From Fructobacillus broussonetiae (lineage in GTDB: Bacteria > Bacillota > Bacilli > Lactobacillales > Lactobacillaceae), in NCBI RefSeq assembly GCF_018437275.1, contig NZ_JAAMFK010000003.1:1-64000 (forward strand): a stretch of DNA of 64,000 nucleotides, read 5' to 3'. The position numbers and the translations under genes are program-made. The notes under the pieces were generated by a model. That model made no database searches. It saw only the letters and a list, made by a program, of their open reading frames with translations, and was not told the DNA's origin. This document shows, one piece after another, positions 1 to 64,000 of this stretch; within the stretch, counting starts at the first letter, position 1, and each line of letters starts with the position of its first letter.

Positions 1-974
1 TCATACCTATGAATCGAACCTAGTGATGTAAAAAAAGTGTCTAACTTATTGACATACGAGCAAGCCGTGTATTCATCACCATCAAGAAGGTCCAGCTTAT
101 CCTTCAGTTGCTTATCATTTCCATTCACCCACTGAGCATCCATGGCTGCCTGTGCACCCTTGTAAGCTTGTGAGTAGGCATCGTTTTTATCATCTGAGAT
201 ATTTACAATCGCCTTATTAGCTGTGTTATAACCGTTAAAGCGACCCGACTCAGCGTCCGCAATACCCTGCTTCACGATGTAGGCGTCGAAGACGTTCTGG
301 TTTGAATCATTCTTCTTCGATGAGTTGTTAAAGTCAGAAGCATTTAAGGCAGACTTGTCATCTCCGTGCACACTCTTGTTGTTTACATTGCTAAACTTTG
401 CTTTAAGCGCGTTTTCGTAGTCATCCGCCTCTTCCTTTGACTTTTGGACGTTGTTCTTGTCCGTTACCTTAAAGGTTGTGTAGTCTTGCGTTGACGTTCC
501 ATATCCGTGAATCTTGTTGTATTCAACCGTGAAATCCTTCAAGATATTCCAATACTTCTTGTATGTATCAGATTGATTTGGGTAGGCATCGTTGTTTGGA
601 CCATATCCCTTTCCAGCCAAGAAATCATCGATAACTTGATCAATCACTTCCTGGTCAGTTGGTTTCGTCTGATTATTATCTTCTGCACCACGCAATTCCA
701 AACCATTTGCTTCAGTTTGTTCTTGTTCACTTTGAGTATTGTACGTTTCTTGCGTGTTTTGTGTATTTTCATTGTCTGAATTGTTTTCAGACTTCTTATC
801 AGCAGTAGACACAACTTGTCCGTCTGTTGATTTCGTATCATCTGCTGATACAGTCGTCGTAGTTAAAGCGGCGGCCCCCATGAAGGCGAATAAAGCAGTA
901 GAAGCAACAACCCATTGCTTCTTTACCTTTTTAAGCTTTTTGCGTTCGCCAACTTTTTTAAGATCTCGATACAT
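1..974 (-). CDS. Partial exported surface protein with degenerate KxYKxGKxW-type signal
   Basis: The gene runs off the left edge, so only about 324 N-terminal residues are visible. Residues 12-22 (KKLKKVKKQWV) fit the KxYKxGKxW signal class of lactic acid bacteria except that the Y and G positions are Lys. A hydrophobic core and a likely cleavage region around TVSADDT follow. Residues 45-100 are rich in Ser, Asn, Gln and Asp and look disordered. The rest is hydrophilic with no domain I recognise. It is probably secreted or wall-associated; function is unknown. The ATG at 972-974 was chosen because the signal begins there. Confidence 0.75.
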   Translation of the reverse strand, partial: MYRDLKKVGERKKLKKVKKQWVVASTALFAFMGAAALTTTTVSADDTKSTDGQVVSTADKKSENNSDNENTQNTQETYNTQSEQEQTEANGLELRGAEDNNQTKPTDQEVIDQVIDDFLAGKGYGPNNDAYPNQSDTYKKYWNILKDFTVEYNKIHGYGTSTQDYTTFKVTDKNNVQKSKEEADDYENALKAKFSNVNNKSVHGDDKSALNASDFNNSSKKNDSNQNVFDAYIVKQGIADAESGRFNGYNTANKAIVNISDDKNDAYSQAYKGAQAAMDAQWVNGNDKQLKDKLDLLDGDEYTACSYVNKLDTFFTSLGSIHRY

Positions 975-1047
975 CTTACTCTTCCTTCTTTCCTTAAATA
1001 CAGGCCGAAACCATACCATCCTAAAATATCATTTTTCAATGTAGGTT

Positions 1048-1075
1048 ATATTACTGAATTGTAACACAAGTACAA
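1048..1075 (-). promoter_or_regulatory. Promoter of the partial surface-protein gene
   Basis: On the minus strand, TTGTAC (1070-1075) and TAATAT (1048-1053) are separated by 16 bases, about 75 bases upstream of the ATG at 974. Confidence 0.5.
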
Positions 1076-1137
1076 AAAACTGTTACATTTTTTACATTTT
1101 GAAAGAATAGAAAGAAGATAATTAGAATAGCTCATAA

Positions 1138-1180
1138 AAAAGCACCACTCACGCATCTATGCGAAAGTGGTGCTTTTATT
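1138..1180 (-). terminator. Rho-independent terminator of the amino-acid ABC operon
   Basis: A 9-bp stem (AGCACCACT at 1141-1149 with AGTGGTGCT at 1166-1174) has an inner CGCAT/ATGCG stem. The minus-strand copy ends in a T run. Confidence 0.85.
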
Positions 1181-1189
1181 TAACGTATA

Positions 1190-2635
1190 TTAAGCAATCT
1201 TTTTCTTCAACCAGTTGGAGAACCAAGAAAGCAACGTGATGACAATTAAGTAGATAACGGCGATGATTGCCCAAACTCGGAAACCTTGTGAGTTTCGAGC
1301 AACAATCAGCGTTCCCGTCTGTGTCAATTCCAGGATACCAATTGCTGAAAGGATTGACGTATCCTTCAACGTGATGATGAACTGGTTAACAAATGACGGA
1401 ACGGTAATCTTCAAACCTTGCGGCACGATAACCTTCCAAGTGGCTTGACGGTGAGTCAATCCAAGAGAGCGAGCCGCTTCCATCTGACCGGCATCAACGG
1501 CCTCGAATCCACCGCGGACAAAGGCCCCGGTATAAGCCCCTTCGTTTAGTATCAGCGTCAGGATACCAGCGGTGAAGGCCGGAATCTTCATTCCAAGTAC
1601 ACCAGGCAGTCCGATGTAGATGAAGAAGGCCAAAACCATCAAAGGCAATCCACGGAAGATGTAGATGATGGTTGTGGAGATTCCACGAATCAACTTTGAT
1701 TGGGCAATTCCCATCACACCAAGAATCAAACCAAAGAGTGAGGCCAAAACAATTCCGGCAACACTCAACTCAGCCGTTTGCCAAAGTCCTGACATAAAGG
1801 CATGAGAGTTGGACTTCAAAATTCCAAGAGTCGTCTTGTTATCAGAAGCATTTCCAACAAAGTTCTTTTGGCTTGAATTCAAGTACTTATCGATGATCTT
1901 GTTGTAAGTACCGTCCTTCTTCATTTCTTCCAAGGACTTGTTGAATTGATCAAGCAATTGCGCGTTTTGTCCCTTCTTAACGAAGAAACCAACACCACCG
2001 GCCTTACCCAAGTTATCAGCGTTTCGAACTTGCAACTTTACACCGTTTTTAATGGCGTATTGGATGACTGGGTAGTCTTCGAAAGTGGCATCCGTGTTAC
2101 CGTTTACGACATCGTTGTACATCGTGTCGGTATCGTTGAAGTACTTGATGTCAAATCCGTATTGATCCTTCAACGAAGCACCGTAAGCAGCGGCAGCCGT
2201 TCCGGTCTTCAAGGCAACCTTCTTGCCTTTCAAATCATTCAATGACTTGATTGAAGAGTTTGGTTTTGTAATCCAGGCAACGCCGGATTGATAGTAAGGA
2301 TCAGAAACATCATAAACTTCTTTACGAGAGTCATTAATCATCATTCCGGCGATGATACCGTCGGCTTGACCATTGGCTACCATTTGAGCAGCGGCGTTAA
2401 AGGACATTGGCTTAAGCGTATAAGTGAAATTATTTCGCTTGGCCACTTCCTTTAAGATGTCCATATCGATTCCAACGTACTGATTATTCTTATCTTGAAA
2501 GTCGAACGGTGCGTATGTGGCATCCGTTGAAATCACGTAGTTGGGTTTTGCTGCGTCAGCCTTTGTTCCGACTGCAAGTAATGCAATCAAAACGGCCAAG
2601 GCAGCCCAAATCGGTTTGAGCCGTTTGATGACCAT
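1190..2635 (-). CDS. Amino-acid ABC transporter fused substrate-binding/permease protein (second copy)
   Basis: This 481-residue protein joins an extracellular binding domain to a membrane permease. Residues 1-28 are a signal anchor ending near KADAA. Residues 32-255 match the family 3 binding fold ([19 protein letters not shown], then a DGIIAGM strand). Residues 275-475 form a His/Glu/Gln-type permease with an EAA loop ([11 protein letters not shown]). It resembles lactococcal GlnP, which however carries two binding domains before the permease. It is the last gene of a three-gene operon, 38 bases after the ATPase, and is a paralogue of the first gene. Polar amino acid import is well supported; the exact substrate is not shown. 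Confidence 0.9.
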   Translation of the reverse strand: MVIKRLKPIWAALAVLIALLAVGTKADAAKPNYVISTDATYAPFDFQDKNNQYVGIDMDILKEVAKRNNFTYTLKPMSFNAAAQMVANGQADGIIAGMMINDSRKEVYDVSDPYYQSGVAWITKPNSSIKSLNDLKGKKVALKTGTAAAAYGASLKDQYGFDIKYFNDTDTMYNDVVNGNTDATFEDYPVIQYAIKNGVKLQVRNADNLGKAGGVGFFVKKGQNAQLLDQFNKSLEEMKKDGTYNKIIDKYLNSSQKNFVGNASDNKTTLGILKSNSHAFMSGLWQTAELSVAGIVLASLFGLILGVMGIAQSKLIRGISTTIIYIFRGLPLMVLAFFIYIGLPGVLGMKIPAFTAGILTLILNEGAYTGAFVRGGFEAVDAGQMEAARSLGLTHRQATWKVIVPQGLKITVPSFVNQFIITLKDTSILSAIGILELTQTGTLIVARNSQGFRVWAIIAVIYLIVITLLSWFSNWLKKKIA

Positions 2636-2673
2636 TGGTTATTTCCTCTCTGTTTAGTTATTTTTTATTTGCT

Positions 2674-3423
2674 TTAGGCTTGCATAACCTTTGACAAGAA
2701 GCTCTGCAAACGTGCGTTCTTAGGGGCAGTAAAGATTTGTTCTGGTGTACCAGATTCTTGAATCTTTCCTGATTCGAAGAAGACAACACGGTCGGCAACC
2801 TGCTTAGCAAATCCCATTTCGTGGGTAACGATAATCATCGTCATACCGAGCTTTGCCAAGTGCTTCATGACGTCCAAGACATCCCCAACCACTTCGGGAT
2901 CCAAAGCTGACGTTGGTTCATCGAACAACATGATGTCAGGATCCATGGCCAAAGCACGGGCAATGGCGATACGCTGCTTTTGTCCACCAGACAATGAGTT
3001 AACGGAAACGTTTGCCTTATCTGGCAGACCAACCGTATCCAGTAATTCCATCGCCTTCTTTTCAGCTTCTTCCTTTGTCATCTTGCCCAATTGAACGGGT
3101 GCCAAGGTGATGTTTTCCAGAACCGTGTAATTATTGAAGAGGTTGAAATTCTGGAAGACCATTCCGATGTTTTCACGAACCTTATTGATGTTTGTCTTTG
3201 GGTCAGAAATATCGTAACCGTCTACTTCGATCAAACCTGAATTGGGCTTTTCCAATTGGTTAAGCATTCGCAAGAACGTCGACTTACCAGATCCAGAAGG
3301 GCCAATCATTACGACCACTTCATTATCCATGACGTCCAGGGAAATATCGCGTAAGACATGGTTGTCACCATATGACTTGTTGACCTTGTCAACGTGTACT
3401 TTCACTTGTTTCTCTTCACTCAT
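2674..3423 (-). CDS. glnQ: Amino-acid ABC transporter ATP-binding protein (GlnQ-like)
   Basis: A 249-residue cytosolic ATPase of the polar amino acid import family. Walker A is GPSGSGKST at residues 41-49, the Q-loop is in [10 protein letters not shown], the signature is LSGGQKQR, Walker B is [12 protein letters not shown], and the switch His is in VTHEMGF. Its ATG overlaps the TGA of the upstream fused permease by 4 bases, implying translational coupling. It is the only ATPase in the operon, so it should serve both fused permeases. The gene symbol follows family resemblance; glutamine specificity is not proven by sequence. Confidence 0.92.
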
Positions 3424-4868
3424 GCGTTTGTCCTTTTTTCAACCCAGTTACTGAGCAGAGTCAGTAACGTAATTACTACTAAGTATATCATAGCCACGAT
3501 AGCCCAGACACGGAAACCTTGGGAATTTCGGGTGACAATTAGCGTTCCCGTTTGCGTTAATTCAAGGATTCCAATGGCGGACAACAGTGACGTGTCCTTT
3601 AAGGTAATGATGAACTGGTTGATGAAGCTTGGCACCATCAACTTCAGTCCTTGCGGAATGATGACCCGGCGCATTGCTTGGGCGTGTGAGAGCCCAAGGG
3701 AGCGAGCCGCTTCCATCTGTCCTGCATCAACAGAATTAAATCCGCCACGAACAAATGCGCCAGTATAAGCTCCTTCATTTAATACCAAAGTCAAAATTCC
3801 GGCAGTCCAAGCGGAAATCTTCACGCCGGTCAGTGCTGGGAAACCAATGTACAAAAAGAAGGCCAGCACTAGCATTGGCATTCCACGGAAGGTGTAGACA
3901 ACAGTCGTTGAAATCGCGCGTACAAGGCGATTCTTCGATACTCCCATCACACCAAGTAACAATCCCCAAAGGGAAGCCAGGATAATTCCAACCACGGTCA
4001 GGTAGGCCGTTTGGCCAAGCCCAGAAAGGAAAGCTTTCTTGTTTGATGACAAAATGCCCCAAACTGTTTTGTTATCCTTTGCAGAACCTGTAAAAGTCTC
4101 CGCCTTGGCGGAGAGGTACTTGTTAACAATTTTGTCGTAAGTACCGTTCTCCTTAATCGTAGCAAGGCCCTTGTTAAAATCGGCCAGCAGCTGTTGGTTC
4201 TCACCCTTCTTAACGGCAAAACCTAAGTAACCGGCATCAAATGGGGCATCCCCGTTTTGGACTTTTAAAGCCGTACCGTTCTTCACTGTATATTGCAAAA
4301 CAGGCAAGTCCGCAAAGGTCGCCACGGAGTTACCGTTAATCACGTCGCGGTATACCGTATCAGAATCAGAGAAGTAGGTGATCTTGAACCCGTATTGATC
4401 CTTGATCTTCTCAGCGTATTCGGCCCCGGCCGTTCCCGTCTTCAACGCAACGACCTTCCCTTTCAAATCATCCAGGGACCTAATCTTACTATTCTTGGCT
4501 GTCGCCCATGCGACCCCCGTCTTGTAGTAAGAGTCGGAGAAGTCGTAAACTTTCTTTCGCTCATCCGTAATCGTCGTTCCGGCAATCACACCGTCGGCCT
4601 GAGATGACGCAACAGATTGCATCGCTGCGTTAAAAGTCATGGGCTTCACGTTGTATGTGAAGCCTGATGCCTTAGCGATTTCCTTCAACAAATCCTGATC
4701 AATTCCAACGTACTTATTGTCCTTGTCCTGGAAGTCAAAGGGCGCGTATGTTGCGTCTGCCGTTATGGTGTAGCTCGGTTCGCTCGCACTTGCCTTTGGA
4801 CCCAAAGCCCCCAGTCCAAGAAAAGCAAAGGTGGCCGCCACGACGGCTGTCAATATTCCTTTTTTCAT
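3420..4868 (-). CDS. Amino-acid ABC transporter fused substrate-binding/permease protein (first copy)
   Basis: First gene of the operon, 482 residues, laid out like its paralogue at 1190-2635: signal segment 1-28, binding domain about 32-255 ([13 protein letters not shown]) and permease about 275-475 with an EAA loop ([11 protein letters not shown]). The start is supported by GAGGAGATAG at 4871-4880. The permease halves are much more alike than the binding halves, consistent with two paralogues sharing one ATPase but differing in ligand. Whether they form homodimers or a heterodimer cannot be told from sequence. Confidence 0.9.
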
Positions 4869-4885
4869 CGCTATCTCCTCTTATT

Positions 4886-4920
4886 GGTCTGAAATCAGTC
4901 TAGCAATTGATTTCAGAACC
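4886..4920 (-). promoter_or_regulatory. Leader inverted repeat just upstream of the ABC operon ribosome site
   Basis: GGTCTGAAATCA (4886-4897) faces TGATTTCAGAACC (4908-4920) with a 10-base loop. In the minus transcript this hairpin ends 6 bases before the GAGGAGATAG ribosome site and has no T run, so it is an operator or mRNA structure rather than a terminator. Confidence 0.5.
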
Positions 4921-4960
4921 CAGAGAAAATACGTTAGTTATTCTAACATCTATCTAATGA

Positions 4961-4974
4961 GTGGTCTAGTCCGT
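4961..4974 (-). promoter_or_regulatory. Candidate HutC/NagR-type operator, proximal
   Basis: TGGTCTAG at 4962-4969 matches the left half of the TGGTCTAGACCA operator of NagR/DasR-type GntR regulators. On the minus strand it covers a possible -35 (TAGACC) placed 17 bases from TAGAAT (4940-4945). Confidence 0.4.
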
Positions 4975-5071
4975 TGAAAGGGATAAGACGAGTTAAATTA
5001 AAAGAATATTAGTTAATCATGTTTCTATCCAATAACAGTTTTAGCGGCCTGCATGCGTTTCTTTTCCTAGA

Positions 5072-5086
5072 ATTGGTCTAGTAACT
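5072..5086 (-). promoter_or_regulatory. Candidate HutC/NagR-type operator, distal
   Basis: ATTGGTCTAG at 5072-5081 repeats the proximal box and the one in the gntR promoter at 20285-20294. A TTGAAC -35-like element lies at 5101-5106, and AACTAAT/ATTAGTT (5083-5089 and 5097-5103) form an adjoining inverted repeat. Confidence 0.4.
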
Positions 5087-5121
5087 AATGAACTTTATTA
5101 GTTCAAATTAAGGCCAAGTCC

Positions 5122-5149
5122 TTGTAACCCCGCCTTTCCTCGTTATAAT
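5122..5149 (+). promoter_or_regulatory. Promoter upstream of the type I toxin gene
   Basis: TTGTAA (5122-5127), 16-base spacer, TATAAT (5144-5149). Transcription would begin near 5156 and run through a terminator-like hairpin (5225-5252) to the toxin frame. I see no better promoter closer to the toxin. Confidence 0.6.
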
Positions 5150-5224
5150 TGGATCAGGAACCTCTATTTATGAATGCCTAATGTAGCGACGTCGATAAAA
5201 TTAAAAATTGAAGAATAAATAGTA

Positions 5225-5252
5225 AAAGCCAGTCATCATGACTGGCTTTTTT
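5225..5252 (+). terminator. Terminator-like hairpin inside the toxin leader
   Basis: AAAGCCAGTCA/TGACTGGCTTT forms a perfect stem followed by T6. It sits between the promoter and the toxin frame, so it either ends a ~95-nt leader RNA or acts as an attenuator or 5' protective stem. Confidence 0.7.
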
Positions 5253-5302
5253 CGTATCACTCCTTGAGGTGTTCGCAACACGACACCGGAAAGGAGGAAG
5301 AA

Positions 5303-5419
5303 ATGTTGATTCCACAACTATTAGTTTTTGGTTTTCAATTTATCTTCGAAGTAATCAAACAAGTCTTCATCCGTTTGATTACCTCGGTGATTGAAAACTG
5401 GCTTCACCGTAACAAGTAA
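5303..5419 (+). CDS. Fst/PepA1-like type I toxin peptide, 38 aa
   Basis: A short frame with a strong AAAGGAGGAAG ribosome site. The peptide begins MLIPQLLVFGF, has one hydrophobic membrane segment (about residues 3-29), and ends WLHRNK. That matches the WLxxRNxK tail of Fst/Ldr-family toxins such as staphylococcal PepA1. The leader can pair CTCCTT (5260-5265) with AAGGAG (5291-5296), hiding the ribosome site around a GTGTT-CGC-AACAC hairpin. A terminator follows and two antisense RNA genes lie downstream in convergent orientation. Membrane-damaging toxicity is inferred from the family. The gene is short, so call certainty rests on the complete architecture. Confidence 0.78.
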   Translation: MLIPQLLVFGFQFIFEVIKQVFIRLITSVIENWLHRNK

Positions 5420-5425
5420 AGCCGT

Positions 5426-5456
5426 GAACCCCGATTGGCAGGTCGGGGTTCTTTTT
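5426..5456 (+). terminator. Toxin mRNA terminator with kissing loop
   Basis: GAACCCCGA (5426-5434) pairs with TCGGGGTTC (5443-5451), then T5. The loop TTGGCAGG contains TGGCAGG, exactly complementary to CCTGCCA in the terminator loop region of both minus-strand antisense RNAs. Confidence 0.85.
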
Positions 5457-5460
5457 GCAT

Positions 5461-5525
5461 AAAAAAAGTCCTTCGCTGGCAGGCGATGGACCGGAATAAA
5501 GGTGTTGACCCATACTCTATTAGTT
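5461..5525 (-). ncRNA. Antisense antitoxin RNA, copy 1 (~65 nt)
   Basis: Its promoter is an extended -10 (TGTTATAAT on the minus strand; TATAAT at 5532-5537). The RNA ends in a GTCCATCGC/GCGAAGGAC hairpin with T7 (5461-5491). Its sequence is complementary to the toxin mRNA at three places: the terminator loop (TGGCAGG), ACCGGAA at 5285-5291 directly beside the ribosome site, and GGTGTT at 5268-5273. Size and layout match RNA II of the pAD1 par system. The 5' end is inferred from the -10. Confidence 0.72.
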
Positions 5526-5573
5526 GTTCTTATTATAACACCATTCTCGAAGTAAGAAACATCTTCAACCAAA

Positions 5574-5638
5574 TAAAAAAAGTCCCTCGCTGGCAGGCGA
5601 CGGACCGGATTAAGATTTTGTCCATAACAATACTTGAT
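5574..5638 (-). ncRNA. Antisense antitoxin RNA, copy 2 (~65 nt)
   Basis: A diverged tandem copy 113 bases from copy 1, with the same extended -10 (TATAAT at 5645-5650) and the same terminator design (stem 5582-5590 with 5597-5605, T7). The loop complement of the toxin terminator and ACCGGA are kept, but the GGTGTT segment is lost. It may regulate the same toxin less tightly, a toxin elsewhere, or be decaying. It also lies just beyond the end of the XRE gene and could serve as its terminator. Confidence 0.62.
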
Positions 5639-5679
5639 AAAGTAATTATAACACTCCAACTCTCCCAGTACTTATTCCA

Positions 5680-6276
5680 TTAATGCATCGCTGACCAGAG
5701 GCCAAAGGCAAAGCCACCAATTGGAAAGATAATCCACCAGTATCGACCGAGGAAGTCCCAACCGTTTTGAACTGGTTCGTGGTGGTGTTCTTTCTTATAA
5801 CCAACTGAGAGTGGATACTTCTTATCCAAGTGGTTGGCAAAGACAATGCGACTCAAGTAAACAGAGAGCGCAATGACCAAGAAAAGCAAGCCATCCCATA
5901 CGATCCCAGCCAATTCTTGCTGACTTTCAGGTAAGTGGTGACCTCCCATCCCTAATAAGGATAAGAGAACAACGTCGAAAGCGACAATAATAAGAAGAAT
6001 GACGTTCTTTTCTGAGCGGCGACGATTAATTTGACGTGTTTGATCCTGTGACATTTCCATGATTTGAATCTCCTTTGATTCTTCTTCGATTTGTTCGAAC
6101 AAGTCACTAAGGGAAACGGATAAGGCTTGGGCCACGGATGATAATGTTGATAAGGAAACATCGGAACCAGCTTCCATTCGCTGAATCGTTCTTACGGTGA
6201 GGTAAGACTTTTCAGCCAACTCTTCTTGGGTCCAGCCCTTTTCTTTTCTTAACTTAGCTACGTTTGTTTTGTCCAT
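5680..6276 (-). CDS. XRE-family regulator with C-terminal membrane segments
   Basis: A 198-residue protein. Residues 5-60 form an XRE/Cro helix-turn-helix (KLRKEKGWTQEELAEKS, then TVRTIQRMEAG). Residues 60-90 are a charged linker. The C-terminal half has about three membrane segments (starting near 92, 126 and 178) and a His-rich stretch (KKEHHHEP). Membrane-tethered XRE proteins of this layout are common in lactobacilli; ligand and targets are unknown. Three 7-bp direct repeats lie upstream and may be its own operator. It adjoins the type I toxin locus, but no functional link is shown. Confidence 0.8.
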   Translation of the reverse strand: MDKTNVAKLRKEKGWTQEELAEKSYLTVRTIQRMEAGSDVSLSTLSSVAQALSVSLSDLFEQIEEESKEIQIMEMSQDQTRQINRRRSEKNVILLIIVAFDVVLLSLLGMGGHHLPESQQELAGIVWDGLLFLVIALSVYLSRIVFANHLDKKYPLSVGYKKEHHHEPVQNGWDFLGRYWWIIFPIGGFAFGLWSAMH

Positions 6277-6309
6277 GCCTTTACACTACTCCAAACCTTC
6301 AATTTTCAA

Positions 6310-6338
6310 CACGACAGTCACACGACAATGACCCGACA
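6310..6338 (-). repeat. Three direct repeats with 11-bp period upstream of the XRE gene
   Basis: CACGACA at 6310 and 6321 and CCCGACA at 6332 are spaced exactly 11 bases apart, about one helical turn. They lie between a minus-strand TATAAT (6376-6381) and the XRE start at 6276, so they may be an autoregulatory operator. Confidence 0.5.
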
Positions 6339-6385
6339 GCAACATGAAAGCTGCCTGCCAGGTCCTCTAAAGCCCATTATAACGC

Positions 6386-6416
6386 AAAAAGCGTGGACCC
6401 GACGGGCCCACGCTTT
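6386..6416 (-). terminator. Terminator of the P-type ATPase operon
   Basis: AAGCGTGG-ACC and GGGCCCACGCTT pair around CGAC; the minus-strand copy ends in T5. Confidence 0.85.
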
Positions 6417-6435
6417 TGACTTTGACATTTATAAA

Positions 6436-6873
6436 TTAAGCACCGAAGATCTTAGCAACTTGTGCTTGAATCTTGTTCAAGAACGTTGCTTGGTCTTCTT
6501 CTGATTGCTTGAAGTTGGCTTCGTTGATCGTCTGGTCCTTTTCGTTCAAAGAATCAGCCATCATTTCCGTGGCGTTCGCGTAATCTTGGTAAGCCTTTGC
6601 CAACGTCTTGTGGACACCCAAGAAACGAACGGGTACTTGCAAACCTGCCAACGTCTTGGCGTTTTCTTGGTAGTTTGAAACAGCGTCGTCGAATTCAGCC
6701 TTGATTTCAACGAAGGCCGCCTTGTCCATGTCAGCCAACTTACCGGCTTCCTTGGCATCGTTCAACTTCACAAAGAAAGGTGACACGTGGTCAGCCGTTT
6801 CTTGCGTCTTCGTCAAAACGTCTTGCAACGTCGTTACGTAGTATTCCATTTGCTTAGGGTTAAATTTTGCCAT
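6436..6873 (-). CDS. Conserved-looking helical protein of unknown function, 145 aa
   Basis: I do not recognise this protein. It is hydrophilic, lacks signal and membrane segments, and is predicted helical (heptad-like AETADHV, EFDDAVSNYQENAKTLAGL, KTLAKAYQDYANATEMM). It starts only 4 bases after the P-type ATPase stop and shares its terminator, so it should be under the same Mn riboswitch. Its role may therefore relate to cation stress, but that is inference from position alone. The ATG at 6873 is preceded by a purine-rich GAGGATAAAGTA ribosome site. Confidence 0.75.
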   Translation of the reverse strand: MAKFNPKQMEYYVTTLQDVLTKTQETADHVSPFFVKLNDAKEAGKLADMDKAAFVEIKAEFDDAVSNYQENAKTLAGLQVPVRFLGVHKTLAKAYQDYANATEMMADSLNEKDQTINEANFKQSEEDQATFLNKIQAQVAKIFGA

Positions 6874-6877
6874 TACT

Positions 6878-9565
6878 TTATCCTCGATTAAAAAGTTTTC
6901 GTTGTACCCATTTTACCAGCTCCACGATGACAATGATAGACAACGAGGCACCGATCACGATGAACCACTGGTAAGGATCCAAGTTCGTCACGTGGAAGAT
7001 GGGGTTCAACGGCTTAATCACAACAACCGCCATCATGGCAATCAACGAGAAGAACAAGGCGCCGTTGAAGAAGTGGTTACTAAAGGTGCTGGTACGCAAC
7101 TGACTTTGATAAACCGACTTTACGTTAATAGCATTGACCATCTGCATGAGTCCAAGGGTCATGAAGGCCATCGTCAACGCATCCCCGTGGACCAGTTCAG
7201 CGCCTGTGTGGTCTGGGAAAGTCAGAGCCAAGCCATACACGGAAAGGACGATCACGGCCTGAAGGATACCCTGCCATACAATGGCAGGACCAACACCACC
7301 GGAGAGGAAGTTCGCGGTCTTACCACGCGGCTTTCTCGCCATAATACCAGGCTGAGCTGGCTCCAACCCCAGCGCGATGGCTGGGAACGTGTCGGTCACC
7401 AGGTTGATCCAGAGAATCATAACCGGTGCGAGCACTTCCCAACCGAGCAAAGTCATCGTAAAGATGGCAATCACTTCGGCGAGGTTTGAAGCGAGCAAGT
7501 ACTGCAAAGCCTTTTGAATGTTGGCAAAGACCTTACGTCCTTCCTTCACGGCAGAAACAATCGTCGAGAAATTGTCGTCGGCCAGCACCATGTCGGCCGC
7601 TTCCTTGGACACTTCCGTTCCGGTAATTCCCATGGCAACACCGATGTCTGCCGCCTTCAAGGCCGGCGCATCGTTCACACCGTCTCCGGTCATGGCGACG
7701 ACCTTGCCCTTCTTCTGCCAGGCCTTCACGATACGAACCTTGTGGGCTGGGGCAACGCGGGCGTAGACCTTGATGTCTTCGACGCGGTTTGCGAAGTCTT
7801 CGTCGGAAATGTCATCCAGGTCCGCTCCTGTCAAAACAGAAGCAGCACGGTCATCCCCTTCTTCCAAGATACCCAAACGACCAGCAATGGCGGCCGCGGT
7901 TTTGGGGTGGTCACCGGTAATCATCATCGGACGAATACCAGCGGCCTTGGCCTGGGCAATGGAGTCCTTTACTTCCGGACGCTCGGGGTCAATCATGGCA
8001 ACAAAGCCAACGAGAGTAAGGTCCGTTTCTAACTGTGTTGCGTCGGCTTCTTCTTGAAGGGCTGGCACCGTCTTCTCGGCGAAGGCCAAGACACGGAGGG
8101 CCTGGTCGGCCAGCTGTCCGTTAATGTCTTGGTAGAGCGCCTTGTCGGCTTCCGTGAAGTCACGAACCTGACCGTTTTCTTCAATAGAAGAAACACGTTC
8201 CAGGATGGCGTCGGGCGCACCCTTAACTGTGACAAGGTAGCCATCGTTCTGGTCGAATGCCTTGTAAACCGTCGTCATCATCTTTCGTTCGGAATCAAAC
8301 GGCACTTCTTGCAAGCGTTCTTGCTGGCGAAGTTCTTGAAGTGCAGCTTCACGATACTTGCTATTGAAGTCAATCAAGGCCGTTTCGGTTGGATCACCAA
8401 CCAATCCGTCATCTGTGAACTGGCTGTCGTTGTTCAGGGCCATGATGTCAGCTAAGGTCGCAGCGCCCTTTGATAAGTCGGCGTCTTCGAACGGGTTTTG
8501 CCCAGCGAGGTCAATCACTTTCCCGTTCAAGACGATTTTTTCCACCGTCATCTTGTTCTGCGTCAACGTTCCGGTCTTGTCGGAACCGATGATGTCAGTT
8601 GATCCAAGTGTCTCAACGGCTGGCAACTTACGCATCAAGGCGGATTTCTTGGCCATGCGGGCCGTACCCAAGGCCAAGGTAATCGTCACGATGGCTGGCA
8701 ACCCTTCCGGAATGGCCGCAACCGCCAAGGAAATGGCCGTCAAAATCAAATCAATAATTGGCATATTCTGGGTGAAGTAGCCGATGACGAAAGTCAAAGC
8801 GGCGATACCCAGAATCAAGTAGGTCAAGAACTTAGACAAGGACTTCAAGTTTTCCTGCAACGGCGTCTTCGTCTCGTCTTGGTCCTGCAAGGCACCGGCG
8901 ATTTGTCCGACCTGCGTCTGCATTCCCGTCAACACGACGATACCCTGCGCGCGTCCGTAAACAACGTGGCTGTTCATGAAGGCCAGGTTCTTTTGGTCTC
9001 CCAAGGCTAACTTTCCATCTGGCAAAGTCGAGTCCGTTTTATTCACGGGTACCGACTCTCCAGTCAGTGCGGCTTCCTCAACTCGCAAGTTTTGAACGCT
9101 CGTCAAGCGGAGGTCCGCCGGTACGATGTCACCGGCTTCGAGTTCAACGAGGTCACCTTCCACGAGGTCGGTAGCGGGCACCTGGTTTGGTTGACCACCA
9201 CGGATAACCGTCGCCTTCGGCGTGGCCATCTTCTTCAAAGCATCGATGGCGTTTTCGGACTTTGATTCCTGGAACACACCAAAGATGGCGTTGATGATCA
9301 CGATGGCGAGGATGAAAATGGCGTCGGTCTGCTCACCAGTCATGGCGGCGACAGCCGCTGCGGCCAACAGGATCCCAATCATCAAATCTTTGAACTGGTC
9401 AACGAACTTGGCGAAAAGGGACTTTTTCGCCTTCGCCGTGAGGGCGTTTCGCCCGTTTTTTACGAGACGATCTTCTGCTTCATGTACCGATAAACCGTCC
9501 TTCAAATCCGTCGTCAATGCTTTCGCGATAGCGCTGCTATCCTCTTGGTAAAAAGTATGTTTCAC
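6878..9565 (-). CDS. P-type cation-transporting ATPase under a yybP-ykoY riboswitch
   Basis: About 895 residues, a P2-type (SERCA/PMR1-like) pump. It has an N-terminal cation-ATPase domain, the TGES actuator motif, the PEGLP helix of Ca/Mn pumps (VAAIPEGLPAIV), the phosphorylation site SDKTGTLTQNKMT, the KGAPD nucleotide site and the GDGVNDAPALK hinge, and about ten membrane helices. I chose GTG at 9565 over ATG at 9586 because AAAGGAGAT sits 6 bases upstream. Lactococcal YoaB, a pump of this type behind the same riboswitch class, exports or detoxifies Mn. Mn (or Ca) export is therefore likely here. Confidence 0.93.
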   Translation of the reverse strand: MKHTFYQEDSSAIAKALTTDLKDGLSVHEAEDRLVKNGRNALTAKAKKSLFAKFVDQFKDLMIGILLAAAAVAAMTGEQTDAIFILAIVIINAIFGVFQESKSENAIDALKKMATPKATVIRGGQPNQVPATDLVEGDLVELEAGDIVPADLRLTSVQNLRVEEAALTGESVPVNKTDSTLPDGKLALGDQKNLAFMNSHVVYGRAQGIVVLTGMQTQVGQIAGALQDQDETKTPLQENLKSLSKFLTYLILGIAALTFVIGYFTQNMPIIDLILTAISLAVAAIPEGLPAIVTITLALGTARMAKKSALMRKLPAVETLGSTDIIGSDKTGTLTQNKMTVEKIVLNGKVIDLAGQNPFEDADLSKGAATLADIMALNNDSQFTDDGLVGDPTETALIDFNSKYREAALQELRQQERLQEVPFDSERKMMTTVYKAFDQNDGYLVTVKGAPDAILERVSSIEENGQVRDFTEADKALYQDINGQLADQALRVLAFAEKTVPALQEEADATQLETDLTLVGFVAMIDPERPEVKDSIAQAKAAGIRPMMITGDHPKTAAAIAGRLGILEEGDDRAASVLTGADLDDISDEDFANRVEDIKVYARVAPAHKVRIVKAWQKKGKVVAMTGDGVNDAPALKAADIGVAMGITGTEVSKEAADMVLADDNFSTIVSAVKEGRKVFANIQKALQYLLASNLAEVIAIFTMTLLGWEVLAPVMILWINLVTDTFPAIALGLEPAQPGIMARKPRGKTANFLSGGVGPAIVWQGILQAVIVLSVYGLALTFPDHTGAELVHGDALTMAFMTLGLMQMVNAINVKSVYQSQLRTSTFSNHFFNGALFFSLIAMMAVVVIKPLNPIFHVTNLDPYQWFIVIGASLSIIVIVELVKWVQRKLFNRG

Positions 9566-9597
9566 TTTTATCTCCTTTAGATGCATTCTTTCTGGGT

Positions 9598-9766
9598 AAA
9601 GAAAAAGAGACCCATGAAAGCAAAGGAAAAATCCCTTGCTCTCATAAGTCTCACTGTTTAAGGTCTAGCCGGCACATCTCAATGTGCGATAAGGAGCGTT
9701 GGCTCCGGGTTGACGGTACTAAACCACGACATTGTCGTCAGTTACTCCCCTAGGAAAGAAATTGTT
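9598..9766 (-). promoter_or_regulatory. yybP-ykoY (manganese) riboswitch with terminator
   Basis: The minus-strand leader shows the class hallmark GGGGAGTA (9744-9751), several paired arms (ACGACAATGTCGT, GGAGCCAACGCTCC, CACATTGAGATGTG) and a long terminal hairpin GAGAC...GTCTC followed by TTTTTC (9598-9655). The hairpin is the expression platform: Mn binding should prevent termination and switch on the pump. Class assignment is by motif and context, not covariance search. Confidence 0.8.
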
Positions 9767-9772
9767 GTCTTT

Positions 9773-9800
9773 AGTATATCAAGTTCTTTAAAAAAGACAA
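9773..9800 (-). promoter_or_regulatory. Promoter of the riboswitch-ATPase operon
   Basis: TTGTCT (9795-9800), 16 bases, TATACT (9773-9778) on the minus strand, immediately upstream of the riboswitch. Confidence 0.6.
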
Positions 9801-9940
9801 GGCTTTTGCAAAAGTCAAAACCGAACCGGGCACAAATCACTTTCTTCTATATATGAAGAACGCGTGCGGCCACCCAAAACCAGCAAGCTTCACGCACCGT
9901 ATGATACACTGGTTTCGACAAATCTCATTTAGGAGCCCTT

Positions 9941-10384
9941 ATGACCCCACAGCAAATCACAAATCAAAACCGTTACGCCTCTTTCTTCTTATTATTTGGA
10001 ACGCTTTTTTACTTCACTGGCATCGACAAACTCACTGGGCACTACATCGTGCCCCTCGTGCTACTCGCCGTCTTCTTCGGTGTGCGCCGTCCCGTTATCT
10101 TCTACTACTTCTTCAAGCGGCTTTACATGAGTTTTCAATACGAAGTGCGTCACGTTGAAAAGTACGCGGACTGGAAGAAACGTGGCGCTTTTCGTTTTAC
10201 TTGGTTTGCGCCCTATGCCCTGTCTGTCTCCCTTATCTTTCAAGTTTGCACCTTAAACGCATACTTTCTACCTCTTGTTGCGGCAACGGCTGGCCTTTTC
10301 TTCTATCAAAAGAAGAAGGGACGTTTGCCTGAATCTTCTGATAACGAAGATGAAGACGACACCGTTGGCGCAGCACAAGGCTGA
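9941..10384 (+). CDS. Small membrane protein of unknown function, 147 aa
   Basis: I recognise no family. Two hydrophobic helices lie at about residues 14-30 and 36-58, and another pair at about 88-122. The C-terminus is acidic and polar (ESSDNEDEDD). A TTTAGGAGCC ribosome site precedes the ATG and a TATGAT-like -10 lies about 40 bases upstream. It is monocistronic, bounded by the riboswitch promoter region on one side and a short terminator on the other. Confidence 0.75.
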   Translation: MTPQQITNQNRYASFFLLFGTLFYFTGIDKLTGHYIVPLVLLAVFFGVRRPVIFYYFFKRLYMSFQYEVRHVEKYADWKKRGAFRFTWFAPYALSVSLIFQVCTLNAYFLPLVAATAGLFFYQKKKGRLPESSDNEDEDDTVGAAQG

Positions 10385-10407
10385 ACTTTCGATGTAGTGG
10401 ATGGAGA

Positions 10408-10427
10408 CGGCCGGGAGGCCGGTTTTT
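10408..10427 (+). terminator. Short GC-rich terminator
   Basis: CGGCC/GGCCG stem with loop GGGA, followed by G and T5, 24 bases after the stop at 10384. Confidence 0.6.
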
Positions 10428-10479
10428 GCAAGATACTAATAAGAATAAATCCAAACTTAATATATGGTACAATAAATGT

Positions 10480-10599
10480 AAAGAAAAGGCCGTGCAGGAC
10501 CAACTGCACGACCTCTAGCAAACCCGTAAAACGGTGGCTAGCCTTCATGATTATGAAATAACCATCAGCTCGCTAAAGCATTGAGATGGTTATTTTTTT
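10480..10599 (+). ncRNA. Orphan structured RNA related to the 58-59 kb RNAs (~120 nt)
   Basis: An extended -10 (TGGTACAAT, 10465-10473) precedes a non-coding stretch with four hairpins. These are GTGCAG/CTGCAC, CTAGC(CCGT-AAA-ACGG)TGGCTAG (10515-10541), TTCAT/ATGAA, and a terminator AATAACCATC/GATGGTTATT with T7 and loop CTCGCTAAAGC. Hairpin order, the CGGTGGC element and the CGCTAAAGC loop match the RNAs at 58344 and 58839. No convergent peptide gene is visible here. Such RNAs resemble antitoxin RNAs of type I systems; function is unproven. Confidence 0.65.
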
Positions 10600-10630
10600 G
10601 CCCAATTTTCATCTTTTTCTCATTTTCTTG

Positions 10631-10659
10631 TTGACAAAGACTCACCCTACCCTTATAGT
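10631..10659 (+). promoter_or_regulatory. Promoter of the methionine T-box operon
   Basis: TTGACA (10631-10636), exactly 17 bases, TATAGT (10654-10659). Near-consensus sigma-A promoter. Confidence 0.85.
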
Positions 10660-10666
10660 TATAGAC

Positions 10667-10975
10667 AAGATATCATACTAAACAAGTTGATCAGGAAAGT
10701 ACCTAGCAAGCAAAGCTTAGAGAGCAACCGGATGGTGAAAGGTTGCGTGCGGGCGCTAGCGAAAATGACCTGTGATTGGCAACTGTGACTCGGTTTACCG
10801 TTAGCAGTTGACGGATTGGCCTCTGTTACCAAGGCACACCATTCGGCTAGGATCATTCTCCGCGGCCCGATGGTTAGTGAGCAGTATTGGGGTAACTCAA
10901 TACGACAACCTCAGAATGGTAACGCGAAGTCGCTTCTGTTTTTTCCACGTGGAAACAGAGGCGGCTTTTTTTGTT
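10667..10975 (+). promoter_or_regulatory. T-box leader, methionine specifier
   Basis: The AGTA element (10698-10701) and a long stem I lead to a specifier loop GAAAATGACC, where ATG (10765-10767) reads methionine. The T-box sequence AGAATGGTAACGCG lies at 10913-10926. The terminator AGTCGCTTCTG/CAGAGGCGGCT with T7 lies at 10928-10973. Uncharged tRNA-Met should stabilise the antiterminator and turn on metQ and the genes behind it. The specifier fits the downstream methionine ABC transporter. Confidence 0.9.
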
Positions 10976-11006
10976 TGCCATTCAAAACTTTTAGGAGAAC
11001 AAAATT

Positions 11007-11849
11007 ATGTCTAAGAAAAAATGGATTATTTCAGGAATCGCCATCGCAGCCGTCGTAGCTGCCGGATACTTTAGCTTTGGGTCACACGACACTGCCAAGG
11101 CGGATCAGACCATCACAGTTGGTCGCATGACTTCAACCAAGGAAGACGACGCCATCTGGGACGCCGTTGCAAAAAAAGCCAAGGACGAATACGGCATCAA
11201 CGTGAAGTACAAGCTCTTCACGGATTACTCCCAGCCAAATAAAGCGTTGACGAACGGCGACATCGATGTGAACGCCTTCCAACACTACGCCTTCTTGGAC
11301 GCTTATAACAAAAAGAACAACACGGACATCAAGGCCATCGGTAAGACGGTTATCTCACCAATTCACCTTTACTCAAACCAGTACAAGTCCGTTTCAGAAT
11401 TTTCTGACGGTGACACCATCGTCGTACCAAATGACCCATCAAACGAAAGTCGTGCTTTGAAAGTTTTGAAGTACGCTGGCCTCATCGATTTGAAGGACGG
11501 CCAAGACCTCGTCACGGTAAAAGACATCACGAAGAACCCTAAGAACTTGAAAATCAAAGAATTGTCAGCCGACCAAACGGCCCGCACGATTAACGACGTA
11601 CAAGGTGCCGTTGTGAACGGAACTTACGCTGCAACCGCTCACTTGACTGAAAAGCAATCGATCTTCACGGAACCTTTCAACAAGGATTCTGAAAAGTGGG
11701 TGAACATCATCGCCACTAACAAGAAGAACGCGAACAAGAAGCTTTACAAAGAATTCGTTAAGGCTTACCAGTCAGACGAAGTAAAGAAGGCCATCAAGGC
11801 TTCAAACGGTGACAAGTCCATCCCAGCATGGGACCGTTCATTCAAGTAA
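11007..11849 (+). CDS. metQ: Methionine ABC transporter substrate-binding protein MetQ (first copy)
   Basis: A 280-residue NlpA/MetQ-family protein. Residues 5-27 are a hydrophobic N-terminal segment; the mature domain has MetQ hallmarks: TVGRMTSTKEDDAIWD, an NAFQHYAFLD motif, IVVPNDPSNESRAL, and NPKNLKIKEL. There is no lipobox Cys after the hydrophobic segment, so it would stay anchored by that helix or be released, unlike lipoprotein MetQ. It is the first gene after the Met T-box, with TTTTAGGAG as ribosome site. D- and L-methionine import with MetN and MetI is the family role. Confidence 0.9.
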   Translation: MSKKKWIISGIAIAAVVAAGYFSFGSHDTAKADQTITVGRMTSTKEDDAIWDAVAKKAKDEYGINVKYKLFTDYSQPNKALTNGDIDVNAFQHYAFLDAYNKKNNTDIKAIGKTVISPIHLYSNQYKSVSEFSDGDTIVVPNDPSNESRALKVLKYAGLIDLKDGQDLVTVKDITKNPKNLKIKELSADQTARTINDVQGAVVNGTYAATAHLTEKQSIFTEPFNKDSEKWVNIIATNKKNANKKLYKEFVKAYQSDEVKKAIKASNGDKSIPAWDRSFK

Positions 11850-11917
11850 ACGTAGCAACACGTTTTTAATAACGCGGGTTCCCTCGCGTACATACTTCTA
11901 TAGAAAGGAACCATCAC

Positions 11918-13249
11918 ATGAGTACAAATAAAGAACGCTACCTCGACTTATTAAAAGAACTCGTTGCCATCCCCTCCGTTTCCGCCAAGCGTGAGCACCT
12001 ACCAGAAACGGCCGACCTCATCGCCAAGGCGTTAACCGATCTTGGTGGTGAGACAGCGGTGGAAGACTCCTACTTCGCCCCACTCGTCATTAGTCACTTC
12101 AAGAGTCAAAAGCCAAATGCGAAAACGGTTATCATTTATAACCACTACGACGTACAACCAGCCGAGCCATTCGACCTTTGGGAATCAGACCCCTGGACGT
12201 TGACGGAAAAAGACGGCAAGTTATTCGGTCGTGGCGTGGACGATGACAAGGGAAACCTGACGGCGCGGCTCACCGCTTTAGCCGACTATCTCGAGGAGCA
12301 CAACAACGCCTTGCCCGTGAATTTGACTTTTATCGTCGAAGGATCAGAGGAAACCGCTTCGCAGCACTTGGACGACTACTTCAAAAAGCACCCTGAGCTC
12401 AAGGCTGACCTCATCATTTGGGAGTCCGGTTCAAAGGATAAGGACGACCGCCCCATCATTTCCGGTGGAAACAAAGGAATCGTCACCTTCAACTTGAAGG
12501 CCAAAACTGGCGGCATCGACCTCCACTCATCGCTTGCGGCGGTGGTCAACGGAGCGCCTTGGCGCTTGAGCCAAGCGCTCGCCACCTTCTTCGACCAAGA
12601 CGGACGCATCGCGGTGCCTCACTTCTACGACCAAGTTCGTGAGCCAAACGAGCGTGAGAAGGAACTGATTGAACAGTTGCCCGACACTCGCGAAAGCTTC
12701 ATCGAAAAGAACCAAATTAAAGCGCCCCTTCTCACCGACAAGCGCGGTGATGACTGGAAGCAGGCGCTCTACTTCGAGCCAACCCTGAATATCGAAGGCA
12801 TCACTTCCGGTTACCAGGGCGAGGGTGTAAAGACGGTTCTTCCGGCTGAGGCCTTGGCCAAAGTCGAAGCCCGACTCGTCCCAGGAATGGATCCCGACGA
12901 TACTTTAGCCCGTATCAAAGAGCACCTTAGCCAGCAGGGCTTCTTAGATATCGAAGTTGAAAAGACCCTCGGCCAGGGTGGCTACCGCTCAGACATGACG
13001 GATCCTGAAATCAAACGTGTGATTGACTTACACGAAAAGACATACGGTAAAGATGCCGTTGTCATTCCAACTTCAGCTGGTACCGGCCCAATGAACTACG
13101 CCTACGAAGCTATCCAAACGCCAATTGTTGGCTTTGGAATCGGTTATCCTGGTACACTGGACCACGCGCCGAATGAAAATATCCGTTTAAAGGACTATGA
13201 TGAAAACATCGAAGTCCTAAAAGCAATCATTGATAGTTATAAAGAGTAA
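11918..13249 (+). CDS. M20-family metallopeptidase (dipeptidase type)
   Basis: 443 residues of the CNDP/DUG1-like M20 group. Zinc-ligand motifs are YNHYDVQP near residue 84, GRGVDDDKGN near 106, the catalytic EGSEE near 145 and a C-terminal HAPNE region. The lid domain follows GGNKGIVTFN. It hydrolyses dipeptides or peptide-like amides in the cytosol. Its place between two metQ genes under a Met T-box suggests release of methionine from peptides, but substrate is inference. AGAAAGGAAC precedes the ATG. Confidence 0.9.
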   Translation: MSTNKERYLDLLKELVAIPSVSAKREHLPETADLIAKALTDLGGETAVEDSYFAPLVISHFKSQKPNAKTVIIYNHYDVQPAEPFDLWESDPWTLTEKDGKLFGRGVDDDKGNLTARLTALADYLEEHNNALPVNLTFIVEGSEETASQHLDDYFKKHPELKADLIIWESGSKDKDDRPIISGGNKGIVTFNLKAKTGGIDLHSSLAAVVNGAPWRLSQALATFFDQDGRIAVPHFYDQVREPNEREKELIEQLPDTRESFIEKNQIKAPLLTDKRGDDWKQALYFEPTLNIEGITSGYQGEGVKTVLPAEALAKVEARLVPGMDPDDTLARIKEHLSQQGFLDIEVEKTLGQGGYRSDMTDPEIKRVIDLHEKTYGKDAVVIPTSAGTGPMNYAYEAIQTPIVGFGIGYPGTLDHAPNENIRLKDYDENIEVLKAIIDSYKE

Positions 13250-13258
13250 AGAAAGATT

Positions 13259-14098
13259 ATGTCGAACAAAAGCAAAATCATCAACAGCATCATTCTCCTC
13301 GTGATCATCGTTCTCGGTTATTTTTCCTTTGTCTTTCCTAACCAGGCAAAGGTCCAAACCGTTCGAATCGGAATCATGGCTGGGAATAAAGAAGACGACC
13401 CAATCTGGGCAGAAGTCCAAAAGACGGCGAAGGAAAAGTACCACGTAAACGTCACCTTCAAGCGTTTCACCGACTACTCCCAGCCGAACAAGGCACTGGA
13501 AAACGGTGACATCGACATTAACTCCTTCCAGCACTACGCCTTCTTGGATGCTTACAATGATAAGAACAATTCCGACCTAAAAGCTGTTGGTCGCACCTAC
13601 ATCGCCCCAATCCATATCTACTCAAAGACTTACAAGAACGTCAGCGACTTCCAAAGCGGTGACACCATCGTGGTTCCAAACGATGCCTCTAACGAGAGTC
13701 GTGCCCTCTACGTCTTGAAGAACGCTGGTTTGATTGAACTATCTTCCGGTTCTGGATTGAAAACAACAAAGGACATCACGTCAAATCCTAAGAACTTGAA
13801 GATTAAGGAAATTGCAGCCGACCAGACGGCCCGTACCCTGGGCGATGCCAAGGGAGTGGTTGTGAACGGTAACTACGCCACCGCCGCTAACCTCTCATTA
13901 AAGGATGCCATCTACGAAGAACCTTTGAACAAGGACGCTAAGCTTTGGGCAAACATCTTTGCTACTCGCTCAAAGGATACGAATAAGAAAGAAATCAAAG
14001 ATGTCGTGAAGTCCTACCAAACAGACGCCGTGAAGGAGATTATTGCAAAGCAATACGGATCTGCTGAAGAATCTGCTTGGGACAAGAACTTTAATTAA
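13259..14098 (+). CDS. metQ: Methionine ABC transporter substrate-binding protein MetQ (second copy)
   Basis: 279 residues, clearly paralogous to 11007-11849 (TVRIGIMAGNKEDDPIW, SFQHYAFLDAYND, IVVPNDASNESRAL, NPKNLKIKEI). Residues 6-25 are hydrophobic, and again there is no lipobox Cys. It lies 9 bases after the M20 peptidase stop and just before metN, so it is probably the main partner of MetNI. The two copies may differ in ligand, for example methionine versus a derivative or dipeptide. Confidence 0.9.
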   Translation: MSNKSKIINSIILLVIIVLGYFSFVFPNQAKVQTVRIGIMAGNKEDDPIWAEVQKTAKEKYHVNVTFKRFTDYSQPNKALENGDIDINSFQHYAFLDAYNDKNNSDLKAVGRTYIAPIHIYSKTYKNVSDFQSGDTIVVPNDASNESRALYVLKNAGLIELSSGSGLKTTKDITSNPKNLKIKEIAADQTARTLGDAKGVVVNGNYATAANLSLKDAIYEEPLNKDAKLWANIFATRSKDTNKKEIKDVVKSYQTDAVKEIIAKQYGSAEESAWDKNFN

Positions 14099-14137
14099 CA
14101 GAAATACAAAACGCTCCATAAAAGAAAGGAAAACAAT

Positions 14138-15217
14138 ATGACAACGCCAATTGTTTCATTGCAAAACATCGACGTGACCTTCCGACCAAAGGGTCGGGTG
14201 ATCCACGCCGTCCAAAACGTATCCATCGATGTCGAAAAGGGTGACATCTACGGAATCGTCGGTTACTCAGGTGCTGGTAAGTCCACCCTGGTTCGAACGG
14301 TGAACTTGCTCCAAGAACCAACAGCCGGCTCCGTTATCATCAACGGCGAAACGTTCTTCTCCAACCAGATTGGACAAGAACGCACCATCATCAAAGGGAA
14401 GGAACTAAAGGAAAAGCGCCGAAAAATCGGAATGATTTTCCAACACTTCAACCTTTTGAATGAACGAACGGTTGAAGAAAACGTGCTCTTCGCCCTTGAA
14501 AACAGCAAGGAAAAGGAAGCCGTGAAGAAGGAAAAGGTTGCCAAGTTGCTTGACTTGGTCGACCTCTCTGACCGTGCTAAGCAATACCCAAGCCAGTTGT
14601 CCGGTGGACAAAAGCAACGTGTCGCCATCGCACGTGCCTTGGCCAATGACCCTGAAATCTTGATTTCCGACGAAGCAACATCGGCTTTGGATCCAAAGAC
14701 AACCCGCCAAATCTTGGCCTTGCTCAAGAAGTTGAACAAGGAATACGGTTTGACCGTTCTCTTGATTACCCACGAGATGGAAGCCGTGAAGGAAATCGCC
14801 AACAAGGTGGCCGTGATGCAAAACGGTCAGCTCTTGGAAAAGGGAACGACTTTGGAGATCTTCACGAATCCACAAACTGAATTGACGAAGGCCTTCATCG
14901 AAACGGCCACGAACCAAGAACAGGCCATCGAATCGATCAGCCAAAGCGAAGCCGTTCAAAACTTGGCAGAAGGTGAAATCTTCGCACAACTTACCTACTC
15001 TGGTAACGCCACAAACGAACCGTTGATTACGAGTCTCTACCAACACTACGGCGTGGTCGCTAACATCCTCTTTGGAAACGTTGAAATTCTCCAGGGTGAA
15101 GAAGTTGGTTCCCTCCTCGTTATCCTGTCTGGTGAAGGCAATCGCGTTGACGAAGCGCTCGACTTCCTAGAAGCACAATCCGTATCTGTTAACATCTTGA
15201 AAGGAGCACGCGCATGA
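14138..15217 (+). CDS. metN: Methionine ABC transporter ATP-binding protein MetN
   Basis: 359 residues. Walker A is GYSGAGKST, the Q-loop [10 protein letters not shown], the signature LSGGQKQR, Walker [14 protein letters not shown] and the switch [11 protein letters not shown]. The C-terminal ~75 residues after the ATPase form the NIL ligand-binding domain typical of MetN, which gives feedback inhibition by methionine. It overlaps metI by 4 bases (ATGA), so the two are translationally coupled. Part of the Met T-box operon. Confidence 0.95.
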
Positions 15218-15909
15218 GTACATGGTTTGCAGAAACATTCCCAAACGTTGTCTACCAAGGGTGGACAGGTGACACTGGTTGGTGGACAGCCATCTTCCAA
15301 ACACTCTTCATGACCTTCTGGTCAGCCGTCTTCGGTGGCCTGCTTGGTTTGATCTTCGGTATCGGTTTAGTTGTGACCGCCCCTCGCGGAATCACACCAA
15401 ACAAGGCGCTCTTCTGGTTCTTCGACAAGGTCGTTTCCATCTTCCGTGCCGTGCCGTTCATCATCTTGTTGGCCTTCATCGCACCGTTCACGAAGCTCCT
15501 GGTCGGAACGCAAATCGGTATGAACGCCGCCTTGGTTCCGTTGTCTCTCGGGGTCTTCCCATTCTACGCGCGTCAGATTCAAGTGGCGCTCTCTGAAGTG
15601 GATGCTGGTATCATCGAAGCCGCACAATCAATTGGTGCTTCTTTCTCACAGATTATCTTTGGTGTTTACATCAAGGAAGGCCGTTCAGAAATCATCCGTG
15701 TCTCAACCGTGACCTTGATTTCACTGATTGGTTTGACTGCCATGGCCGGTGCCATCGGTGCCGGTGGTCTTGGAAACATGGCTGTTGCATACGGTTACAA
15801 CCGTTTTGCAAACGACACGACTTTGGTTGCCACGATTCTCGTGTTGATCATGGTCTTGCTGGTCCAAGTGACCGGGGACTGGTTGGCTAAGAAGTACAAC
15901 CATAAGTAA
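15214..15909 (+). CDS. metI: Methionine ABC transporter permease MetI
   Basis: 231 residues with about five membrane helices and an EAA loop ([17 protein letters not shown]) followed by the conserved [18 protein letters not shown] segment of MetI permeases. It overlaps metN by 4 bases and ends the operon before a strong terminator. Works with MetN and one or both MetQ proteins in methionine uptake. Confidence 0.95.
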
Positions 15910-15929
15910 TTAGTATCTATAAAAGTCAA

Positions 15930-15959
15930 AAAGCGCCCGGGCAAAGCGGGCGCTTTTTT
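15930..15959 (+). terminator. Terminator of the met operon
   Basis: AAGCGCCCG/CGGGCGCTT stem followed by a T run. Confidence 0.9.
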
Positions 15960-16068
15960 ATATGTACTGCCTTCTTTTCTTCCCTTCTCTACCATACTTT
16001 TAATACAAACAATTGGGAATTGCCTAGAAATTAGTGTACAATTATAACCTTGTTGGAGGTAGCAGAAA

Positions 16069-16734
16069 TTGACAGAACATCATTATCCCGCGCATGAGCG
16101 CGTCTTATTCATGAGCTTGCTTACAATGACTGCCGGCTCACTCGATGCCTATTCCTACCACGTTCACGGCCAGGTTTTCGCTGGCCTGCAGACAGGAAAC
16201 ATCGTCTTACTCGGAATTAATGTTAGCCAGTTTGACTGGGCTGACGTGGGCCAATACGCCTTCTCACTCTTGGCCTTTGCCGTTGGTACAATCATCGTTA
16301 AAATGTTCCAACACCTTCGTGAGATCAAGGGCTTTTCAATGGACAAAGAACGCCAATACGTCTTGTTATATATGACCATGTTGCTCACTTTATCCGCCTT
16401 CTTTGGACACTCTGTTCCAAACATTGTGGGGACCGCCATTCTTTCCTGTGCTGCAGCAACCGCACTTCAAGAATTTCGTGTCCTGGAAGGTTCGCCCTTC
16501 ATGCCCCTCTTGATGACCGGAAACCTTCGCGCTCTGTGCGAAACCGCCTACGAAGGCCTCTTCAAAAAAGACACCGAAATGGCCCACCGCTCAAAGGACG
16601 TGGCCACGGCCGTTATGGCCTTCTTCTTCGGCGCCTTCTTCGTTTCCCTGCTCATCCCCATGGTTGGCGTGTACGCTATCCTCTTCTCAGCGGTACTCAC
16701 CCTCACAATGAGCTATATGGTGCACTGGGATTGA
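16069..16734 (+). CDS. YoaK-family (DUF1275) membrane protein
   Basis: 221 residues with about six membrane helices. The family signature is seen in GSLDAYSYHVHG, GLQTGNIVLLG and PLLMTGNLRAL. The start is TTG at 16069, supported by TTGGAGGT 9-16 bases upstream; no in-frame ATG fits as well. Function of DUF1275 proteins is not established. It is monocistronic with its own terminator. Confidence 0.85.
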   Translation: MTEHHYPAHERVLFMSLLTMTAGSLDAYSYHVHGQVFAGLQTGNIVLLGINVSQFDWADVGQYAFSLLAFAVGTIIVKMFQHLREIKGFSMDKERQYVLLYMTMLLTLSAFFGHSVPNIVGTAILSCAAATALQEFRVLEGSPFMPLLMTGNLRALCETAYEGLFKKDTEMAHRSKDVATAVMAFFFGAFFVSLLIPMVGVYAILFSAVLTLTMSYMVHWD

Positions 16735-16752
16735 TAATTAATATAAAAGTCA

Positions 16753-16782
16753 AAGCCGGACGCGATGCGTCCGGCTTTTTTG
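16753..16782 (+). terminator. Terminator after the DUF1275 gene
   Basis: AGCCGGACGC/GCGTCCGGCT stem and T6. It may also catch minus-strand transcripts from the CPBP pair. Confidence 0.85.
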
Positions 16783-16843
16783 TTCTCTTAAAATCAATGT
16801 CTCATGACTTAGCGTCGAATGATTATTGCTAACCATTCATGTT

Positions 16844-17488
16844 TCAACTAAAAATAAAAAAGAGACCTGTTCCATCAATCAAAAAATGCGTGATCATTGG
16901 CCCTCTTATCGATTGACACCATTTAAAGTTTTCATTTAAGAACATTCGATTCACCACTAACAAAGTAATCACGGCTGGATGCATGGAATAGACAGTAAAA
17001 TGCAGTAGGGCAAAAATGACACCAGACATAAAACTAGCAACGTACCACCCCCATTTCTTTCTCTTCAACAAGATGAAGAGAACTAAAAGAATCGGTATCA
17101 TCAACAATTCTTCGTTCACCGCCGAAAACAGGAAAATAAACGCGTCTAAAGCTCGCAACCATACATTGGGTATAGCTTTTACATCGTGTCCAATTCCATG
17201 ATGAAATAACTCTGGATCTCCCAATGCCACTGTCAAAATCTTAATTAAGCAACCTTCAACCAAAAACAGCATCACACCTACATAAAATGGTAGCCACCAA
17301 GGCGCTTTCATCTTTTGGAACAGTTGTCGATAGCCGTTACGACCGAAAAGTATCAACATAATTACTGATCCGAGGATGAACGTTTCTAAAAAGGTACCAA
17401 CAAAATTAAACTTTAAACTGACTGGTAGTATGAGCAGTAACAACACAGCCATCGGTATCGATTTGGGACGTTTCAATACATAGTTCAT
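16844..17488 (-). CDS. CPBP-family intramembrane protease-like protein, copy B
   Basis: 214 residues with about six to seven membrane segments. The CPBP motifs are recognisable: SAVNEELLMIP (Glu-Glu motif), FALLHF (FxxxH) and THFLIDGTG (HxxxD). The Arg of the canonical EExxxR motif is replaced, reading EELLMI. Some CPBP proteins give bacteriocin immunity or process prenylated peptides, but no bacteriocin gene is adjacent. It is a tandem paralogue of 17499-18143, separated by 10 bases. Confidence 0.75.
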   Translation of the reverse strand: MNYVLKRPKSIPMAVLLLLILPVSLKFNFVGTFLETFILGSVIMLILFGRNGYRQLFQKMKAPWWLPFYVGVMLFLVEGCLIKILTVALGDPELFHHGIGHDVKAIPNVWLRALDAFIFLFSAVNEELLMIPILLVLFILLKRKKWGWYVASFMSGVIFALLHFTVYSMHPAVITLLVVNRMFLNENFKWCQSIRGPMITHFLIDGTGLFFIFS

Positions 17489-17498
17489 TTAATCCTCC

Positions 17499-18143
17499 TT
17501 ACCCCAAACAGAACAAAATCAGCGTTAAATCGAGTAAAAAGTGAACGGTCATCGGCCCACGAATTGAATCACACTTTTTGTAGGTTTCGTTTAATGCCAT
17601 CCTAGTAACCAGCAATGAAATAATAATCGCTGGTTGAAGCACGTACGCTCCCCAATGCAAGAAAGCAAAGGCAATTCCAGAAAAGAAGCTTGCAACGTAC
17701 CAGGAAAACTTATTCCCTTTCATCAAGACAAAAAGTGTTAAGAGAATTGGGATGAACATCATCTCTTCGTTAACAGCAGAAAACATTGCTTTGCACAGCC
17801 AAAAAATCTTGTCTGATAAATGGGGAAGTGTTGACCCTATATTACTGTTTGAATGTTCAAATTGATCTAAGTTGCCGCGAATACCTACGTAAATTCCACT
17901 TAAAATCAAATCTCCCAATTTAATCCAAAACCAGATGGATACCAGGAACCAAAACGACGTCTTTCCCTTTTTAAACAAATCATAGTATGCTCTTTTCCCG
18001 AACAGAAGTAGCATTGTAGCTGTCCCCAGAAGAAAAGTTAATAAGAAGTTAAACCAATAATGGTGAGTTAAAAACCAAACAACCGAGAGGTTCAAAAGTA
18101 GGGCAAGAGGTATTAGCTTTGGCCTTTTTAATTCATAGTTCAT
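17499..18143 (-). CDS. CPBP-family intramembrane protease-like protein, copy A
   Basis: 214 residues, same length and opening (MNYELKRPK) as its neighbour, so the pair arose by tandem duplication. Motifs: SAVNEEMMFIP, FAFLHW and VHFLLD. The Arg of EExxxR is again missing. A strong AGGAGG ribosome site lies 6 bases before the ATG. Base composition is lower in GC than the flanks. Membrane location is sure; protease activity is doubtful given the shared substitution. Confidence 0.75.
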   Translation of the reverse strand: MNYELKRPKLIPLALLLNLSVVWFLTHHYWFNFLLTFLLGTATMLLLFGKRAYYDLFKKGKTSFWFLVSIWFWIKLGDLILSGIYVGIRGNLDQFEHSNSNIGSTLPHLSDKIFWLCKAMFSAVNEEMMFIPILLTLFVLMKGNKFSWYVASFFSGIAFAFLHWGAYVLQPAIIISLLVTRMALNETYKKCDSIRGPMTVHFLLDLTLILFCLG

Positions 18144-18224
18144 TTAATCCTCCTATATATTTACGATTTATATATAGCAGACTTATGAAAATAGAGGAAA
18201 TTTTGATGTCATTTAGGACAACTT

Positions 18225-18258
18225 AAAAGGCCAAGCATCCGATGCTTGGCCTTTTTTT
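18225..18258 (-). terminator. Bidirectional terminator after the HerA-like gene
   Basis: AAAAGGCCAAGCATC/GATGCTTGGCCTTTT, a near-perfect 15-bp stem overlapping the stop codon at 18257. Confidence 0.85.
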
Positions 18259-19444
18259 ACATTGTTCTAGGTTTTTGTATTGATAATATTTGCGACTTTT
18301 TGCTTGTTGTTAGCAAAAGTGCTTCCCCAACTGCTAAATTCGGCAGTTTTTTCATCTTTTTCGGAGATAAGCCTAAACCGATTAACTCCTCATAGGACTG
18401 GTAGCGGTGAATCAAATTTGCACCGAATTGCCCACGTAATTCTGCAGGAAGATCCTTCAGTGATTGAGTTGAGACCACGACGTTCAAGTTGTGTTTTCTT
18501 CCTTCTCTTAAGAGATGGAAGAGCCCGTTTTCGTTGATAGCCTCAGTCACCGGCAAGTAACGGTGCGCTTCATCTAAGAAGATGGCCACCGGCAAGTTGA
18601 CCTTTGAATCAACGCGATTCATCAACACACGGTCCATCAGATAGGAAAGAACACGTTGCTGAATCCCTGGGTATGCCTGCAAGGGTGACAGATTCACAAC
18701 TAAGGAACGCTTCATATTCCGACGGTTCTCAAAAGTTTGTAGGATGAAGGATAACTCGTACTGTGTACCTTGCTTTTCCACAGGAGTAAAGTGAAAGATG
18801 CTGTTCAGGACTTCATCCTGCAACAGCTGATTGAGTTGTTGAATGTCGGACCAGTATTTCTGCACAGTGTCATGATCAATTTCTTGTCCACAAAGTGAAT
18901 AATCAGCACTTTCATCTGCAAATGGGCGAGCGAACTCTTCAATCATCTGCTTTGGCAACAGTGTCATTTCATAGTCCTGGTTTAAAGCAGTCAGGTCCGC
19001 CTTTGACTTTTCCAGTTCCTTTACCGCTAAATTAACCTTGGAGAGAATCTGTCCCTTGATACGGCGCTTTGCTTGAATTCGAAGTGAGGTCATCGCTTCC
19101 TGTAACTTCGAGGTCACTGTACTGTCCCAGTGCAAATCAAACAGCATCAGGAGTTCTTCAGCTGACCGATTGCTTAAATCAATGAAAGCGTTTTGACTAA
19201 GACGGTACGAAACGAGATTATTCAGATCCAATCCATACTCACCCGTCGGGTCAAAGATGATGTTAGTAACGTCTTTTTCCTGCAGTTCACTTACGATTTG
19301 CTTGGCTGACGTCGATTTCCCTGAACCCGTCTGGCCTGTAATTAAAAGGTGCTTGGCTAGAAGATCTTCATAGCTAATGTTGAAAGATCGCCCAAAACGA
19401 CCTTTACCTAAAAAGAGTGAATGATTCATTTGCTTATTTTGCAT
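18257..19444 (-). CDS. HerA/DUF87-type P-loop ATPase
   Basis: 395 residues. Walker A is ITGQTGSGKSTSAKQ near residue 35, followed by IIFDPTGEYG. Walker B is PVAIFLDEAHRYLP, and a sensor segment VVVSTQSLKDLPAELRGQ follows, as in HerA/FtsK-superfamily hexameric DNA translocases. Residues 130-215 are a helical insert. No NurA nuclease or Sir2 partner is adjacent, so it is not an obvious defence operon. A GAGGAGAG ribosome site precedes the ATG. Role unknown; DNA pumping or remodelling is inferred from family. Confidence 0.85.
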   Translation of the reverse strand: MQNKQMNHSLFLGKGRFGRSFNISYEDLLAKHLLITGQTGSGKSTSAKQIVSELQEKDVTNIIFDPTGEYGLDLNNLVSYRLSQNAFIDLSNRSAEELLMLFDLHWDSTVTSKLQEAMTSLRIQAKRRIKGQILSKVNLAVKELEKSKADLTALNQDYEMTLLPKQMIEEFARPFADESADYSLCGQEIDHDTVQKYWSDIQQLNQLLQDEVLNSIFHFTPVEKQGTQYELSFILQTFENRRNMKRSLVVNLSPLQAYPGIQQRVLSYLMDRVLMNRVDSKVNLPVAIFLDEAHRYLPVTEAINENGLFHLLREGRKHNLNVVVSTQSLKDLPAELRGQFGANLIHRYQSYEELIGLGLSPKKMKKLPNLAVGEALLLTTSKKSQILSIQKPRTM

Positions 19445-19480
19445 ATTCTCTCCTCAACCGTTGTTATCACTATGATAGCA

Positions 19481-19509
19481 AAAAAGCCCCAACCGTATTG
19501 GTCGGGGCT
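19481..19509 (-). terminator. Terminator of the gntR gene
   Basis: AGCCCC-AACC/GGT-CGGGGCT stem, minus-strand T run, just after the gntR stop. Confidence 0.85.
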
Positions 19510-19515
19510 CCTAAA

Positions 19516-20214
19516 TTATCGTGTTAACTTAAATTCGAAGCGGTCACCCACGTAGTAGGAGCGGACGTATTCGAACGGATTGTCCTCTTGGTCATATGAA
19601 ACCTGACGGACAGACAAGATGGGATCACCACGCTTAATTTCAAGCAAAGCAGCCTGACGTTCAGTGGCCAATGAAGCCGTAACCGTTTGATCAGCGCGAC
19701 CTGGTTGGATACCAGCGTCAATCAAAGTCTTGTAAAGGGAGTCGGTTAGTGATGAACGGGTGAAGTTGTTGACCAAGGTAACTGGCAAGGTTGTTTGCTC
19801 AAGCAAGATTGGTTCGTCATCCCCCATTCGCAAACGCTCCATGACCAAGACTTCGTCTTCAGCCTTCAAGTTCAAGTGATCCATCTCAGATACAGAAGGC
19901 GTCGTAATCTTATACGAAACGGTCACGGATTGTGCTTCACGACCGGACTTTTTCATCAATTCTGTAAAGGAAGTAACGCCCAAGGCGCGTTCAGAAACCT
20001 TCTTTTCGGCAACGAATGTTCCGGAACCAACCCGACGTTCCAAGATTCCTTCATCAACCAATGTCTGAATGGCCTGACGAAGCGTCATTCGAGAGACGTC
20101 GAAGGAAGCAGCCAGCTCACGTTCAGCAGGAAGACGCTTGTTGGTCTTCCATTCTCCAGCAGCAATACGCTGTCTTATTTCGTTGTGAATTTCAATATAG
20201 CGGGGAATTGCCAT
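19516..20214 (-). CDS. GntR-family (HutC subfamily) transcriptional regulator
   Basis: 232 residues. Residues 1-70 form the winged helix (PRYIEIHNEIRQRIAAGEW, PAERELAASFDVSRMTLRQA, GILERRVGSGTFVAE). Residues 85-232 form a UTRA ligand domain (LGVTSFTEL, VMERLRMGDDEPILLE, RSYYVGDRFEF). It resembles NagR/YvoA and TreR-type regulators that sense amino-sugar or sugar phosphates. Its own promoter carries TGGTCTAG inside the spacer, so autoregulation is likely. The same motif occurs twice upstream of the amino-acid ABC operon at 4962 and 5074. The ligand is unknown. Confidence 0.9.
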   Translation of the reverse strand: MAIPRYIEIHNEIRQRIAAGEWKTNKRLPAERELAASFDVSRMTLRQAIQTLVDEGILERRVGSGTFVAEKKVSERALGVTSFTELMKKSGREAQSVTVSYKITTPSVSEMDHLNLKAEDEVLVMERLRMGDDEPILLEQTTLPVTLVNNFTRSSLTDSLYKTLIDAGIQPGRADQTVTASLATERQAALLEIKRGDPILSVRQVSYDQEDNPFEYVRSYYVGDRFEFKLTR

Positions 20215-20277
20215 CTTAAAACCTCCCTTTGGATAAGTTCTTTATCCCTTGAATTTGTAAGGTTATTATCTTGTTTT

Positions 20278-20306
20278 ATTATAATTGGTCTAGGCAGTAT
20301 TTTCAA
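20278..20306 (-). promoter_or_regulatory. gntR promoter with embedded HutC-type operator
   Basis: On the minus strand TTGAAA (20301-20306), 17 bases, TATAAT (20278-20283). TGGTCTAG at 20286-20293 lies wholly in the spacer, so a bound HutC regulator would block RNA polymerase. Confidence 0.7.
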
Positions 20307-20413
20307 ATCTGTATTAAAATCTTTCTAAGTAATATGGCTGGAAAAGTCGGATCCGAGGGCGCATGTCATTCCATCCTTTCCATGAAGAAAACACCATTTT
20401 TTCCTGAATAGAC

Positions 20414-20442
20414 TTGCAATTTATAGGAAAAACCGATAATAT
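20414..20442 (+). promoter_or_regulatory. Promoter of tRNA-Gln
   Basis: TTGCAA (20414-20419), 17 bases, TAATAT (20437-20442), 13 bases before the tRNA. Confidence 0.6.
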
Positions 20443-20454
20443 ATATCAAGTAAT

Positions 20455-20526
20455 TGCCCTTTAGCCAAGCGGTAAGGCGGTGGCTTCTGGTGCCATTATG
20501 CGCTGGTTCGAATCCAGCAAGGGCAA
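20455..20526 (+). tRNA. tRNA-Gln (CTG)
   Basis: Cloverleaf with TGCCCTT/AAGGGCA acceptor, GTGGC/GCCAT anticodon stem (one G-U pair), loop TTCTGGT giving anticodon CTG, and T-arm GCTGG-TTCGAAT-CCAGC. CCA is not encoded. Confidence 0.93.
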
Positions 20527-20531
20527 TACAT

Positions 20532-20562
20532 AAAAAAGCGGAACCTTCGGGTTCCGCTTTTT
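20532..20562 (+). terminator. Terminator after tRNA-Gln
   Basis: AAGCGGAACC/GGTTCCGCTT stem with TTCG loop and a T run. Confidence 0.9.
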
Positions 20563-20622
20563 GTTTTGTCGCTTTTTTCAGAAAATATGTTATGATACTA
20601 AAAAATCAGAAAGAGGCAAATA

Positions 20623-21147
20623 ATGAACATCCGTCCATTAGAAAAGCGCGACCTGCCCCACATTTACCGTCAGAAGAACTCCCGTTCCGTCATGGCTTTG
20701 TGGTTCGAAGAACCATACAACTCCTTTGACGAACTGACTTTACTTTACGACCGCCACGTCTTGGATCAGACGGAACGTCGTTTTGTAATCGAAAAGGATA
20801 ACGCCTTTGCTGGGGTGGTTGAATTGATGGAAATCAACACCATTCACCGCCATGCTGAAATCCAAATCATCATCGATTCCAAGTACCAGGGAAACGGCTT
20901 GGCTCAGGCTGGTATGAAAGCTGGAATCGAATACGGCTTCAACGTCTTAAACCTCCACAAAATCTACCTCTTTGTGGATGCTGAAAACGCCGCTGCCATT
21001 CACATCTATAAAAAGCTCGGCTTCCACGAGGAAGGTTGCTTGAAGCAACACTTCTTCGCCGAAGGCGAATACCACGACTCTTACATGATGGGCCTTTTTG
21101 CAGATGACTTCCGAGCAAAGCAAAAAGTAACAGTGAAAGCCGACTGA
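20623..21147 (+). CDS. speG: Spermidine N1-acetyltransferase-like GNAT (SpeG)
   Basis: 174 residues, one GNAT domain. It aligns with SpeG over its whole length: MALWFEEPYNSFDEL, LYDRHVLDQTERRFVIE, GVVELMEINTIHRHAEIQII, YQGNGLAQAG (acetyl-CoA loop) and AAIHIYKKLGFHEEG. It transfers acetyl from acetyl-CoA to spermidine or spermine, limiting polyamine toxicity. Cytosolic. Ribosome site AGAAAGAGG. It is separated by a terminator from the downstream TetR gene. Confidence 0.88.
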   Translation: MNIRPLEKRDLPHIYRQKNSRSVMALWFEEPYNSFDELTLLYDRHVLDQTERRFVIEKDNAFAGVVELMEINTIHRHAEIQIIIDSKYQGNGLAQAGMKAGIEYGFNVLNLHKIYLFVDAENAAAIHIYKKLGFHEEGCLKQHFFAEGEYHDSYMMGLFADDFRAKQKVTVKAD

Positions 21148-21153
21148 TTCACT

Positions 21154-21180
21154 AGCTGCCCTTCTAGGGCAGCTTTTTTT
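21154..21180 (+). terminator. Terminator after speG
   Basis: AGCTGCCCT/AGGGCAGCT stem with loop TCT and T7. Confidence 0.88.
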
Positions 21181-21192
21181 AGGAGATAAACA

Positions 21193-21792
21193 ATGAAAGC
21201 AAAAGACGACGTACGCTACGGAAAAGCAGACTACGCCATTCGCCAAGCCTTCTTAGGATTACTCGAGAAAAAGAACTATAATAAGATTTCTGTTAAAGAG
21301 ATTATCGAAGCAGCAAAGATTAACCGCTCGACTTTTTATGCCCATTACCTAGACAAAGAGGACCTCATGGATAAAATTCAAGAGGAACTCATGGACGATT
21401 TGATTGGTTCCCTTCCCGATGTTGATTGGTCCGCTGGCGATATCCAAAAGCAACTAAGCTTGCGTTCCAGTGCCTTTGTTACCGTGACATACAAACAAAA
21501 GGCTCTCGTCTCCCTCCTTCTCTCAGAAAACGCGGAGCACTCCTTTGAAGGTCAGATGCGTGAACGTGCAGAACAAACTTTCTATTCCTTAATTGATGGT
21601 TTAGAGCTCACCATTCCTTCAAAGTACGCGATTGCCTTACTATCCTCTTCTGTTATCAACTTCCTCACGACATGGGTCCGTTCCGATTATGAAGAATCGC
21701 CTGCTGAGCTCGCTGATATCCTCGCTTCCTTAATGCCTGATATTTTATTAAAAGTTTTGAACACGGATGAAGAGGTCTTAAAACTGCATTAA
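21193..21792 (+). CDS. TetR-family transcriptional regulator
   Basis: 199 residues. The N-terminal helix-turn-helix (AIRQAFLGLLEKKNYNKISVKEIIEAAKI in two parts, then NRSTFYAHYLDKEDLMDKI) is typical TetR. The C-terminal ligand domain is helical and not assignable to a ligand. It starts 12 bases after the speG terminator, with TTTTAGGAG as ribosome site. The downstream membrane protein at 21923 is a likely target, because ATATC-AAT-GATAT (21825-21837) sits between them. Confidence 0.85.
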   Translation: MKAKDDVRYGKADYAIRQAFLGLLEKKNYNKISVKEIIEAAKINRSTFYAHYLDKEDLMDKIQEELMDDLIGSLPDVDWSAGDIQKQLSLRSSAFVTVTYKQKALVSLLLSENAEHSFEGQMRERAEQTFYSLIDGLELTIPSKYAIALLSSSVINFLTTWVRSDYEESPAELADILASLMPDILLKVLNTDEEVLKLH

Positions 21793-21845
21793 AACAACAC
21801 TTGTCGGAGTATATAAACCCTTTCATATCAATGATATCCAACTTT

Positions 21846-21869
21846 TAACCAACTATTGTTGGTTTTTTT
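21846..21869 (+). terminator. Terminator after the tetR gene
   Basis: AACCAAC/GTTGGTT stem with loop TATT and a T run. Confidence 0.75.
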
Positions 21870-21922
21870 ATTTACATGGAGTTCATATAATAAAAACAGC
21901 TCAAAAAGTGAGGAAAGAAAAT

Positions 21923-22978
21923 ATGAAAGTATCAACACCAAAGTTTATTTTGACCTTGGCAGTTGGTTTGACTGCCATCCTCGGAATCATGATGGCAGCC
22001 TTTGCAACACCAGCTGTTAAGTCAGGCATCCACAATGTGCCAATCGGAATCGTAACAACAAACGATCAAGCATATCAAAAGCTTGCTCAACCATTACAGG
22101 ACAAGGATTTCGACGTTACGCAGTATCAATCAACTAGCGAAATGAAGAAGGCCGTCAACCACCGTGAGGTCTACGGTGCCTTTGCATTATCTGACCAGGG
22201 CGACATGACGCTCTACAAGGCAACCGCCGCTTCTTCGGCCGTTTCACAAGTATTAGAGCAAGTTGGTCAAACGGTTGTCGCCAACCAAAAGCAAGCAGCT
22301 AAAGCTCAGATTCAACCAATGCTCGAAAAAGCTTCAGACGTTCAAACAATGAAGGTTTTGAATCAAAAGTTGGCCATGATTGACAAGAAATCTTTGAAAA
22401 CGATTGAATTAAAGAGCTTCCCATCCGCTGATCCTAAGGGTACTGGTCTGGCCGCTGGTGCATTGCCAATCGCTCTTGGAGGATGGATTGGTTCCGTCGC
22501 CATCGCTAACATTGTTAAGGGTAAGCGCCAAAAGTTCTGGGCTGCCATCACATTTGCTATTATTGGTGGACTCGGTTTGATCGCTGTCGTACAGTTCGGT
22601 GTCGGTACCTTTGACGGCAACTACTTCTTGTCATCATCTGGTGCCATGCTCGGAATTGCAGCCACTGCTTTCTTTGTTCTTGGACTCTTGGAAATCATGG
22701 GTAACAGGGGCTTAATCATCGCAGCCATTACGCTTATCTTGCTTGGTAACCCACTTTCTGGTTTGGCTTCTGCCCCTGAAATGTTGCCATCTGGTTGGGG
22801 AGCTTTCGGTCAACTCCTACCACCTGGTGCAACCGGAACGCTCTTGCGTAACTTGACATTCTTCGACGGTAACGCAACATTGGTTCCATTCCTAACCCTT
22901 GTAGCCTACATCGTATTTGGACTTACACTCTTTGCCATTGGTAAGAAGTCAGTCTTGATTGAAGACGTAAAGGATTAA
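21923..22978 (+). CDS. ABC-2/YhgE-like membrane protein
   Basis: About 351 residues from the ATG at 21923, chosen over GTG at 21908 because AGGAAAG at 21911-21917 would otherwise be coding. One N-terminal membrane helix (about 8-28), an extracellular region of ~150 residues (VPIGIVTTNDQAYQKLAQPL), then about six helices from 180 onward (GALPIALGGWIGS, LLPPGATGTLLRN). This layout is that of ABC-2-type permeases and the YhgE/Pip group. No ATPase lies beside it. Probably controlled by the upstream TetR. Substrate unknown. Confidence 0.8.
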   Translation: MKVSTPKFILTLAVGLTAILGIMMAAFATPAVKSGIHNVPIGIVTTNDQAYQKLAQPLQDKDFDVTQYQSTSEMKKAVNHREVYGAFALSDQGDMTLYKATAASSAVSQVLEQVGQTVVANQKQAAKAQIQPMLEKASDVQTMKVLNQKLAMIDKKSLKTIELKSFPSADPKGTGLAAGALPIALGGWIGSVAIANIVKGKRQKFWAAITFAIIGGLGLIAVVQFGVGTFDGNYFLSSSGAMLGIAATAFFVLGLLEIMGNRGLIIAAITLILLGNPLSGLASAPEMLPSGWGAFGQLLPPGATGTLLRNLTFFDGNATLVPFLTLVAYIVFGLTLFAIGKKSVLIEDVKD

Positions 22979-22986
22979 GAAGCGAT

Positions 22987-23022
22987 TAAAAGCACGACGT
23001 CCCTTGCACGTTGTGCTTTTTT
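22987..23022 (+). terminator. Terminator after the ABC-2-like gene
   Basis: AAAGCACGACG/CGTTGTGCTTT stem with one wobble pair, T6. Confidence 0.85.
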
Positions 23023-23086
23023 ATTGGCGATGATTTTGTACAATGGAATAGTAATAAAATTTGAATGTATCATTTAGGAGTAAAGC

Positions 23087-23329
23087 ATGGTTGAAAAGAC
23101 AATTAACAAGCACCTCTTCGTTTGGGTATTCAGCTTCTTATTCGGAGCCATCGCGATTGACCGCTTCGTTCGTGGTCAAATCGGATTGGGTATCTTGAAG
23201 TTGATTATTAATGCCGGAACCTTTGGTATCTGGGCATTGATTGACTTTATCATTGCCGTCTTGAAGGCGTACAGTACTTACTCAGATACAGAAGACTTGA
23301 CGTTCATCAATGGTCGTTACAGCCGCTAA
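23087..23329 (+). CDS. TM2-domain membrane protein, 80 aa
   Basis: Two membrane helices (about 9-24 and 34-58) joined by a short turn containing DRFVRGQIGLGILKL, the TM2-domain signature of an Asp-Arg-Phe turn followed by a Gly-rich helix (FGIWALIDFI). Ribosome site TTTAGGAG. Function of TM2 proteins in bacteria is not established. Monocistronic. Confidence 0.88.
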   Translation: MVEKTINKHLFVWVFSFLFGAIAIDRFVRGQIGLGILKLIINAGTFGIWALIDFIIAVLKAYSTYSDTEDLTFINGRYSR

Positions 23330-23335
23330 ATAAAG

Positions 23336-23371
23336 AAAGTAGTTCGAAGTTATACTTCGAGCTACTTTTTT
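23336..23371 (+). terminator. Terminator after the TM2 gene
   Basis: AAAGTAG-TTCGAAGT/ACTTCGA-GCTACTTT stem and T6. Confidence 0.88.
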
Positions 23372-23530
23372 ATTTCTTATAAAATACAAAACCACAACAA
23401 AGCCATTACATTAGAATAATTCTATTGTTTTTGACTTAACAGTTCGGTACATTTTATATGTGGTGTTAAAGAATACACTCACAAATAAAATGTGCAAAAC
23501 TGAATCACAATAAAAGCTGAAGGAGAGAAA

Positions 23531-23875
23531 ATGAAACTCAAGATCAATATTTTCGCTGGTATCTACTCAATCTTTGCTGCAGTTATGTACTGCATCTCAT
23601 GGTTCGTTGTTATTGCTGAAGCCATCGGATCAGATGGTTCTTCTTCATCATCCGCTACATTCTTTTATGCGGTTGCATGGATTGGTGTTTTGTTGAACGC
23701 ATATGTTATTTATGCATCAAAAAAAGCATCAATTTCACTCGTTGGTGGTGTTCTCGGATTGATTGGAAACATCCTTTTTGGTTTCACCGCTGCAATGGCA
23801 TTCCCAGCTTTAGTTGTTTTGATTGTCGCTTCAGTCTTCCAATTCTTACAAAAGCCTGCTAAAAAGCAAGCCTGA
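23531..23875 (+). CDS. Small four-helix membrane protein, 114 aa
   Basis: Four predicted membrane helices (about 8-30, 43-64, 70-88 and 90-107) with a Ser-rich external loop (SDGSSSSSATF) and a basic C-terminus (KPAKKQA). I recognise no family with certainty; the layout resembles DUF4064-like proteins. A GAAGGAGAG ribosome site supports the ATG. The terminator at 23890 closes the transcript. Confidence 0.78.
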   Translation: MKLKINIFAGIYSIFAAVMYCISWFVVIAEAIGSDGSSSSSATFFYAVAWIGVLLNAYVIYASKKASISLVGGVLGLIGNILFGFTAAMAFPALVVLIVASVFQFLQKPAKKQA

Positions 23876-23889
23876 CCTTAAAGCATAAT

Positions 23890-23925
23890 AAAAAAGCCCA
23901 CGCATTTCATTGCGTAGGCTTTTTC
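23890..23925 (+). terminator. Bidirectional terminator between convergent genes
   Basis: AAAAAGCC-ACGC/GCGT-GGCTTTTT stem between the + gene ending 23875 and the - gene ending 23928. Confidence 0.85.
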
Positions 23926-23927
23926 TT

Positions 23928-24404
23928 TTACCTTAATTCAGTTAATTCCGGGTACTTTCTTGATACATCTTCAATCATACTGTTCCAAACTTTTTGATCA
24001 ATCTGATTCGTGTCCGCCTTTTCCTGCATCATATAGAGGCATTGCAGTAAGTAACGGTAGTCGTGGAAACCTGCGTAGAGCTCGGTTCCATCTGAAAGCG
24101 TCACATCCCCCACTTCGTTTTCATGGTACTCAATCGGCCGATTCCAATCGTAGCCGATATCATCAATCAACTTTTGATGGGATTTCTCAGACGTTTTATA
24201 GCCACGCTTTTGCATCTCCTGTTTAATAAGTTCCGTGTAAAGCTTCAAATGATCATGCGAGTAATCGTTCAAACGATTCACCGTCGCATGGTTCACTTCA
24301 CCGTGCTTCTTAATCGCACCGGTGATGGCCAAACATTCACGCCACTGCCCCAAAAGGTGTTGGCGAGACATGGTTTTGATAATTCTATAATGCCAAAGTC
24401 GCAT
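23928..24404 (-). CDS. Pyrimidine-dimer glycosylase-like protein (TIGR02328 type)
   Basis: 158 residues from the ATG at 24404, chosen because GGAGGCAATCGG directly precedes it; a longer frame upstream lacks a ribosome site. The N-terminus MRLWHYRIIKTMSRQHLLGQ and following RECLAI resembles T4 endonuclease V (QHLMAEYREL), the family of pyrimidine-dimer glycosylases. The catalytic Thr2 of T4 endonuclease V is Arg here, so enzymatic activity is not assured. Alternatively it is a structural relative with another role. Monocistronic. Confidence 0.65.
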   Translation of the reverse strand: MRLWHYRIIKTMSRQHLLGQWRECLAITGAIKKHGEVNHATVNRLNDYSHDHLKLYTELIKQEMQKRGYKTSEKSHQKLIDDIGYDWNRPIEYHENEVGDVTLSDGTELYAGFHDYRYLLQCLYMMQEKADTNQIDQKVWNSMIEDVSRKYPELTELR

Positions 24405-24468
24405 CCGATTGCCTCCGATTTCCCATTTCTCTATATAGTATACGGACTTCTCCGCCTTAATCAATTAA

Positions 24469-24493
24469 AAAAGCACCTCGAAGAGGTGCTTTT
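24469..24493 (-). terminator. Terminator of the sortase-like gene
   Basis: AAAAGCACCTC/GAGGTGCTTTT perfect 11-bp stem with GAA loop. Confidence 0.88.
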
Positions 24494-24506
24494 CATTTAT
24501 CATATA

Positions 24507-25151
24507 TTAGTCGAACCAGTAAGTAGAGATCAAGCTACCAGTATCGTTATCACAGGTTTGAATTCCAATGGCGTGTTGTTGTGTCAAGTTAACAACATCT
24601 TGGTATGCGCTCTGGCGTGTCATACCGTGACGGATTTCCGTCACGTGGTAAGTTTGGCCGTCCAAGACAATTGATGAACCTTGTTGCAAACCGCGGAGCG
24701 TTTGACCACCCTTTGAAGCAGCTTCAGCAAGGTAGTAGTTGTCCAATGCAGACCACTTGAAGATGTATGGCGTCCAGGCTGGCGTGCGACCACCTTGCGT
24801 GTCTGAGAAGTTTGCAACATCGAAGTGTTGTCCCAAGAAGTTGAATCCGTCAGTACGGGTTGCTGCTTCTTGCTTAGGTGCCTCAGCTGCTGGCGCTGCA
24901 GGTGCTTCAGCTGCTGTTGCTGTTGTTTCTGACTTTTGGTTATTTTCCTTATAGTCAGTGTTTTCAACTTGAGCATTATTTGCTTCATTAGAGGTTGCTG
25001 GTTGTTGAACAGCCTTTTGAGTTGTCTTCTTTTCAACCTTAGTTGTTTGAGCTGCTTCACTCGTACCTTGTACTTGGTAGTATGAAAATCCTCCGATTAC
25101 CGCAAACGTAAAAGCAGTTGCTGTCGTGATGAGTAGTGAGCGCTTTTTCAT
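24507..25151 (-). CDS. Secreted protein with C-terminal sortase-like domain
   Basis: 214 residues. Residues 1-32 are a signal peptide (KKRSLLITTATAFTFAVIGG). Residues 33-100 are a Gln/Thr/Ala-rich linker with an Ala-Pro stretch (AEAPAAPAAEAP). Residues 100-214 form a compact domain ending with EIRHGM and IGIQTCDND. The spaced His and QTC recall the His and TxTC motifs of sortases, but the usual Arg following the Cys is not obvious. It may be a sortase-fold enzyme or a domain using that fold. GGAGAGATTGAT precedes the ATG. Confidence 0.6.
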   Translation of the reverse strand: MKKRSLLITTATAFTFAVIGGFSYYQVQGTSEAAQTTKVEKKTTQKAVQQPATSNEANNAQVENTDYKENNQKSETTATAAEAPAAPAAEAPKQEAATRTDGFNFLGQHFDVANFSDTQGGRTPAWTPYIFKWSALDNYYLAEAASKGGQTLRGLQQGSSIVLDGQTYHVTEIRHGMTRQSAYQDVVNLTQQHAIGIQTCDNDTGSLISTYWFD

Positions 25152-25823
25152 ATCAATCTCTCCTGTTTCTTTCTCTCTGTGATTTAACAGTTATAAGAAT
25201 AGCAAGCAGGAGATTTCTGAAGAATAACGAAAAGTCACGGAACGATGATAGAAAGATAACAGCTATATTTCTTACACCAATATGACTTATAAAACAGCTG
25301 ATAAACGTTGGTATTTTTGGATTTCTATGTAAGCAAGAACATCTGTTACATCTGATTAACTAAGTTAACAAGAAGAAAACATTGCCTTTATTCCAGCTAA
25401 ATGCAGGGATTTCTAATAACCAAATTAAAAAATACAGCTTTTTACTAGAACAGAAACCATTCTTCGCTATTTATTACAAAAGTCCGCAACATGTTGCAAA
25501 AAAGCCCGTAAAACGGGCTTTTTCCTTCGATATTGTTATAGTTCTTTACACAGTTGTCCTTCTTCGTTACATCAACAAGCGCTATGTAACCGATCAGGAA
25601 AAGTGCAGCAACATAAGTGCCCTAATCGACGCGAAATCGGGAAATCAATCGACCGAACGGAAGGAGGTAAATATACGAAAAAAAGCGTAATAAGTTGTGG
25701 TTACATTATGATTCCATCTTAAAAACATGACTCACATTCGTTATTTAATGAGTGAAGGCTTTTCTTTTGAAATAAAAAAACAGCTAGCTCCACTGTAAGA
25801 GTTAACCGTTTCCATAACTTTTA
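25152..25823 (+). other. 672-bp intergenic stretch without a supported gene
   Basis: AT-rich. It holds a clear hairpin terminator at 25498-25523 and an isolated strong ribosome-site sequence AAGGAGGTAAAT (25660-25671) that is followed by ATA CGA and a stop five codons on, with no start codon. A minus-strand frame reading ALFLIGYIALVDV (about 25560-25605) looks like a small hydrophobic toxin peptide but has no start codon or ribosome site. The stretch may hold remnants of a decayed small gene. Confidence 0.4.
25498..25523 (-). terminator. Hairpin terminator downstream of the Doc-like locus
   Basis: AAAAAAGCCCGT/ACGGGCTTTTT with AAA loop; works in either direction. The nearest upstream minus-strand gene is the 52-residue frame at 25824. 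Confidence 0.75.
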
Positions 25824-25982
25824 TTAAATCTTTGATAATAATTTCAAAGCTTTTCTTACCTCTTCGTTAGCAAGAATCTCTTGGAATACCTTCTTTTTAT
25901 ATTCTTCAAGGTCAACACTTTCCCGTGTTGACTCTTGAGTCACGATCATCTTCTTTTGTATACTCTGATTATTTAAAGACAT
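25824..25982 (-). CDS. Small charged protein, 52 aa, possible partner of the Doc-like gene
   Basis: Starts MSLNNQSIQKKMIVTQ and ends KALKLLSKI. It is strongly charged and helical (LEEYKKKVFQEILANEEV). AGGAGAAAC lies 6 bases before the ATG, which argues for a real gene. It follows the Doc-like gene by 61 bases on the same strand. Size and charge fit an antitoxin or a small accessory protein, although antitoxins usually precede Doc. No DNA-binding motif is evident. Confidence 0.6.
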   Translation of the reverse strand: MSLNNQSIQKKMIVTQESTRESVDLEEYKKKVFQEILANEEVRKALKLLSKI

Positions 25983-26043
25983 AAAGTTTCTCCTGACCTA
26001 TCACAGTCAAATCATACAACAAATAAACTGTTTTGAGTTAATT

Positions 26044-26715
26044 TTATTCGGAAAAGGAATAAAGTCGAGCAGATTCGTTATATTCATTCATCCTTCTAAA
26101 ATTTAAAACAGAATTTTTGATAATATAAGCCTTCAGTTCAACTTGCGTTATTTTTCCTTCGGCAATCTTAACTGTTAGAGCATACAATTCATCGCCGTCA
26201 ATATTTTTAAATCCGATAAAATTTAAATGTAAAAACGTTAATGACGCAAGTATTGCTGTTCGCTTATTTCCATTATGGAATAATTGTTTTCTCGCAAGCG
26301 TGTACCAAAGATACGCTGTCTTATCAATTACCGTTGGATGGTATTCTCTACCGAAAGCAAACTGGTTACACATTGCCAATACTCCCTCCAACCCCTCTTC
26401 ATCCTTCAAGCCATAAATACTATCTGTTTCAAACATCGTTTCAGCCTTTGCATTGAAATACTTCAGGTCTACAACCGTTAAATCGATCGTTGCAATTGTA
26501 AACATTGCAAACGAATAAGTTACATAATTATTCGCAACCTTCATTAATCTATAGGTTTGTTTTTTATTTCTAAATTTTTTTATCGTACTAAACTTTATTT
26601 TTTTACTGACGCTGAACAGATTATTTTTCAAAAGAAGTCGTTTGATTTCTTCAAGTTGCTTTCGATTATCATGACTATAAATTAATACACCGATTACGCC
26701 ACTTATTTTTTGCAT
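26044..26715 (-). CDS. Doc/Fic-domain protein, death-on-curing type
   Basis: 223 residues. Residues ~80-200 form a Doc-like Fic domain: DLTVVDLKYFNAKAE, EYHPTVIDKTAYLWYTLAR, and the core motif QLFHNGNKRTAILASLTFL. In the Fic/Doc consensus HxFx(D/N)(G/A)NKR the first His is catalytic; here that place is Gln. Residues 1-78 are a basic N-terminal extension I do not recognise. The gene is distinctly lower in GC than its neighbours, suggesting transfer. Canonical Doc phosphorylates EF-Tu. Activity is uncertain given the substitution. Confidence 0.75.
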   Translation of the reverse strand: MQKISGVIGVLIYSHDNRKQLEEIKRLLLKNNLFSVSKKIKFSTIKKFRNKKQTYRLMKVANNYVTYSFAMFTIATIDLTVVDLKYFNAKAETMFETDSIYGLKDEEGLEGVLAMCNQFAFGREYHPTVIDKTAYLWYTLARKQLFHNGNKRTAILASLTFLHLNFIGFKNIDGDELYALTVKIAEGKITQVELKAYIIKNSVLNFRRMNEYNESARLYSFSE

Positions 26716-26915
26716 TATACCTACCTCGTTTCGTTAAAATCATGGCAGTGAATAAAAGAAGACTTCTGTCTCCTTACTTTCCATACATGGATTTATACGA
26801 GGGAAAAACAAAAAGTAACAAAGATTTTCGGTTTTATTCCGTATTAGAATAATTTTTGATTCAAAAAAGGTTCCGACTGAATTAACAATCAGAACCTTAG
26901 TAATTTACATTAAAC

Positions 26916-26952
26916 AAAAAGCCCCCACCACTTTCGTAGTTGAGGCTTTTTT
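26916..26952 (-). terminator. Terminator of the tRNA-Leu/tRNA-Thr transcript
   Basis: AAAAAGCCCCC-ACC/GTAGTTGAGGCTTTTTT imperfect stem; T run on the minus strand directly after tRNA-Thr. Confidence 0.75.
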
Positions 26953-26957
26953 AATGA

Positions 26958-27030
26958 TGCCGACTAACGGACTCAAACCGTTGACCCCCTCATTACTAGT
27001 GAGGTGCTCTATCAACTGAGCTAAGTCGGC
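26958..27030 (-). tRNA. tRNA-Thr (AGT)
   Basis: GCCGACT/AGTCGGC acceptor, CCTCA-CTAGTAA-TGAGG anticodon arm giving anticodon AGT, T-arm around GTTTGAGTC. CCA is not encoded. A34 implies either inosine modification or use unmodified. Confidence 0.9.
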
Positions 27031-27100
27031 AAATTTGGTACTCAATAATTGTAGCAAATGACTGGGATTCACGCAACGAAAATTTCAATCAATTTTCGTA

Positions 27101-27183
27101 TACGGATGACAGGAATCGAACCTGCACGGATAAAATCCACTAGAACCTAAATCTAGCGCGTCTGCCAATTCCGCCACATCCGC
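27101..27183 (-). tRNA. tRNA-Leu (TAG)
   Basis: GCGGATG/CATCCGT acceptor with a terminal G-U pair, CTAGA-TTTAGGT-TCTAG anticodon arm (anticodon TAG), long variable arm typical of Leu, T-arm with GTTCGATTC. CCA not encoded. Confidence 0.93.
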
Positions 27184-27290
27184 ATGTCATAAGCAACTAT
27201 TCTATAGTACTGGATTTCACCCTATCGGTCAAGGTTTTTTCTAACTTTTCAAGTCGAAATCTACTAGTCTTAAACCACTCCAAACAATAT

Positions 27291-27319
27291 AAAAAGCGCT
27301 GTCTTAAACAGCGCTTTTT
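27291..27319 (-). terminator. Terminator of the mutY/AI-2E operon
   Basis: AAAAAGCGCTGT/ACAGCGCTTTTT stem with loop CTTAA. Confidence 0.88.
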
Positions 27320-27321
27320 GC

Positions 27322-28476
27322 TTATTTCATGAGATTCTCGTCAATCTCTTTTTGAATGATGTTTGAGACTGCTTCGTCTTCTTTACGAGTAGCGTGAAGC
27401 TTGATTCCATAAAGCAAGATCGTACGCGCAATTGCATAGAAAGGAACAACAACGATCATTCCCATCATCCCCCAGAGATTACCTGCCCCCAACAAGAGCA
27501 ACATAACCGTCAACGGGTGAATCTTCAAAGCGTTTCCAATCAAAGCTGGGTAGATAATGGAACCGTTAATCTGCTGAACAACAGCCATCAAGATGGCCAT
27601 CCCAATCAGCATCTTCCAGTCCATGGAAAGTGCAACGATAGCCGCCGGAGCGATTCCGATGAAAGGACCAACGTAAGGCACAATGTTGGCAACACCCGCG
27701 ATGAATCCAAGCAACCAGATGTATGGGAGCCCAATGAAGCCGAACCCAATGGACATGGTGAACCCGACGAACAACATCTGAATGGCTTGCCCAGAGATGT
27801 ATCGTTCGATGGTCTTATCCAACTGTTCCCCAAGTTCCATGACCTCTTCTGCGCGGTTTTTAGGGAAGAACTTTTGGACGGCTGGCAAGAGGCGGTTTGA
27901 ATCTGACATCATGTAGAACAAGATGATCGGTACCGTCAAAGCCATGATGGTAAAGGATGTGATCGTTCCAATCGTGCTCGTGATTGTTCCGGCCGTAATC
28001 TTCACAAATGATGAAGAATACTGGGATACGGCGTTTTTAATGTCGTCATCAGATACCGAGAGGTTCAAGCGCTTAAACCAAGGCTGCTCAATCATATCCT
28101 TCACGTACTCTTGAATGTTGTGCGCGAGGCTAGGTAACGAATTCAAGAAGTTTGAAATTTCATTCAAAATCAATGGTACGAAAATCATCAACCCACCAAC
28201 AACAACGAGCAAGAAGAGTGAAAAGGTAATGATAACCGCCAAGCCACGGGGCACTTGGAATTTTCCAATTTTAATCTTTTGAATTAACTTCATGATCGGC
28301 TTCAAACAGTAATAGAAGAAACCTGAAATCAAAAGTGGTAAAAAGACCGTTTCGATAAAGACCGCGATGGGCTTAATTAAAAAGTCAAAGCGGAGAACGA
28401 TGTAGGCAAGTGTAGCTAATGCCAAAAGTTCAATCGTCCAGAAAAAGACGTGCTTTAGTTTTTCGTTCGGAAACAT
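27322..28476 (-). CDS. AI-2E family transporter (PerM/YdbI type)
   Basis: 384 residues with the seven to eight membrane helices and central extracellular amphipathic segment typical of the family. Motifs include FLPLLISGFFYYCLKPIM near the N-terminus, YISGQAIQMLFVG, and the GVANIVPYVGPFIG signature. Members have been linked to autoinducer-2 export or to ion exchange; which applies cannot be told. Its ATG overlaps the mutY stop by one base, so they are cotranscribed. Cytosolic C-terminus is charged. Confidence 0.88.
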   Translation of the reverse strand: MFPNEKLKHVFFWTIELLALATLAYIVLRFDFLIKPIAVFIETVFLPLLISGFFYYCLKPIMKLIQKIKIGKFQVPRGLAVIITFSLFLLVVVGGLMIFVPLILNEISNFLNSLPSLAHNIQEYVKDMIEQPWFKRLNLSVSDDDIKNAVSQYSSSFVKITAGTITSTIGTITSFTIMALTVPIILFYMMSDSNRLLPAVQKFFPKNRAEEVMELGEQLDKTIERYISGQAIQMLFVGFTMSIGFGFIGLPYIWLLGFIAGVANIVPYVGPFIGIAPAAIVALSMDWKMLIGMAILMAVVQQINGSIIYPALIGNALKIHPLTVMLLLLGAGNLWGMMGMIVVVPFYAIARTILLYGIKLHATRKEDEAVSNIIQKEIDENLMK

Positions 28477-29504
28477 TATTGCTCCTTTATAGCGTCAAGT
28501 AATTTGTGTTGGACCTTTGGCAAGGCCAGTTCATTTTGTCGTTCAGTTGATAAGTAGGCTTGATTTTCTTCCAGCTTATTTGGCGCCTTTACCTTAACCG
28601 GCCAAATTTCCCATTTGCGATGGGAGAAAACGTGAACCACCGGCTTAATGGTCAACTGTTCACCCTCTAATTCTTCCACGGATTCGACTGCACGTAAAGG
28701 AAAAGTCCAAAATCCGGAAAGCAGGCCCGTTTCGGGGCGCTGTTCATAAAGAAGGTCTCCGTCCTCATTTTCCACAACAAGGGCTTGGTAGCGCTGCAAA
28801 ACAGGCTTTTTCTTCTTCGTTTTTACCGGGTACTGCTCTTCAACCCCGTCACGGTAGGCGGCGTTGTACTTCTTAACTGGTGAATGCAGCGTGTCCGGAT
28901 CCTTTGTCTTCATATAAGAAGTCCCCAAATCCATAATCGCCTGGTTGAAGTCACCAGGACGTTTTGGGTCGACGATTGGTTCAACAATGTCGTAAAAGAC
29001 GCGGCGGGTTTTTGGTTTGGCGATGTCATCATCGATTTTTAATAGGCGCGAGAACACACGGAAGAAGTTTCCATCAATGGCAGGTACCACTTCGCCAAAG
29101 GCAATGGAGGCAACCGCAGCAGCCGTATAAGGACCTACACCCGGTAGTGACAACAGGTCGTCGTAGGACTCCGGCCAGTTCCCCTTCAAATCAAAGGCAA
29201 CAACTTTGGCAGCCTTCTGTAAGTTTTTGGCACGTGAATAATAACCGAGGCCTTCCCAAAGCTTTAACACCTGTTCTTCAGGCGCTTCCGCCAGGTCTTT
29301 AACCGTTGGCAAAGCATCCATAAATCGGTTAAAATAAGTTATTACCGTATCAACACGGGTTTGTTGGAGCATCAGCTCGGAGACTAAAATCCGGTATGGA
29401 TCTTGGTTTTGTCGCCAAGGGAGATGCGATCTTCCTTCCTGGTCGTACCAGTCGAGGAGGTCTCGTCTAAAATCTTCGATTGTTTGCTGGTTCCAATTCT
29501 CCAT
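28476..29504 (-). CDS. mutY: A/G-specific adenine DNA glycosylase MutY, cluster-less type
   Basis: 342 residues. It removes adenine mispaired with 8-oxoG. Seen: LPWRQNQDPYRILVSELMLQ with catalytic Glu, the helix-hairpin-helix LSLPGVGPYTAAAV with Asp in VPAIDGNFFRV, and a C-terminal NUDIX-like 8-oxoG domain from about 225. After NQAIMDLG, where the four Cys of the [4Fe-4S] cluster normally lie, the sequence reads TSYMKTKDPDTLHSPVKKY with no Cys. Cluster-less MutY is known in Lactobacillales. Overlaps the downstream transporter by one base. Confidence 0.92.
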   Translation of the reverse strand: MENWNQQTIEDFRRDLLDWYDQEGRSHLPWRQNQDPYRILVSELMLQQTRVDTVITYFNRFMDALPTVKDLAEAPEEQVLKLWEGLGYYSRAKNLQKAAKVVAFDLKGNWPESYDDLLSLPGVGPYTAAAVASIAFGEVVPAIDGNFFRVFSRLLKIDDDIAKPKTRRVFYDIVEPIVDPKRPGDFNQAIMDLGTSYMKTKDPDTLHSPVKKYNAAYRDGVEEQYPVKTKKKKPVLQRYQALVVENEDGDLLYEQRPETGLLSGFWTFPLRAVESVEELEGEQLTIKPVVHVFSHRKWEIWPVKVKAPNKLEENQAYLSTERQNELALPKVQHKLLDAIKEQ

Positions 29505-29521
29505 AACAAGTATTATAACAC

Positions 29522-29550
29522 TTGAAACCCCTATTCGAATCCGGTATAAT
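29522..29550 (+). promoter_or_regulatory. Strong promoter of the 47-aa basic protein gene
   Basis: TTGAAA (29522-29527), 17 bases, TATAAT (29545-29550). Near consensus. Confidence 0.8.
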
Positions 29551-29599
29551 TGAATTCTGTACGATAGATTTTAAAGTTTAAATATAAGGAGTTACCATT

Positions 29600-29743
29600 A
29601 TGGCACAAAAGACACCATTGAATTCTTTTGCCCGCGCCCGCAAGGTTGGTCACGACGCAAAGAAGAAGAAGCGCCAATCAGCTATTGCTCAATTGCAACA
29701 ATGGGCTAAGGGAAAGAACGTTGAAATCCCTAACACAAAGTAA
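29600..29743 (+). CDS. Small basic protein of unknown function, 47 aa
   Basis: Begins MAQKTPLNSFARARKVGHD and is highly basic (HDAKKKKRQSAIAQL), then a hydrophobic-charged tail WAKGKNVEIPNTK. It has a near-consensus promoter, an AAGGAG ribosome site and its own terminator, so it is expected to be well expressed. Charge and size suggest nucleic acid or ribosome binding, but I know no named family. It is not the L36/L34 ribosomal type. Confidence 0.72.
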   Translation: MAQKTPLNSFARARKVGHDAKKKKRQSAIAQLQQWAKGKNVEIPNTK

Positions 29744-29744
29744 G

Positions 29745-29773
29745 AAAAGTTAGCCTCTGGCTAACTTTTTTTT
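29745..29773 (+). terminator. Terminator after the basic protein gene
   Basis: AAAAGTTAGC/GCTAACTTTT stem and T8. Confidence 0.9.
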
Positions 29774-29868
29774 TGCTCGAAAAGCACGTTAATTACGCTC
29801 TTTTCCTTGTCTTGTTACTTAGAAATCTTTATACTTAAACTAAGTAGAATTTCACTTGGAGAACAACT

Positions 29869-30537
29869 ATGATTATATCCGTACAAAATAAACAGCGACG
29901 CCACGCATTACTGGCTGCTTTGCTATTTATTGTCTTAGCCGTTTTGATTGGCATTAACGCCTCATTCCCAGCAGACATGGACGAAGCCGTCCGTTTCTTT
30001 ATGACTGGTATTCAAACACCATACGGTGACGTCATCATGTCCATCTCAACTTTCTTGGGATCACCGGCCATGAACCTCTTCTACGGTGTTCTCTTGGCCT
30101 TGGTCTTGCTCTTAGCGGACTTGAAACTGCCATCACTTTGGACGATCGTTACGGTCTTTGGTGCCGTGGTCTTCACACAAATCATTAAGATGATTGTTCA
30201 CCGCGACCGCCCAATCGGACACTTGCTCACGGATAACGGCGCTTCATTCCCATCACAGCACGTGATGGCGATGTGGGTAACCATCTTCGTGATGTTCTTG
30301 TTAGTAACGCCAAACATCACAAAGCCAGTTGTTCGCATCGTGGTGAAGTGGTTTATGATTACCCTCGCCCTGATGACGATGTTGTCACGCCTTTACTTCT
30401 CCGCCCACTTCTTGACGGACACACTTGGCGCCTTCCTCTTGGCTTACGTTTGGGTTGTCTTCTGTGCTTCCCTTTACCCTGTGGTCGCCACCTTCCTGAA
30501 GAACAAGTTCTGGATCTTCAAGGACCAAGAAGCTTAA
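29869..30537 (+). CDS. PAP2-family membrane phosphatase
   Basis: 222 residues, about six membrane helices. The three PAP2 motifs are present: KMIVHRDRP, FPSQHV (PSGH-type) and SRLYFSAHFLTD. Enzymes of this family dephosphorylate phosphatidate-type lipids or undecaprenyl diphosphate at the outer membrane face. Which substrate applies is undecided. A likely promoter is TTGTCT-17-TATACT upstream and the ribosome site is CTTGGAGAA. Monocistronic with its own terminator. Confidence 0.88.
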   Translation: MIISVQNKQRRHALLAALLFIVLAVLIGINASFPADMDEAVRFFMTGIQTPYGDVIMSISTFLGSPAMNLFYGVLLALVLLLADLKLPSLWTIVTVFGAVVFTQIIKMIVHRDRPIGHLLTDNGASFPSQHVMAMWVTIFVMFLLVTPNITKPVVRIVVKWFMITLALMTMLSRLYFSAHFLTDTLGAFLLAYVWVVFCASLYPVVATFLKNKFWIFKDQEA

Positions 30538-30548
30538 TCATTCATTTT

Positions 30549-30575
30549 AAAAGGACCAGCTTACTGGTCCTTTTT
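30549..30575 (+). terminator. Terminator after the PAP2 gene
   Basis: AAAAGGACCAG/CTGGTCCTTTT stem, loop CTTA. Confidence 0.88.
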
Positions 30576-30634
30576 CTTTTGCTCTTATTCTCTTTTCCAA
30601 AGTCAAAACCGCACCAGGCCCCTTTCATCCAAAC

Positions 30635-30672
30635 AAAAAAGCAGCGGCTCTTATAAAGAGCGCTGCTTTTTA
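30635..30672 (-). terminator. Terminator of nrdIF
   Basis: AAAGCAGCG-CTC/GAG-CGCTGCTTT stem with a minus-strand T run, 6 bases after the nrdF stop. Confidence 0.88.
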
Positions 30673-30677
30673 TATCA

Positions 30678-31646
30678 TTAAATATCGTAATCGCTATCTT
30701 CCATTGATTCTGCTTCACCAAGCAAGTAACCATTACCAACGGCTGAGAAGAAGTCGTGGTTTGAAGTTGACGTTGAGATACCGTTCATAACAACGGGGTT
30801 CACGTCTTCAGCTGAATCTGGGAACATTGGTTCTTGACCAAGGTTCATCAAGGCCTTGTTCGCATTGTAGCGCAAGAAGGACATGACGTCTTCCGTCCAA
30901 CCAATTTCATCGTAGATTTCGTGCGTGAAACTTTCTTCGTTTTGGTACAAATCGAAGAGCAAGTCATACATCCATGATTGCATCTCTTCTTGTTCTTCTT
31001 CCGATAACTTTTTGAAGCCAATTTGGAACTTGTATCCGATGTACGTTCCGTGGACGGATTCGTCACGCAAAATCAACTTAATGATTTCAGCGGCGTTAAC
31101 CATCTTGTTGTGACCCAAGTAGTAGAGTGGCGTGTAGAAACCTGAATAGAAAAGGAAAGTTTCCAAGAACACGGAAGCGACTTTTTTCTGCAAAGGCGTA
31201 CCATTTTGGTAGATATCGTTAATCTTGTTAGCCTTGTACTGCAAGAATTCGTCGTGGTCAGCCCAATCGAAAGTTTCGTCGATTTCAGACTTCTCGTTCA
31301 ACGTTTCAAAGATCGATGAGTAAGATTTCGCGTGAACAGATTCCATGAATTGGATGTTGTTCAAAACCGCCTCTTCCTTCTGGTTCACCGCGTCAGCACG
31401 GAGGGAAGCCATTCCATCCTGTGATTGCAGAGTATCCAACGTGGTCAATCCGGCAAAGACCAAGTTGTACACGCGACGTTCCGTGGCATCCAATTCCCCA
31501 CGCCAAACACGAAGGTCATTTGAAATTGGAACACGCGTGTCCAGCCAGAACTGCTGGGTCAACTTTTCCCAAGTTGCCTTATCCAAAGCATCTTCGATGT
31601 TGTTCCAATTAACGGCTGTATATGAACCTTGGTTAACGTGTTGCAT
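30678..31646 (-). CDS. nrdF: Class Ib ribonucleotide reductase beta subunit NrdF
   Basis: 322 residues. Houses the dimetal-tyrosyl radical that starts ribonucleotide reduction. Metal ligands lie in NIQFMESVHAKSYS (Glu and His) and ILRDESVHGTYIG (Glu and His), and the radical Tyr is in FLFYSGFYTPLYYLG. Class Ib enzymes use Mn2-Y in vivo, activated by NrdI. It overlaps nrdI by one base. Length is standard for NrdF. Confidence 0.95.
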   Translation of the reverse strand: MQHVNQGSYTAVNWNNIEDALDKATWEKLTQQFWLDTRVPISNDLRVWRGELDATERRVYNLVFAGLTTLDTLQSQDGMASLRADAVNQKEEAVLNNIQFMESVHAKSYSSIFETLNEKSEIDETFDWADHDEFLQYKANKINDIYQNGTPLQKKVASVFLETFLFYSGFYTPLYYLGHNKMVNAAEIIKLILRDESVHGTYIGYKFQIGFKKLSEEEQEEMQSWMYDLLFDLYQNEESFTHEIYDEIGWTEDVMSFLRYNANKALMNLGQEPMFPDSAEDVNPVVMNGISTSTSNHDFFSAVGNGYLLGEAESMEDSDYDI

Positions 31647-32089
31647 TAGTTGTCTCCTAACGTTTCTTTGATAATCTGAAAAATCTTTTCAGCTTCACGT
31701 GTCGTTCCTCGCAGCTCATAGTCTGCAATAACTGGCACGTTATACTTCTTTGCGTAGCGCTTAGCAGTCAAAATGTATTGATCGTTGAAATTCCGATTTC
31801 CAGACCCAATCATTCCTTTAAGCTTTCGCGCGTTGTTTCCATAGTCGATGTATTCACCGAGCGGCGTCGTGAACTCTTCAATCACTTCTGGGCCAGTTCC
31901 CGTTCCACCAGTTAAATAGGTTGGAACAAGGGCAACGAAGGGGTTTTCTTCGTTTTCATAATCCGTTTCTTCACCGATTTCTTTGAAATCGATATCATCG
32001 TCTGAAAACATGGCGATGGATTGTAATTTCTTGACGAAGGATTCTGTGTTTCCTTCAATCGTTGTGTAAAGCACGCGAAAAGTCGACAT
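31646..32089 (-). CDS. nrdI: Flavodoxin-like NrdI
   Basis: 147 residues. FMN protein that supplies oxidant for assembly of the Mn cofactor in NrdF. Seen: VLYTTIEGNTESFVKKL (phosphate loop), PTYLTGGTGTGPEV, and GMIGSGNRNFNDQY around the flavin. It lies directly before nrdF with a one-base overlap. Its own promoter lies at 32173-32201, so nrdIF can be expressed apart from nrdHE. Confidence 0.93.
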   Translation of the reverse strand: MSTFRVLYTTIEGNTESFVKKLQSIAMFSDDDIDFKEIGEETDYENEENPFVALVPTYLTGGTGTGPEVIEEFTTPLGEYIDYGNNARKLKGMIGSGNRNFNDQYILTAKRYAKKYNVPVIADYELRGTTREAEKIFQIIKETLGDN

Positions 32090-32172
32090 GTTCCGCCCTT
32101 TCTAGTTAACAGCGCAAAAGATTGTGGTGAATCACTGGACCGTCATTTGTCGAATTCACCCAACAAAACAAC

Positions 32173-32201
32173 AAGTTACCAGTCGTTAATGAGACCGTCA
32201 A
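32173..32201 (-). promoter_or_regulatory. Promoter of nrdIF
   Basis: TTGACG (32196-32201), 17 bases, TAACTT (32173-32178) on the minus strand, between nrdE and nrdI. Confidence 0.6.
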
Positions 32202-32212
32202 GGCCTGCTATG

Positions 32213-32272
32213 TACAACGGGGATTCGACCCCGTTTTGTAATCTTTTGCAAAAGTCAAACCCGTGGGCTTTT
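32213..32272 (-). other. Two hairpins in the nrdE-nrdI gap
   Basis: TACAACGGGG/CCCCGTTTTGTA (32213-32240) is a strong stem just upstream of the nrdIF -35. GTCAAA-CCC/GGG-TTTTGAC (32252-32274) is followed on the minus strand by TTTTG and may be a weak nrdE terminator. Confidence 0.45.
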
Positions 32273-32340
32273 GACGTTTTCGCCTCCGGATTTTGGCCGC
32301 TTAAATTACTTTTATTTCGTTTCGCACGTGGCTTGATCAC

Positions 32341-34512
32341 TTAGATTGAGCAAGACTCACATTCGTTGACACCAGCTTCCTGGTTATCATCCGTAAACGT
32401 GCGGACATAGTAGATTGTCTTGATGCCCTTCTTGAAGGCGTAGTTACGCAAAATGGACAAGTCACGGGTCGTCATCTTTTCAGTTCGACCGTTCTTCCAT
32501 TCGTACAAGCCTTCAGGCAATGTTGAACGCATGAAGTATGTTAGTGACATTCCTTGGTCAATGTGTGGTTGTGCCGCAGCATAAACATCGACCACCTTAC
32601 GCATATCCGTATCATAAGCTGATTGGTAGTAAGGCAACGTTTCGTTTGAAAGTCCTGGTGCTGGGTAGTAAACCTTACCAATCATTCCTTCTTGACGTTC
32701 TTCAATTCGGTTAATGATTGGGTGCAAGGAAGCCGTCGTATTGTTTACGTATGAGATTGAACCAGTTGGTGCAATGGCGTGACGGTAAGCATTGTACATA
32801 CCGTTTTCCTTTACTTGCGCCTTCAATTCTTCCCAGTCGGCCTTGCTTGGCACCGCGATGTTTTCAAAGAGTGCCTTTACCTTATCCGTTTGTGGACCAA
32901 AGTCTTCCGTCAAGTACTTATCGAAGTAAGTACCATCCGCGTAGGTTGATTCTTCAAAACCTTCAAATGAAGTGCCACGGTCTTCTGCAATGTGCATGGA
33001 AGCCTTGATTGAGTAGTAGTTCAACGTTGAGAAGAATGTGGACGTGAAGTCCAAGGCTTCTTCGTCTCCGTACATCATCTGGTTTTGGGCAAACATGGCA
33101 GCGAGTCCCATGGCTCCCAAACCAACGGCGTGCTTCTTTTGGTTACCGTTTTGAACGGATGGCACCACGTTTAAGTTTGAATTATCAGACACAAAGGACA
33201 AGGCACGAATCATCGCTTCGACGGAAGCGCCGAAGTCTTCACCCTTCATCATGTTCACGATATTGATGGATCCCAAGTTACATGAGATGTCTTCTCCAAG
33301 CGTCGTGTATTCTTGTTCGTCGTTCAACATTGAAGGCTTTTGGGCCTGCAAGATTTCAGAACACAAGTTCGATGACACAACCTTACCAGGAACTGGGTTA
33401 GCGGCGTTAACCGTGTCCACGTTCATGATGTAAGGGTAACCGGATTCTTGTTGAAGCTTTGAAATTTCTTCTTCAACATTACGGGCGGCAACATACTTCT
33501 TACGGATGTTGTCGTTTGCCACCATGTTGTCGTATTCAGCCGTGATGTCCACGTAGTTGAATGGTACGCCATATTCGCGTTCGACGTCATCTGGTGAGAA
33601 CAAAGCCATCTGTTCATTGTTCTTGATCAATTCGTAGAACTTATCCGGAACAACCAAACCAAGTGACAAAGTCTTCACACGAACCTTTTCGTCGGCGTTT
33701 TCCTTCTTCGTGGCCATGAAAGTCATGAGATCGGGGTGGAAGATGTTCAAGTAAACAACTCCAGCACCCTGACGGGCACCAACCTGTGATGAGAACGTAA
33801 AGGAATCTTCCAACAACTTCATGATTGGCACGATACCACCAGCGGAATTTTCGATTCCCATAACCGGCGCACCGGCTTCACGGACGTTAGACAAGTTGAT
33901 TCCAACACCCCCACCCATCTTTGACAATTGCAAAGCGGAGTTAATGATCCGTCCGATTGAGTTCATGTTATCCGTTGATTGGAGAACAAAACATGAGACC
34001 AATTCACCACGACGGGCACGACCAGCATTCAAGAATGATGGTGTTGCTGGTTGGTAGCGCTGGTGAATCATTTCGTTGGCCAATGACATTGCCAAGTCTT
34101 CGTCACCGTTGGCGTAGAACAAAGCGTTAACAGCCACGCGATCCAAGTATGATTCGACGTAGTAAGCCTTGTCATTTGTCTTTTGAGCGTACTGGTTGTA
34201 GAACTTGAACGCTGCCATGAATGAAGCGAACTGGAAGTTTTGTTCTTCCAAGAAAGCGTAAAGCTTTTCGATGAAGGTCATGTCGTACATTTCGACGAAG
34301 GCCTTTTCCAAGAAGTCATTTTCAATCATCCAGTCAAAACGTTCTTTCAATGAATCAAACTTCTTCAAGTTTGGTTCAACGTTTTCTTTCATGAAAGCTT
34401 CCAGGGCTTCCTGGTCCTTTTCCAATTGAATCTGACCATTTTTTGGAATGTTTACTTCGTTATTTAAGTCGAAGTAAGTTACCTCTGAGAGGTCGAGGTC
34501 TAATAATGACAT
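32341..34512 (-). CDS. nrdE: Class Ib ribonucleotide reductase alpha subunit NrdE
   Basis: 723 residues. Catalytic subunit reducing ribonucleoside diphosphates. Seen: ATPSFLNAGRARRGELVSCF with substrate-site Cys, SNLCSEI (thiyl-radical Cys), NTTASLHPI, the radical-path tyrosines near the C-terminus, and the redox tail ECESCSI, which NrdH reduces. The N-terminal ATP-cone is absent, as in class Ib. It follows nrdH by 77 bases with no terminator between. Confidence 0.95.
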   Translation of the reverse strand: MSLLDLDLSEVTYFDLNNEVNIPKNGQIQLEKDQEALEAFMKENVEPNLKKFDSLKERFDWMIENDFLEKAFVEMYDMTFIEKLYAFLEEQNFQFASFMAAFKFYNQYAQKTNDKAYYVESYLDRVAVNALFYANGDEDLAMSLANEMIHQRYQPATPSFLNAGRARRGELVSCFVLQSTDNMNSIGRIINSALQLSKMGGGVGINLSNVREAGAPVMGIENSAGGIVPIMKLLEDSFTFSSQVGARQGAGVVYLNIFHPDLMTFMATKKENADEKVRVKTLSLGLVVPDKFYELIKNNEQMALFSPDDVEREYGVPFNYVDITAEYDNMVANDNIRKKYVAARNVEEEISKLQQESGYPYIMNVDTVNAANPVPGKVVSSNLCSEILQAQKPSMLNDEQEYTTLGEDISCNLGSINIVNMMKGEDFGASVEAMIRALSFVSDNSNLNVVPSVQNGNQKKHAVGLGAMGLAAMFAQNQMMYGDEEALDFTSTFFSTLNYYSIKASMHIAEDRGTSFEGFEESTYADGTYFDKYLTEDFGPQTDKVKALFENIAVPSKADWEELKAQVKENGMYNAYRHAIAPTGSISYVNNTTASLHPIINRIEERQEGMIGKVYYPAPGLSNETLPYYQSAYDTDMRKVVDVYAAAQPHIDQGMSLTYFMRSTLPEGLYEWKNGRTEKMTTRDLSILRNYAFKKGIKTIYYVRTFTDDNQEAGVNECESCSI

Positions 34513-34589
34513 GGTGTTCCTTTCAAAATTCGCACTCTTTTATGTAGGAAAAAAGTGCACTGCCGTTCATCCAAAAGGATGATTTGAAC

Positions 34590-34820
34590 TTAGGCAGTTA
34601 ATTGCTTCAAAACTGCTGGTTGGAAACCAGAAAATGCATCTTGTCCTTCGATTTGGACAACCGGCGTTTGCTTGAATCCCTGTTCCTTAATTTGAGCTAA
34701 GTATTCAGGTTGTTCTTCCACGTTGATTTCTTCAAAGGCAACGCCCATTTGATCTAAGTACTTCTTAGTCATCTTGCATTGCACGCAGTTATTTTTTGTA
34801 AAGACCGTTACTTGAGGCAT
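34590..34820 (-). CDS. nrdH: Glutaredoxin-like NrdH
   Basis: 76 residues with a glutaredoxin fold. The redox site is NNCVQCKMTKKYL (CVQC) near residues 10-15, followed by VAFEEINVEEQPEYL and QTPVVQIEG. It reduces the C-terminal Cys pair of NrdE with electrons from thioredoxin reductase. First gene of nrdHE. Ribosome site AGAAGGACC. Confidence 0.93.
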   Translation of the reverse strand: MPQVTVFTKNNCVQCKMTKKYLDQMGVAFEEINVEEQPEYLAQIKEQGFKQTPVVQIEGQDAFSGFQPAVLKQLTA

Positions 34821-34856
34821 TTTTGGTCCTTCTTTCTATCTAAATTTATCACCTAA

Positions 34857-34881
34857 AAAGGCGAAAATATTTTCGCTTTTT
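34857..34881 (-). promoter_or_regulatory. Possible attenuator hairpin in the nrdH leader
   Basis: GCGAAAA-T-ATTTTCGC palindrome followed on the minus strand by CTTTTT, located between the nrdH promoter and the nrdH start. It has the form of a weak intrinsic terminator. Confidence 0.4.
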
Positions 34882-34898
34882 TCAGTGGGACAATTACT

Positions 34899-34926
34899 AG
34901 TTTAACGTTTTGAATATAGGTTTCAA
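34899..34926 (-). promoter_or_regulatory. Promoter of nrdHE with possible NrdR boxes
   Basis: TTGAAA (34921-34926), 16 bases, TAAACT (34899-34904). ACAAATATAGACC and AACCTATATTCAA flank the -35 and loosely resemble paired NrdR boxes (ACACTATATATAGTGT type). Confidence 0.5.
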
Positions 34927-34944
34927 GGTCTATATTTGTCCTCA

Positions 34945-35170
34945 CAAACGCCTGTTCGGAGAAAGTCAGTCAGACCGGGATTTCTGATTTTCTTTGTGCT
35001 CTTTTGTGCAAAGAATCTTTCTAATGAATTGTTCGCCTTTTACCTAGCACAAATTAAAATGGTAATTGCTCGTTCTGGAAAAGGCTAAAAACAATTCGGA
35101 ATAACTATGCTGCTCCTGGTGCTTTCAGAATAACAATTCGCGTTTGCTTCCTTTGACCATCATTTGAATG
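34945..35170 (+). other. Intergenic stretch, nothing assigned
   Basis: About 225 bases between the divergent nrdHE and CNNM promoters. I see no frame with a ribosome site, no tRNA and no strong hairpin. Confidence 0.5.
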
Positions 35171-35175
35171 TTTTA

Positions 35176-35203
35176 TTTGCACCCCTTTATTTTTTGTTAT
35201 AAT
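35176..35203 (+). promoter_or_regulatory. Promoter of the CNNM-like gene
   Basis: TTTGCA (35176-35181), 16 bases, TATAAT (35198-35203). Confidence 0.6.
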
Positions 35204-35245
35204 AAGAAGTAAATATACTGATGAAATCGAAATGAGGTAAGTACT

Positions 35246-36697
35246 TTGGATTCAGGTCCTTCGTTTTTAACTAATACAATTATTATTGTCTTTGTGCTCT
35301 TGTTGGCCATTTTGTTTACGCTGACTGAATATTCACTGGTTAAGGTGCGTCTGTCAGCTTTGCAAGCCTTACAAGACGACCGCGACAAGCCATCAAGCAA
35401 CATCGCTTCGGCCATCCACATGGTTTCCCACTTAACGGAATACCTTTCAACGGCCCAAGTTGGAATTACGTTGACTTCCCTTATCCTTGGTTGGATTGGT
35501 GAAGAAACCGTTGCAGATTTGATTATTCAATCTCACTTGTTGCCTGACGTCTATGCCCGTCCCGTGGCTTCCGTTGCTGCCATCGTGATCTTCACGGTAT
35601 TGCACGCGGTCTTCACCGACTTGGTCCCAAAGAACATCGCCATCGAATCACCAATTAAGGTGCTTTTGTTAATCGTTAAACCTGTTCGCTTCTTCCACGT
35701 CGCGTTATTCCCGTTGATTTGGATTTTGGACCACATGTCAAACTGGGTTACGCACTTGCTCGGTTTCCAGGTCACAAACGAAGACGACATTTACTCACAA
35801 ACTGAAATCCTTTCATTGTCTAAGAACGCCGCTGAAGCCGGTGAGCTGGATACCGAGGATTTGACTTTTATGCAACGAGCCTTTGAGATGAACGATAAGG
35901 TTGCCGTTGATGTCATGATTGACCGTACGTCAATGGATGTTATCGACGTTTCCGAAACCATCTCTGCTGGTTTGGATGAATACTTGCAAAAGCGTCACTC
36001 CCGTTTCCCAGTGGTTGCTGACGGTGACAAGGATAAGGTGTTGGGATACGTTTTCAACTACGACTTGGTTCGTCAAAACCGAATCTCTGGTAAGGAACCA
36101 ATCGCTAAGTTGATGCGTGACATCCCCGCCGTTCCCGAAAACATGGACTTGCACGATGTCATGGACGAAATGATCATCAAGCGTTCACCAATCGCCGTTG
36201 TTGTCGATGAATACGGTGGTACCGCCGGAATCATCACCGACAAGGACATCTACGAAGAACTCTTCGGATCTGTCCGTGACGAAATGGATGACGAAGCTGA
36301 CGAATACATCGAAAAGCTCGGTGACCGTCGCTACAAGGTTTCAGGTAAGACCACCCTTTACGACTTCCAACGTTACTTCAAAACGGACGTTAAGGAATTG
36401 GACGAAGACGAAGCCGTTACATTGACGGGATACGTATTGAAGCGTGACCCTGACTTCCGTACCGGCGATTCCCTTCGAATTGCTAACTATCAAGTGACGG
36501 CCTTGGATTACGAAAACGCCTTTATCCCTGAATTTGCGGTGAAGGAATTGGATCCAGAACCTGAAACTGAAGAAAACACTGATGAAGAAGAGGAAGCCAC
36601 CAAAACAAAGGATGGCTTGGAACTCCCTAAGTTCCACTTGAAGGAACGCAATCAAGAAGACAAGCATTCCGACAAGAAAGATAATCAAAAAGATTAA
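35246..36697 (+). CDS. CNNM/CorC-type transporter (DUF21 plus CBS pair)
   Basis: 483 residues. Residues ~1-190 are the DUF21 membrane domain (TEYSLVKVRLSALQAL, TSLILGWIGEETVADL, VLHAVFTDLVPKNIAIE). Residues ~210-335 are two CBS domains (FPVVADGDKDKVLGYV, SPIAVVVDEYGGTAGIITD). Residues ~345-425 are the CorC/HlyC domain (RYKVSGKTTLYDFQRYF). The acidic-basic tail is disordered. The start is TTG with GAGGTAAG upstream. Members mediate Mg or cobalt efflux; older names call them hemolysins. Confidence 0.9.
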   Translation: MDSGPSFLTNTIIIVFVLLLAILFTLTEYSLVKVRLSALQALQDDRDKPSSNIASAIHMVSHLTEYLSTAQVGITLTSLILGWIGEETVADLIIQSHLLPDVYARPVASVAAIVIFTVLHAVFTDLVPKNIAIESPIKVLLLIVKPVRFFHVALFPLIWILDHMSNWVTHLLGFQVTNEDDIYSQTEILSLSKNAAEAGELDTEDLTFMQRAFEMNDKVAVDVMIDRTSMDVIDVSETISAGLDEYLQKRHSRFPVVADGDKDKVLGYVFNYDLVRQNRISGKEPIAKLMRDIPAVPENMDLHDVMDEMIIKRSPIAVVVDEYGGTAGIITDKDIYEELFGSVRDEMDDEADEYIEKLGDRRYKVSGKTTLYDFQRYFKTDVKELDEDEAVTLTGYVLKRDPDFRTGDSLRIANYQVTALDYENAFIPEFAVKELDPEPETEENTDEEEEATKTKDGLELPKFHLKERNQEDKHSDKKDNQKD

Positions 36698-36699
36698 AT

Positions 36700-36730
36700 A
36701 AAAAAGCCAGCCTTACGGCTGGCTTTTTAT
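36700..36730 (+). terminator. Bidirectional terminator
   Basis: AAAAAAGCCAGCC/GGCTGGCTTTTT stem between convergent genes. Confidence 0.9.
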
Positions 36731-36736
36731 TTTGCT

Positions 36737-39265
36737 CTAGTAAGCGATGTGAAACTTATCAAAGTGTTGCTTTAGGTATTGCAGCGTCAGGCTGTCCTTT
36801 CTTTGCTGAAGCAAGTCCTTCACAGCACCTTCAGCCATTAACTTTCCACCCGCCGAACCACCGCGTGGTCCAAGATCGATTAGGTAGTCGGCGTTTGTCA
36901 TCATATCCAAATCGTGGGTGATGATAACAATCGTCGCCCCCTTCTTCTTCAATTTGTTAAAGACCTCAAGCAGCGTTTCGACATCTCTTGGGTGTAAACC
37001 AATCGTTGGCTCGTCGAAAACAAAGAGTGTTTGCTTTTGTGACTTGTTCAAATGCTTCACCAACTTCAGACGCTGAGCTTCACCACCTGAAAGCGATGGC
37101 GTACTCTGTCCTAAGTTCAAGTAATCGAGTCCTATTTCTTGAAGAAGTTTTAACTCCCTTTCAATCTTAGGTTGGTCTTCGAATACCGGCAAAGCTTCCT
37201 TCACAGACAAGTTCAACAAGTCCACGATGGAATAGCCATGCCACTTTATGGCTGACACTTCTGGCTTGAAGCGGTTCCCCTGACAGACTGGGCAAACTTC
37301 TTCAACGTCGGCCAAGTACTGAACGTCTAAGCCGACCATTCCCAAACCACCACAGTTTGGGCATGCCCCGTCCTTATTGTTATAGGAGAAGGCTGAAAGG
37401 CCATAACCCTTTTCCTTTGCCTCCGGCAAATCTGCAAAGAGGTGGCGAAGATTATCCATGATTGTCGTATAGGTCGCAACAGATGAGCGCGTATTCTTTC
37501 CAACCGGTTTCGCATCGACGGAAACCACGTGCTTCATATTTGTTTCGAGCTTCTTTACTTGCTTTGGTAACTTTTCTTGGTTCTCCAAAGCTGGAACGAG
37601 CGAGTCAAGAATTAAGGAGGACTTCCCCGCTCCAGAAAAACCTGTCACGGCAGAAATCTCGTGTTCAGGAATACTTACTTGAACATCGTTCAAGTTAAAG
37701 TAGTTGGCCACCTCGAGTGTTGTTTGCGTGGTGTTTGAAGGAGCCGTAGGCTCCGTTTTTGGAAGAAGAATATCCGCCTTGCCCGACAAGTACGGACCAA
37801 TCAGCGATTTCGCATTCTTCTGCAGCTCCGCCGGCGTTCCCTTCGCAATGATGTTTCCACCCTGCACACCAGAACCCGGTCCAACCTCGATGATCCAGTC
37901 GGCCGCGCCAATCAAATCCACATTGTGGTCCACCACCACCAGTGAATTTCCCTGCTCAATCAGCTCGCGGAACACCGAAATCAGTCCCTTCACGTTATCC
38001 GGGTGCAACCCGATTGACGGTTCATCCAATACATAAAGCACCCCAGTTGTCTCAGTACGCAAGGTCTTTGCCAGCTGGATACGCTGCAATTCACCCGTCG
38101 ATAGTGTATTTCCCGAACGGGACAAAGACAAGTAATCGAGCCCCAATTGGAGGAGTGGGCGGAGGTTATTTGTCAGCTCCTCGAAGATGACCGACGCCAT
38201 CTTCTGCATGTTTTCTGGTAAGTTTTGGAGCGTTTCGTCGCGCCAGTCCTGAAGTGAACCAAGCGTAAGGTCAGCCACCTCCGCGATGTTCTTGCCGTTT
38301 ACCGTCTGCTTCAAAAGCTCCGGCTTAATCCGGCTTCCATGACAAACCGGGCAGGTTTTGAAGACGAAAAACTTATTCAAGCGTTTCATCGCACCGTCAG
38401 ACTTCACCGTTGCCAGCGAATCGCGAATGGCATCGTAAGCATTTTCGTAAAGCGAGTTATTGTTGTTATACACACGGCCTGTAGATGTATGCAAATCGAC
38501 CTTGTAACGCTTTTTCTCACCGTGCAGTACAAAGTCCTTCTCTTTGTCCGTTAACTCCTTATAGGGCACATCAGTGCGCACACCGCGCGAACGGGCAATT
38601 GTCGCCATGAAAGCACGACCAGGCAAGCGCCATGGCGCAACGGCACCTTCATCAATCGACATATTTTCATCCTTGATGATGGCATCGTCATCGATTTGAC
38701 GCACCTGCCCCGTTCCATGACATTCCACACAGGCTCCGTCCCCGTTAAAGGCAAAGTCAGCCGCGGTCGGAACCGGGAAGGTCACGCCACAGGTCGGACA
38801 TTCAATCGTCCAACTGTCCTCGTCTTCTGAAGACGACGCCTTATCAAAGGCTTGGGCAATCGAAATCGAAGGCGCCACGCGGTGGCCGTTTGGACAAACC
38901 GGTGACCCCAAACGAGAGAACACCAAGCGGACCACGTTAAAGATTTCAGACATCGATCCGACCGTCGAGCGCTCCGATGGCACACCTGGTCGCTGGCGCA
39001 GGGCGATGGCTGACGGAATGTGCTTCACTTCGCGCACTTCGGCACGGGAGCTCTGCCCAATGCGACGACGTGTGTAGGACGACAGCGCCTCCAGGTAACG
39101 GCGTGACCCCTCAGCGTAAAGGATACCCATTGCCAAGGAAGACTTTCCAGATCCAGACGGTCCAGAAATGGCCACAAACTGGTTCAACGGAATATCAACA
39201 TCGATGTTCTTCAGGTTGTGGACGCGTCCACCACGCACTTCAATTTGCTCAATTTTTTGAGACAT
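36737..39265 (-). CDS. UvrA2-like ABC ATPase (UvrA paralogue lacking the UvrB-binding domain)
   Basis: 842 residues from the ATG at 39265, which has CAGGAGGAAGC upstream; a longer frame from 39322 lacks a ribosome site. Two ABC domains: Walker [14 protein letters not shown] and GFSGAGKSSLILD; signatures LSTGELQRI and LSGGEAQRLK. Zinc Cys pairs are kept (CPTC, CVEC, CPVC, CPNC). It is ~100 residues shorter than repair UvrA (about 940), and the gap after the first Walker A matches the UvrB-binding domain. Such UvrA2 proteins are linked to drug or DNA-intercalator tolerance; no uvrB is adjacent. Confidence 0.88.
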   Translation of the reverse strand: MSQKIEQIEVRGGRVHNLKNIDVDIPLNQFVAISGPSGSGKSSLAMGILYAEGSRRYLEALSSYTRRRIGQSSRAEVREVKHIPSAIALRQRPGVPSERSTVGSMSEIFNVVRLVFSRLGSPVCPNGHRVAPSISIAQAFDKASSSEDEDSWTIECPTCGVTFPVPTAADFAFNGDGACVECHGTGQVRQIDDDAIIKDENMSIDEGAVAPWRLPGRAFMATIARSRGVRTDVPYKELTDKEKDFVLHGEKKRYKVDLHTSTGRVYNNNNSLYENAYDAIRDSLATVKSDGAMKRLNKFFVFKTCPVCHGSRIKPELLKQTVNGKNIAEVADLTLGSLQDWRDETLQNLPENMQKMASVIFEELTNNLRPLLQLGLDYLSLSRSGNTLSTGELQRIQLAKTLRTETTGVLYVLDEPSIGLHPDNVKGLISVFRELIEQGNSLVVVDHNVDLIGAADWIIEVGPGSGVQGGNIIAKGTPAELQKNAKSLIGPYLSGKADILLPKTEPTAPSNTTQTTLEVANYFNLNDVQVSIPEHEISAVTGFSGAGKSSLILDSLVPALENQEKLPKQVKKLETNMKHVVSVDAKPVGKNTRSSVATYTTIMDNLRHLFADLPEAKEKGYGLSAFSYNNKDGACPNCGGLGMVGLDVQYLADVEEVCPVCQGNRFKPEVSAIKWHGYSIVDLLNLSVKEALPVFEDQPKIERELKLLQEIGLDYLNLGQSTPSLSGGEAQRLKLVKHLNKSQKQTLFVFDEPTIGLHPRDVETLLEVFNKLKKKGATIVIITHDLDMMTNADYLIDLGPRGGSAGGKLMAEGAVKDLLQQRKDSLTLQYLKQHFDKFHIAY

Positions 39266-39532
39266 TGCTTCCTCCTGACTTATTCTAAGGACTAGCCTAC
39301 CGCAGTTGCGGGCGTTTTTCAAAAGAAGAAAGGAGGGGTTGAGAACGTGGAGTGATTTCGTTTTGAATCAGGGAAGTGTACAAAAGGAATGATTTTGTAT
39401 TGGATACAATTAGCGTTATTTTGTATTCGTAGGGCACGGGCCCTCGGGCCCGACTTGTCCAAAATAAAGCCAAGTAAGCGCGGGCAATCAATGGTAAAAT
39501 GGACCTAAGAACCGATTTGAAAGGGAGTAGCT

Positions 39533-40204
39533 ATGACCATTCAACTTTACCTTGTCCGCCACGGACAAACGTACTTTAATTTAACTCGTCGTCTTCAGGG
39601 ACACTCCGACGCGCCACTTACAGCAGCCGGAATCGAGCACGGGCACGACGCCGGTCGCCGTTTGCAAAACGTGCGCTTTAACGGGACCTACTCTTCCGAT
39701 CTGACGCGCGCCATTCACACGGCCAAGTACCTGCTTTCAGAAAACAAGGCTGGTTCACCAACCTGGCCACAGCAATTGCCAGACTTCCGTGAAGAAAACT
39801 TCGGATCATTTGAAGGAATCGACTCCCAAGTTTCAATGACGCAAATCAACGCTTATTCTGAAGAAATGTACAACGATTATTCAGACATGATTCAAAAGCG
39901 CGGGATGAAGGGGTCAATGGATTTGATTGCCAAAGCCGACCCTTACAACTTGGCAGAAGACTACGACGCCTTCATCACGCGCGTGAAGAAAGGCTTCTCT
40001 TATTTGCTGGAGCACCACAACGATGGTGACAACGTATTAGTCGTGGCACACGGGACGTTAATTCGAGCAGTGGTCGATTACTTCGGTCACCCGGAGATGG
40101 CCGGCGACGCTATCCATAACGGTGCGGTAACGAAAATCGCCCTTTCAGATGAGCGTGGCGAGGTTGACGTGTTCAACGATAATGAGACAACATTTGAAGG
40201 ATGA
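39533..40204 (+). CDS. Histidine phosphatase family protein (phosphoglycerate mutase-like)
   Basis: 223 residues. The phospho-His motif is LVRHGQTYFN at the N-terminus; Arg in RRLQGHSDAPLT, Glu in REENFGSFEG and the second His in VVAHGTLIRAV complete the active site. Members remove phosphate from small metabolites; the exact substrate is not readable, though the length is below glycolytic GpmA (~230-250) and lacks its hallmarks. Ribosome site AAAGGGAG. Followed closely by hflX. Confidence 0.88.
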   Translation: MTIQLYLVRHGQTYFNLTRRLQGHSDAPLTAAGIEHGHDAGRRLQNVRFNGTYSSDLTRAIHTAKYLLSENKAGSPTWPQQLPDFREENFGSFEGIDSQVSMTQINAYSEEMYNDYSDMIQKRGMKGSMDLIAKADPYNLAEDYDAFITRVKKGFSYLLEHHNDGDNVLVVAHGTLIRAVVDYFGHPEMAGDAIHNGAVTKIALSDERGEVDVFNDNETTFEG

Positions 40205-40259
40205 TGTGGAGGTCGGCCCTGGGGCCGACTTTTTATAATAGTAAAAAGAAAGAAGCGAT

Positions 40260-41561
40260 ATGGGACAAAACACTAGCACTGAGATTCGCGTTCGGCCCGT
40301 TCTCCTCGCGGCGCTACGCCAGGATCAACATCAAAATCTTGATTACGAATTAGAGGAGCTCGCCAACCTGGCCAAGGCCAACAACCTGAAGCCCGTCGAG
40401 ACCTACATTCAGGCCTTAGAGCGCCCAAACCCAGCCACCTACTTCGGTAAGGGGAAGGTCGAAGAGCTGGAGGCCGCTGTGCGCACCTTTGAAGCCGAGA
40501 TGATCGTGATGAACGACGAACTCTCCCCTTCTCAGATTCGAAACCTCGAAGAAAAGACTGGCACGACCGTCGTTGACCGCACCGGATTAATCCTCGACAT
40601 CTTCGCCCAGCGTGCCCAGACCAAGGTTGCCAAATTGCAAGTGCAACTCGCCCGCCTCGAATACCAACTTCCCCGTCTGCGCACGTCCATGTCTGTTTCA
40701 ATGGACCAGCAGACCGGTGCCGGTGGTGGCGGTTTTACGTCACGTGGTGCAGGTGAAACCAAGCTGGAGCAATCGCGCCGTCGTCTGACGTCCGAGATGG
40801 TGGCCATCAAAAAAGAACTGGCCGCTTTGCAAAAGGACACGACGACTCAGGGCAAGCAACGTCAGGAATCAAACACCAAAACCGTTGCTTTGGTCGGCTA
40901 CACCAACGCTGGTAAATCCACGTTGATGAACCAGTTGCTCGCCCGTTTCGGTCAAGGTGCTGCAACCGACGATTCAAAGCAGGTCTTTGAAAAGGACATG
41001 CTCTTTGCAACGTTGAACACGACGATTCGCCAACTCACACTGCCAGACAAGAAAAAGTTCTTGTTGTCCGACACGGTTGGATTCGTTTCCAAGCTTCCTC
41101 ACCACTTGGTGGCCGCCTTTGAATCAACACTTCAAGAGGCTGCAAACGCCGATCTTCTCTTGCAGGTTGTCGACGTGTCCGACGAACACCACCAAGACAT
41201 GATGAAGACCACGGAAGAAACGTTGGACCGCCTCGGCATCAAAGACAAAGCCATGATTACGGTCTTTAACAAGGCTGACAAGGTCGACATTGCCTTCCCA
41301 CAGGTGGACGGTGATTCGGCCATCACCATCTCAGCTAAGGATGTGAAGTCTCAAGACGAACTCCTCGGCCTGATCAAGCAAGAACTCTTCGCCGACCAAG
41401 AAGAAGTTACGCTCCATGTTCCTTTTTCGGACTCAGCAGTCGTTTCAAATATTCTTAGTTCCCATGCTGCAATCGAACAAGAATTTGATGAAGAAGGAAC
41501 GGTCCTAACCGTTGAGTTGACACCCGATGAAATAAGCCGCTACGAACAGTATTTGAAGTAA
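40260..41561 (+). CDS. hflX: Ribosome-associated GTPase HflX
   Basis: 433 residues. The N-terminal HflX domain (ETYIQALERPNPATYFGKGK) is followed by the Gly-rich turn GAGGGGFTSRGAGETKLE and the G domain: G1 GYTNAGKST, G3 DTVGF, G4 NKAD. HflX splits stalled 70S ribosomes and aids heat-shock recovery. It starts 56 bases after the phosphatase gene with no terminator between and ends before a strong terminator. Confidence 0.95.
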   Translation: MGQNTSTEIRVRPVLLAALRQDQHQNLDYELEELANLAKANNLKPVETYIQALERPNPATYFGKGKVEELEAAVRTFEAEMIVMNDELSPSQIRNLEEKTGTTVVDRTGLILDIFAQRAQTKVAKLQVQLARLEYQLPRLRTSMSVSMDQQTGAGGGGFTSRGAGETKLEQSRRRLTSEMVAIKKELAALQKDTTTQGKQRQESNTKTVALVGYTNAGKSTLMNQLLARFGQGAATDDSKQVFEKDMLFATLNTTIRQLTLPDKKKFLLSDTVGFVSKLPHHLVAAFESTLQEAANADLLLQVVDVSDEHHQDMMKTTEETLDRLGIKDKAMITVFNKADKVDIAFPQVDGDSAITISAKDVKSQDELLGLIKQELFADQEEVTLHVPFSDSAVVSNILSSHAAIEQEFDEEGTVLTVELTPDEISRYEQYLK

Positions 41562-41563
41562 AC

Positions 41564-41597
41564 AAAAAGCACCGCCAGGTTTGGCGGTGCTTTTTTA
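41564..41597 (+). terminator. Terminator of hflX
   Basis: AAAAAGCACCGCC/GGCGGTGCTTTTT stem. Confidence 0.9.
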
Positions 41598-41626
41598 TGC
41601 CCTCTTACAATATTTTTTTGCAAATT

Positions 41627-41654
41627 AAAAGGCAGACTCGAAAGTCTGCCAAAA
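41627..41654 (-). terminator. Terminator of the tRNA-Tyr/tRNA-Gln transcript
   Basis: AAAAGGCAGACT/AGTCTGCC stem with CGAA loop; minus-strand TTTT tail. Confidence 0.8.
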
Positions 41655-41673
41655 GTGATTGCCTAACGGCCTA

Positions 41674-41745
41674 TTGCCCCTGCTGGGATCGAACCAGCGC
41701 ATGGAGGTACCAAAAACCTCTGCCTTACCACTTGGCCAAGGGGCA
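41674..41745 (-). tRNA. tRNA-Gln (TTG)
   Basis: TGCCCCT/AGGGGCA acceptor, GAGGT-TTTTGGT-ACCTC anticodon arm (anticodon TTG), T-arm GCTGG-TTCGATC-CCAGC. CCA not encoded. Complements the CTG isoacceptor at 20455. Confidence 0.93.
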
Positions 41746-41775
41746 ATCGTAAGATACCAGCTGCAAAAGCAGCAA

Positions 41776-41858
41776 TGGGGGCGGTAGGATTCGAACCTAC
41801 GAACCCGAAGGAACGGAGTTACAGTCCGTCGCGTTTAGCCAGACTTCGCTACACCCCC
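41776..41858 (-). tRNA. tRNA-Tyr (GTA)
   Basis: GGGGGTG/CGCCCCC acceptor, ACGGA-CTGTAAC-TCCGT anticodon arm (anticodon GTA), long variable arm, T-arm GTAGG-TTCGAAT-CCTAC. CCA not encoded. Cotranscribed upstream of tRNA-Gln. Confidence 0.94.
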
Positions 41859-41951
41859 GAATGCCTTACGACTTAAATATTATATCAAGCCCCAGGCGTC
41901 ACTGCAAGGTCTTTTTTCAACTTTTAGCACGGAATTGACTTTTTAGGCAAC

Positions 41952-41982
41952 AAAAAAGGACAACCGTTTCGGTTGTCCTTTT
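41952..41982 (-). terminator. Terminator of the MMPL gene
   Basis: AAAAGGACAACC/GGTTGTCCTTTT stem, minus-strand T run. Confidence 0.9.
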
Positions 41983-41992
41983 CGTTTAAAAC

Positions 41993-44260
41993 TTAATTTT
42001 TCTTACCAGGAAATGCCCAGTTCCACTTTCCGAACACCTTCAACATTGCTGGCACAAAGAGCAAGCGAATGAAGAACGCATCAAAGAAGATTCCAAAGGC
42101 CAAGGCCAATCCCAATGACTTCGTCGTTGGATCTGGATTCAAGGCGAATGAACCGAAGACGGCAATCATGATCAAGGCTGCCGTTACGACGATTGGACCT
42201 GAATCCTGCATGGCAACAGTGACCGCACGGGTGTTGTCCTGCGTCTTCTTGTATTCTTCACGAGCACGTGAAACCATGAAGACTTCGTAATCCATGGCCA
42301 ACCCGAAGAGGATGGCCGTGACGATGATTGGCAAGAAGGAAATCAATGGCGCACCCTTCGAGACACCGAAGAAGCCCTTCATGAACCCGTCTTGGATAAC
42401 CAAGGTAGTGAATCCAAATGAAGCCAAGAGTGACAAACCGAATCCAATCATGGCTACGGCTGGCACAACGAATGAACGGAAGACCGCCATCAAGAGTAAG
42501 AAGGCCAAAACCATAATCGTGGCAGCAAAGATTGGTGTTGCATCGTTCAACTTCTTCGTGATGTCCAAGTTAACCGCATTCACACCAGTCATCGTGATTG
42601 GGGCGTTGTATTCCTTATCGGTCGTCTTTGAGTAGTCCTTAATGTGATTTACCAAGTCAGTGGTTTGCTTTGCAGCAGAACCCTTTTCAGGCGTGATCAT
42701 AACCAAAGCGTAGCGACCACTGTCAGAAATCATAAACTTGTTTCCGGCTTGTTGCATGATGGCAGCCTTAATTTGAGCTTCCACCTTTGCTTGGTCTTCT
42801 TGTGTTGGCATTTGACCAGTTGCCTGAGCCTTGGCCATCATTTCTTGCTTTGCCTTAGCAGACATTTCTTGCTGCAAGGTAGCAGCCTTCTCTTTATCAA
42901 CAGAAAGCGTCTTCAATGACTTGGCACCATCCATCTTAGCGATGTGGTCCGTCATTTTCTTCATGTTTGCTTGCTTGTCGGCGTCGCTTTGCTTGCTATC
43001 CAACTTCATCACAGCAACCAGCGGTGCATTGGTTCCTTCCCCGAACTTATCAGATACGATGTCGTATGCTTGACGCTCAGTACGGTTTTCAGGCAATGAA
43101 CCATTGTATGGCATGCCCAAACGCATGTGTTGTGCTGGCACGGCTATGGCACCCAAGGCAACAATCACCGCAACGATAACAACCCATGGCTTACCCGTAA
43201 GGAACTTCGTGAACTTTGATGGCTTGTTTGCCATGTCGTCCACCGTCTTCGTTGCAGGCTTAATGAACTTAGCCAAAAGCGCAATCAAAGCTGGAAGGAA
43301 AGTCAAGGCAGAGAAGACCGCAAAGGCAATGGCAAAGGCGGCAGCAATTCCCATTGTCGTCACGAATTCGATTCCGGCAAAGGCCAAACCGAGGACGGCA
43401 ATGATAACCGTTACACCGGCAAAGACAACAGAAGCACCAGCTTCTGAGAGGGCCTTACCAAGAGCCTTTTGACGGTCACCATCCGTTTCGGCCAAATCGG
43501 TCTTGTAACGGTTCAAGATGAAGAGCGCGTAATCAATTCCAACGGCAAGCGACAACATCACAGCCAAAGTCTGTGAAACGGATGCCATCGTCATGAAGTT
43601 CGTTCCAATCGTAACCAAAAGAATTCCTGAACCCAATCCAACGAGGGCTGAAATGATTGGCATACCGGCCGTTACAAACGAGCGGAACAACACGAGCAAC
43701 AAGACGAAGGCAATGGCGATTCCAATCAATTCGGAAGCCCCACCGAAATCAAGTTTATGAACTTGAACCGTTCCCGTGTAGGCAACTTTCACGTCGTTGT
43801 TCTTCATGTCCTTGTTGAAGGTATCCATGACACCGTCAATGGCCTTACGAGGAACGTTTGTTGAAGACTTGTAGTACGTGATATCAACGTAAGTGGTTGT
43901 CTTGTCATCTGAAATGTTTCCAACCTCGTATGGGTTTTGGACCGTCTTGATGTCCTTACCATACTTATTCTTGATATCGTTGATTGAAGATTCAACGGCT
44001 GACTTCGTCTTGTCATCCGTTACATCCCCATCCTTCTTCTGCAAAACAGCCTTCATCGTTCCGGCGTTGGGGTTTTGGTTAAACTCCTTTTCCAACGTTG
44101 ACTGGATGTTTGTTGAAGGAATACCCGAAATCGTGAGATTTTGAGTATAATGTGATCCAAAGCCAAGCGTACCGGCTGCCAATGCGACAACCACTACAAC
44201 CCAGGCAAAGAATGTCTTGAATTTATTTTTGTAAATCCATTCTCCTAAGCGCTTTAGCAT
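41993..44260 (-). CDS. MMPL-family RND exporter
   Basis: 755 residues with twelve helices in two repeated halves: TM1, an extracellular domain, then TM2-6 (LAVGIDYALFILNRYKTDLA), repeated as AMDYEVFMVSRAREEYKKT in the second half. These Asp-Tyr helices are the proton path of MMPL proteins. The second extracellular domain holds a long Lys/Ala/Met-rich helical stretch. Likely substrates are lipids or amphiphilic toxicants. Divergent from a TetR gene that probably regulates it; ribosome site GTAGGAG. Confidence 0.9.
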   Translation of the reverse strand: MLKRLGEWIYKNKFKTFFAWVVVVVALAAGTLGFGSHYTQNLTISGIPSTNIQSTLEKEFNQNPNAGTMKAVLQKKDGDVTDDKTKSAVESSINDIKNKYGKDIKTVQNPYEVGNISDDKTTTYVDITYYKSSTNVPRKAIDGVMDTFNKDMKNNDVKVAYTGTVQVHKLDFGGASELIGIAIAFVLLLVLFRSFVTAGMPIISALVGLGSGILLVTIGTNFMTMASVSQTLAVMLSLAVGIDYALFILNRYKTDLAETDGDRQKALGKALSEAGASVVFAGVTVIIAVLGLAFAGIEFVTTMGIAAAFAIAFAVFSALTFLPALIALLAKFIKPATKTVDDMANKPSKFTKFLTGKPWVVIVAVIVALGAIAVPAQHMRLGMPYNGSLPENRTERQAYDIVSDKFGEGTNAPLVAVMKLDSKQSDADKQANMKKMTDHIAKMDGAKSLKTLSVDKEKAATLQQEMSAKAKQEMMAKAQATGQMPTQEDQAKVEAQIKAAIMQQAGNKFMISDSGRYALVMITPEKGSAAKQTTDLVNHIKDYSKTTDKEYNAPITMTGVNAVNLDITKKLNDATPIFAATIMVLAFLLLMAVFRSFVVPAVAMIGFGLSLLASFGFTTLVIQDGFMKGFFGVSKGAPLISFLPIIVTAILFGLAMDYEVFMVSRAREEYKKTQDNTRAVTVAMQDSGPIVVTAALIMIAVFGSFALNPDPTTKSLGLALAFGIFFDAFFIRLLFVPAMLKVFGKWNWAFPGKKN

Positions 44261-44335
44261 AATGTTACTCCTACTTTCATTTAATTAACCGTTACCCATT
44301 TTAGGCGTGGAAAAATAAAACGGAAAGAGTTAAAA

Positions 44336-44896
44336 TTGAGATACTGTTCAACAGTGAGACAAGAAAAAGAAAGTGTCCCAGATATTATGGCGAACAAAAC
44401 ATTCACGCTCATGCACCAACACCTCATTGAATCTGCTTCTGAAGCGATGGGGTCCATTCCCTTTTCAAAACTTTCAGTGAAGCACATTTGCGAAGAAGCC
44501 GATGTGAACCGAAATACCTTTTACCGTCACTTTGATGATAAATACCAACTCCTAGAAGTGATGATTCGTTTGGTGATGGAAAAGGCGACGGAAGAAATCG
44601 ATATGGAGCAATTCCGGAAAGCTCCCTTTACCACCATCCACAACCTTTCATTCGAAGGCACTTTGGACATTTTGCAATTCCAAATGCAGGATAAAATCTT
44701 TGAAGAACAGTTTTACAACGGTGTCTTTAAGGAATTAACGCGGATTGCCACATCATCCGATATTCTTTGGTTACTCGGAAACGTCCAGGTTGTCCACATT
44801 TGGAACAACAGCTTAAATAAGCCATACTCAATCAACAAAGACTACAAAATTTTTGATGAAATTATTCGTACAAGAAAGTTTCCTGGAATTGATTAA
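44336..44896 (+). CDS. TetR-family regulator divergent from the MMPL exporter
   Basis: 186 residues if TTG at 44336 is used (GGAAAGAG lies 6-7 bases upstream), or 169 from ATG at 44387, which aligns better with the domain but has no clear ribosome site. The helix-turn-helix is SKLSVKHICEEADVNRNTFY followed by RHFDDKYQLLEVMI. The C-terminal domain is helical. A perfect ACTGTT-C-AACAGT palindrome (44343-44355) lies in the divergent promoter region or just inside the longer frame. Likely represses the exporter and itself. Confidence 0.82.
   Translation: MRYCSTVRQEKESVPDIMANKTFTLMHQHLIESASEAMGSIPFSKLSVKHICEEADVNRNTFYRHFDDKYQLLEVMIRLVMEKATEEIDMEQFRKAPFTTIHNLSFEGTLDILQFQMQDKIFEEQFYNGVFKELTRIATSSDILWLLGNVQVVHIWNNSLNKPYSINKDYKIFDEIIRTRKFPGID
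44343..44355 (+). promoter_or_regulatory. Palindromic operator candidate between tetR and the MMPL gene
   Basis: ACTGTTCAACAGT is a perfect palindrome around a central C. Its position 83 bases from the exporter start fits TetR control of both genes. Confidence 0.5.
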
Positions 44897-44897
44897 T

Positions 44898-44930
44898 AAA
44901 AAAGCCAAGACAATCGTCTTGGCTTTTTTA
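44898..44930 (+). terminator. Bidirectional terminator
   Basis: AAAAAAGCCAAGAC/GTCTTGGCTTTTTT stem between convergent genes. Confidence 0.9.
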
Positions 44931-44940
44931 TTTCGATTAA

Positions 44941-45723
44941 TTAGTGCAACAAAAGATAGAGCGTTGTTGCTTGCACCCAACCATTATGGAACATGTGCAG
45001 CAAAATGGATGATGAGAGTTTATTTGTTTTTTGATAAACATAGGCCAATGCCAATCCCAGAATAAGGTACGGTGGCAAGTCTAATAGCGATACCCAACTA
45101 TAGGATCCAAGGTGGTAAAGGCCAAACAGAAGTCCAGAGAAGAAAACCGTCAGATAGCCTTTCTTACTCTTCTTAAAAGTCTTGAAGAAAACGCCACGAA
45201 AGAGAAACTCTTCCATGATGGGGCCAATCAAAACAATCAAAATCGATAGAGCAATCAATGAGTAGCGACCACCCATGTTCATCAACTGATCGAGAGCGGC
45301 TTGATTTTCCGTTGTATCCTGAGCCCACTTCGAAAAGACTGTCATCTGAATCGTTGACCAAACGGACAAGGCCGCAAAAGCAATGATGTAAACAGCTATA
45401 ATAAAGCCGAGCTCATTAACTGTAGGCCAAGCAATCTTTCTTAGTGAAGGAAGTTGTTGCCATTTTTCTTGCGTGAATTGATATTGCTTCGGAAAAAGGT
45501 AACGTATGACAAAGAAAGAGTAGACCAGTGCGAGAATCAATCCACTAACGAGCCAAAGGTAACGTTCGCATCCTTTAAATAAAACGGATACCTGGGTCAA
45601 TGACATCGCGATGAATTCCAGCGCAAAGAATGTTAAAAAAACAAAGCAGTGCAGAAGAAAAATTGACACTACTCGTAATTTTACATGCTGATCAAAAAAT
45701 GTTTTGAGCTTTTTTGTATTCAT
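44941..45723 (-). CDS. CPBP-family intramembrane metalloprotease
   Basis: 260 residues, about eight membrane helices. Unlike the pair at 16.8-18.1 kb it keeps the full motif set: GPIMEEFLFRGVFF (EExxxR), FGLYHLG (FxxxH) and LHMFHNGW (HxxxN). Family members cleave prenylated or bacteriocin-related peptides or confer immunity; the target here is unknown. Ribosome site GAGGT. Monocistronic. Confidence 0.87.
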   Translation of the reverse strand: MNTKKLKTFFDQHVKLRVVSIFLLHCFVFLTFFALEFIAMSLTQVSVLFKGCERYLWLVSGLILALVYSFFVIRYLFPKQYQFTQEKWQQLPSLRKIAWPTVNELGFIIAVYIIAFAALSVWSTIQMTVFSKWAQDTTENQAALDQLMNMGGRYSLIALSILIVLIGPIMEEFLFRGVFFKTFKKSKKGYLTVFFSGLLFGLYHLGSYSWVSLLDLPPYLILGLALAYVYQKTNKLSSSILLHMFHNGWVQATTLYLLLH

Positions 45724-45785
45724 TATTAACCTCTATACTTGGCTCAGAATACCACGGGATGTTTTTCAACAAGCAGACCCGTGAT

Positions 45786-46271
45786 TTAAGATTTTAGTTC
45801 TTGGGGTGCTGCCACTTCCTCACGTTCAGAAGGCAAAAGCTTAATTAAGACATCAGCTAGCAACAGCATTACCATTATCAAGGTGGCAAGAATTGTTGTA
45901 TAACCATTCAATGCCCACTGCGAAACAAAAACAAGAAGGCTAATCAAGAAAGCTGCTTCAACGATGAAAAGCCACTTAGATACGCCAGCGTCACGGTACC
46001 GTCGGAAGGACATCGAAACGTTTGGCAAGATTGTGCCAATGATGAAGAGTAAAGCAAACATAATCCAAATCATGGCGGCAAAAGCAAAGATGATGTCCAA
46101 GATATGTGGAAGCGCAACCTCAGTAAGAATTCGAGCAAATCCGTCGATTCCAGCTGCGAATAAGAGTACGATGATGAAATTAACCAAAGAAGCTAACCAG
46201 TAGTCTTTACGTGTTGTCTTGCCAGTAAAATCAAAGGTCAATTCTAAAAATTTACCATACGCTAAAATCAT
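45786..46271 (-). CDS. DUF805 membrane protein
   Basis: 161 residues with four to five membrane helices. DUF805 signature: FDFTGKTTRKDYWLASLVN near the N-terminus and MSFRRYRDAGVSKWLF (R-R-x-x-D-x-G) in the middle. Function of the family is unknown; it is often stress-associated in annotation only. Ribosome site GGGAGCAGAGAG. Monocistronic. Confidence 0.87.
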   Translation of the reverse strand: MILAYGKFLELTFDFTGKTTRKDYWLASLVNFIIVLLFAAGIDGFARILTEVALPHILDIIFAFAAMIWIMFALLFIIGTILPNVSMSFRRYRDAGVSKWLFIVEAAFLISLLVFVSQWALNGYTTILATLIMVMLLLADVLIKLLPSEREEVAAPQELKS

Positions 46272-46348
46272 GCTCTCTGCTCCCTGCCTATAAGTATCAC
46301 TATTATAACATTTTGAAGAACAGGAACTGTTAGTTATTCTAAAGTAAC

Positions 46349-46372
46349 AAAAAAGAGCCGCTCGGCTCTTTT
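46349..46372 (-). terminator. Terminator after the Cof-type hydrolase gene
   Basis: AAGAGCC/GGCTCTT stem with loop GCTC, minus-strand T run. Confidence 0.8.
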
Positions 46373-46382
46373 AAATAAACGA

Positions 46383-47207
46383 CTAATCTAACACTTTTTC
46401 TTCAATGGTCTTTAAAACGCCAGCCTCAACGTTTGGGGCAACCGCTTCCTTGTCGTGTTCTTCGTGCATGAAGGCTGCGGCGTTGGGCATCAAGTAAGAC
46501 TGCTTGTACTTCTTTAACATCTCCAAGTCATTGGAGTTATCACCAAAGACCATCACTTCGTCATCTTTGATGCCATAATGCTTTTGAAGAAGTTCCAAGG
46601 CGTTGGCTTTATTCACGTCCTTTGGCAAGATATCAACGGAACCAAAACCAGACCCCGTCACGTGAATCTCAGACCCAAACAAGTTTCGAATCTCTTGGAC
46701 GTACTTTTGCACCTCTTCGTGTGGCCAGATAAAGCCAACACCAAGAATCTGATCATCAATTTCCATCAGTTTCTCGACCTGCGTCACGTTCGGGTAAAAG
46801 CGTGATAGCATTGCCTGCACTTCTTTTGTGGCGTGGTTTGAAACATAAGTACCACGTGTTCCAGCCAAGACAATCAAATTATCATTTGATTGTGGGTTGT
46901 GCGTGTTCCAATCAAGAACCGTCTGAATTTGCTTCGGTGTTAAGTAAACAGCTGAAAGCAATTCTCCATGAGTTGCGACAACCGATCCGTTCGAGCCGAC
47001 GAAGTCGATTTGATCGGCCAAACCATAGTCAGCCATTGGTGCAAAAAGTTCTTGAAGATTTTCGAGCTGGCGACCTGAGGCCGCAACAAAACGGATTCCT
47101 TTTTCTTTCAGCTGCGCTAATACTTTCGCAAAGTGTTTCTGATCGTAGTGATCTTCGCTAGCTAGAAAAGTCCCATCCATGTCGGATGCAATTAATTTAA
47201 TCGTCAT
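46383..47207 (-). CDS. Cof-type HAD-family phosphatase
   Basis: 274 residues of the HAD IIB (Cof) subfamily. Motif I is ASDMDGTFL with the nucleophile Asp, motif II ASGRQ, motif III Lys in PKDVNKANAL and motif IV VFGDNSNDLEML. These cytosolic enzymes dephosphorylate sugar phosphates, FMN or similar. Substrate cannot be read from sequence. It ends with the terminator at 46349. Confidence 0.9.
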   Translation of the reverse strand: MTIKLIASDMDGTFLASEDHYDQKHFAKVLAQLKEKGIRFVAASGRQLENLQELFAPMADYGLADQIDFVGSNGSVVATHGELLSAVYLTPKQIQTVLDWNTHNPQSNDNLIVLAGTRGTYVSNHATKEVQAMLSRFYPNVTQVEKLMEIDDQILGVGFIWPHEEVQKYVQEIRNLFGSEIHVTGSGFGSVDILPKDVNKANALELLQKHYGIKDDEVMVFGDNSNDLEMLKKYKQSYLMPNAAAFMHEEHDKEAVAPNVEAGVLKTIEEKVLD

Positions 47208-47255
47208 ATCTCGCCTTTCATTGAATAATCAGGTGAGCACCAATTCTATATGCTT

Positions 47256-48302
47256 TTATTCAGCAAAGCCTTCTAAATACTTATCGTAAGCTTCTTGATC
47301 CACAACCCAATCTAATTCACCAATGTATGCCAAATCAGGGTCATGATATGCAAAGCCGTGCTTAAACTTGTAAAGTCCGTCTTCTGATGTGAATTCACCA
47401 ACACCACCAAAGTCGTATCGAACCTTCTTTTCTTCAAGTCCCCACTTCAGCATTTCCCATTGAATGAGATAAGGGGCTTCCAATTGACGGTATTCGCGGT
47501 TTGATCCAGCGTACATGTACCAAATTTTTTCACCGTAGTTAAAACCGATACCAGCAGCAACCGGTGTGCCATCTTCAGCCTTCGCAATAAAGACGCGGAA
47601 GCGGTTCGTATCGGACCAAATCTTTTGCATCTTTTCGAAGTATTCGAAAGGACGGTATGTGATTTCATGGACTGCAGCAGTCAATTTGTACAATTCGAAG
47701 AATTCTTTAACTTCTTCCATTGATTGACCAGCTTCAACCGTTACACCATCACGAATGGCACGACGGATAAAGTTACGGTGCTTTCCCTTAAAGTGAAGCA
47801 TCAGTTCATCTTCGTTCGTGATGACCTGTGCTCCTTCACCACGTCCATCGTAGTAAAGTTCAACATTCTTACGAGGTTGGATATTGCCGTGCATGTAATT
47901 AATTTCAGTGTTACGAGTAACAAAGCCTTCATTCTTGTAAGCGGCATCCAACTCATCACTATAGTAAACTTCCGGATCCATTCGGAGTAAAAATACGTTT
48001 TTTGGTAAGTTGTCCAGAGCTTCTTCAACCATGGACTTGACCAATTTCTCATCCTTAACGTTAGCAACTGGTCCCTTTGGGCAGTATGCTAAAAGCTTTC
48101 CAGGAACAGCCTCAACCGTCAACACGGACATAGCAGCAATAATTTCACCTGCCTCGTTTTCACGATAAATGTATACGTGTCCCCAGTTTGACTTCAATTC
48201 ACCCCACTTAGGGTCTTGCGTGACTTGACCATAGGGTGAATTTTCGACAAAAGCACGGTACTTTTGAACTGCATTATTGTTATTTAAATCAAGAACTGCC
48301 AT
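47256..48302 (-). CDS. FemX-like peptidoglycan bridge aminoacyltransferase
   Basis: 348 residues, FemABX family with two GNAT-like subdomains: N-terminal PYGQVTQDPKWGELKSNWG, a central NFIRRAIRDGVTVEAG, and the second subdomain YMYAGSNREYRQLEAPYLIQ followed by YDFGGVGEF. It adds the first bridge residue from aminoacyl-tRNA to the stem-peptide Lys of lipid II. Only one fem gene is seen here; extension enzymes would lie elsewhere. It follows rex by 5 bases, so redox-linked cotranscription is likely. Confidence 0.88.
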   Translation of the reverse strand: MAVLDLNNNNAVQKYRAFVENSPYGQVTQDPKWGELKSNWGHVYIYRENEAGEIIAAMSVLTVEAVPGKLLAYCPKGPVANVKDEKLVKSMVEEALDNLPKNVFLLRMDPEVYYSDELDAAYKNEGFVTRNTEINYMHGNIQPRKNVELYYDGRGEGAQVITNEDELMLHFKGKHRNFIRRAIRDGVTVEAGQSMEEVKEFFELYKLTAAVHEITYRPFEYFEKMQKIWSDTNRFRVFIAKAEDGTPVAAGIGFNYGEKIWYMYAGSNREYRQLEAPYLIQWEMLKWGLEEKKVRYDFGGVGEFTSEDGLYKFKHGFAYHDPDLAYIGELDWVVDQEAYDKYLEGFAE

Positions 48303-48307
48303 TTTCT

Positions 48308-48955
48308 TTACTTCCCTGTCGTGATTGTTGCGTAGTTTTGGATAAAGTAGACCAAGGTCTGCAATTCGTTCGTCAAGTCGACGTTTTGAACGCGAACGCC
48401 ATCTGGAACTGAAACACGGAGTGGGGTGAAGTTCATGATTCCCTTAACACCGGCTTCGACCAACTTGTCCGTGATTCCTTGTGCTTCTTCTTGTGGCACC
48501 GTCAAAATGGCGATGTTGATGCGTTGGGCACGAATTTGTTCTTCCAATTCAGACATGTCATAGATTGGCACACCTGACAAGATTTTACCGCGGTGCTCGT
48601 TAATGTCAAAAGCAGCGGCGATTCGCATGTTTGATGATTGGTGGAAGTTGAAGTTCAAGAGCGCTTGTCCCAAGTGTCCAACTCCAATCAAAGCAACATT
48701 GATGAGTGAGCTTTGATCCAACACCTTGGCGAAGAATGAAAGCAAAGCCTTCACGTCGTATCCATAGCCTCGTTTACCTAAAGCTCCGAAGTATGAGAAA
48801 TCACGACGAATCGTTGCGGCATCAAACTTAGTGGCTTCCGCCAATTCAGCTGATGAGATGCGGTGTGTTCCGGCATCCTCCAAAAAAGTTAAGTAGCGGT
48901 AGTAAATCGGCAACCGTTTCGCGGTCGCGCGAGGGATTTTTGCTTGTTCGTCCAT
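48308..48955 (-). CDS. rex: Redox-sensing repressor Rex
   Basis: 215 residues. N-terminal winged helix ([38 protein letters not shown]), central Rossmann NAD(H) domain ([16 protein letters not shown]), and a C-terminal swapped helix. It represses fermentation and redox genes until NADH rises. Several TTGTGAAA-type Rex half-sites overlap its own promoter, indicating autoregulation. femX follows by 5 bases. Confidence 0.95.
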
Positions 48956-48980
48956 CGTCTATTCTCCATTCGGCTTATTT

Positions 48981-49078
48981 GTGAAAACACAGTTGTTTGT
49001 GAAACATATTGTTTATATTATAGCATAATATAAGACTTTGTGAAACGCCTTTGTTCAATTTTCACATTATATTTATCA
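48981..49078 (-). promoter_or_regulatory. rex promoter with clustered Rex half-sites
   Basis: TTCACA (49039-49044), 16 bases, TATAAT (49017-49022) on the minus strand. TTGTGAAA-like words occur at 48979, 48995 and 49038, with inverted TTTCACA and ATCACA words at 49060-49081. The Rex consensus is TTGTGAA-N4-TTCACAA, and one half-site covers the -35. Confidence 0.65.
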
Positions 49079-49112
49079 CATACTTTTTAAATACATTGTT
49101 GAATAATATAAA

Positions 49113-49136
49113 AAAACAGGGTGTTTACCCTGTTTT
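49113..49136 (-). terminator. Terminator of the tsaB-rimI-tsaD operon
   Basis: AAAACAGGGT/ACCCTGTTTT stem with GTTT loop, directly after the tsaD stop. Confidence 0.88.
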
Positions 49137-49139
49137 CAT

Positions 49140-50159
49140 TTAATCTTTTTCACGAAGTGCAAAGTCCAACCCGGGCCTGGTATTTAAATCCAGGTCGGCG
49201 AACACGCCGTCTTCATAATTCCAGTAACCGGCAGCACCAATCATCGCGGCGTTATCGCCGGTATACTGCTTCGGCACGGGGATAAAGTTCGTCTCCGGGA
49301 ATTTCTGAAGCAGATCTCCCAGGGCAGCACGCAAGCCGGAATTGGCAGCGACCCCACCAGCAAGCACGAAAGACTTTACCGGGAAGTCAGACAAAGCCCG
49401 GTCCGTTCGATCAATCAAAGCCTTAATCACCGCAGCTTGGAAGGAAGCGGCCAAATCCTTTTGATCGATTTCTTCCTCTCGCTGTTCGGCGTTGTGCACC
49501 TGGTTAATCACGGCTGACTTCAAACCAGAAAATGAGAAGTCATAGCCAGCTTCGTGCGCCATCGCTTGAGGGAATTTGATGGTTACCTCACCCTGTGCGG
49601 CCAATTCGTCGATGGCCTTTCCGGCTGGGTAGTTCAAGTTCATCAAACGGCCGACCTTATCGTAGGACTCACCAGCCGCGTCATCGTAAGTTTCACCGAG
49701 AATTTCAAAGGAGTTTTGCTTTTCCATCAAGACAAGTTCGGTGTGTCCACCAGAAACCATCAAGGCCAAAGCGGGATATTCGATGGGCTGATTAAAGTTT
49801 GCAGCAGCAATGTGTCCAGCTAAGTGATTAACAGGAACAATTGGCAAGTCGTGCGCCAAAGCAAAAGTCTTGGCCCCCATCAAACCAACTAGGAGCGATC
49901 CAACCAAACCAGGTCCGTACGTAACGGCCACAGCGTCAATTTCAGAAACGGGAATGCCCGCTTCGTCCAAGGCGATGTCCAAAGTTTTCGTAATCCATTC
50001 CAAGTGGTGGCGGGAAGCCACTTCCGGAACAATTCCGCCGAAGCGTTGGTGGGAGTTAATTTGCGTAGCGACGGCGTTTGAAAGAACGGTTTTACCGTCT
50101 TTAACGATTGCCACTGACGTTTCATCAGCACTTGATTCAAATGCAATTAATGTTGTCAT
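49140..50159 (-). CDS. tsaD: tRNA threonylcarbamoyladenosine biosynthesis protein TsaD
   Basis: 339 residues of the ASKHA fold. It transfers threonylcarbamoyl to A37 of ANN-decoding tRNAs. Seen: [14 protein letters not shown], the metal-binding [31 protein letters not shown] and [14 protein letters not shown]. It overlaps the upstream GNAT by 4 bases. With TsaB at 51106 and TsaC at 52340 most of the t6A pathway is here; TsaE is not in the window. Confidence 0.95.
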
Positions 50160-50572
50160 TGCTTTTTCTCCATTAAAATCGCGGTTTGCCCGTCGGGATA
50201 ATAGTTTTTGCGCTCGTGGTAGGCCGAAAAGCCGAACTTCAGATACAAGTTACGGGCACGAATGTTATTCTCGGCCACTTCGAGCAAGATTCGGCAGGGC
50301 CCTAATTCAGACAACCATTCTTCTAGCACTGCCTGCCCTAATCCCTGTCCCTGCATGCCGGGTTGAACGGCAATGAGGTCGAGCTCAGCTTCGTCGAAGA
50401 ACTTCGTGTAAGACAGGAAAGCCGTCTGTTGTTCATTAATCAGGTAGTGGACACGGTCGGCAGACAAATGATGGTCTAAAAGTTCTTTTGGAAGCAAGTC
50501 CCGTTGAAAGGCGGTTTGCGCAATCATGTAAATCTGATCGGCGTCTGATTGTGTTGCAGGTCTAAGCTTCAA
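50156..50572 (-). CDS. GNAT acetyltransferase, RimI-like (second of pair)
   Basis: 138 residues if started at TTG 50572, which overlaps the end of rimI by 11 bases and gives [19 protein letters not shown] longer ATG frame begins inside rimI and lacks a ribosome site. GNAT motifs: [19 protein letters not shown] (acetyl-CoA loop) and [15 protein letters not shown]. The C-terminal [13 protein letters not shown] is RimI-like. It overlaps tsaD by 4 bases. Substrate could be a ribosomal protein N-terminus or another protein. Confidence 0.78.
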
Positions 50573-51122
50573 GATTTTGCACCATTGAAATTGCGTCTTC
50601 TTTGTTGTCAACGTAGTACTTCTCAATCACGTCTTGCACACGGAAACCGAGACGATCGTACAAAGCCAAGGCACCGGTGTTTGAACGGCGGGCTTCAAGG
50701 GAAAGCATTGGCAAGCCAATCTCCCAGGCGACGGCCTTCGCCGTGTTGATCATGTAAGTCCCAACTTGTCTTCCCTGCCAAACAGGCAAGACCGCGAGGT
50801 TGGCAATGTGCAAATCCGGCACCTGTTCACGACGCACGAGGGCGATGAACCCGATGACTTGGTCGCGTTTCACACAGACGAGGTAGAGCCGGTCTTCTTC
50901 TTGGGTCAACTCGTGGTAAAAGTCGCGGGCGACCCAGGGTGCGTAGCCGTTGTATACGGCCTCCTGGGTCGCCACGAGTCCAGGAATATCAGAAACGGTC
51001 GCTAACCGAAGGGTCAAGACATCCCCGTTTGCTTCAAAGCGTTCGCTTGGAAAGTCAATCAGAGTCTGCGCAACCGGTTTTTCCTTCTTTTTCTTCTTTT
51101 TACTTTTAAACTTCAAAAACAT
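50562..51122 (-). CDS. rimI: Ribosomal protein alanine N-acetyltransferase RimI
   Basis: 186 residues. The first 18 are an unusual Lys-rich tail (KFKSKKKKKKEKP). The GNAT core has VLPVWQGRQVGTYMI and the RimI signature LSLEARRSNTGALALYDRLG, then YYVDNKEDAISM. RimI acetylates the N-terminus of S18 and is commonly placed between tsaB and tsaD, as here. Its start overlaps tsaB by 17 bases. The basic tail might tether it to ribosomes (inference). Confidence 0.87.
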   Translation of the reverse strand: MFLKFKSKKKKKKEKPVAQTLIDFPSERFEANGDVLTLRLATVSDIPGLVATQEAVYNGYAPWVARDFYHELTQEEDRLYLVCVKRDQVIGFIALVRREQVPDLHIANLAVLPVWQGRQVGTYMINTAKAVAWEIGLPMLSLEARRSNTGALALYDRLGFRVQDVIEKYYVDNKEDAISMVQNLEA

Positions 51123-51888
51123 AAGGCTTGTCCAAAGGCTTTCCCGCCTGGTTCTTTTCCCAGTTCAGTTCGGCCTGTGTCTTTCTCAGATAGGATGGTG
51201 TTAGGTTGGCAACGTCTTCAACTGGCTTCGTCGTCTTTGCTAAGTCAACTAGGCCCGTTCCATCGGGCAGCGATTCATCTTCCGTCAAAATAATTGGTGA
51301 AAGGCGGGAAAGTTCTTCCTTGATGGCTTCTTCAAAGTGCATCCCGTCACCAACGACGATGAGCGATTCACCCACTTGTGCAACGAGGTCAAGCACCTCG
51401 TCGATTGGGTAGTGACCGTCTTCTAAGACGGTTTCATTGCCAAGGTAGGCACCGGCGAAGACATTGTCGTTTCGAGCGTCAAAAAGTGCCAAAACCAAGG
51501 AATCTTTTTTCTTGTGAACAAAAGGGGTCCCTTCGGCTAAATTCGTGTCCGCCTTTTTGACAGACCAGTTAGCCAATTGTACTTGGCGCGCCAAAGCTTG
51601 CAAGGAAGAGATGGCCAGCAACGGCTTGTTCAACGTGTCCGCAAGAACCTTACCAACCGTAACACCGATACGAAGGCCAGTGAAAGAACCAGGTCCCTTG
51701 GCGATGGCGATTTGATCTAAGTCCTGTAGCGTCCAACCTTCTTTTGCAAGAAGATCCTTAACGGCTGGCAAAAGGTCAACCGAGTGATTCTTTGGCTTAT
51801 TCGTTTGTACGGATGACAAAATCTGGCCATCTTCAGCCAAAGCAACCAAAAGTGGTTGATTACTGGTATCAATTGCAAGGACTTTCAT
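51106..51888 (-). CDS. tsaB: tRNA threonylcarbamoyladenosine biosynthesis protein TsaB
   Basis: 260 residues. ASKHA-fold partner of TsaD: LAIDTSNQPLLVALAED, KNHSVDLLPAVKDLL, and the family signature IAKGPGSFTGLRIGVTVGK. It lacks TsaD metal ligands, as expected. First gene of the operon tsaB-rimI-gnat-tsaD. Confidence 0.93.
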   Translation of the reverse strand: MKVLAIDTSNQPLLVALAEDGQILSSVQTNKPKNHSVDLLPAVKDLLAKEGWTLQDLDQIAIAKGPGSFTGLRIGVTVGKVLADTLNKPLLAISSLQALARQVQLANWSVKKADTNLAEGTPFVHKKKDSLVLALFDARNDNVFAGAYLGNETVLEDGHYPIDEVLDLVAQVGESLIVVGDGMHFEEAIKEELSRLSPIILTEDESLPDGTGLVDLAKTTKPVEDVANLTPSYLRKTQAELNWEKNQAGKPLDKPYVFEV

Positions 51889-51950
51889 GTGCCTTCCTCC
51901 AAAACGTCTGCTTTTCTTTATTTTACTAAAAGAAAAGTCTTATTCAAATA

Positions 51951-51978
51951 AAAAAGCCGCTGCATGCGGCTTTTTTTA
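51951..51978 (-). terminator. Terminator of ptsH
   Basis: AAAGCCGC/GCGGCTTT stem around TGCAT with a minus-strand T run. Confidence 0.85.
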
Positions 51979-51998
51979 TGTTCTAAGAATCGATTTGA

Positions 51999-52268
51999 TT
52001 ACTTAGCCAAACCTTCGTTACGCATCACTGTTGAAACAGCGTGGATAGCATCCTTGGCGTCATCGCCGTCGGCCTTAATCGTAACGTCTGCGCCATGGCC
52101 AACACCGAGTGACATCACACCCATGATTGACTTCAAGTTAACTTCCTTACCTTGGTATGAAAGTGTTACTTCAGCGTTAAACTTTGACGCTGCTTGAACA
52201 AGCAAAGTTGCTGGACGAGCGTGAATACCCGTTTCTGAAATGATGTTAAACTCTTTTTTTTCTGCCAT
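51999..52268 (-). CDS. ptsH: Phosphocarrier protein HPr
   Basis: 89 residues. The phospho-His lies in [14 protein letters not shown] (His16) and the regulatory Ser in [11 protein letters not shown] (Ser47 in this numbering). HPr carries phosphate from PEP via Enzyme I to sugar PTS, and as Ser-P-HPr is corepressor of CcpA. No ptsI follows, unlike most Firmicutes, so it is monocistronic and may act mainly in regulation. Ribosome site AAAGGAG. A cre-like site lies in its promoter. Confidence 0.94.
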
Positions 52269-52307
52269 GTTTTTTCTCCTTTTTGGAAAAGTCTTATCAA
52301 CGACTTT

Positions 52308-52336
52308 AGTTTATCAAAGCGCTTACAAAATAGCAA
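52308..52336 (-). promoter_or_regulatory. ptsH promoter containing a cre-like CcpA site
   Basis: TTGCTA (52331-52336), 17 bases, TAAACT (52308-52313). The spacer is TGTAAGCGCTTTGA (52314-52327, minus strand), one mismatch from the cre consensus TGWAARCGYTWNCA. CcpA bound there would repress ptsH. Confidence 0.6.
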
Positions 52337-52339
52337 GGG

Positions 52340-53365
52340 TTAATCACGGTCTAAGCCTTGAAATAATCGCCCGCCTGAGGCTTTTGCAAGCCGGTTGTTG
52401 TACGCTTTCCCCAATCCCATGTCGGGCATTGACTGCACGTATATTTTATCAATCTTGGCCTCATCATCAAAGTAACGCAAACCAGCGAACAAATTCTCGG
52501 AAGCTTGGTTGATGTTTCGCCCAAGTGACCAGGAAGCTTGGTTTTTATCCTTTAAGCTCCCCAGCAATTCTTCATCAGCCATGACCGCATCGCGTTCACT
52601 CAAGACCTCTTGGAGGTCGAACCAATCCAAGGGATCAAAGACGAAGACATCCTTGTCCGGTGCATAGTGCCGGTACTTCATCCCCGGCGCCTTCGGTGTC
52701 TGGTCAGCAGACAGTGCTTTCTTGCTGGTTCCATCAACGACTTCTTCACCCAAAACCTTCTCGAGGTCTTCTTGGCTGACAGCACCCGTTCTCAGAATTG
52801 TTGGCGTCTTTGCCGTCATATCAATAACGGTCGATTCCACCCCAACCTGGGTGGGACCATCGTCGATGATGCCAGCTACTTTACCGTCCATATCGTGTTG
52901 CACGTGTGCAGCGGTGGTTGGTGACGGCTTTCCTGACAAGTTAGCAGATGGCCCAACGATTGGGAAGCCAGTTTCCTTAATCAAGGTACGCGTCACTTCG
53001 TTTGCCGGCATGCGGACAGCGGCCGTTTGCAAACCACCGGTCACAAGCATGGAGACCTGTCCTTCCTTGATTGGAAGAATGATGGTCAACGAACCAGGCC
53101 AGAAAGCCGTCATCAAAGCAGTTGCCTTGTCTGAAATTTCAACGTAAGGCGTGAGCTGGACGATGTTTCCCACCGTCATGATTAACGGGTTATCCGCTGG
53201 TCGTCCCTTTGCGGCAAAGACTTTTTTTACGGCCTCGTCGTTTGTCGCATCCGCACCCAAGCCATAGACAGTTTCGGTCGGAAAAGCTACGACTTCACCT
53301 GCTTGTAGTAGTGCCGCGGCTTCCTGGATATCTTTTTTCTGATTGTTAAAGTGTTTCGTTTCCAT
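52340..53365 (-). CDS. tsaC: L-threonylcarbamoyladenylate synthase (TsaC/Sua5)
   Basis: 341 residues, the long Sua5 form. The YrdC domain (residues ~12-200) shows AFPTETVYGLGADATNDEA, KGRPADNPL, and TGFPIVGPSANLSGKPSPT; a C-terminal Sua5 domain follows a linker (APGMKYRHYAP). It makes threonylcarbamoyl-AMP from Thr, bicarbonate and ATP for t6A. Overlaps prmC by 20 bases. Confidence 0.94.
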   Translation of the reverse strand: METKHFNNQKKDIQEAAALLQAGEVVAFPTETVYGLGADATNDEAVKKVFAAKGRPADNPLIMTVGNIVQLTPYVEISDKATALMTAFWPGSLTIILPIKEGQVSMLVTGGLQTAAVRMPANEVTRTLIKETGFPIVGPSANLSGKPSPTTAAHVQHDMDGKVAGIIDDGPTQVGVESTVIDMTAKTPTILRTGAVSQEDLEKVLGEEVVDGTSKKALSADQTPKAPGMKYRHYAPDKDVFVFDPLDWFDLQEVLSERDAVMADEELLGSLKDKNQASWSLGRNINQASENLFAGLRYFDDEAKIDKIYVQSMPDMGLGKAYNNRLAKASGGRLFQGLDRD

Positions 53366-54338
53366 GAAGTTTCACTCGAATCATTCGATCTAAACCTGCC
53401 AGGTCCTTTTTCAACTGAACCTCGGCAGTTGGTAATGCCTCTTTAAAAATTTTAGTTAAGGCCGCCCCTTGGTCGTAACCAATTTCAAAGTAGGCACGAC
53501 CATTTTCAGTAAGATGGTCAGCCAATTGGACGGCCATCTTCTCGTAGAGTGCAAGCCCCTTATTGTCGGCGTATAAAGCTAGGTCCGGTTCGTAAGAAAC
53601 GACCGACTCGTCCATCTCGCTTTGTCCATCCTGTCGGATGTAGGGCGGATTGGAGACGATAACGTCGAACCGTTGGCCATCAAAGGCAGCAAACAAATCC
53701 GACTCTTCTAGTTCGACTCTTGCTTGCAAGCCAAGCTTCTTCCGGTTTTCAAAGGCAATCGCCAAAGCCGGACGGGAAATGTCGGCGGCGGTCACCTGAA
53801 GCTCTGGGCGTTCGTCAGAAAGCGTCAAAGCAATGGCCCCGGAACCCGTTCCGACGTCCAGCAAGGTTGGATTCTCCGCCAAAATCGGTTCTTTTTTCAA
53901 ATCATTCAGCACCCAGTCGACTAAGAGTTCTGTTTCGGGTCTTGGAATCAAGACCCGTTCGTCGACGAGAAAGTCGCGCCCGTAAAAGGGCGCTTCCCCG
54001 ATGATGTACTGAGCTGGGCGGTTCTTAACGAGGGCAGCCACCCAGTTCGGCCAGCGAGCGGCCAACCAATCCGGCATCGTGCGCGTCAAGTTTGCTCGAA
54101 GCATACCGTAGTTGACTTTTAGCGCGCCCGTTAACAAGAAATCAAGGTTGTCGAGCGTTTCCTCTTCGTCTTTACCTGCAGCGACTATCTCAGCCAAGGC
54201 CCACTTTCGCGCTTCTAAAAGCGAAATCGACGGATTCTTGGCAGAGGCGCGACTCGTGCGGCCAACCTGACGTTGAAAACGGCCCTTGCCGTTTTCATTC
54301 AAAGACGGCATCTTGTGTTGTTCTACATCTTCAGCCAT
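53346..54338 (-). CDS. prmC: Peptide chain release factor methyltransferase PrmC
   Basis: 330 residues. The SAM motif is LLDVGTGSGAIALTL and the catalytic motif VSNPPYIRQ (NPPY). It N5-methylates the Gln of the GGQ motif in release factors, fitting its position right after prfA with a one-base overlap. The N-terminal ~40 residues are a basic, Ser-rich extension (GRFQRQVGRTSRASAKN) beyond the usual ~280-residue length. Confidence 0.94.
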   Translation of the reverse strand: MAEDVEQHKMPSLNENGKGRFQRQVGRTSRASAKNPSISLLEARKWALAEIVAAGKDEEETLDNLDFLLTGALKVNYGMLRANLTRTMPDWLAARWPNWVAALVKNRPAQYIIGEAPFYGRDFLVDERVLIPRPETELLVDWVLNDLKKEPILAENPTLLDVGTGSGAIALTLSDERPELQVTAADISRPALAIAFENRKKLGLQARVELEESDLFAAFDGQRFDVIVSNPPYIRQDGQSEMDESVVSYEPDLALYADNKGLALYEKMAVQLADHLTENGRAYFEIGYDQGAALTKIFKEALPTAEVQLKKDLAGLDRMIRVKLHGNETL

Positions 54339-55417
54339 TATTGTTCGTTCAAGGCAGCCAACTTTGCTGTCTGTTCGGCCAAGACCAAGGCATCGATAAT
54401 TTCACCAAGATCACCACCGATGATGCGGTCCAACTTGTTCAAGGTCAAACCGATGCGGTGGTCCGTTACACGGTTTTGTGGGTAGTTGTAAGTCCGGATA
54501 CGTTCTGAACGAGCACCTGAACCAACGGCCGTCTTACGCTGTTCTGCGTATTCGGCCTCGTTTTCTTGTGCGAAGTGGTCATATACACGAGCGTGCAAGA
54601 CCTTCCAGGCCTTGGCTCGGTTTTGCTGCTGAGAACGTTCATCCTGCATAGCAACCGTGATTCCAGTTGGTTCGTGGGTCAAACGAATGGCAGACGACGT
54701 CTTGTTAACGTGCTGTCCACCGGCACCAGATGCGCGGTAAACGTCTTCACGAACGTCTTTTGGATCAATCAAACTATCTTCATCCACCTCTTCGAATTCA
54801 GGCATGATTCCAACCGTCGCCGTTGACGTGTGCACACGTCCCTGCGTTTCGGTTGCCGGCACACGCTGAACACGGTGGGCACCAGATTCAAACTTCAACT
54901 TGGAGAAGACCTTATCACCGGTAATCATGGCAGCGACTTCCTTGTAACCACCAACTTCGGTCGTCGTTTCATCGATAATCTGAAGTGACCAACCCTGATT
55001 TTCACAGTAACGACGGTACATCCCCAAAAGGTCAGCCGCAAAGAGTGAGGATTCATCCCCACCGGCGGCACCTCGGATTTCCATGATGATGTTCTTATCA
55101 TCGTTTGGATCCTTCGGAAGCATCAAGAGCTTGAGCTTTTCTTCCAGTTCTTCACGTTCAGGCTTTAAGTTAGCCAAGTCTTCCTTGGCCAATTCACCCA
55201 TTTCATCATCGGAAAGCATTTCTTCGGCATCTTCAATCCCAGAAACGACATCCTTGTATCGCTGGTAAGTTTCCACCGTTTCACGGATGGATCCGGCTTC
55301 CTTTGAGAGCTTCATGTAGTTTTGGGAATCCCCCATCACTTCGGGGTCCGCAAGCATTTGGTTTAATTCGTCGTAGCGATCTACAACGGATTGAATTTGT
55401 GCAAAAATTGGATCCAT
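54338..55417 (-). CDS. prfA: Peptide chain release factor 1
   Basis: 359 residues. Stop-codon recognition motif PAT lies in [14 protein letters not shown], and the peptidyl-hydrolysis GGQ lies in [17 protein letters not shown]. Reads UAA and UAG. Second gene of the tdk-prfA-prmC-tsaC operon, a conserved Firmicutes order, and substrate of the PrmC encoded next. Confidence 0.97.
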
Positions 55418-55420
55418 TAT

Positions 55421-56020
55421 TTACTCCTTCTCGTTATCCATCATTGTTAAGTCAGGATGGAACCAGTGGTAGCGGCAGGTTGGCTTGTAAGCTTCATCGC
55501 CACCAATCTGGATTTGGCTTCCTTTATATTGCGGTTTACCATCAGCAAAACGCAACTGCGTTGTCGCCTTGCGACCACAAAATGAACAGATGGTTTTCAT
55601 TTCAACCAACTTGTCGGCCATTTCAAAAAGACGTTTTGAACCTTCGAACAAATTGTTGAAGGCATCTTGCCTCAATCCAAAGGTCATAACCGGCTTATTC
55701 AATTCGTCGACAACATATGCCAGTTGATCAACTTGCTCCTTGGTCAAGAACTGGGCTTCATCAACTAAGACGGCCGCCAAGTCGTGGTGGTCGACTTCGT
55801 TCTTGATCATATCAAACAAGTTCGTGTCTGGCTCGATGACATGGGCCGGACGTTTTAAGCCGATGCGTGAAGCAATCATACCCTCACCGTCACGGTCGTT
55901 AATCAGGGGTGTCAACAGTAAGACATGTTTCCCTTGTGATTCATAATTATGGGCGACTTTTAAAATTTCGATTGATTTTCCGGAGCCCATTGCCCCGTAT
56001 TCAAAGTACAACTGTGCCAA
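55421..56020 (-). CDS. tdk: Thymidine kinase
   Basis: 199 residues. P-loop in FEYGAMGSGKSIEIL, the DEAQFLTKEQV Walker B region, and the zinc-binding Cys set (CSFCGRKA and TCRYHW) with the lasso substrate site. Salvages thymidine to dTMP. First gene of the operon, 3 bases upstream of prfA. Divergent from murT. Confidence 0.95.
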   Translation of the reverse strand: MAQLYFEYGAMGSGKSIEILKVAHNYESQGKHVLLLTPLINDRDGEGMIASRIGLKRPAHVIEPDTNLFDMIKNEVDHHDLAAVLVDEAQFLTKEQVDQLAYVVDELNKPVMTFGLRQDAFNNLFEGSKRLFEMADKLVEMKTICSFCGRKATTQLRFADGKPQYKGSQIQIGGDEAYKPTCRYHWFHPDLTMMDNEKE

Positions 56021-56156
56021 CTAAGTCCACCCCACTCTTCCTTAATATACCAATCCATTATAGCAATTTTTAGAGGCCTTTACGATGGGCCAGACCAATT
56101 TGTCAAAATTGCTTGTAGTCGTGTTAAAATAAGTGATTAGAAAAGGAGGGCGTTTC

Positions 56157-57515
56157 ATGACATTGAAAAGCCAATTGGCCAAGTTCACGGCCCAATCATC
56201 TCACTTTGTCTTGCACGATATCTTGAAGCGAGGCGGAACATCTTTGCCAGGTAAGCTGGCGGTTACCATCGACCCAGACGTTTTGTCGTCGGTGCAAGCC
56301 GACTTTGACCTTGTCGTTGTAACTGGGACGAACGGCAAGACGCTGACAACCGCCCTCATCACCCGTATTTTGAAGGCCGGGGGTTACTCCGTCATTACCA
56401 ATCCATCCGGTTCCAACATGGTACAAGGAGTTGCAGGTACGCTTTTGACTACTAAGGTCAAACCCTCACCAAATGGTAAAAAGCCCATCGCCGTATTGGA
56501 AGTTGACGAGGCGAACGTTTTGTCACTGACAAAGGCCATCAAGCCAAAGTACTTCGTGTTATCCAACCTCTTCCGTGACCAAATGGATCGTTACGGTGAA
56601 ATCTACACGACCTACGACAAAATCATCAACGGAATCAACGAGGCGCCTGATGCAACCGTCATCATGAACGCCGATTCACCCATTTTGGCTCGTGGAACCT
56701 TCAAGAACAAACGTCTCTACTTTGGTTTTGACCACGTGAAGGAAGAAGACTACAAGGACTTGAAGGCCCCAACGAACACGGATGGTATTTTAAGCCCAAC
56801 GGACAACTCCGTTTTGCACTACAACTTCATCACCTACGCCAACTTGGGTAAGTATTTCTCAGTGACCGACAACTTTGCTCGTCCCGATTTGGACGTTGCG
56901 GTGACTGACTTAACGGAGCTGACGCCAAAGTCCTCTGCTTTCTCAATCGATGGCCACCCATACGAAATTGCCATCGGTGGTTTGTACAACATCTACAACG
57001 CCCTGGCTGCTTACACGGTTGGTAAGGCCTTTGATGTGACACCAGATGAAATTAAGATTGCTTTTGAAGAAAACAAGCAAATCTTTGGTCGCCAAGAATC
57101 ATTGAAGATTGGGGACAAAGAATTAACCATCTTGTTGATTAAGAATCCAGTTGGTACCAACACAGTTATCGACATGATGGAAACCGAAAAAGATCCCTTC
57201 ACCTTCCTCGCCATGTTGAACGCCAACTACGCTGACGGAATCGATACGTCATGGATTTGGGACGCCGAATTCGAACGCTTGCACGATTCCAACATGCAAG
57301 CCGTGATGACAGGTGGTGAACGCTACAAGGACATCACTGTTCGTTTGAAGATGGCCGGTTATGACATCAAGGAAACGTTCCCAAAGACGGAACAAATCAT
57401 CGATGCCATCGAAGAAGCCCCAACGAAGAAGGTTTACCTTGCTGCTACTTACACGGCCATGCTTCAAGTGCGTGCCGTGTTGATGGACAAGGGCTACATC
57501 AAGGAGGAGTTCTAA
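56157..57515 (+). CDS. murT: Lipid II isoglutaminyl synthase subunit MurT
   Basis: 452 residues from ATG 56157, with AAAGGAGGG upstream; an earlier GTG lacks a ribosome site. Mur-ligase P-loop VVTGTNGKTLTTALI, the VLEVDEANV motif, and a C-terminal DUF1727 domain (LLIKNPVGTNTVIDMM). Usual MurT proteins carry a four-Cys zinc ribbon in the middle; here that segment (SVLHYNFITYANLGKYF) has no Cys. With GatD it amidates the D-Glu of lipid II to D-isoGln. Stop and gatD start overlap by one base. Confidence 0.92.
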   Translation: MTLKSQLAKFTAQSSHFVLHDILKRGGTSLPGKLAVTIDPDVLSSVQADFDLVVVTGTNGKTLTTALITRILKAGGYSVITNPSGSNMVQGVAGTLLTTKVKPSPNGKKPIAVLEVDEANVLSLTKAIKPKYFVLSNLFRDQMDRYGEIYTTYDKIINGINEAPDATVIMNADSPILARGTFKNKRLYFGFDHVKEEDYKDLKAPTNTDGILSPTDNSVLHYNFITYANLGKYFSVTDNFARPDLDVAVTDLTELTPKSSAFSIDGHPYEIAIGGLYNIYNALAAYTVGKAFDVTPDEIKIAFEENKQIFGRQESLKIGDKELTILLIKNPVGTNTVIDMMETEKDPFTFLAMLNANYADGIDTSWIWDAEFERLHDSNMQAVMTGGERYKDITVRLKMAGYDIKETFPKTEQIIDAIEEAPTKKVYLAATYTAMLQVRAVLMDKGYIKEEF

Positions 57516-58246
57516 TGACGGAATACAAGTTGAATTTAGCACACCTCTATGGTGACTTAATGAACACCTACGGCGATTACGGAAACATTATCGCCCTGCG
57601 TTACTATGCCAAGCAAATCGGCGTTGAGATTGATGACCAACTGATTTCGTTGAACGATTCTTTCGACCCGGACGCCTTTGACTTTGTCCTCTTCGGTGGT
57701 GGTCAAGATTACGAAGAAACCATCGTGGCAAAGGACCTTGTCGGCAAGAAGGACGGATTGAAGAAGTACATCGAAAACGATGGACCACTTTTGGCTGTCT
57801 GTGGTGGTTTTCAACTGCTCGGGCACTACATGGAAATGGCCGACGGTGAACGTGTTGATGGCATCGGGATCATGGACCACTACACCACCAATATGACAAA
57901 CGATGAAGTGCATGCCGAAAAAGGCAAGCGTTTGACCGGGGACATCGTGATTAAGAACAACGAAACCGGCGAAACCTACCACGGCTTTGAAAACCACCAG
58001 GGACGAACGTTCTTAGGTAAGGGTGAGAAAGCCCTTGGGACGGTCACTCAAGGTCAAGGAAACAATGGAATGGATCAAAGCGAAGGGGTTATCTACCACA
58101 ACGTATACGGTTCATACTTCCACGGTCCTATCTTTACGCGTAACGGTAACTTGGCCAAGCGCGTCTTGGCCACGGCTTTGGAACGCAAGTACCCGGACGT
58201 TGACTGGTTTAAGAAGCTCGAAGGCGTTAAAGCCGAAACATTTTAA
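57515..58246 (+). CDS. gatD: Lipid II isoglutaminyl synthase glutaminase subunit GatD
   Basis: 243 residues, CobB/CobQ-like class I glutamine amidotransferase. Nucleophile Cys in LLAVCGGFQLLGHYM, oxyanion region LFGGGQDYEE, and the His in GSYFHGPIFTRN. It supplies ammonia to MurT. Encoded directly after murT and followed by a terminator that also starts the 495-bp repeat. Confidence 0.94.
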   Translation: MTEYKLNLAHLYGDLMNTYGDYGNIIALRYYAKQIGVEIDDQLISLNDSFDPDAFDFVLFGGGQDYEETIVAKDLVGKKDGLKKYIENDGPLLAVCGGFQLLGHYMEMADGERVDGIGIMDHYTTNMTNDEVHAEKGKRLTGDIVIKNNETGETYHGFENHQGRTFLGKGEKALGTVTQGQGNNGMDQSEGVIYHNVYGSYFHGPIFTRNGNLAKRVLATALERKYPDVDWFKKLEGVKAETF

Positions 58247-58253
58247 GTAAATG

Positions 58254-58284
58254 AAAAAGTCCGCGCCGAGGGCGCGGGCTTTTT
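58254..58284 (+). terminator. gatD terminator
   Basis: AGTCCGCGCC/GGCGCGGGCT stem with GAG loop and T5. Confidence 0.9.
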
Positions 58285-58287
58285 GCT

Positions 58288-58337
58288 TGTCCTAAACGAC
58301 CTCAATTGTTTGAAAATCTTTTCGGCCGTGGTAAACT
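58288..58337 (+). promoter_or_regulatory. Promoter of unit A RNA with upstream CCTAA box
   Basis: GTCCTAAACGACCT (58289-58302), then TTGAAA (58310-58315), 16 bases, TAAACT (58332-58337) with an extended TG. The same box family recurs upstream of the convergent peptide gene. Confidence 0.65.
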
Positions 58338-58343
58338 ATGTAC

Positions 58344-58458
58344 GAAAAGAGGAGAGTTAATCCTCTTCTCGGATAAAGCCGCCCAAGGCGGTGGCAAGTT
58401 ATAGTGGCGACGGACAACCATCATCACCCGCTAAAGCGAGATGGTTGCCCGTTTTTTT
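58344..58458 (+). ncRNA. Structured RNA of unit A, convergent with the peptide gene
   Basis: About 115 nt. Hairpins: AGAGGA/TCCTCT (58348-58369), GCCGCC-CAA-GGCGGTGGC (58378-58395), and a terminator CAACCATC/GATGGTTG with inner CGCTAAAGCG and T7 (58412-58458). Its terminator lies immediately beyond the stop codon of the 49-residue peptide, so its 3' part is antisense to the 3' UTR of that mRNA, as in TxpA/RatA-type type I systems. No frame with a ribosome site is seen within it. Confidence 0.7.
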
Positions 58459-58606
58459 AGTTCTTGTCGTGCAACGACATTAACTTCTTCATGATCCGTT
58501 CCATCTTAATGGCCAGGTTTCCCAAGCGCACCAAGGTGTCGTACCAATCCCAAAAATCGGGCATGGCGTTCCTTTCAATCGGAATCATGCCCATGAATTT
58601 CTCCAT
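58457..58606 (-). CDS. Amphipathic peptide of unknown function, 49 aa (unit A)
   Basis: Starts MEKFMGMIPIERNAMPDFW. AAAGGAGGTAAG lies 5 bases before the ATG. Residues 18-45 (FWDWYDTLVRLGNLA, then IKMERIMKKLMSL) form a textbook amphipathic helix with hydrophobic residues every 3-4 positions and a net basic end. There is no signal peptide or true membrane segment. The unit B copy differs at six residues, mostly conservative (Y22F, L28W, M35L, E36D, K41M, M43L), suggesting selection at protein level. It may be a membrane-active toxin or regulatory peptide. I know no family. Confidence 0.72.
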   Translation of the reverse strand: MEKFMGMIPIERNAMPDFWDWYDTLVRLGNLAIKMERIMKKLMSLHDKN

Positions 58607-58662
58607 AGGCCTTACCTCCTTTTGTCGGTCAACGCCACCGTCTCGGCTTCTTTATCGCCACC

Positions 58663-58741
58663 ATCATAACGAGTCGTTCAAATAGAACCGACAAAAGAGT
58701 CCAAAAATTGTCGATTAGGTCACGATATTGTCCTAACTGAC
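58663..58741 (-). promoter_or_regulatory. Promoter region of the unit A peptide with inverted CCTAA boxes
   Basis: A TATGAT -10 (58663-58668, minus strand) lacks a clear -35. Upstream, GATTAGGTCA (58713-58722) and TCCTAACTGAC (58731-58741) form an imperfect inverted repeat conserved in unit B, as expected of an activator-dependent promoter. Confidence 0.5.
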
Positions 58742-58748
58742 ACCTATA

Positions 58749-58779
58749 CAAAAAGTCCGCACCTTGGCGCGGGCTTTTT
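58749..58779 (+). terminator. Duplicated terminator at the start of unit B
   Basis: AGTCCGC-CC/GG-GCGGGCT stem, a diverged copy of the gatD terminator. Confidence 0.8.
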
Positions 58780-58782
58780 GCT

Positions 58783-58832
58783 TGTCCTAAACGACCTCAT
58801 TTGTTTGAAAATCTTTTCGGCCGTGGTAAACT
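58783..58832 (+). promoter_or_regulatory. Promoter of unit B RNA with upstream CCTAA box
   Basis: GTCCTAAACGACCT box, TTGAAA (58805-58810), 16 bases, TAAACT (58827-58832); identical to unit A. Confidence 0.65.
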
Positions 58833-58838
58833 ATGTAC

Positions 58839-58953
58839 GAAAAGAGGAGAGCTAACCCTCTTCTCGGATAAAGCCGCCCAAGGCGGTGGCAAGTGATATT
58901 GTTGACGGACAACCATCATCACCCGCTAAAGCGAGATGGTTGCCCGTTTTTTT
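58839..58953 (+). ncRNA. Structured RNA of unit B, convergent with the peptide gene
   Basis: Same three hairpins as unit A. In the first, changes in the loop (GAGAGCTAACCCTC versus GAGAGTTAATCCTC) keep the stem paired. The terminator and CGCTAAAGCG loop are unchanged. It faces the 3' end of the unit B peptide gene. Confidence 0.7.
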
Positions 58954-59101
58954 AGTTCTTGTCGTGCAACGACAGTAACATCTTCATGATTCGATCAAGC
59001 TTAATGGCTAGGTTTCCCCAGCGTACCAAGGTGTCGAACCAATCCCAAAAATCGGGCATGGCGTTCCTTTCAATCGGAATCATACCCATGAATTTCTCCA
59101 T
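58952..59101 (-). CDS. Amphipathic peptide of unknown function, 49 aa (unit B)
   Basis: Paralogue of the unit A peptide with identical residues 1-21 and the same tail LHDKN. The helix reads FWDWFDTLVRWGNLA then IKLDRIMKMLLSL, slightly more hydrophobic and with an extra Trp. AAAGGAGGTAAG precedes the ATG at the same distance. Four synonymous and six amino-acid-changing codons separate the copies. Retention of both frames argues for function. See unit A for possible roles. Confidence 0.72.
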   Translation of the reverse strand: MEKFMGMIPIERNAMPDFWDWFDTLVRWGNLAIKLDRIMKMLLSLHDKN

Positions 59102-59157
59102 AGGCCTTACCTCCTTTTGTCGGTCAACGCCACCGTCTCGGCTTCTTTATCGCCCCC

Positions 59158-59237
59158 ATGATAACGGGTTGGTCAAATCATTTCGCTAAAACAGATGAAA
59201 ACTTGTCGATTAGGTCAAGAAAATGGCCCTAACTGAC
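59158..59237 (-). promoter_or_regulatory. Promoter region of the unit B peptide with inverted CCTAA boxes
   Basis: TATCAT -10 near 59158-59163 (minus strand) with GATTAGGTCA (59208-59217) and CCTAACTGAC (59228-59237) upstream, as in unit A. Confidence 0.5.
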
Positions 59238-59242
59238 ATCCC

Positions 59243-59276
59243 AAAAAAGACCGCAGTCAACACTGCGGTCTTTTTA
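59243..59276 (-). terminator. Terminator of kimA
   Basis: AAAAGACCGCAG/CTGCGGTCTTTT stem, minus-strand T run. Confidence 0.9.
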
Positions 59277-59285
59277 TTTACAAAC

Positions 59286-61136
59286 TTACTCTGACAAGTG
59301 GTAGTAGTAAGTTGAGATTGAAATGTTATCCATTCCTGAAAGCGCGGTACGCAAACGGAAAGATGATTGGTTGTGTAAGATATTTTGCCATGGCTTCTTT
59401 GGTACGAACTGAGGAATGATGACCGTAACGGAGTGGTTCACCTTCTCAGACTGCTTAGAAACCTTCTTCACGAAGCCGATGACCGGCTTTACGATTGAAC
59501 GGTAAGACGTGTGGACGTCAACGTAGCGGACGTCGCCAAAGTCTTCCTTGAACTGCGCTTGAATCTTCGCTTCACGTCCAGGATTCTCATCGAATGAAAC
59601 GTGCATGGCGACGACTTTGGTAGCGATTGATTGTGCGTAATCAACGGCTTCAGACGTCACGCGGGTCAAGTTTGAAACCAAAACAATGGCCGTTGATCCG
59701 TCGTATTGGTGACGAACGGATTCAACGTTGTTCACGTATTGCAAACGCAATTGACGGGCGATGGCTTCGTAGTGGCGGTGAATCTTGAAGAAAAGCGCCA
59801 GAACCAAAGGCATGATGACCAAGTATGGCCAAACGTGGGTCAAACGCGTAACGAACAAAACCACCACTAATCCGGCTGACATCGCAGCACCAATGAAGTT
59901 GATGATGGACTTAAACCACCAAGCCTTTTCATCATGACGGTTGCGGAACCAGTGAATGATCATACCAGACTGTGACAACGTGAATGGCACGAACACACCG
60001 ACGGCGTACAACGGAATCAAGTTATCCGTTGAACCGTGGAAGACAATCGTCAAAATGATGGCTCCAATTGAAAGGGACAAGATTCCGTTTGAGTAACCCA
60101 AACGATCACCTCGGTCCAAGTAAAGGTGTGGTAAGTACTTGTCACGAGCCAGGTTAACAGCCAACACTGGGAAGGCTGAGAATCCGGTGTTCGCAGCGAC
60201 GGCCAAAATCAATGCCGTTGCCAACTGAACGAGGTAGAAGAAAATGTTGTGACCACCAAAGGTTTCGGAAGCGATTTGGGCCAAAACCGTTGAGTGGCTG
60301 TTTGGTTGGATTCCATACCAGTAGGAAAGGAACGTGATACCGAGGAAGAAGAAGGCCAAGATTCCGGCCATCATCGTCAACGTCGTGGCGGCGTGTTTTT
60401 CCTTTGGTTCCTTGAAGTTAGGCACAGCGTTTGAAATGGCTTCAACACCGGTCAATGATGAGGAACCAGATGACAAGGCACGTAGGAAGAAGATGATGGA
60501 AAGTCCTGAGAAGTCCGTACCAATCTTTGCTGCCTGGTGGGCCGGAATAGCACCCGTTGCTGCCTGGAAGAGTCCAAATCCAATCGTGATGAACATGACC
60601 ACGATAAAGAAGTAGACAGGAACCATCAAGAAGTTGGCGGATTCACGCAAACCACGAAGGTTCAACGCCGTCAAAACAATGATGGTGAATAGTGACAACG
60701 GCACCGCAAAATGGTAAAGCGCTGGAACGGCGGCCGTAATTGCGTCAGCGGCGGCTGAGGCAGAAACCGCAACCGTCAACATGTAATCGACAAGAAGCGA
60801 TCCCCCGGCAACAAGCCCAGCCTTTGACCCCCAGTTCTGGCTGGCAACCGTGTAGGCTCCCCCACCGTTTGGGTAGGCTTTAATAATTTGACGGTACGAC
60901 AAAACGATGGCCGCCAGCAAGACCATGATGATCAAAGCGATTGGCAATTGCAGCCACAAAGCCACTGCCCCGGCAGCAATCAATACAGAAGTAATTGATT
61001 CCGTACCATAGGCAACAGATGACAAGGCATCGGATGAAAGCAAGGCCAGGGCCTTGGACTTCGTCAATGACTGACCAGCTGCTTCAGAGGTCTTCAATGG
61101 TTTTCCAATAATGACACGTTTAAGGTTACGAAACAT
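59286..61136 (-). CDS. kimA: KimA-type potassium importer (APC/KUP superfamily)
   Basis: 616 residues aligned end to end with Bacillus KimA (YdaO): KALALLSSDALSSVAYGTE, AYPNGGGAYTVA, GGSLLVDYMLTVAVS, SGSSSLTGVEAISNAVP, LIPLYAVGVFVPFTLSQSGM. About twelve helices and a C-terminal cytosolic domain (HVSFDENPGR, ILHNQSSFRLRTAL). KimA is a high-affinity K+/H+ symporter inhibited by c-di-AMP. Unlike in Bacillus, no c-di-AMP riboswitch is visible in the ~115-base leader. Ribosome site GGGAGAGAAACC. Confidence 0.9.
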   Translation of the reverse strand: MFRNLKRVIIGKPLKTSEAAGQSLTKSKALALLSSDALSSVAYGTESITSVLIAAGAVALWLQLPIALIIMVLLAAIVLSYRQIIKAYPNGGGAYTVASQNWGSKAGLVAGGSLLVDYMLTVAVSASAAADAITAAVPALYHFAVPLSLFTIIVLTALNLRGLRESANFLMVPVYFFIVVMFITIGFGLFQAATGAIPAHQAAKIGTDFSGLSIIFFLRALSSGSSSLTGVEAISNAVPNFKEPKEKHAATTLTMMAGILAFFFLGITFLSYWYGIQPNSHSTVLAQIASETFGGHNIFFYLVQLATALILAVAANTGFSAFPVLAVNLARDKYLPHLYLDRGDRLGYSNGILSLSIGAIILTIVFHGSTDNLIPLYAVGVFVPFTLSQSGMIIHWFRNRHDEKAWWFKSIINFIGAAMSAGLVVVLFVTRLTHVWPYLVIMPLVLALFFKIHRHYEAIARQLRLQYVNNVESVRHQYDGSTAIVLVSNLTRVTSEAVDYAQSIATKVVAMHVSFDENPGREAKIQAQFKEDFGDVRYVDVHTSYRSIVKPVIGFVKKVSKQSEKVNHSVTVIIPQFVPKKPWQNILHNQSSFRLRTALSGMDNISISTYYYHLSE

Positions 61137-61193
61137 GGTTTCTCTCCCGTTTTTCTCTTGATAAGTCTCTATTGTACGCCTTTTATTTGAATA

Positions 61194-61239
61194 AAAAAAG
61201 ACCCTAGAAAAGCTTTTAAATCAGCTTTCAAAGGACTCA
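61194..61239 (-). terminator. Terminator between the MetF-like gene and kimA
   Basis: Imperfect stem CCTTTGAAAGCT/AGCTTTTCTAGGG, then T7 on the minus strand. Confidence 0.7.
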
Positions 61240-61254
61240 TATTTTCATTTTTCT

Positions 61255-62010
61255 TTAATCCATTCCAAAGTAATGGAAGAAGCCGAAACCGGACTTATTT
61301 AGTCGCTCTTTCAAGCGTTTGTTAAAGGCAACGGGGTTTTGTCGAAAGTCCATCGGGACGGTAATACCGAGCACGCATTCAATCCATCCCACCTGCTTTT
61401 CGGAAAGACCGCTCACCAATCCGGGAACAATAACCGCATCGTTTTCTAACTTTTTTCTTAACCCAATCAGCATCTCCGGTTCGAAGAAAATCTGAGTAAT
61501 GGCAAAGTCCGCCCCGCACTCGTTTCTTTTCTCCCACTCCTCCAACAGCATAGTGGCCGTCCGCCCGGCAGCTTGATTCACGTCGATTGTTGAAGCGAGC
61601 GTGATCTCATCACCGGCTGCATCCCGGAGGGCGGAAAGTAACGCCAGTCCAGTGGAAAAACCATCATCCAACCGTCGTTTATCCCCGGTGATGATCAAGA
61701 AGTTTGATAGCTCCAGAGCTTTCACGCGCTTCAAGAATTCCAAAACGCCAACAGCCGATATATCCCCGGCACGCAAGTGAACGAGGACCGGCCGCCCAGT
61801 AGCCCGCTGCAGATGAGAAGCCGTCTCCAGTAGCTCACAAAAATCTGATTCGCTTTCTCCTTGATTAACGACGGAGAAAAAAGTGGCCTCCATTGCTTTC
61901 CGGTCCAGACCATTTTCCAGCAAGGTTTTGACTTTACCTACCGTCAACTCGACTGAAAATCCGTCTAAATCACTGATTTCGTGCGGGTCAATTCGATATT
62001 CTACCATCAT
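61255..62010 (-). CDS. Divergent methylenetetrahydrofolate reductase-like protein
   Basis: 251 residues, a single TIM barrel of the MetF family. Seen: PVLVHLRAGDISA, FLIITGDKR, and ECGADFAITQIFFEPE, matching the MTHFR GANRAITQFFFD strand; the end FGFFHYFGMD matches the DFHFYTLN end. The usual SFEFFPP start is replaced by FSVELTVGK. It would reduce methylene-THF to methyl-THF for methionine synthesis, but no metE or metH is adjacent and the protein is ~40 residues shorter than MetF. Start could be 62010 or 62007. Confidence 0.75.
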   Translation of the reverse strand: MMVEYRIDPHEISDLDGFSVELTVGKVKTLLENGLDRKAMEATFFSVVNQGESESDFCELLETASHLQRATGRPVLVHLRAGDISAVGVLEFLKRVKALELSNFLIITGDKRRLDDGFSTGLALLSALRDAAGDEITLASTIDVNQAAGRTATMLLEEWEKRNECGADFAITQIFFEPEMLIGLRKKLENDAVIVPGLVSGLSEKQVGWIECVLGITVPMDFRQNPVAFNKRLKERLNKSGFGFFHYFGMD

Positions 62011-62093
62011 CTCTTTCCTTTCTTAGTCAACTTTACTCAACTCGACCAATTTATTTTTCTGTGTTAAAATTGAATGCAATTGGAGGTGCTATG

Positions 62094-62423
62094 ATGTACA
62101 AACCTGAATCAAACACAAACGAGGAACTCGCCGCATTCATTAAGCAACCGGGACGTAACCTGGTCTTCATGTCAACGGAATGGTGTGGTGATTGCAAGGT
62201 CATCAAGCCTTTCGTTCAAGGTCTGAAGGATGAAATCGTCAAGACGTCAAACTGGATGGATGCCGACCGCGACGAAAACCTCGACTGGGCCGCAGAACAC
62301 GGCTTGAAGGGAATTCCAACCTTTGTCTTATTCGAAGACGGTAAGAAGGTTGACCAAATCGGTCACGGTGAGCGAATCACACCAAACCAAATCAAAGAAT
62401 GGTACGAAAATACCCTTTCTTAA
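62094..62423 (+). CDS. Thioredoxin family protein
   Basis: 109 residues. Redox motif STEWCGDCKVIKPF (WCGDC, not the classic WCGPC), cis-Pro in GLKGIPTFVLFEDGK. ATG 62094 was preferred over 62091 because GGAGG ends 7 bases upstream. It probably reduces protein disulfides; the Asp in the active site suggests an altered redox potential or partner. Divergent from the MetF-like gene, with its own terminator. Confidence 0.88.
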   Translation: MYKPESNTNEELAAFIKQPGRNLVFMSTEWCGDCKVIKPFVQGLKDEIVKTSNWMDADRDENLDWAAEHGLKGIPTFVLFEDGKKVDQIGHGERITPNQIKEWYENTLS

Positions 62424-62443
62424 TCTCACCTATTTTAACAAAT

Positions 62444-62485
62444 AAAAAGCAGCTCGCCTCGATATTGAAGCCAGCTGCTTTTTTA
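62444..62485 (+). terminator. Terminator after the thioredoxin gene
   Basis: AAAAAGCAGCT/AGCTGCTTTTT stem with an 18-base loop. Confidence 0.8.
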
Positions 62486-62594
62486 TTGACCTGTTTAGCG
62501 TGAAGAAGCGTCCCAAAAGCAGTCCCACACAAGCACAGCCCCTATTAACACACCGCACTAACACAGCTGCCCACACAAGCCCTTCACTTTCCTT

Positions 62595-62629
62595 CAAAAA
62601 AGCCCGCTCTTTCGAGTGGGCTTCTTTAT
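62595..62629 (-). terminator. Terminator of the htrA-like gene
   Basis: AAGCCC-CTC/GAG-GGGCTT stem with TTTC loop, minus-strand T run. Confidence 0.85.
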
Positions 62630-62639
62630 TAACCGATCG

Positions 62640-63518
62640 TTATTTTCCAATAAATGCCAACACCTGGTTCGATGGAATGGCAAAGCCCATTCCTTCAATG
62701 TTGGTATTTTGAGCAGAAGCGGTAATCTTTGAGGACGCAATGCCGATAACCTGCCCAGATTCGTTGATCAAAGCCCCACCAGAGTTCCCCTGGTTAATGG
62801 CGGCATCGGTCTGGATGACGGTAACCTGGTGGTTGTTTGTTTCCGTTGACACTAAGCTACGCTTAGCAGAGGAAACGATTCCCTTGGTCATCGTGGACTG
62901 GTAGGCAGCACCCAATGGTGAGCCCAAAGCCATGACGGCTTGTCCCGTTTTCACTTTATCCGAGTCAGCAAACTTCGCCGCTTTCTTGAAATGGCTAGAT
63001 GAGACGCGAATCAAGGCCAGGTCCTGACTGCTATCTGAACGGATGAGCTTTGCGTTCACCTTGTCACCGTTTGCATCAATCACCTGGATTGATGCGGAAT
63101 TCTGGATAACGTGTGCGTTCGTGACGATGTCGGCGGACTTCTTGTTAATGTCGACAACCACACCGGATCCTTCGGAAGCCGTGTCGTAACTGCTTTCTTG
63201 GGTGCTCTTGTTTTGGCTGTCGAAGGCATCGGCACCATCAGACAGGGAAGCGGATTTCTGAAGGTTTTGAACGGTAACAACGGCGTCCTTCATGTTATCA
63301 AAGGCTTGCTTAGCTTTGCTGTTCGACACGTAGGCAACCGGTGCGACCGTGGTAATTCCAGCGGCGTTTGTGTGCGTCGCTTTCGCCAGACGATTCTGGT
63401 ACCAAGAATTTGGCAATGCACTGGCCATAACAACCGCACCACCGACAACAAAGGCTAGCAGCAAGACAAGCACAATGCGAATGTGGCGCCGCAGCATTGA
63501 AATTTCATTCTTCATCAT
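62640..63518 (-). CDS. HtrA-like serine protease without PDZ domain
   Basis: 292 residues. Residues 10-33 are an N-terminal membrane anchor. The trypsin fold has the full triad: His in IVTNAHVIQN, Asp in SSQDLALIRV and Ser in INQGNSGGALIN. The protein stops at VLAFIGK right after the protease domain, where canonical HtrA continues into a PDZ domain of ~100 residues; a good terminator follows, so this is the natural end rather than a frameshift. Degrades misfolded exported proteins. Follows a histidine kinase gene by 23 bases. Confidence 0.9.
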   Translation of the reverse strand: MMKNEISMLRRHIRIVLVLLLAFVVGGAVVMASALPNSWYQNRLAKATHTNAAGITTVAPVAYVSNSKAKQAFDNMKDAVVTVQNLQKSASLSDGADAFDSQNKSTQESSYDTASEGSGVVVDINKKSADIVTNAHVIQNSASIQVIDANGDKVNAKLIRSDSSQDLALIRVSSSHFKKAAKFADSDKVKTGQAVMALGSPLGAAYQSTMTKGIVSSAKRSLVSTETNNHQVTVIQTDAAINQGNSGGALINESGQVIGIASSKITASAQNTNIEGMGFAIPSNQVLAFIGK

Positions 63519-63541
63519 CCACTCCCTTCTTTGTATTTGAA

Positions 63542-64000
63542 TTAAATGGGAAGACTAACCTTAAAGATTGTTCCCTTTGGATGGTTATCACTCACGCTAA
63601 TTTTACCATTGTGAGCGCTCACTATCCATTCGGCGATGGACAGTCCAAGACCGGTTCCACCAGTCTTTCGGTTTCCCGTTTTGTCTTCGCGGTAGAAACG
63701 GTCAAAGATGTGCTTCTTTGCTTCATCTGAGATTCCGCGACCAGTATCAGCCACTTCAATCTGTAACCACTTCTTGTTAACGGAAGCAGAAACGTTGATT
63801 TTGTCGCCCTCTTCCGAGTACTTCAAAGCGTTATCCATCAGCAAAACCAAGAGCTGGTGAATCCGCTTTCGATCGATGGAAACCTTCTTGTCAACGTTTA
63901 CGTCGACCGTCACGTCTTTACCAGAAATTTCACCCATTTCGATGTATGGCGAAAGGGCCGAGCCCAAGAAGGACTTCACGTCGGTCTTTTCCTTTTCAAC
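63542..64000 (-). CDS. Sensor histidine kinase, C-terminal part
   Basis: Runs off the right edge; the visible 152 residues are the end of the dimerisation region and the ATPase domain: N-box LLVLLMDNALKYSEEG, G1 VADTGRGISD, F-box IFDRFYREDK, G2 GGTGLGLSIAEWIV. It is most like CiaH-type kinases. Adjacent htrA fits a cell-envelope stress system, since streptococcal CiaR controls htrA. The response regulator presumably lies beyond the edge. Confidence 0.92.
   Translation of the reverse strand, partial: VEKEKTDVKSFLGSALSPYIEMGEISGKDVTVDVNVDKKVSIDRKRIHQLLVLLMDNALKYSEEGDKINVSASVNKKWLQIEVADTGRGISDEAKKHIFDRFYREDKTGNRKTGGTGLGLSIAEWIVSAHNGKISVSDNHPKGTIFKVSLPI

Follow-up and report, generated by a model that had tools for sequence, protein, structure and literature searches.

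Two tandem units with an RNA and a convergent reading frame

The window analysed here, the whole stretch of 64,000 nucleotides from Fructobacillus broussonetiae, carries two 495-bp units in tandem, flanked by a GatD-like gene and, at the opposite end, by a gene for an APC-type transporter (both named by eye). The units form an ungapped repeat with a start-to-start spacing of 495. Each is composed of a structured RNA of about 114 nt on the + strand and a convergent 49-aa ORF on the - strand, so that the RNA/peptide pairing described in an earlier note on this DNA is borne out in both copies. The RNAs, antitoxin-like RNA 1 (58346..58459, +) and antitoxin-like RNA 2 (58841..58954, +), consist of two hairpins, then a terminator hairpin and a T-run; in RNA 1 the hairpins are located at 58349-58370 and 58378-58395 and the terminator at 58409-58453. 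This organization in three hairpins, also proposed earlier, is upheld by folding (z = -3.44 and -3.98, with 0/200 shuffles folding as well). The RNAs' own terminator, which has a bulged stem, was not flagged by a simple terminator scan, and the toxin-strand terminator of the window copies, as read from the sequence, has no U-run. As to the promoter that the note placed before each RNA, a promoter-like TTGAAA-16-TAAACT is present upstream of both (58310..58337 and 58805..58832, +), but it is recognized by consensus only and the 2 sites found compare with 1.1 expected.

On the - strand, the long form (49 aa) of the toxin-like ORF extends over 58457..58606 in unit 1 and 58952..59101 in unit 2. 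As previously claimed, the ORF has a strong ribosome site (AAGGAGG, 58615..58622, - strand, in unit 1) and ends at the RNA terminator: the stop codon, 58457-58459, overlaps the T-run of RNA 1, a geometry found again at the C8 and canonical loci described below. A second ribosome site and start, GAAAGGAACGCC-ATG, is found 42 nt downstream of the first ribosome site and ATG. In unit 1 its AAAGGA is at 58570-58575, and the internal ATG predicts a short form of 35 aa (58457..58564, -; 58952..59059, -, in unit 2). The 5' part of the putative toxin mRNA contains the element GATAAAGAAGCCGAGACGGTGGC (58629..58657, -, with its equivalent at 59124..59152, -, in unit 2), a same-sense match to the second hairpin of the antitoxin-like RNA.

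The differences between the two copies have a patchy distribution: none of the 44 positions of the terminator differ, 1/28 in the second hairpin and 1/54 in the toxin leader with its ribosome site, compared to an ORF that differs at 11/150 and a presumed toxin promoter that differs at 16/50. A dyad, TTAGGTCA-N6-TGTCCTAA, lies upstream of each presumed toxin promoter, at 58715..58736 in unit 1 and, one base longer, at 59210-59232 in unit 2. The same dyad occurs at G000:C10:62770, and related TTAGGAC sites are present beside terminators elsewhere in the genome. A search for TTAGGWCA-N6-TGTCCTAA with at most 2 mismatches gave 10 rows, versus 3 for the reversed control, and pointed to no clear regulon.

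The RNA family and its relation to RatA

Relatives of the window RNAs were searched with covariance models, as the earlier note had suggested. A first model (R1), built from four RNAs, gave 49 matches in the genus at E<=0.01. Six of them, which by eye resembled plain terminators or fragments, were dropped, which took away the sole match of genome G100; the 43 matches kept are distributed over 12 of the 13 Fructobacillus genomes. A second model (R2), built from 28 sequences, identified relatives at E<=0.01 in 13/13 Fructobacillus genomes and in 178 of 301 Lactobacillaceae genomes, representing 34 of 40 genera. Changes on both sides of a pair are seen in 9 of the 17 pairs of R2 (shuffled mean 5.3; 7/500 shuffles as high) and 89.7% of cells are paired versus 84.5% in shuffles; additional pair types are no more numerous (17) than shuffling yields (18.2). 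The window genome (1.27 Mb) itself holds 12 R2 matches at E<=0.01, and further tandem or degenerate RNA copies were noticed at G000:C8:53208-53282 and G000:C1:251474/251701.

The identity of this family is given by Rfam. Among 15 relative loci submitted, RatA (RF01776) exceeds its 49-bit cut-off in six, all of them in other genera (L148, L155, L157, L158, L164, L166), with up to 96.6 bits, and rli28 (RF01492) exceeds its 45-bit cut-off on the facing strand in 13. A canonical Fructobacillus RNA scores 38.5 bits to RatA, below the cut-off, and its mRNA 70.2 bits to rli28. The window RNAs score lower, 27.4 bits for RNA 1 and 27.8 bits for RNA 2 (E 0.34 and 0.29), and do not reach the gathering cut-off of 49. 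RatA has nonetheless the top bit score of any Rfam family there, at the correct place and strand in both copies, although by E-value several unrelated families rank above it in the window (e.g. Leu_leader, 0.06). The window toxin mRNAs gave no rli28 row at E<=10.

To place the window copies independently of themselves, we used a third model (R3) that contains no window sequence and neither of two other divergent modules, on contig C8 (L005) of the same genome and at C1:86671. R3 gives 93.7 bits to a solo RNA elsewhere in the window, 54.8 to C8, 40.4 to C1:86671, and 25.5 and 25.9 to RNAs 1 and 2. For the window copies this corresponds to E of about 0.002 in 71 kb, where another window match, at 25494, reaches 23.8 bits (E 0.0057), and to E 0.041 and 0.033, respectively, genome-wide, with a C12 match in between (E 0.038). 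The window RNAs are among the most diverged of their genome. The RNA of the C8 module is intermediate, and this module has in common with the window the terminator and a leader 21-mer, AAAGAAGCCGAGACGGYGRCG, which among the 13 genomes of the genus is found with zero mismatches only at the two window units and C8. At 3 mismatches this 21-mer also retrieved L051-L054 in other species; these were rejected as coding sequence because each lies inside a long stop-free stretch (247 to 645 codons). The window copies form the far end of a series, and it is this series together with the common layout that places them, rather than any single score. Since the relatives of these RNAs are Rfam RatA, and the facing mRNAs are rli28 coding for Hol_Tox toxins, homology is the most likely basis of the likeness of the window RNAs to TxpA/RatA. 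The earlier note had seen a resemblance to TxpA/RatA in the 3' overlap; this geometry stands, and most likely more than a resemblance is involved.

The solo RNA is the third copy that the earlier note had placed near 10480. It is real and canonical (10486..10599, +), with 37.1 bits to RatA in addition to its R3 score.

Facing genes, leaders and peptides

We then considered the genes that face these RNAs. A Hol_Tox-like convergent ORF is present near 30 of the 43 kept matches of the genus, a count that is partly circular, the profile having been built from 20 of those toxins, and in which tandem RNAs can share one toxin. Pfam Hol_Tox accepts 4 of 10 submitted peptides (best E 2e-9), one more being sub-threshold. 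In other genera such an ORF is present in 17 of 18 loci, the exception (L166) being an incomplete locus, and in a wider set of best-ranked loci outside the genus at 54 of 69 RNA matches, one of 86 rows having been omitted before this count. The rli28 facing mRNA usually encodes a Hol_Tox toxin of about 34 aa. No Hol_Tox-like ORF was found at the window units, at C8, at C1:86671 or at the F. pseudoficulneus locus G150 C7; C8 and C1:86671 do have convergent ORFs at the equivalent position. Two other members of the genus (G154, G155) have divergent modules, L199 and L200, with GGACAAAG-type antitoxin hairpins; the convergent ORF of L199 is cysteine-rich, and L200 shows no clear toxin.

The canonical modules have a characteristic leader. 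A strong ribosome site is followed by a very short leader ORF, in many cases just Met-Val or five codons, and the toxin has a further site of its own, e.g. AAAGGA. The leader ORF is separate in 60 of the 71 distinct modules and long in 3, in frame with the toxin in two cases, and 8 modules yielded none; the spacing to the second ribosome site and start is 32-53 nt in the 63 canonical modules out of 71 that have a leader ORF. The window leader follows the canonical order, i.e. hairpin, strong ribosome site with ATG, second ribosome site with start, and its first ribosome site is the equivalent of the leader-ORF site. As the leader frame of the window has no stop, it runs into the toxin frame and gives the 49 aa. 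The internal start, predicted to give the 35-aa form, is the equivalent of the canonical toxin start. Two products have a precedent in sprG1, which makes peptides of 44 and 31 aa from one frame (PMC8309996, PMC10579593). As to the tiny leader ORFs of the canonical modules, a minigene is reported for an operon of type II toxin-antitoxin genes (PMC8708949).

Between the two window ORFs, the 11 nucleotide changes lead to 6 replacements (Y22F, L28W, M35L, E36D, K41M, M43L), of which four are conservative. The values of pN and pS are 0.054 and 0.175 (pN/pS 0.31), when the changes are placed at random, replacements are this rare with P = 0.056, and 40% of trials introduce a stop. The count of replacements given in the earlier note is right, but the selection it saw in them reduces to a suggestive, weak pointer to a coding ORF. 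The description of the peptide as amphipathic and devoid of a membrane segment holds: the best 19-residue Kyte-Doolittle mean is 0.41 and 0.67 for the two copies, and the hydrophobic moment 0.57 and 0.61. For the divergent peptides as a group (window, C8, C1:86671, G150 C7), the hydropathy maximum over 19 residues lies between 0.41 and 1.62, whereas four canonical toxins reach 2.58 to 2.86; the C1:74240 peptide is intermediate (1.81). Hydrophobic moments are 0.53 to 0.68 in the divergent peptides and up to 0.59 in one canonical toxin, so that lost hydropathy is what distinguishes the divergent peptides. Further divergent ORFs exist on C3 and C6 of the window genome.

Neither window peptide has a match at E<=10 in Pfam, PF16935 Hol_Tox included, or in NCBIfam, PepG1 included, in agreement with the earlier note, which knew of no described family with this peptide. 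For comparison, a canonical Fructobacillus toxin matches NCBIfam PepG1 with E 1.1e-8 and 34.5 bits, below the equivalog cut-off of 70. In the search of related genomes that the note had called for, the 49-aa query gave matches at E<=1 in 19 of 151 family genomes, of which only the two window copies are credible; the next-best has E 0.044 and 16.7 bits. A peptide pattern search of genome contigs retrieved 289 stretches and confirmed none, the search of plasmids gave nothing, and that of phages gave 10 records (E 0.4-0.9), none credible. The best match of the unit DNA in the 12 other genomes of the genus covers only 18 bases (E 0.058). No description of these peptides was found in the literature, searched mostly outside subscription journals.

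Probable diverged type I modules, rival readings and a matched hairpin

We consider it likely that the locus is a tandem pair of strongly diverged type I toxin-antitoxin modules of the TxpA/RatA type (RatA/rli28, SprG/SprF-like). This reading is based on the anatomy of the units, on RNA homology at the level of the genus and of the family, and on the order and spacing of the leader. The earlier reading was incomplete in that it overlooked the internal ribosome site with its start at 58564, the C8 module, the further modules and the hairpin common to both RNAs. The kind of system is already known; the effector and the leader fusion make the window a variant. TxpA/RatA of Bacillus subtilis (RF01776) has the same convergent genes with a 3' overlap at the antitoxin terminator, and the same RNA organization (hairpin, CCG..CGGUGRC hairpin, terminator), whereas the window RNAs remain below its cut-off, at 27-28 bits, and the peptide has neither Hol_Tox similarity nor a transmembrane segment. 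On Listeria monocytogenes plasmids, according to PMC9484302, an rli28-type mRNA (RF01492) faces RatA as in the present family; the window mRNAs differ by giving no rli28 row and by the fusion of leader ORF and toxin ORF. In Staphylococcus aureus, SprG1/SprF1 (PepG1) also has two lengths in one frame (44/31 aa, compared to a predicted 49/35 aa here), but its peptides carry a transmembrane helix and are hydrophobic; the window peptide has neither trait and no PepG1 match. With Pfam Hol_Tox the window peptides have in common the position in the module, a short form of similar length and a charged C-terminus, in spite of the absence of matches. PMC8309996 describes most type I toxins as hydrophobic peptides of small size that carry a transmembrane helix. 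The Fst/Ldr (par) type I family was also weighed, for its convergent layout, and dropped because the relatives of the RNA are RatA and those of the toxins Hol_Tox.

By this analogy the + strand RNA would be the antitoxin and the convergent mRNA the toxin message, from which two products would probably be made: the upstream ribosome site would yield the 49 aa and the internal one the 35 aa. With transcripts ending at the presumed sites, the 3' overlap of the two RNAs would span the terminator; being on opposite strands, they would be fully complementary there. For RatA/txpA, PMC3531473 reports overlapping 3' ends and degradation of the hybrid by RNase III. On this analogy we infer that the small + strand RNA probably silences the peptide message, and that pairing would block translation and/or recruit RNase III. 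A drop in the antitoxin would then allow the peptide to be made and to exert its toxicity on the membrane as an amphipathic helix. Pairing of the antitoxin 5' part with the first ribosome site was considered as an additional contact. Over 86 modules its mean z is -0.71 (mononucleotide shuffles), and within the genus cognate pairing is better than non-cognate (-28.77 vs -27.08; 1/5000 permutations, n=32). The window copies have z of only -0.55 and -1.11, and for that reason such an antisense action was dropped for them; C1:86671 has +1.28.

A distinct element, common to both RNAs, may bear on recognition. The second hairpin of the antitoxin, GCRAAC-CCG...CGG-UGGC, and the 5' hairpin of the toxin mRNA, GCRAAC-AAGUGAAGAU-GGUGGC, have matching arms in the same sense, and these arms change together from locus to locus, as seen by eye with TAGTGAAC in both RNAs, GGACAAAG with CTGTCC, GCGATG and, in the window, GATAAAG. 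The comparison was made on 91 distinct pairs, the two hairpins being taken by separate patterns; 38 of 146 modules gave no pair by regular expression. Arm identity is 12.3 of 18 versus 9.9 in shuffles for Fructobacillus pairs (n=37) and 11.3 versus 9.8 for pairs outside the genus (n=54), with 0/5000 shuffles as high in each case, the shuffles keeping the relatedness of loci in. The window pairs were mis-assigned by the regular expression (0 in the 5' arm), which lowered the cognate mean. In a filtered set of 70 pairs, identity over the 6 positions of the 5' arm is 5.19 versus 4.01 within the genus (n=26) and 5.77 versus 4.39 outside (n=44), again with 0/5000; the 3' arm stands out inside the genus only (2/5000, compared to 323/5000 outside). 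The matched hairpin may reflect an RNA-RNA contact, a shared partner or homogenization at the DNA level. Gene conversion as its cause is disfavoured because, for all the matching of the arms, each loop remains of its own type, antitoxin or toxin. For RatA/txpA, PMC3531473 puts forward loop-loop contacts as a way in which pairing might begin. The accessible parts of the literature consulted, mostly outside subscription journals, do not mention a matched hairpin for type I modules. This hairpin, which covaries between loci both within Fructobacillus and in other Lactobacillaceae, offers a testable lead on how an antitoxin recognizes its message. A wider proposal, which we put forward tentatively and hold to be rather doubtful, is that the RatA-type antitoxin would be an interchangeable RNA frame in Fructobacillus, that the effector would have been replaced at several loci by amphipathic, non-transmembrane peptides of two lengths, and that the antitoxin would know its own message partly by the matched same-sense hairpin. 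Modules in which the RNA control is kept while the peptide shifts from membrane-spanning to amphipathic form a natural series for testing what causes toxicity, and also whether the antitoxin cares what it silences.

Other readings of the locus were weighed against the type I one. A peptide that is secreted or surface-active, modulin- or bacteriocin-like, with the RatA-type RNA kept as its regulator, would agree with the Trp residues, the high hydrophobic moment and the absence of a transmembrane segment, as well as with the loss of the hydrophobic stretch at other loci of the genus. We find it unlikely: no export, immunity or processing gene is seen adjoining the units, the layout, internal start included, is that of type I toxin modules, and a high moment is not discriminating, as one canonical toxin reaches 0.59. 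Somewhat more improbable is a decay of the modules, in which a toxin inactivated by its lost hydrophobicity would leave an RNA persisting as trans antitoxin for other modules. RNAs with no intact toxin do exist, at 10486 and several times in other species, and the divergence of the window RNAs fits such a course; both frames are nonetheless intact, the leader with its ribosome sites is nearly unchanged (1/54), and pN/pS is 0.31, while 11 changes placed at random would introduce a stop in 40% of cases. That the convergent ORFs arose by chance, the locus being two copies of an sRNA, seems to us very improbable. The ORFs are short and the coding signal between copies (P = 0.056) is not significant alone, but their position, the two ribosome sites and the leader element match the canonical modules (63/71 with a leader ORF), and C8 and C1:86671 have ORFs at the equivalent position.

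The solo RNA at 10486-10599, for which the next 450 bases show no convergent toxin ORF, is possibly an antitoxin acting in trans. It is located upstream of a T-box-like leader (83.2 bits, for a cut-off of 93) and of a lipoprotein gene, named by eye.
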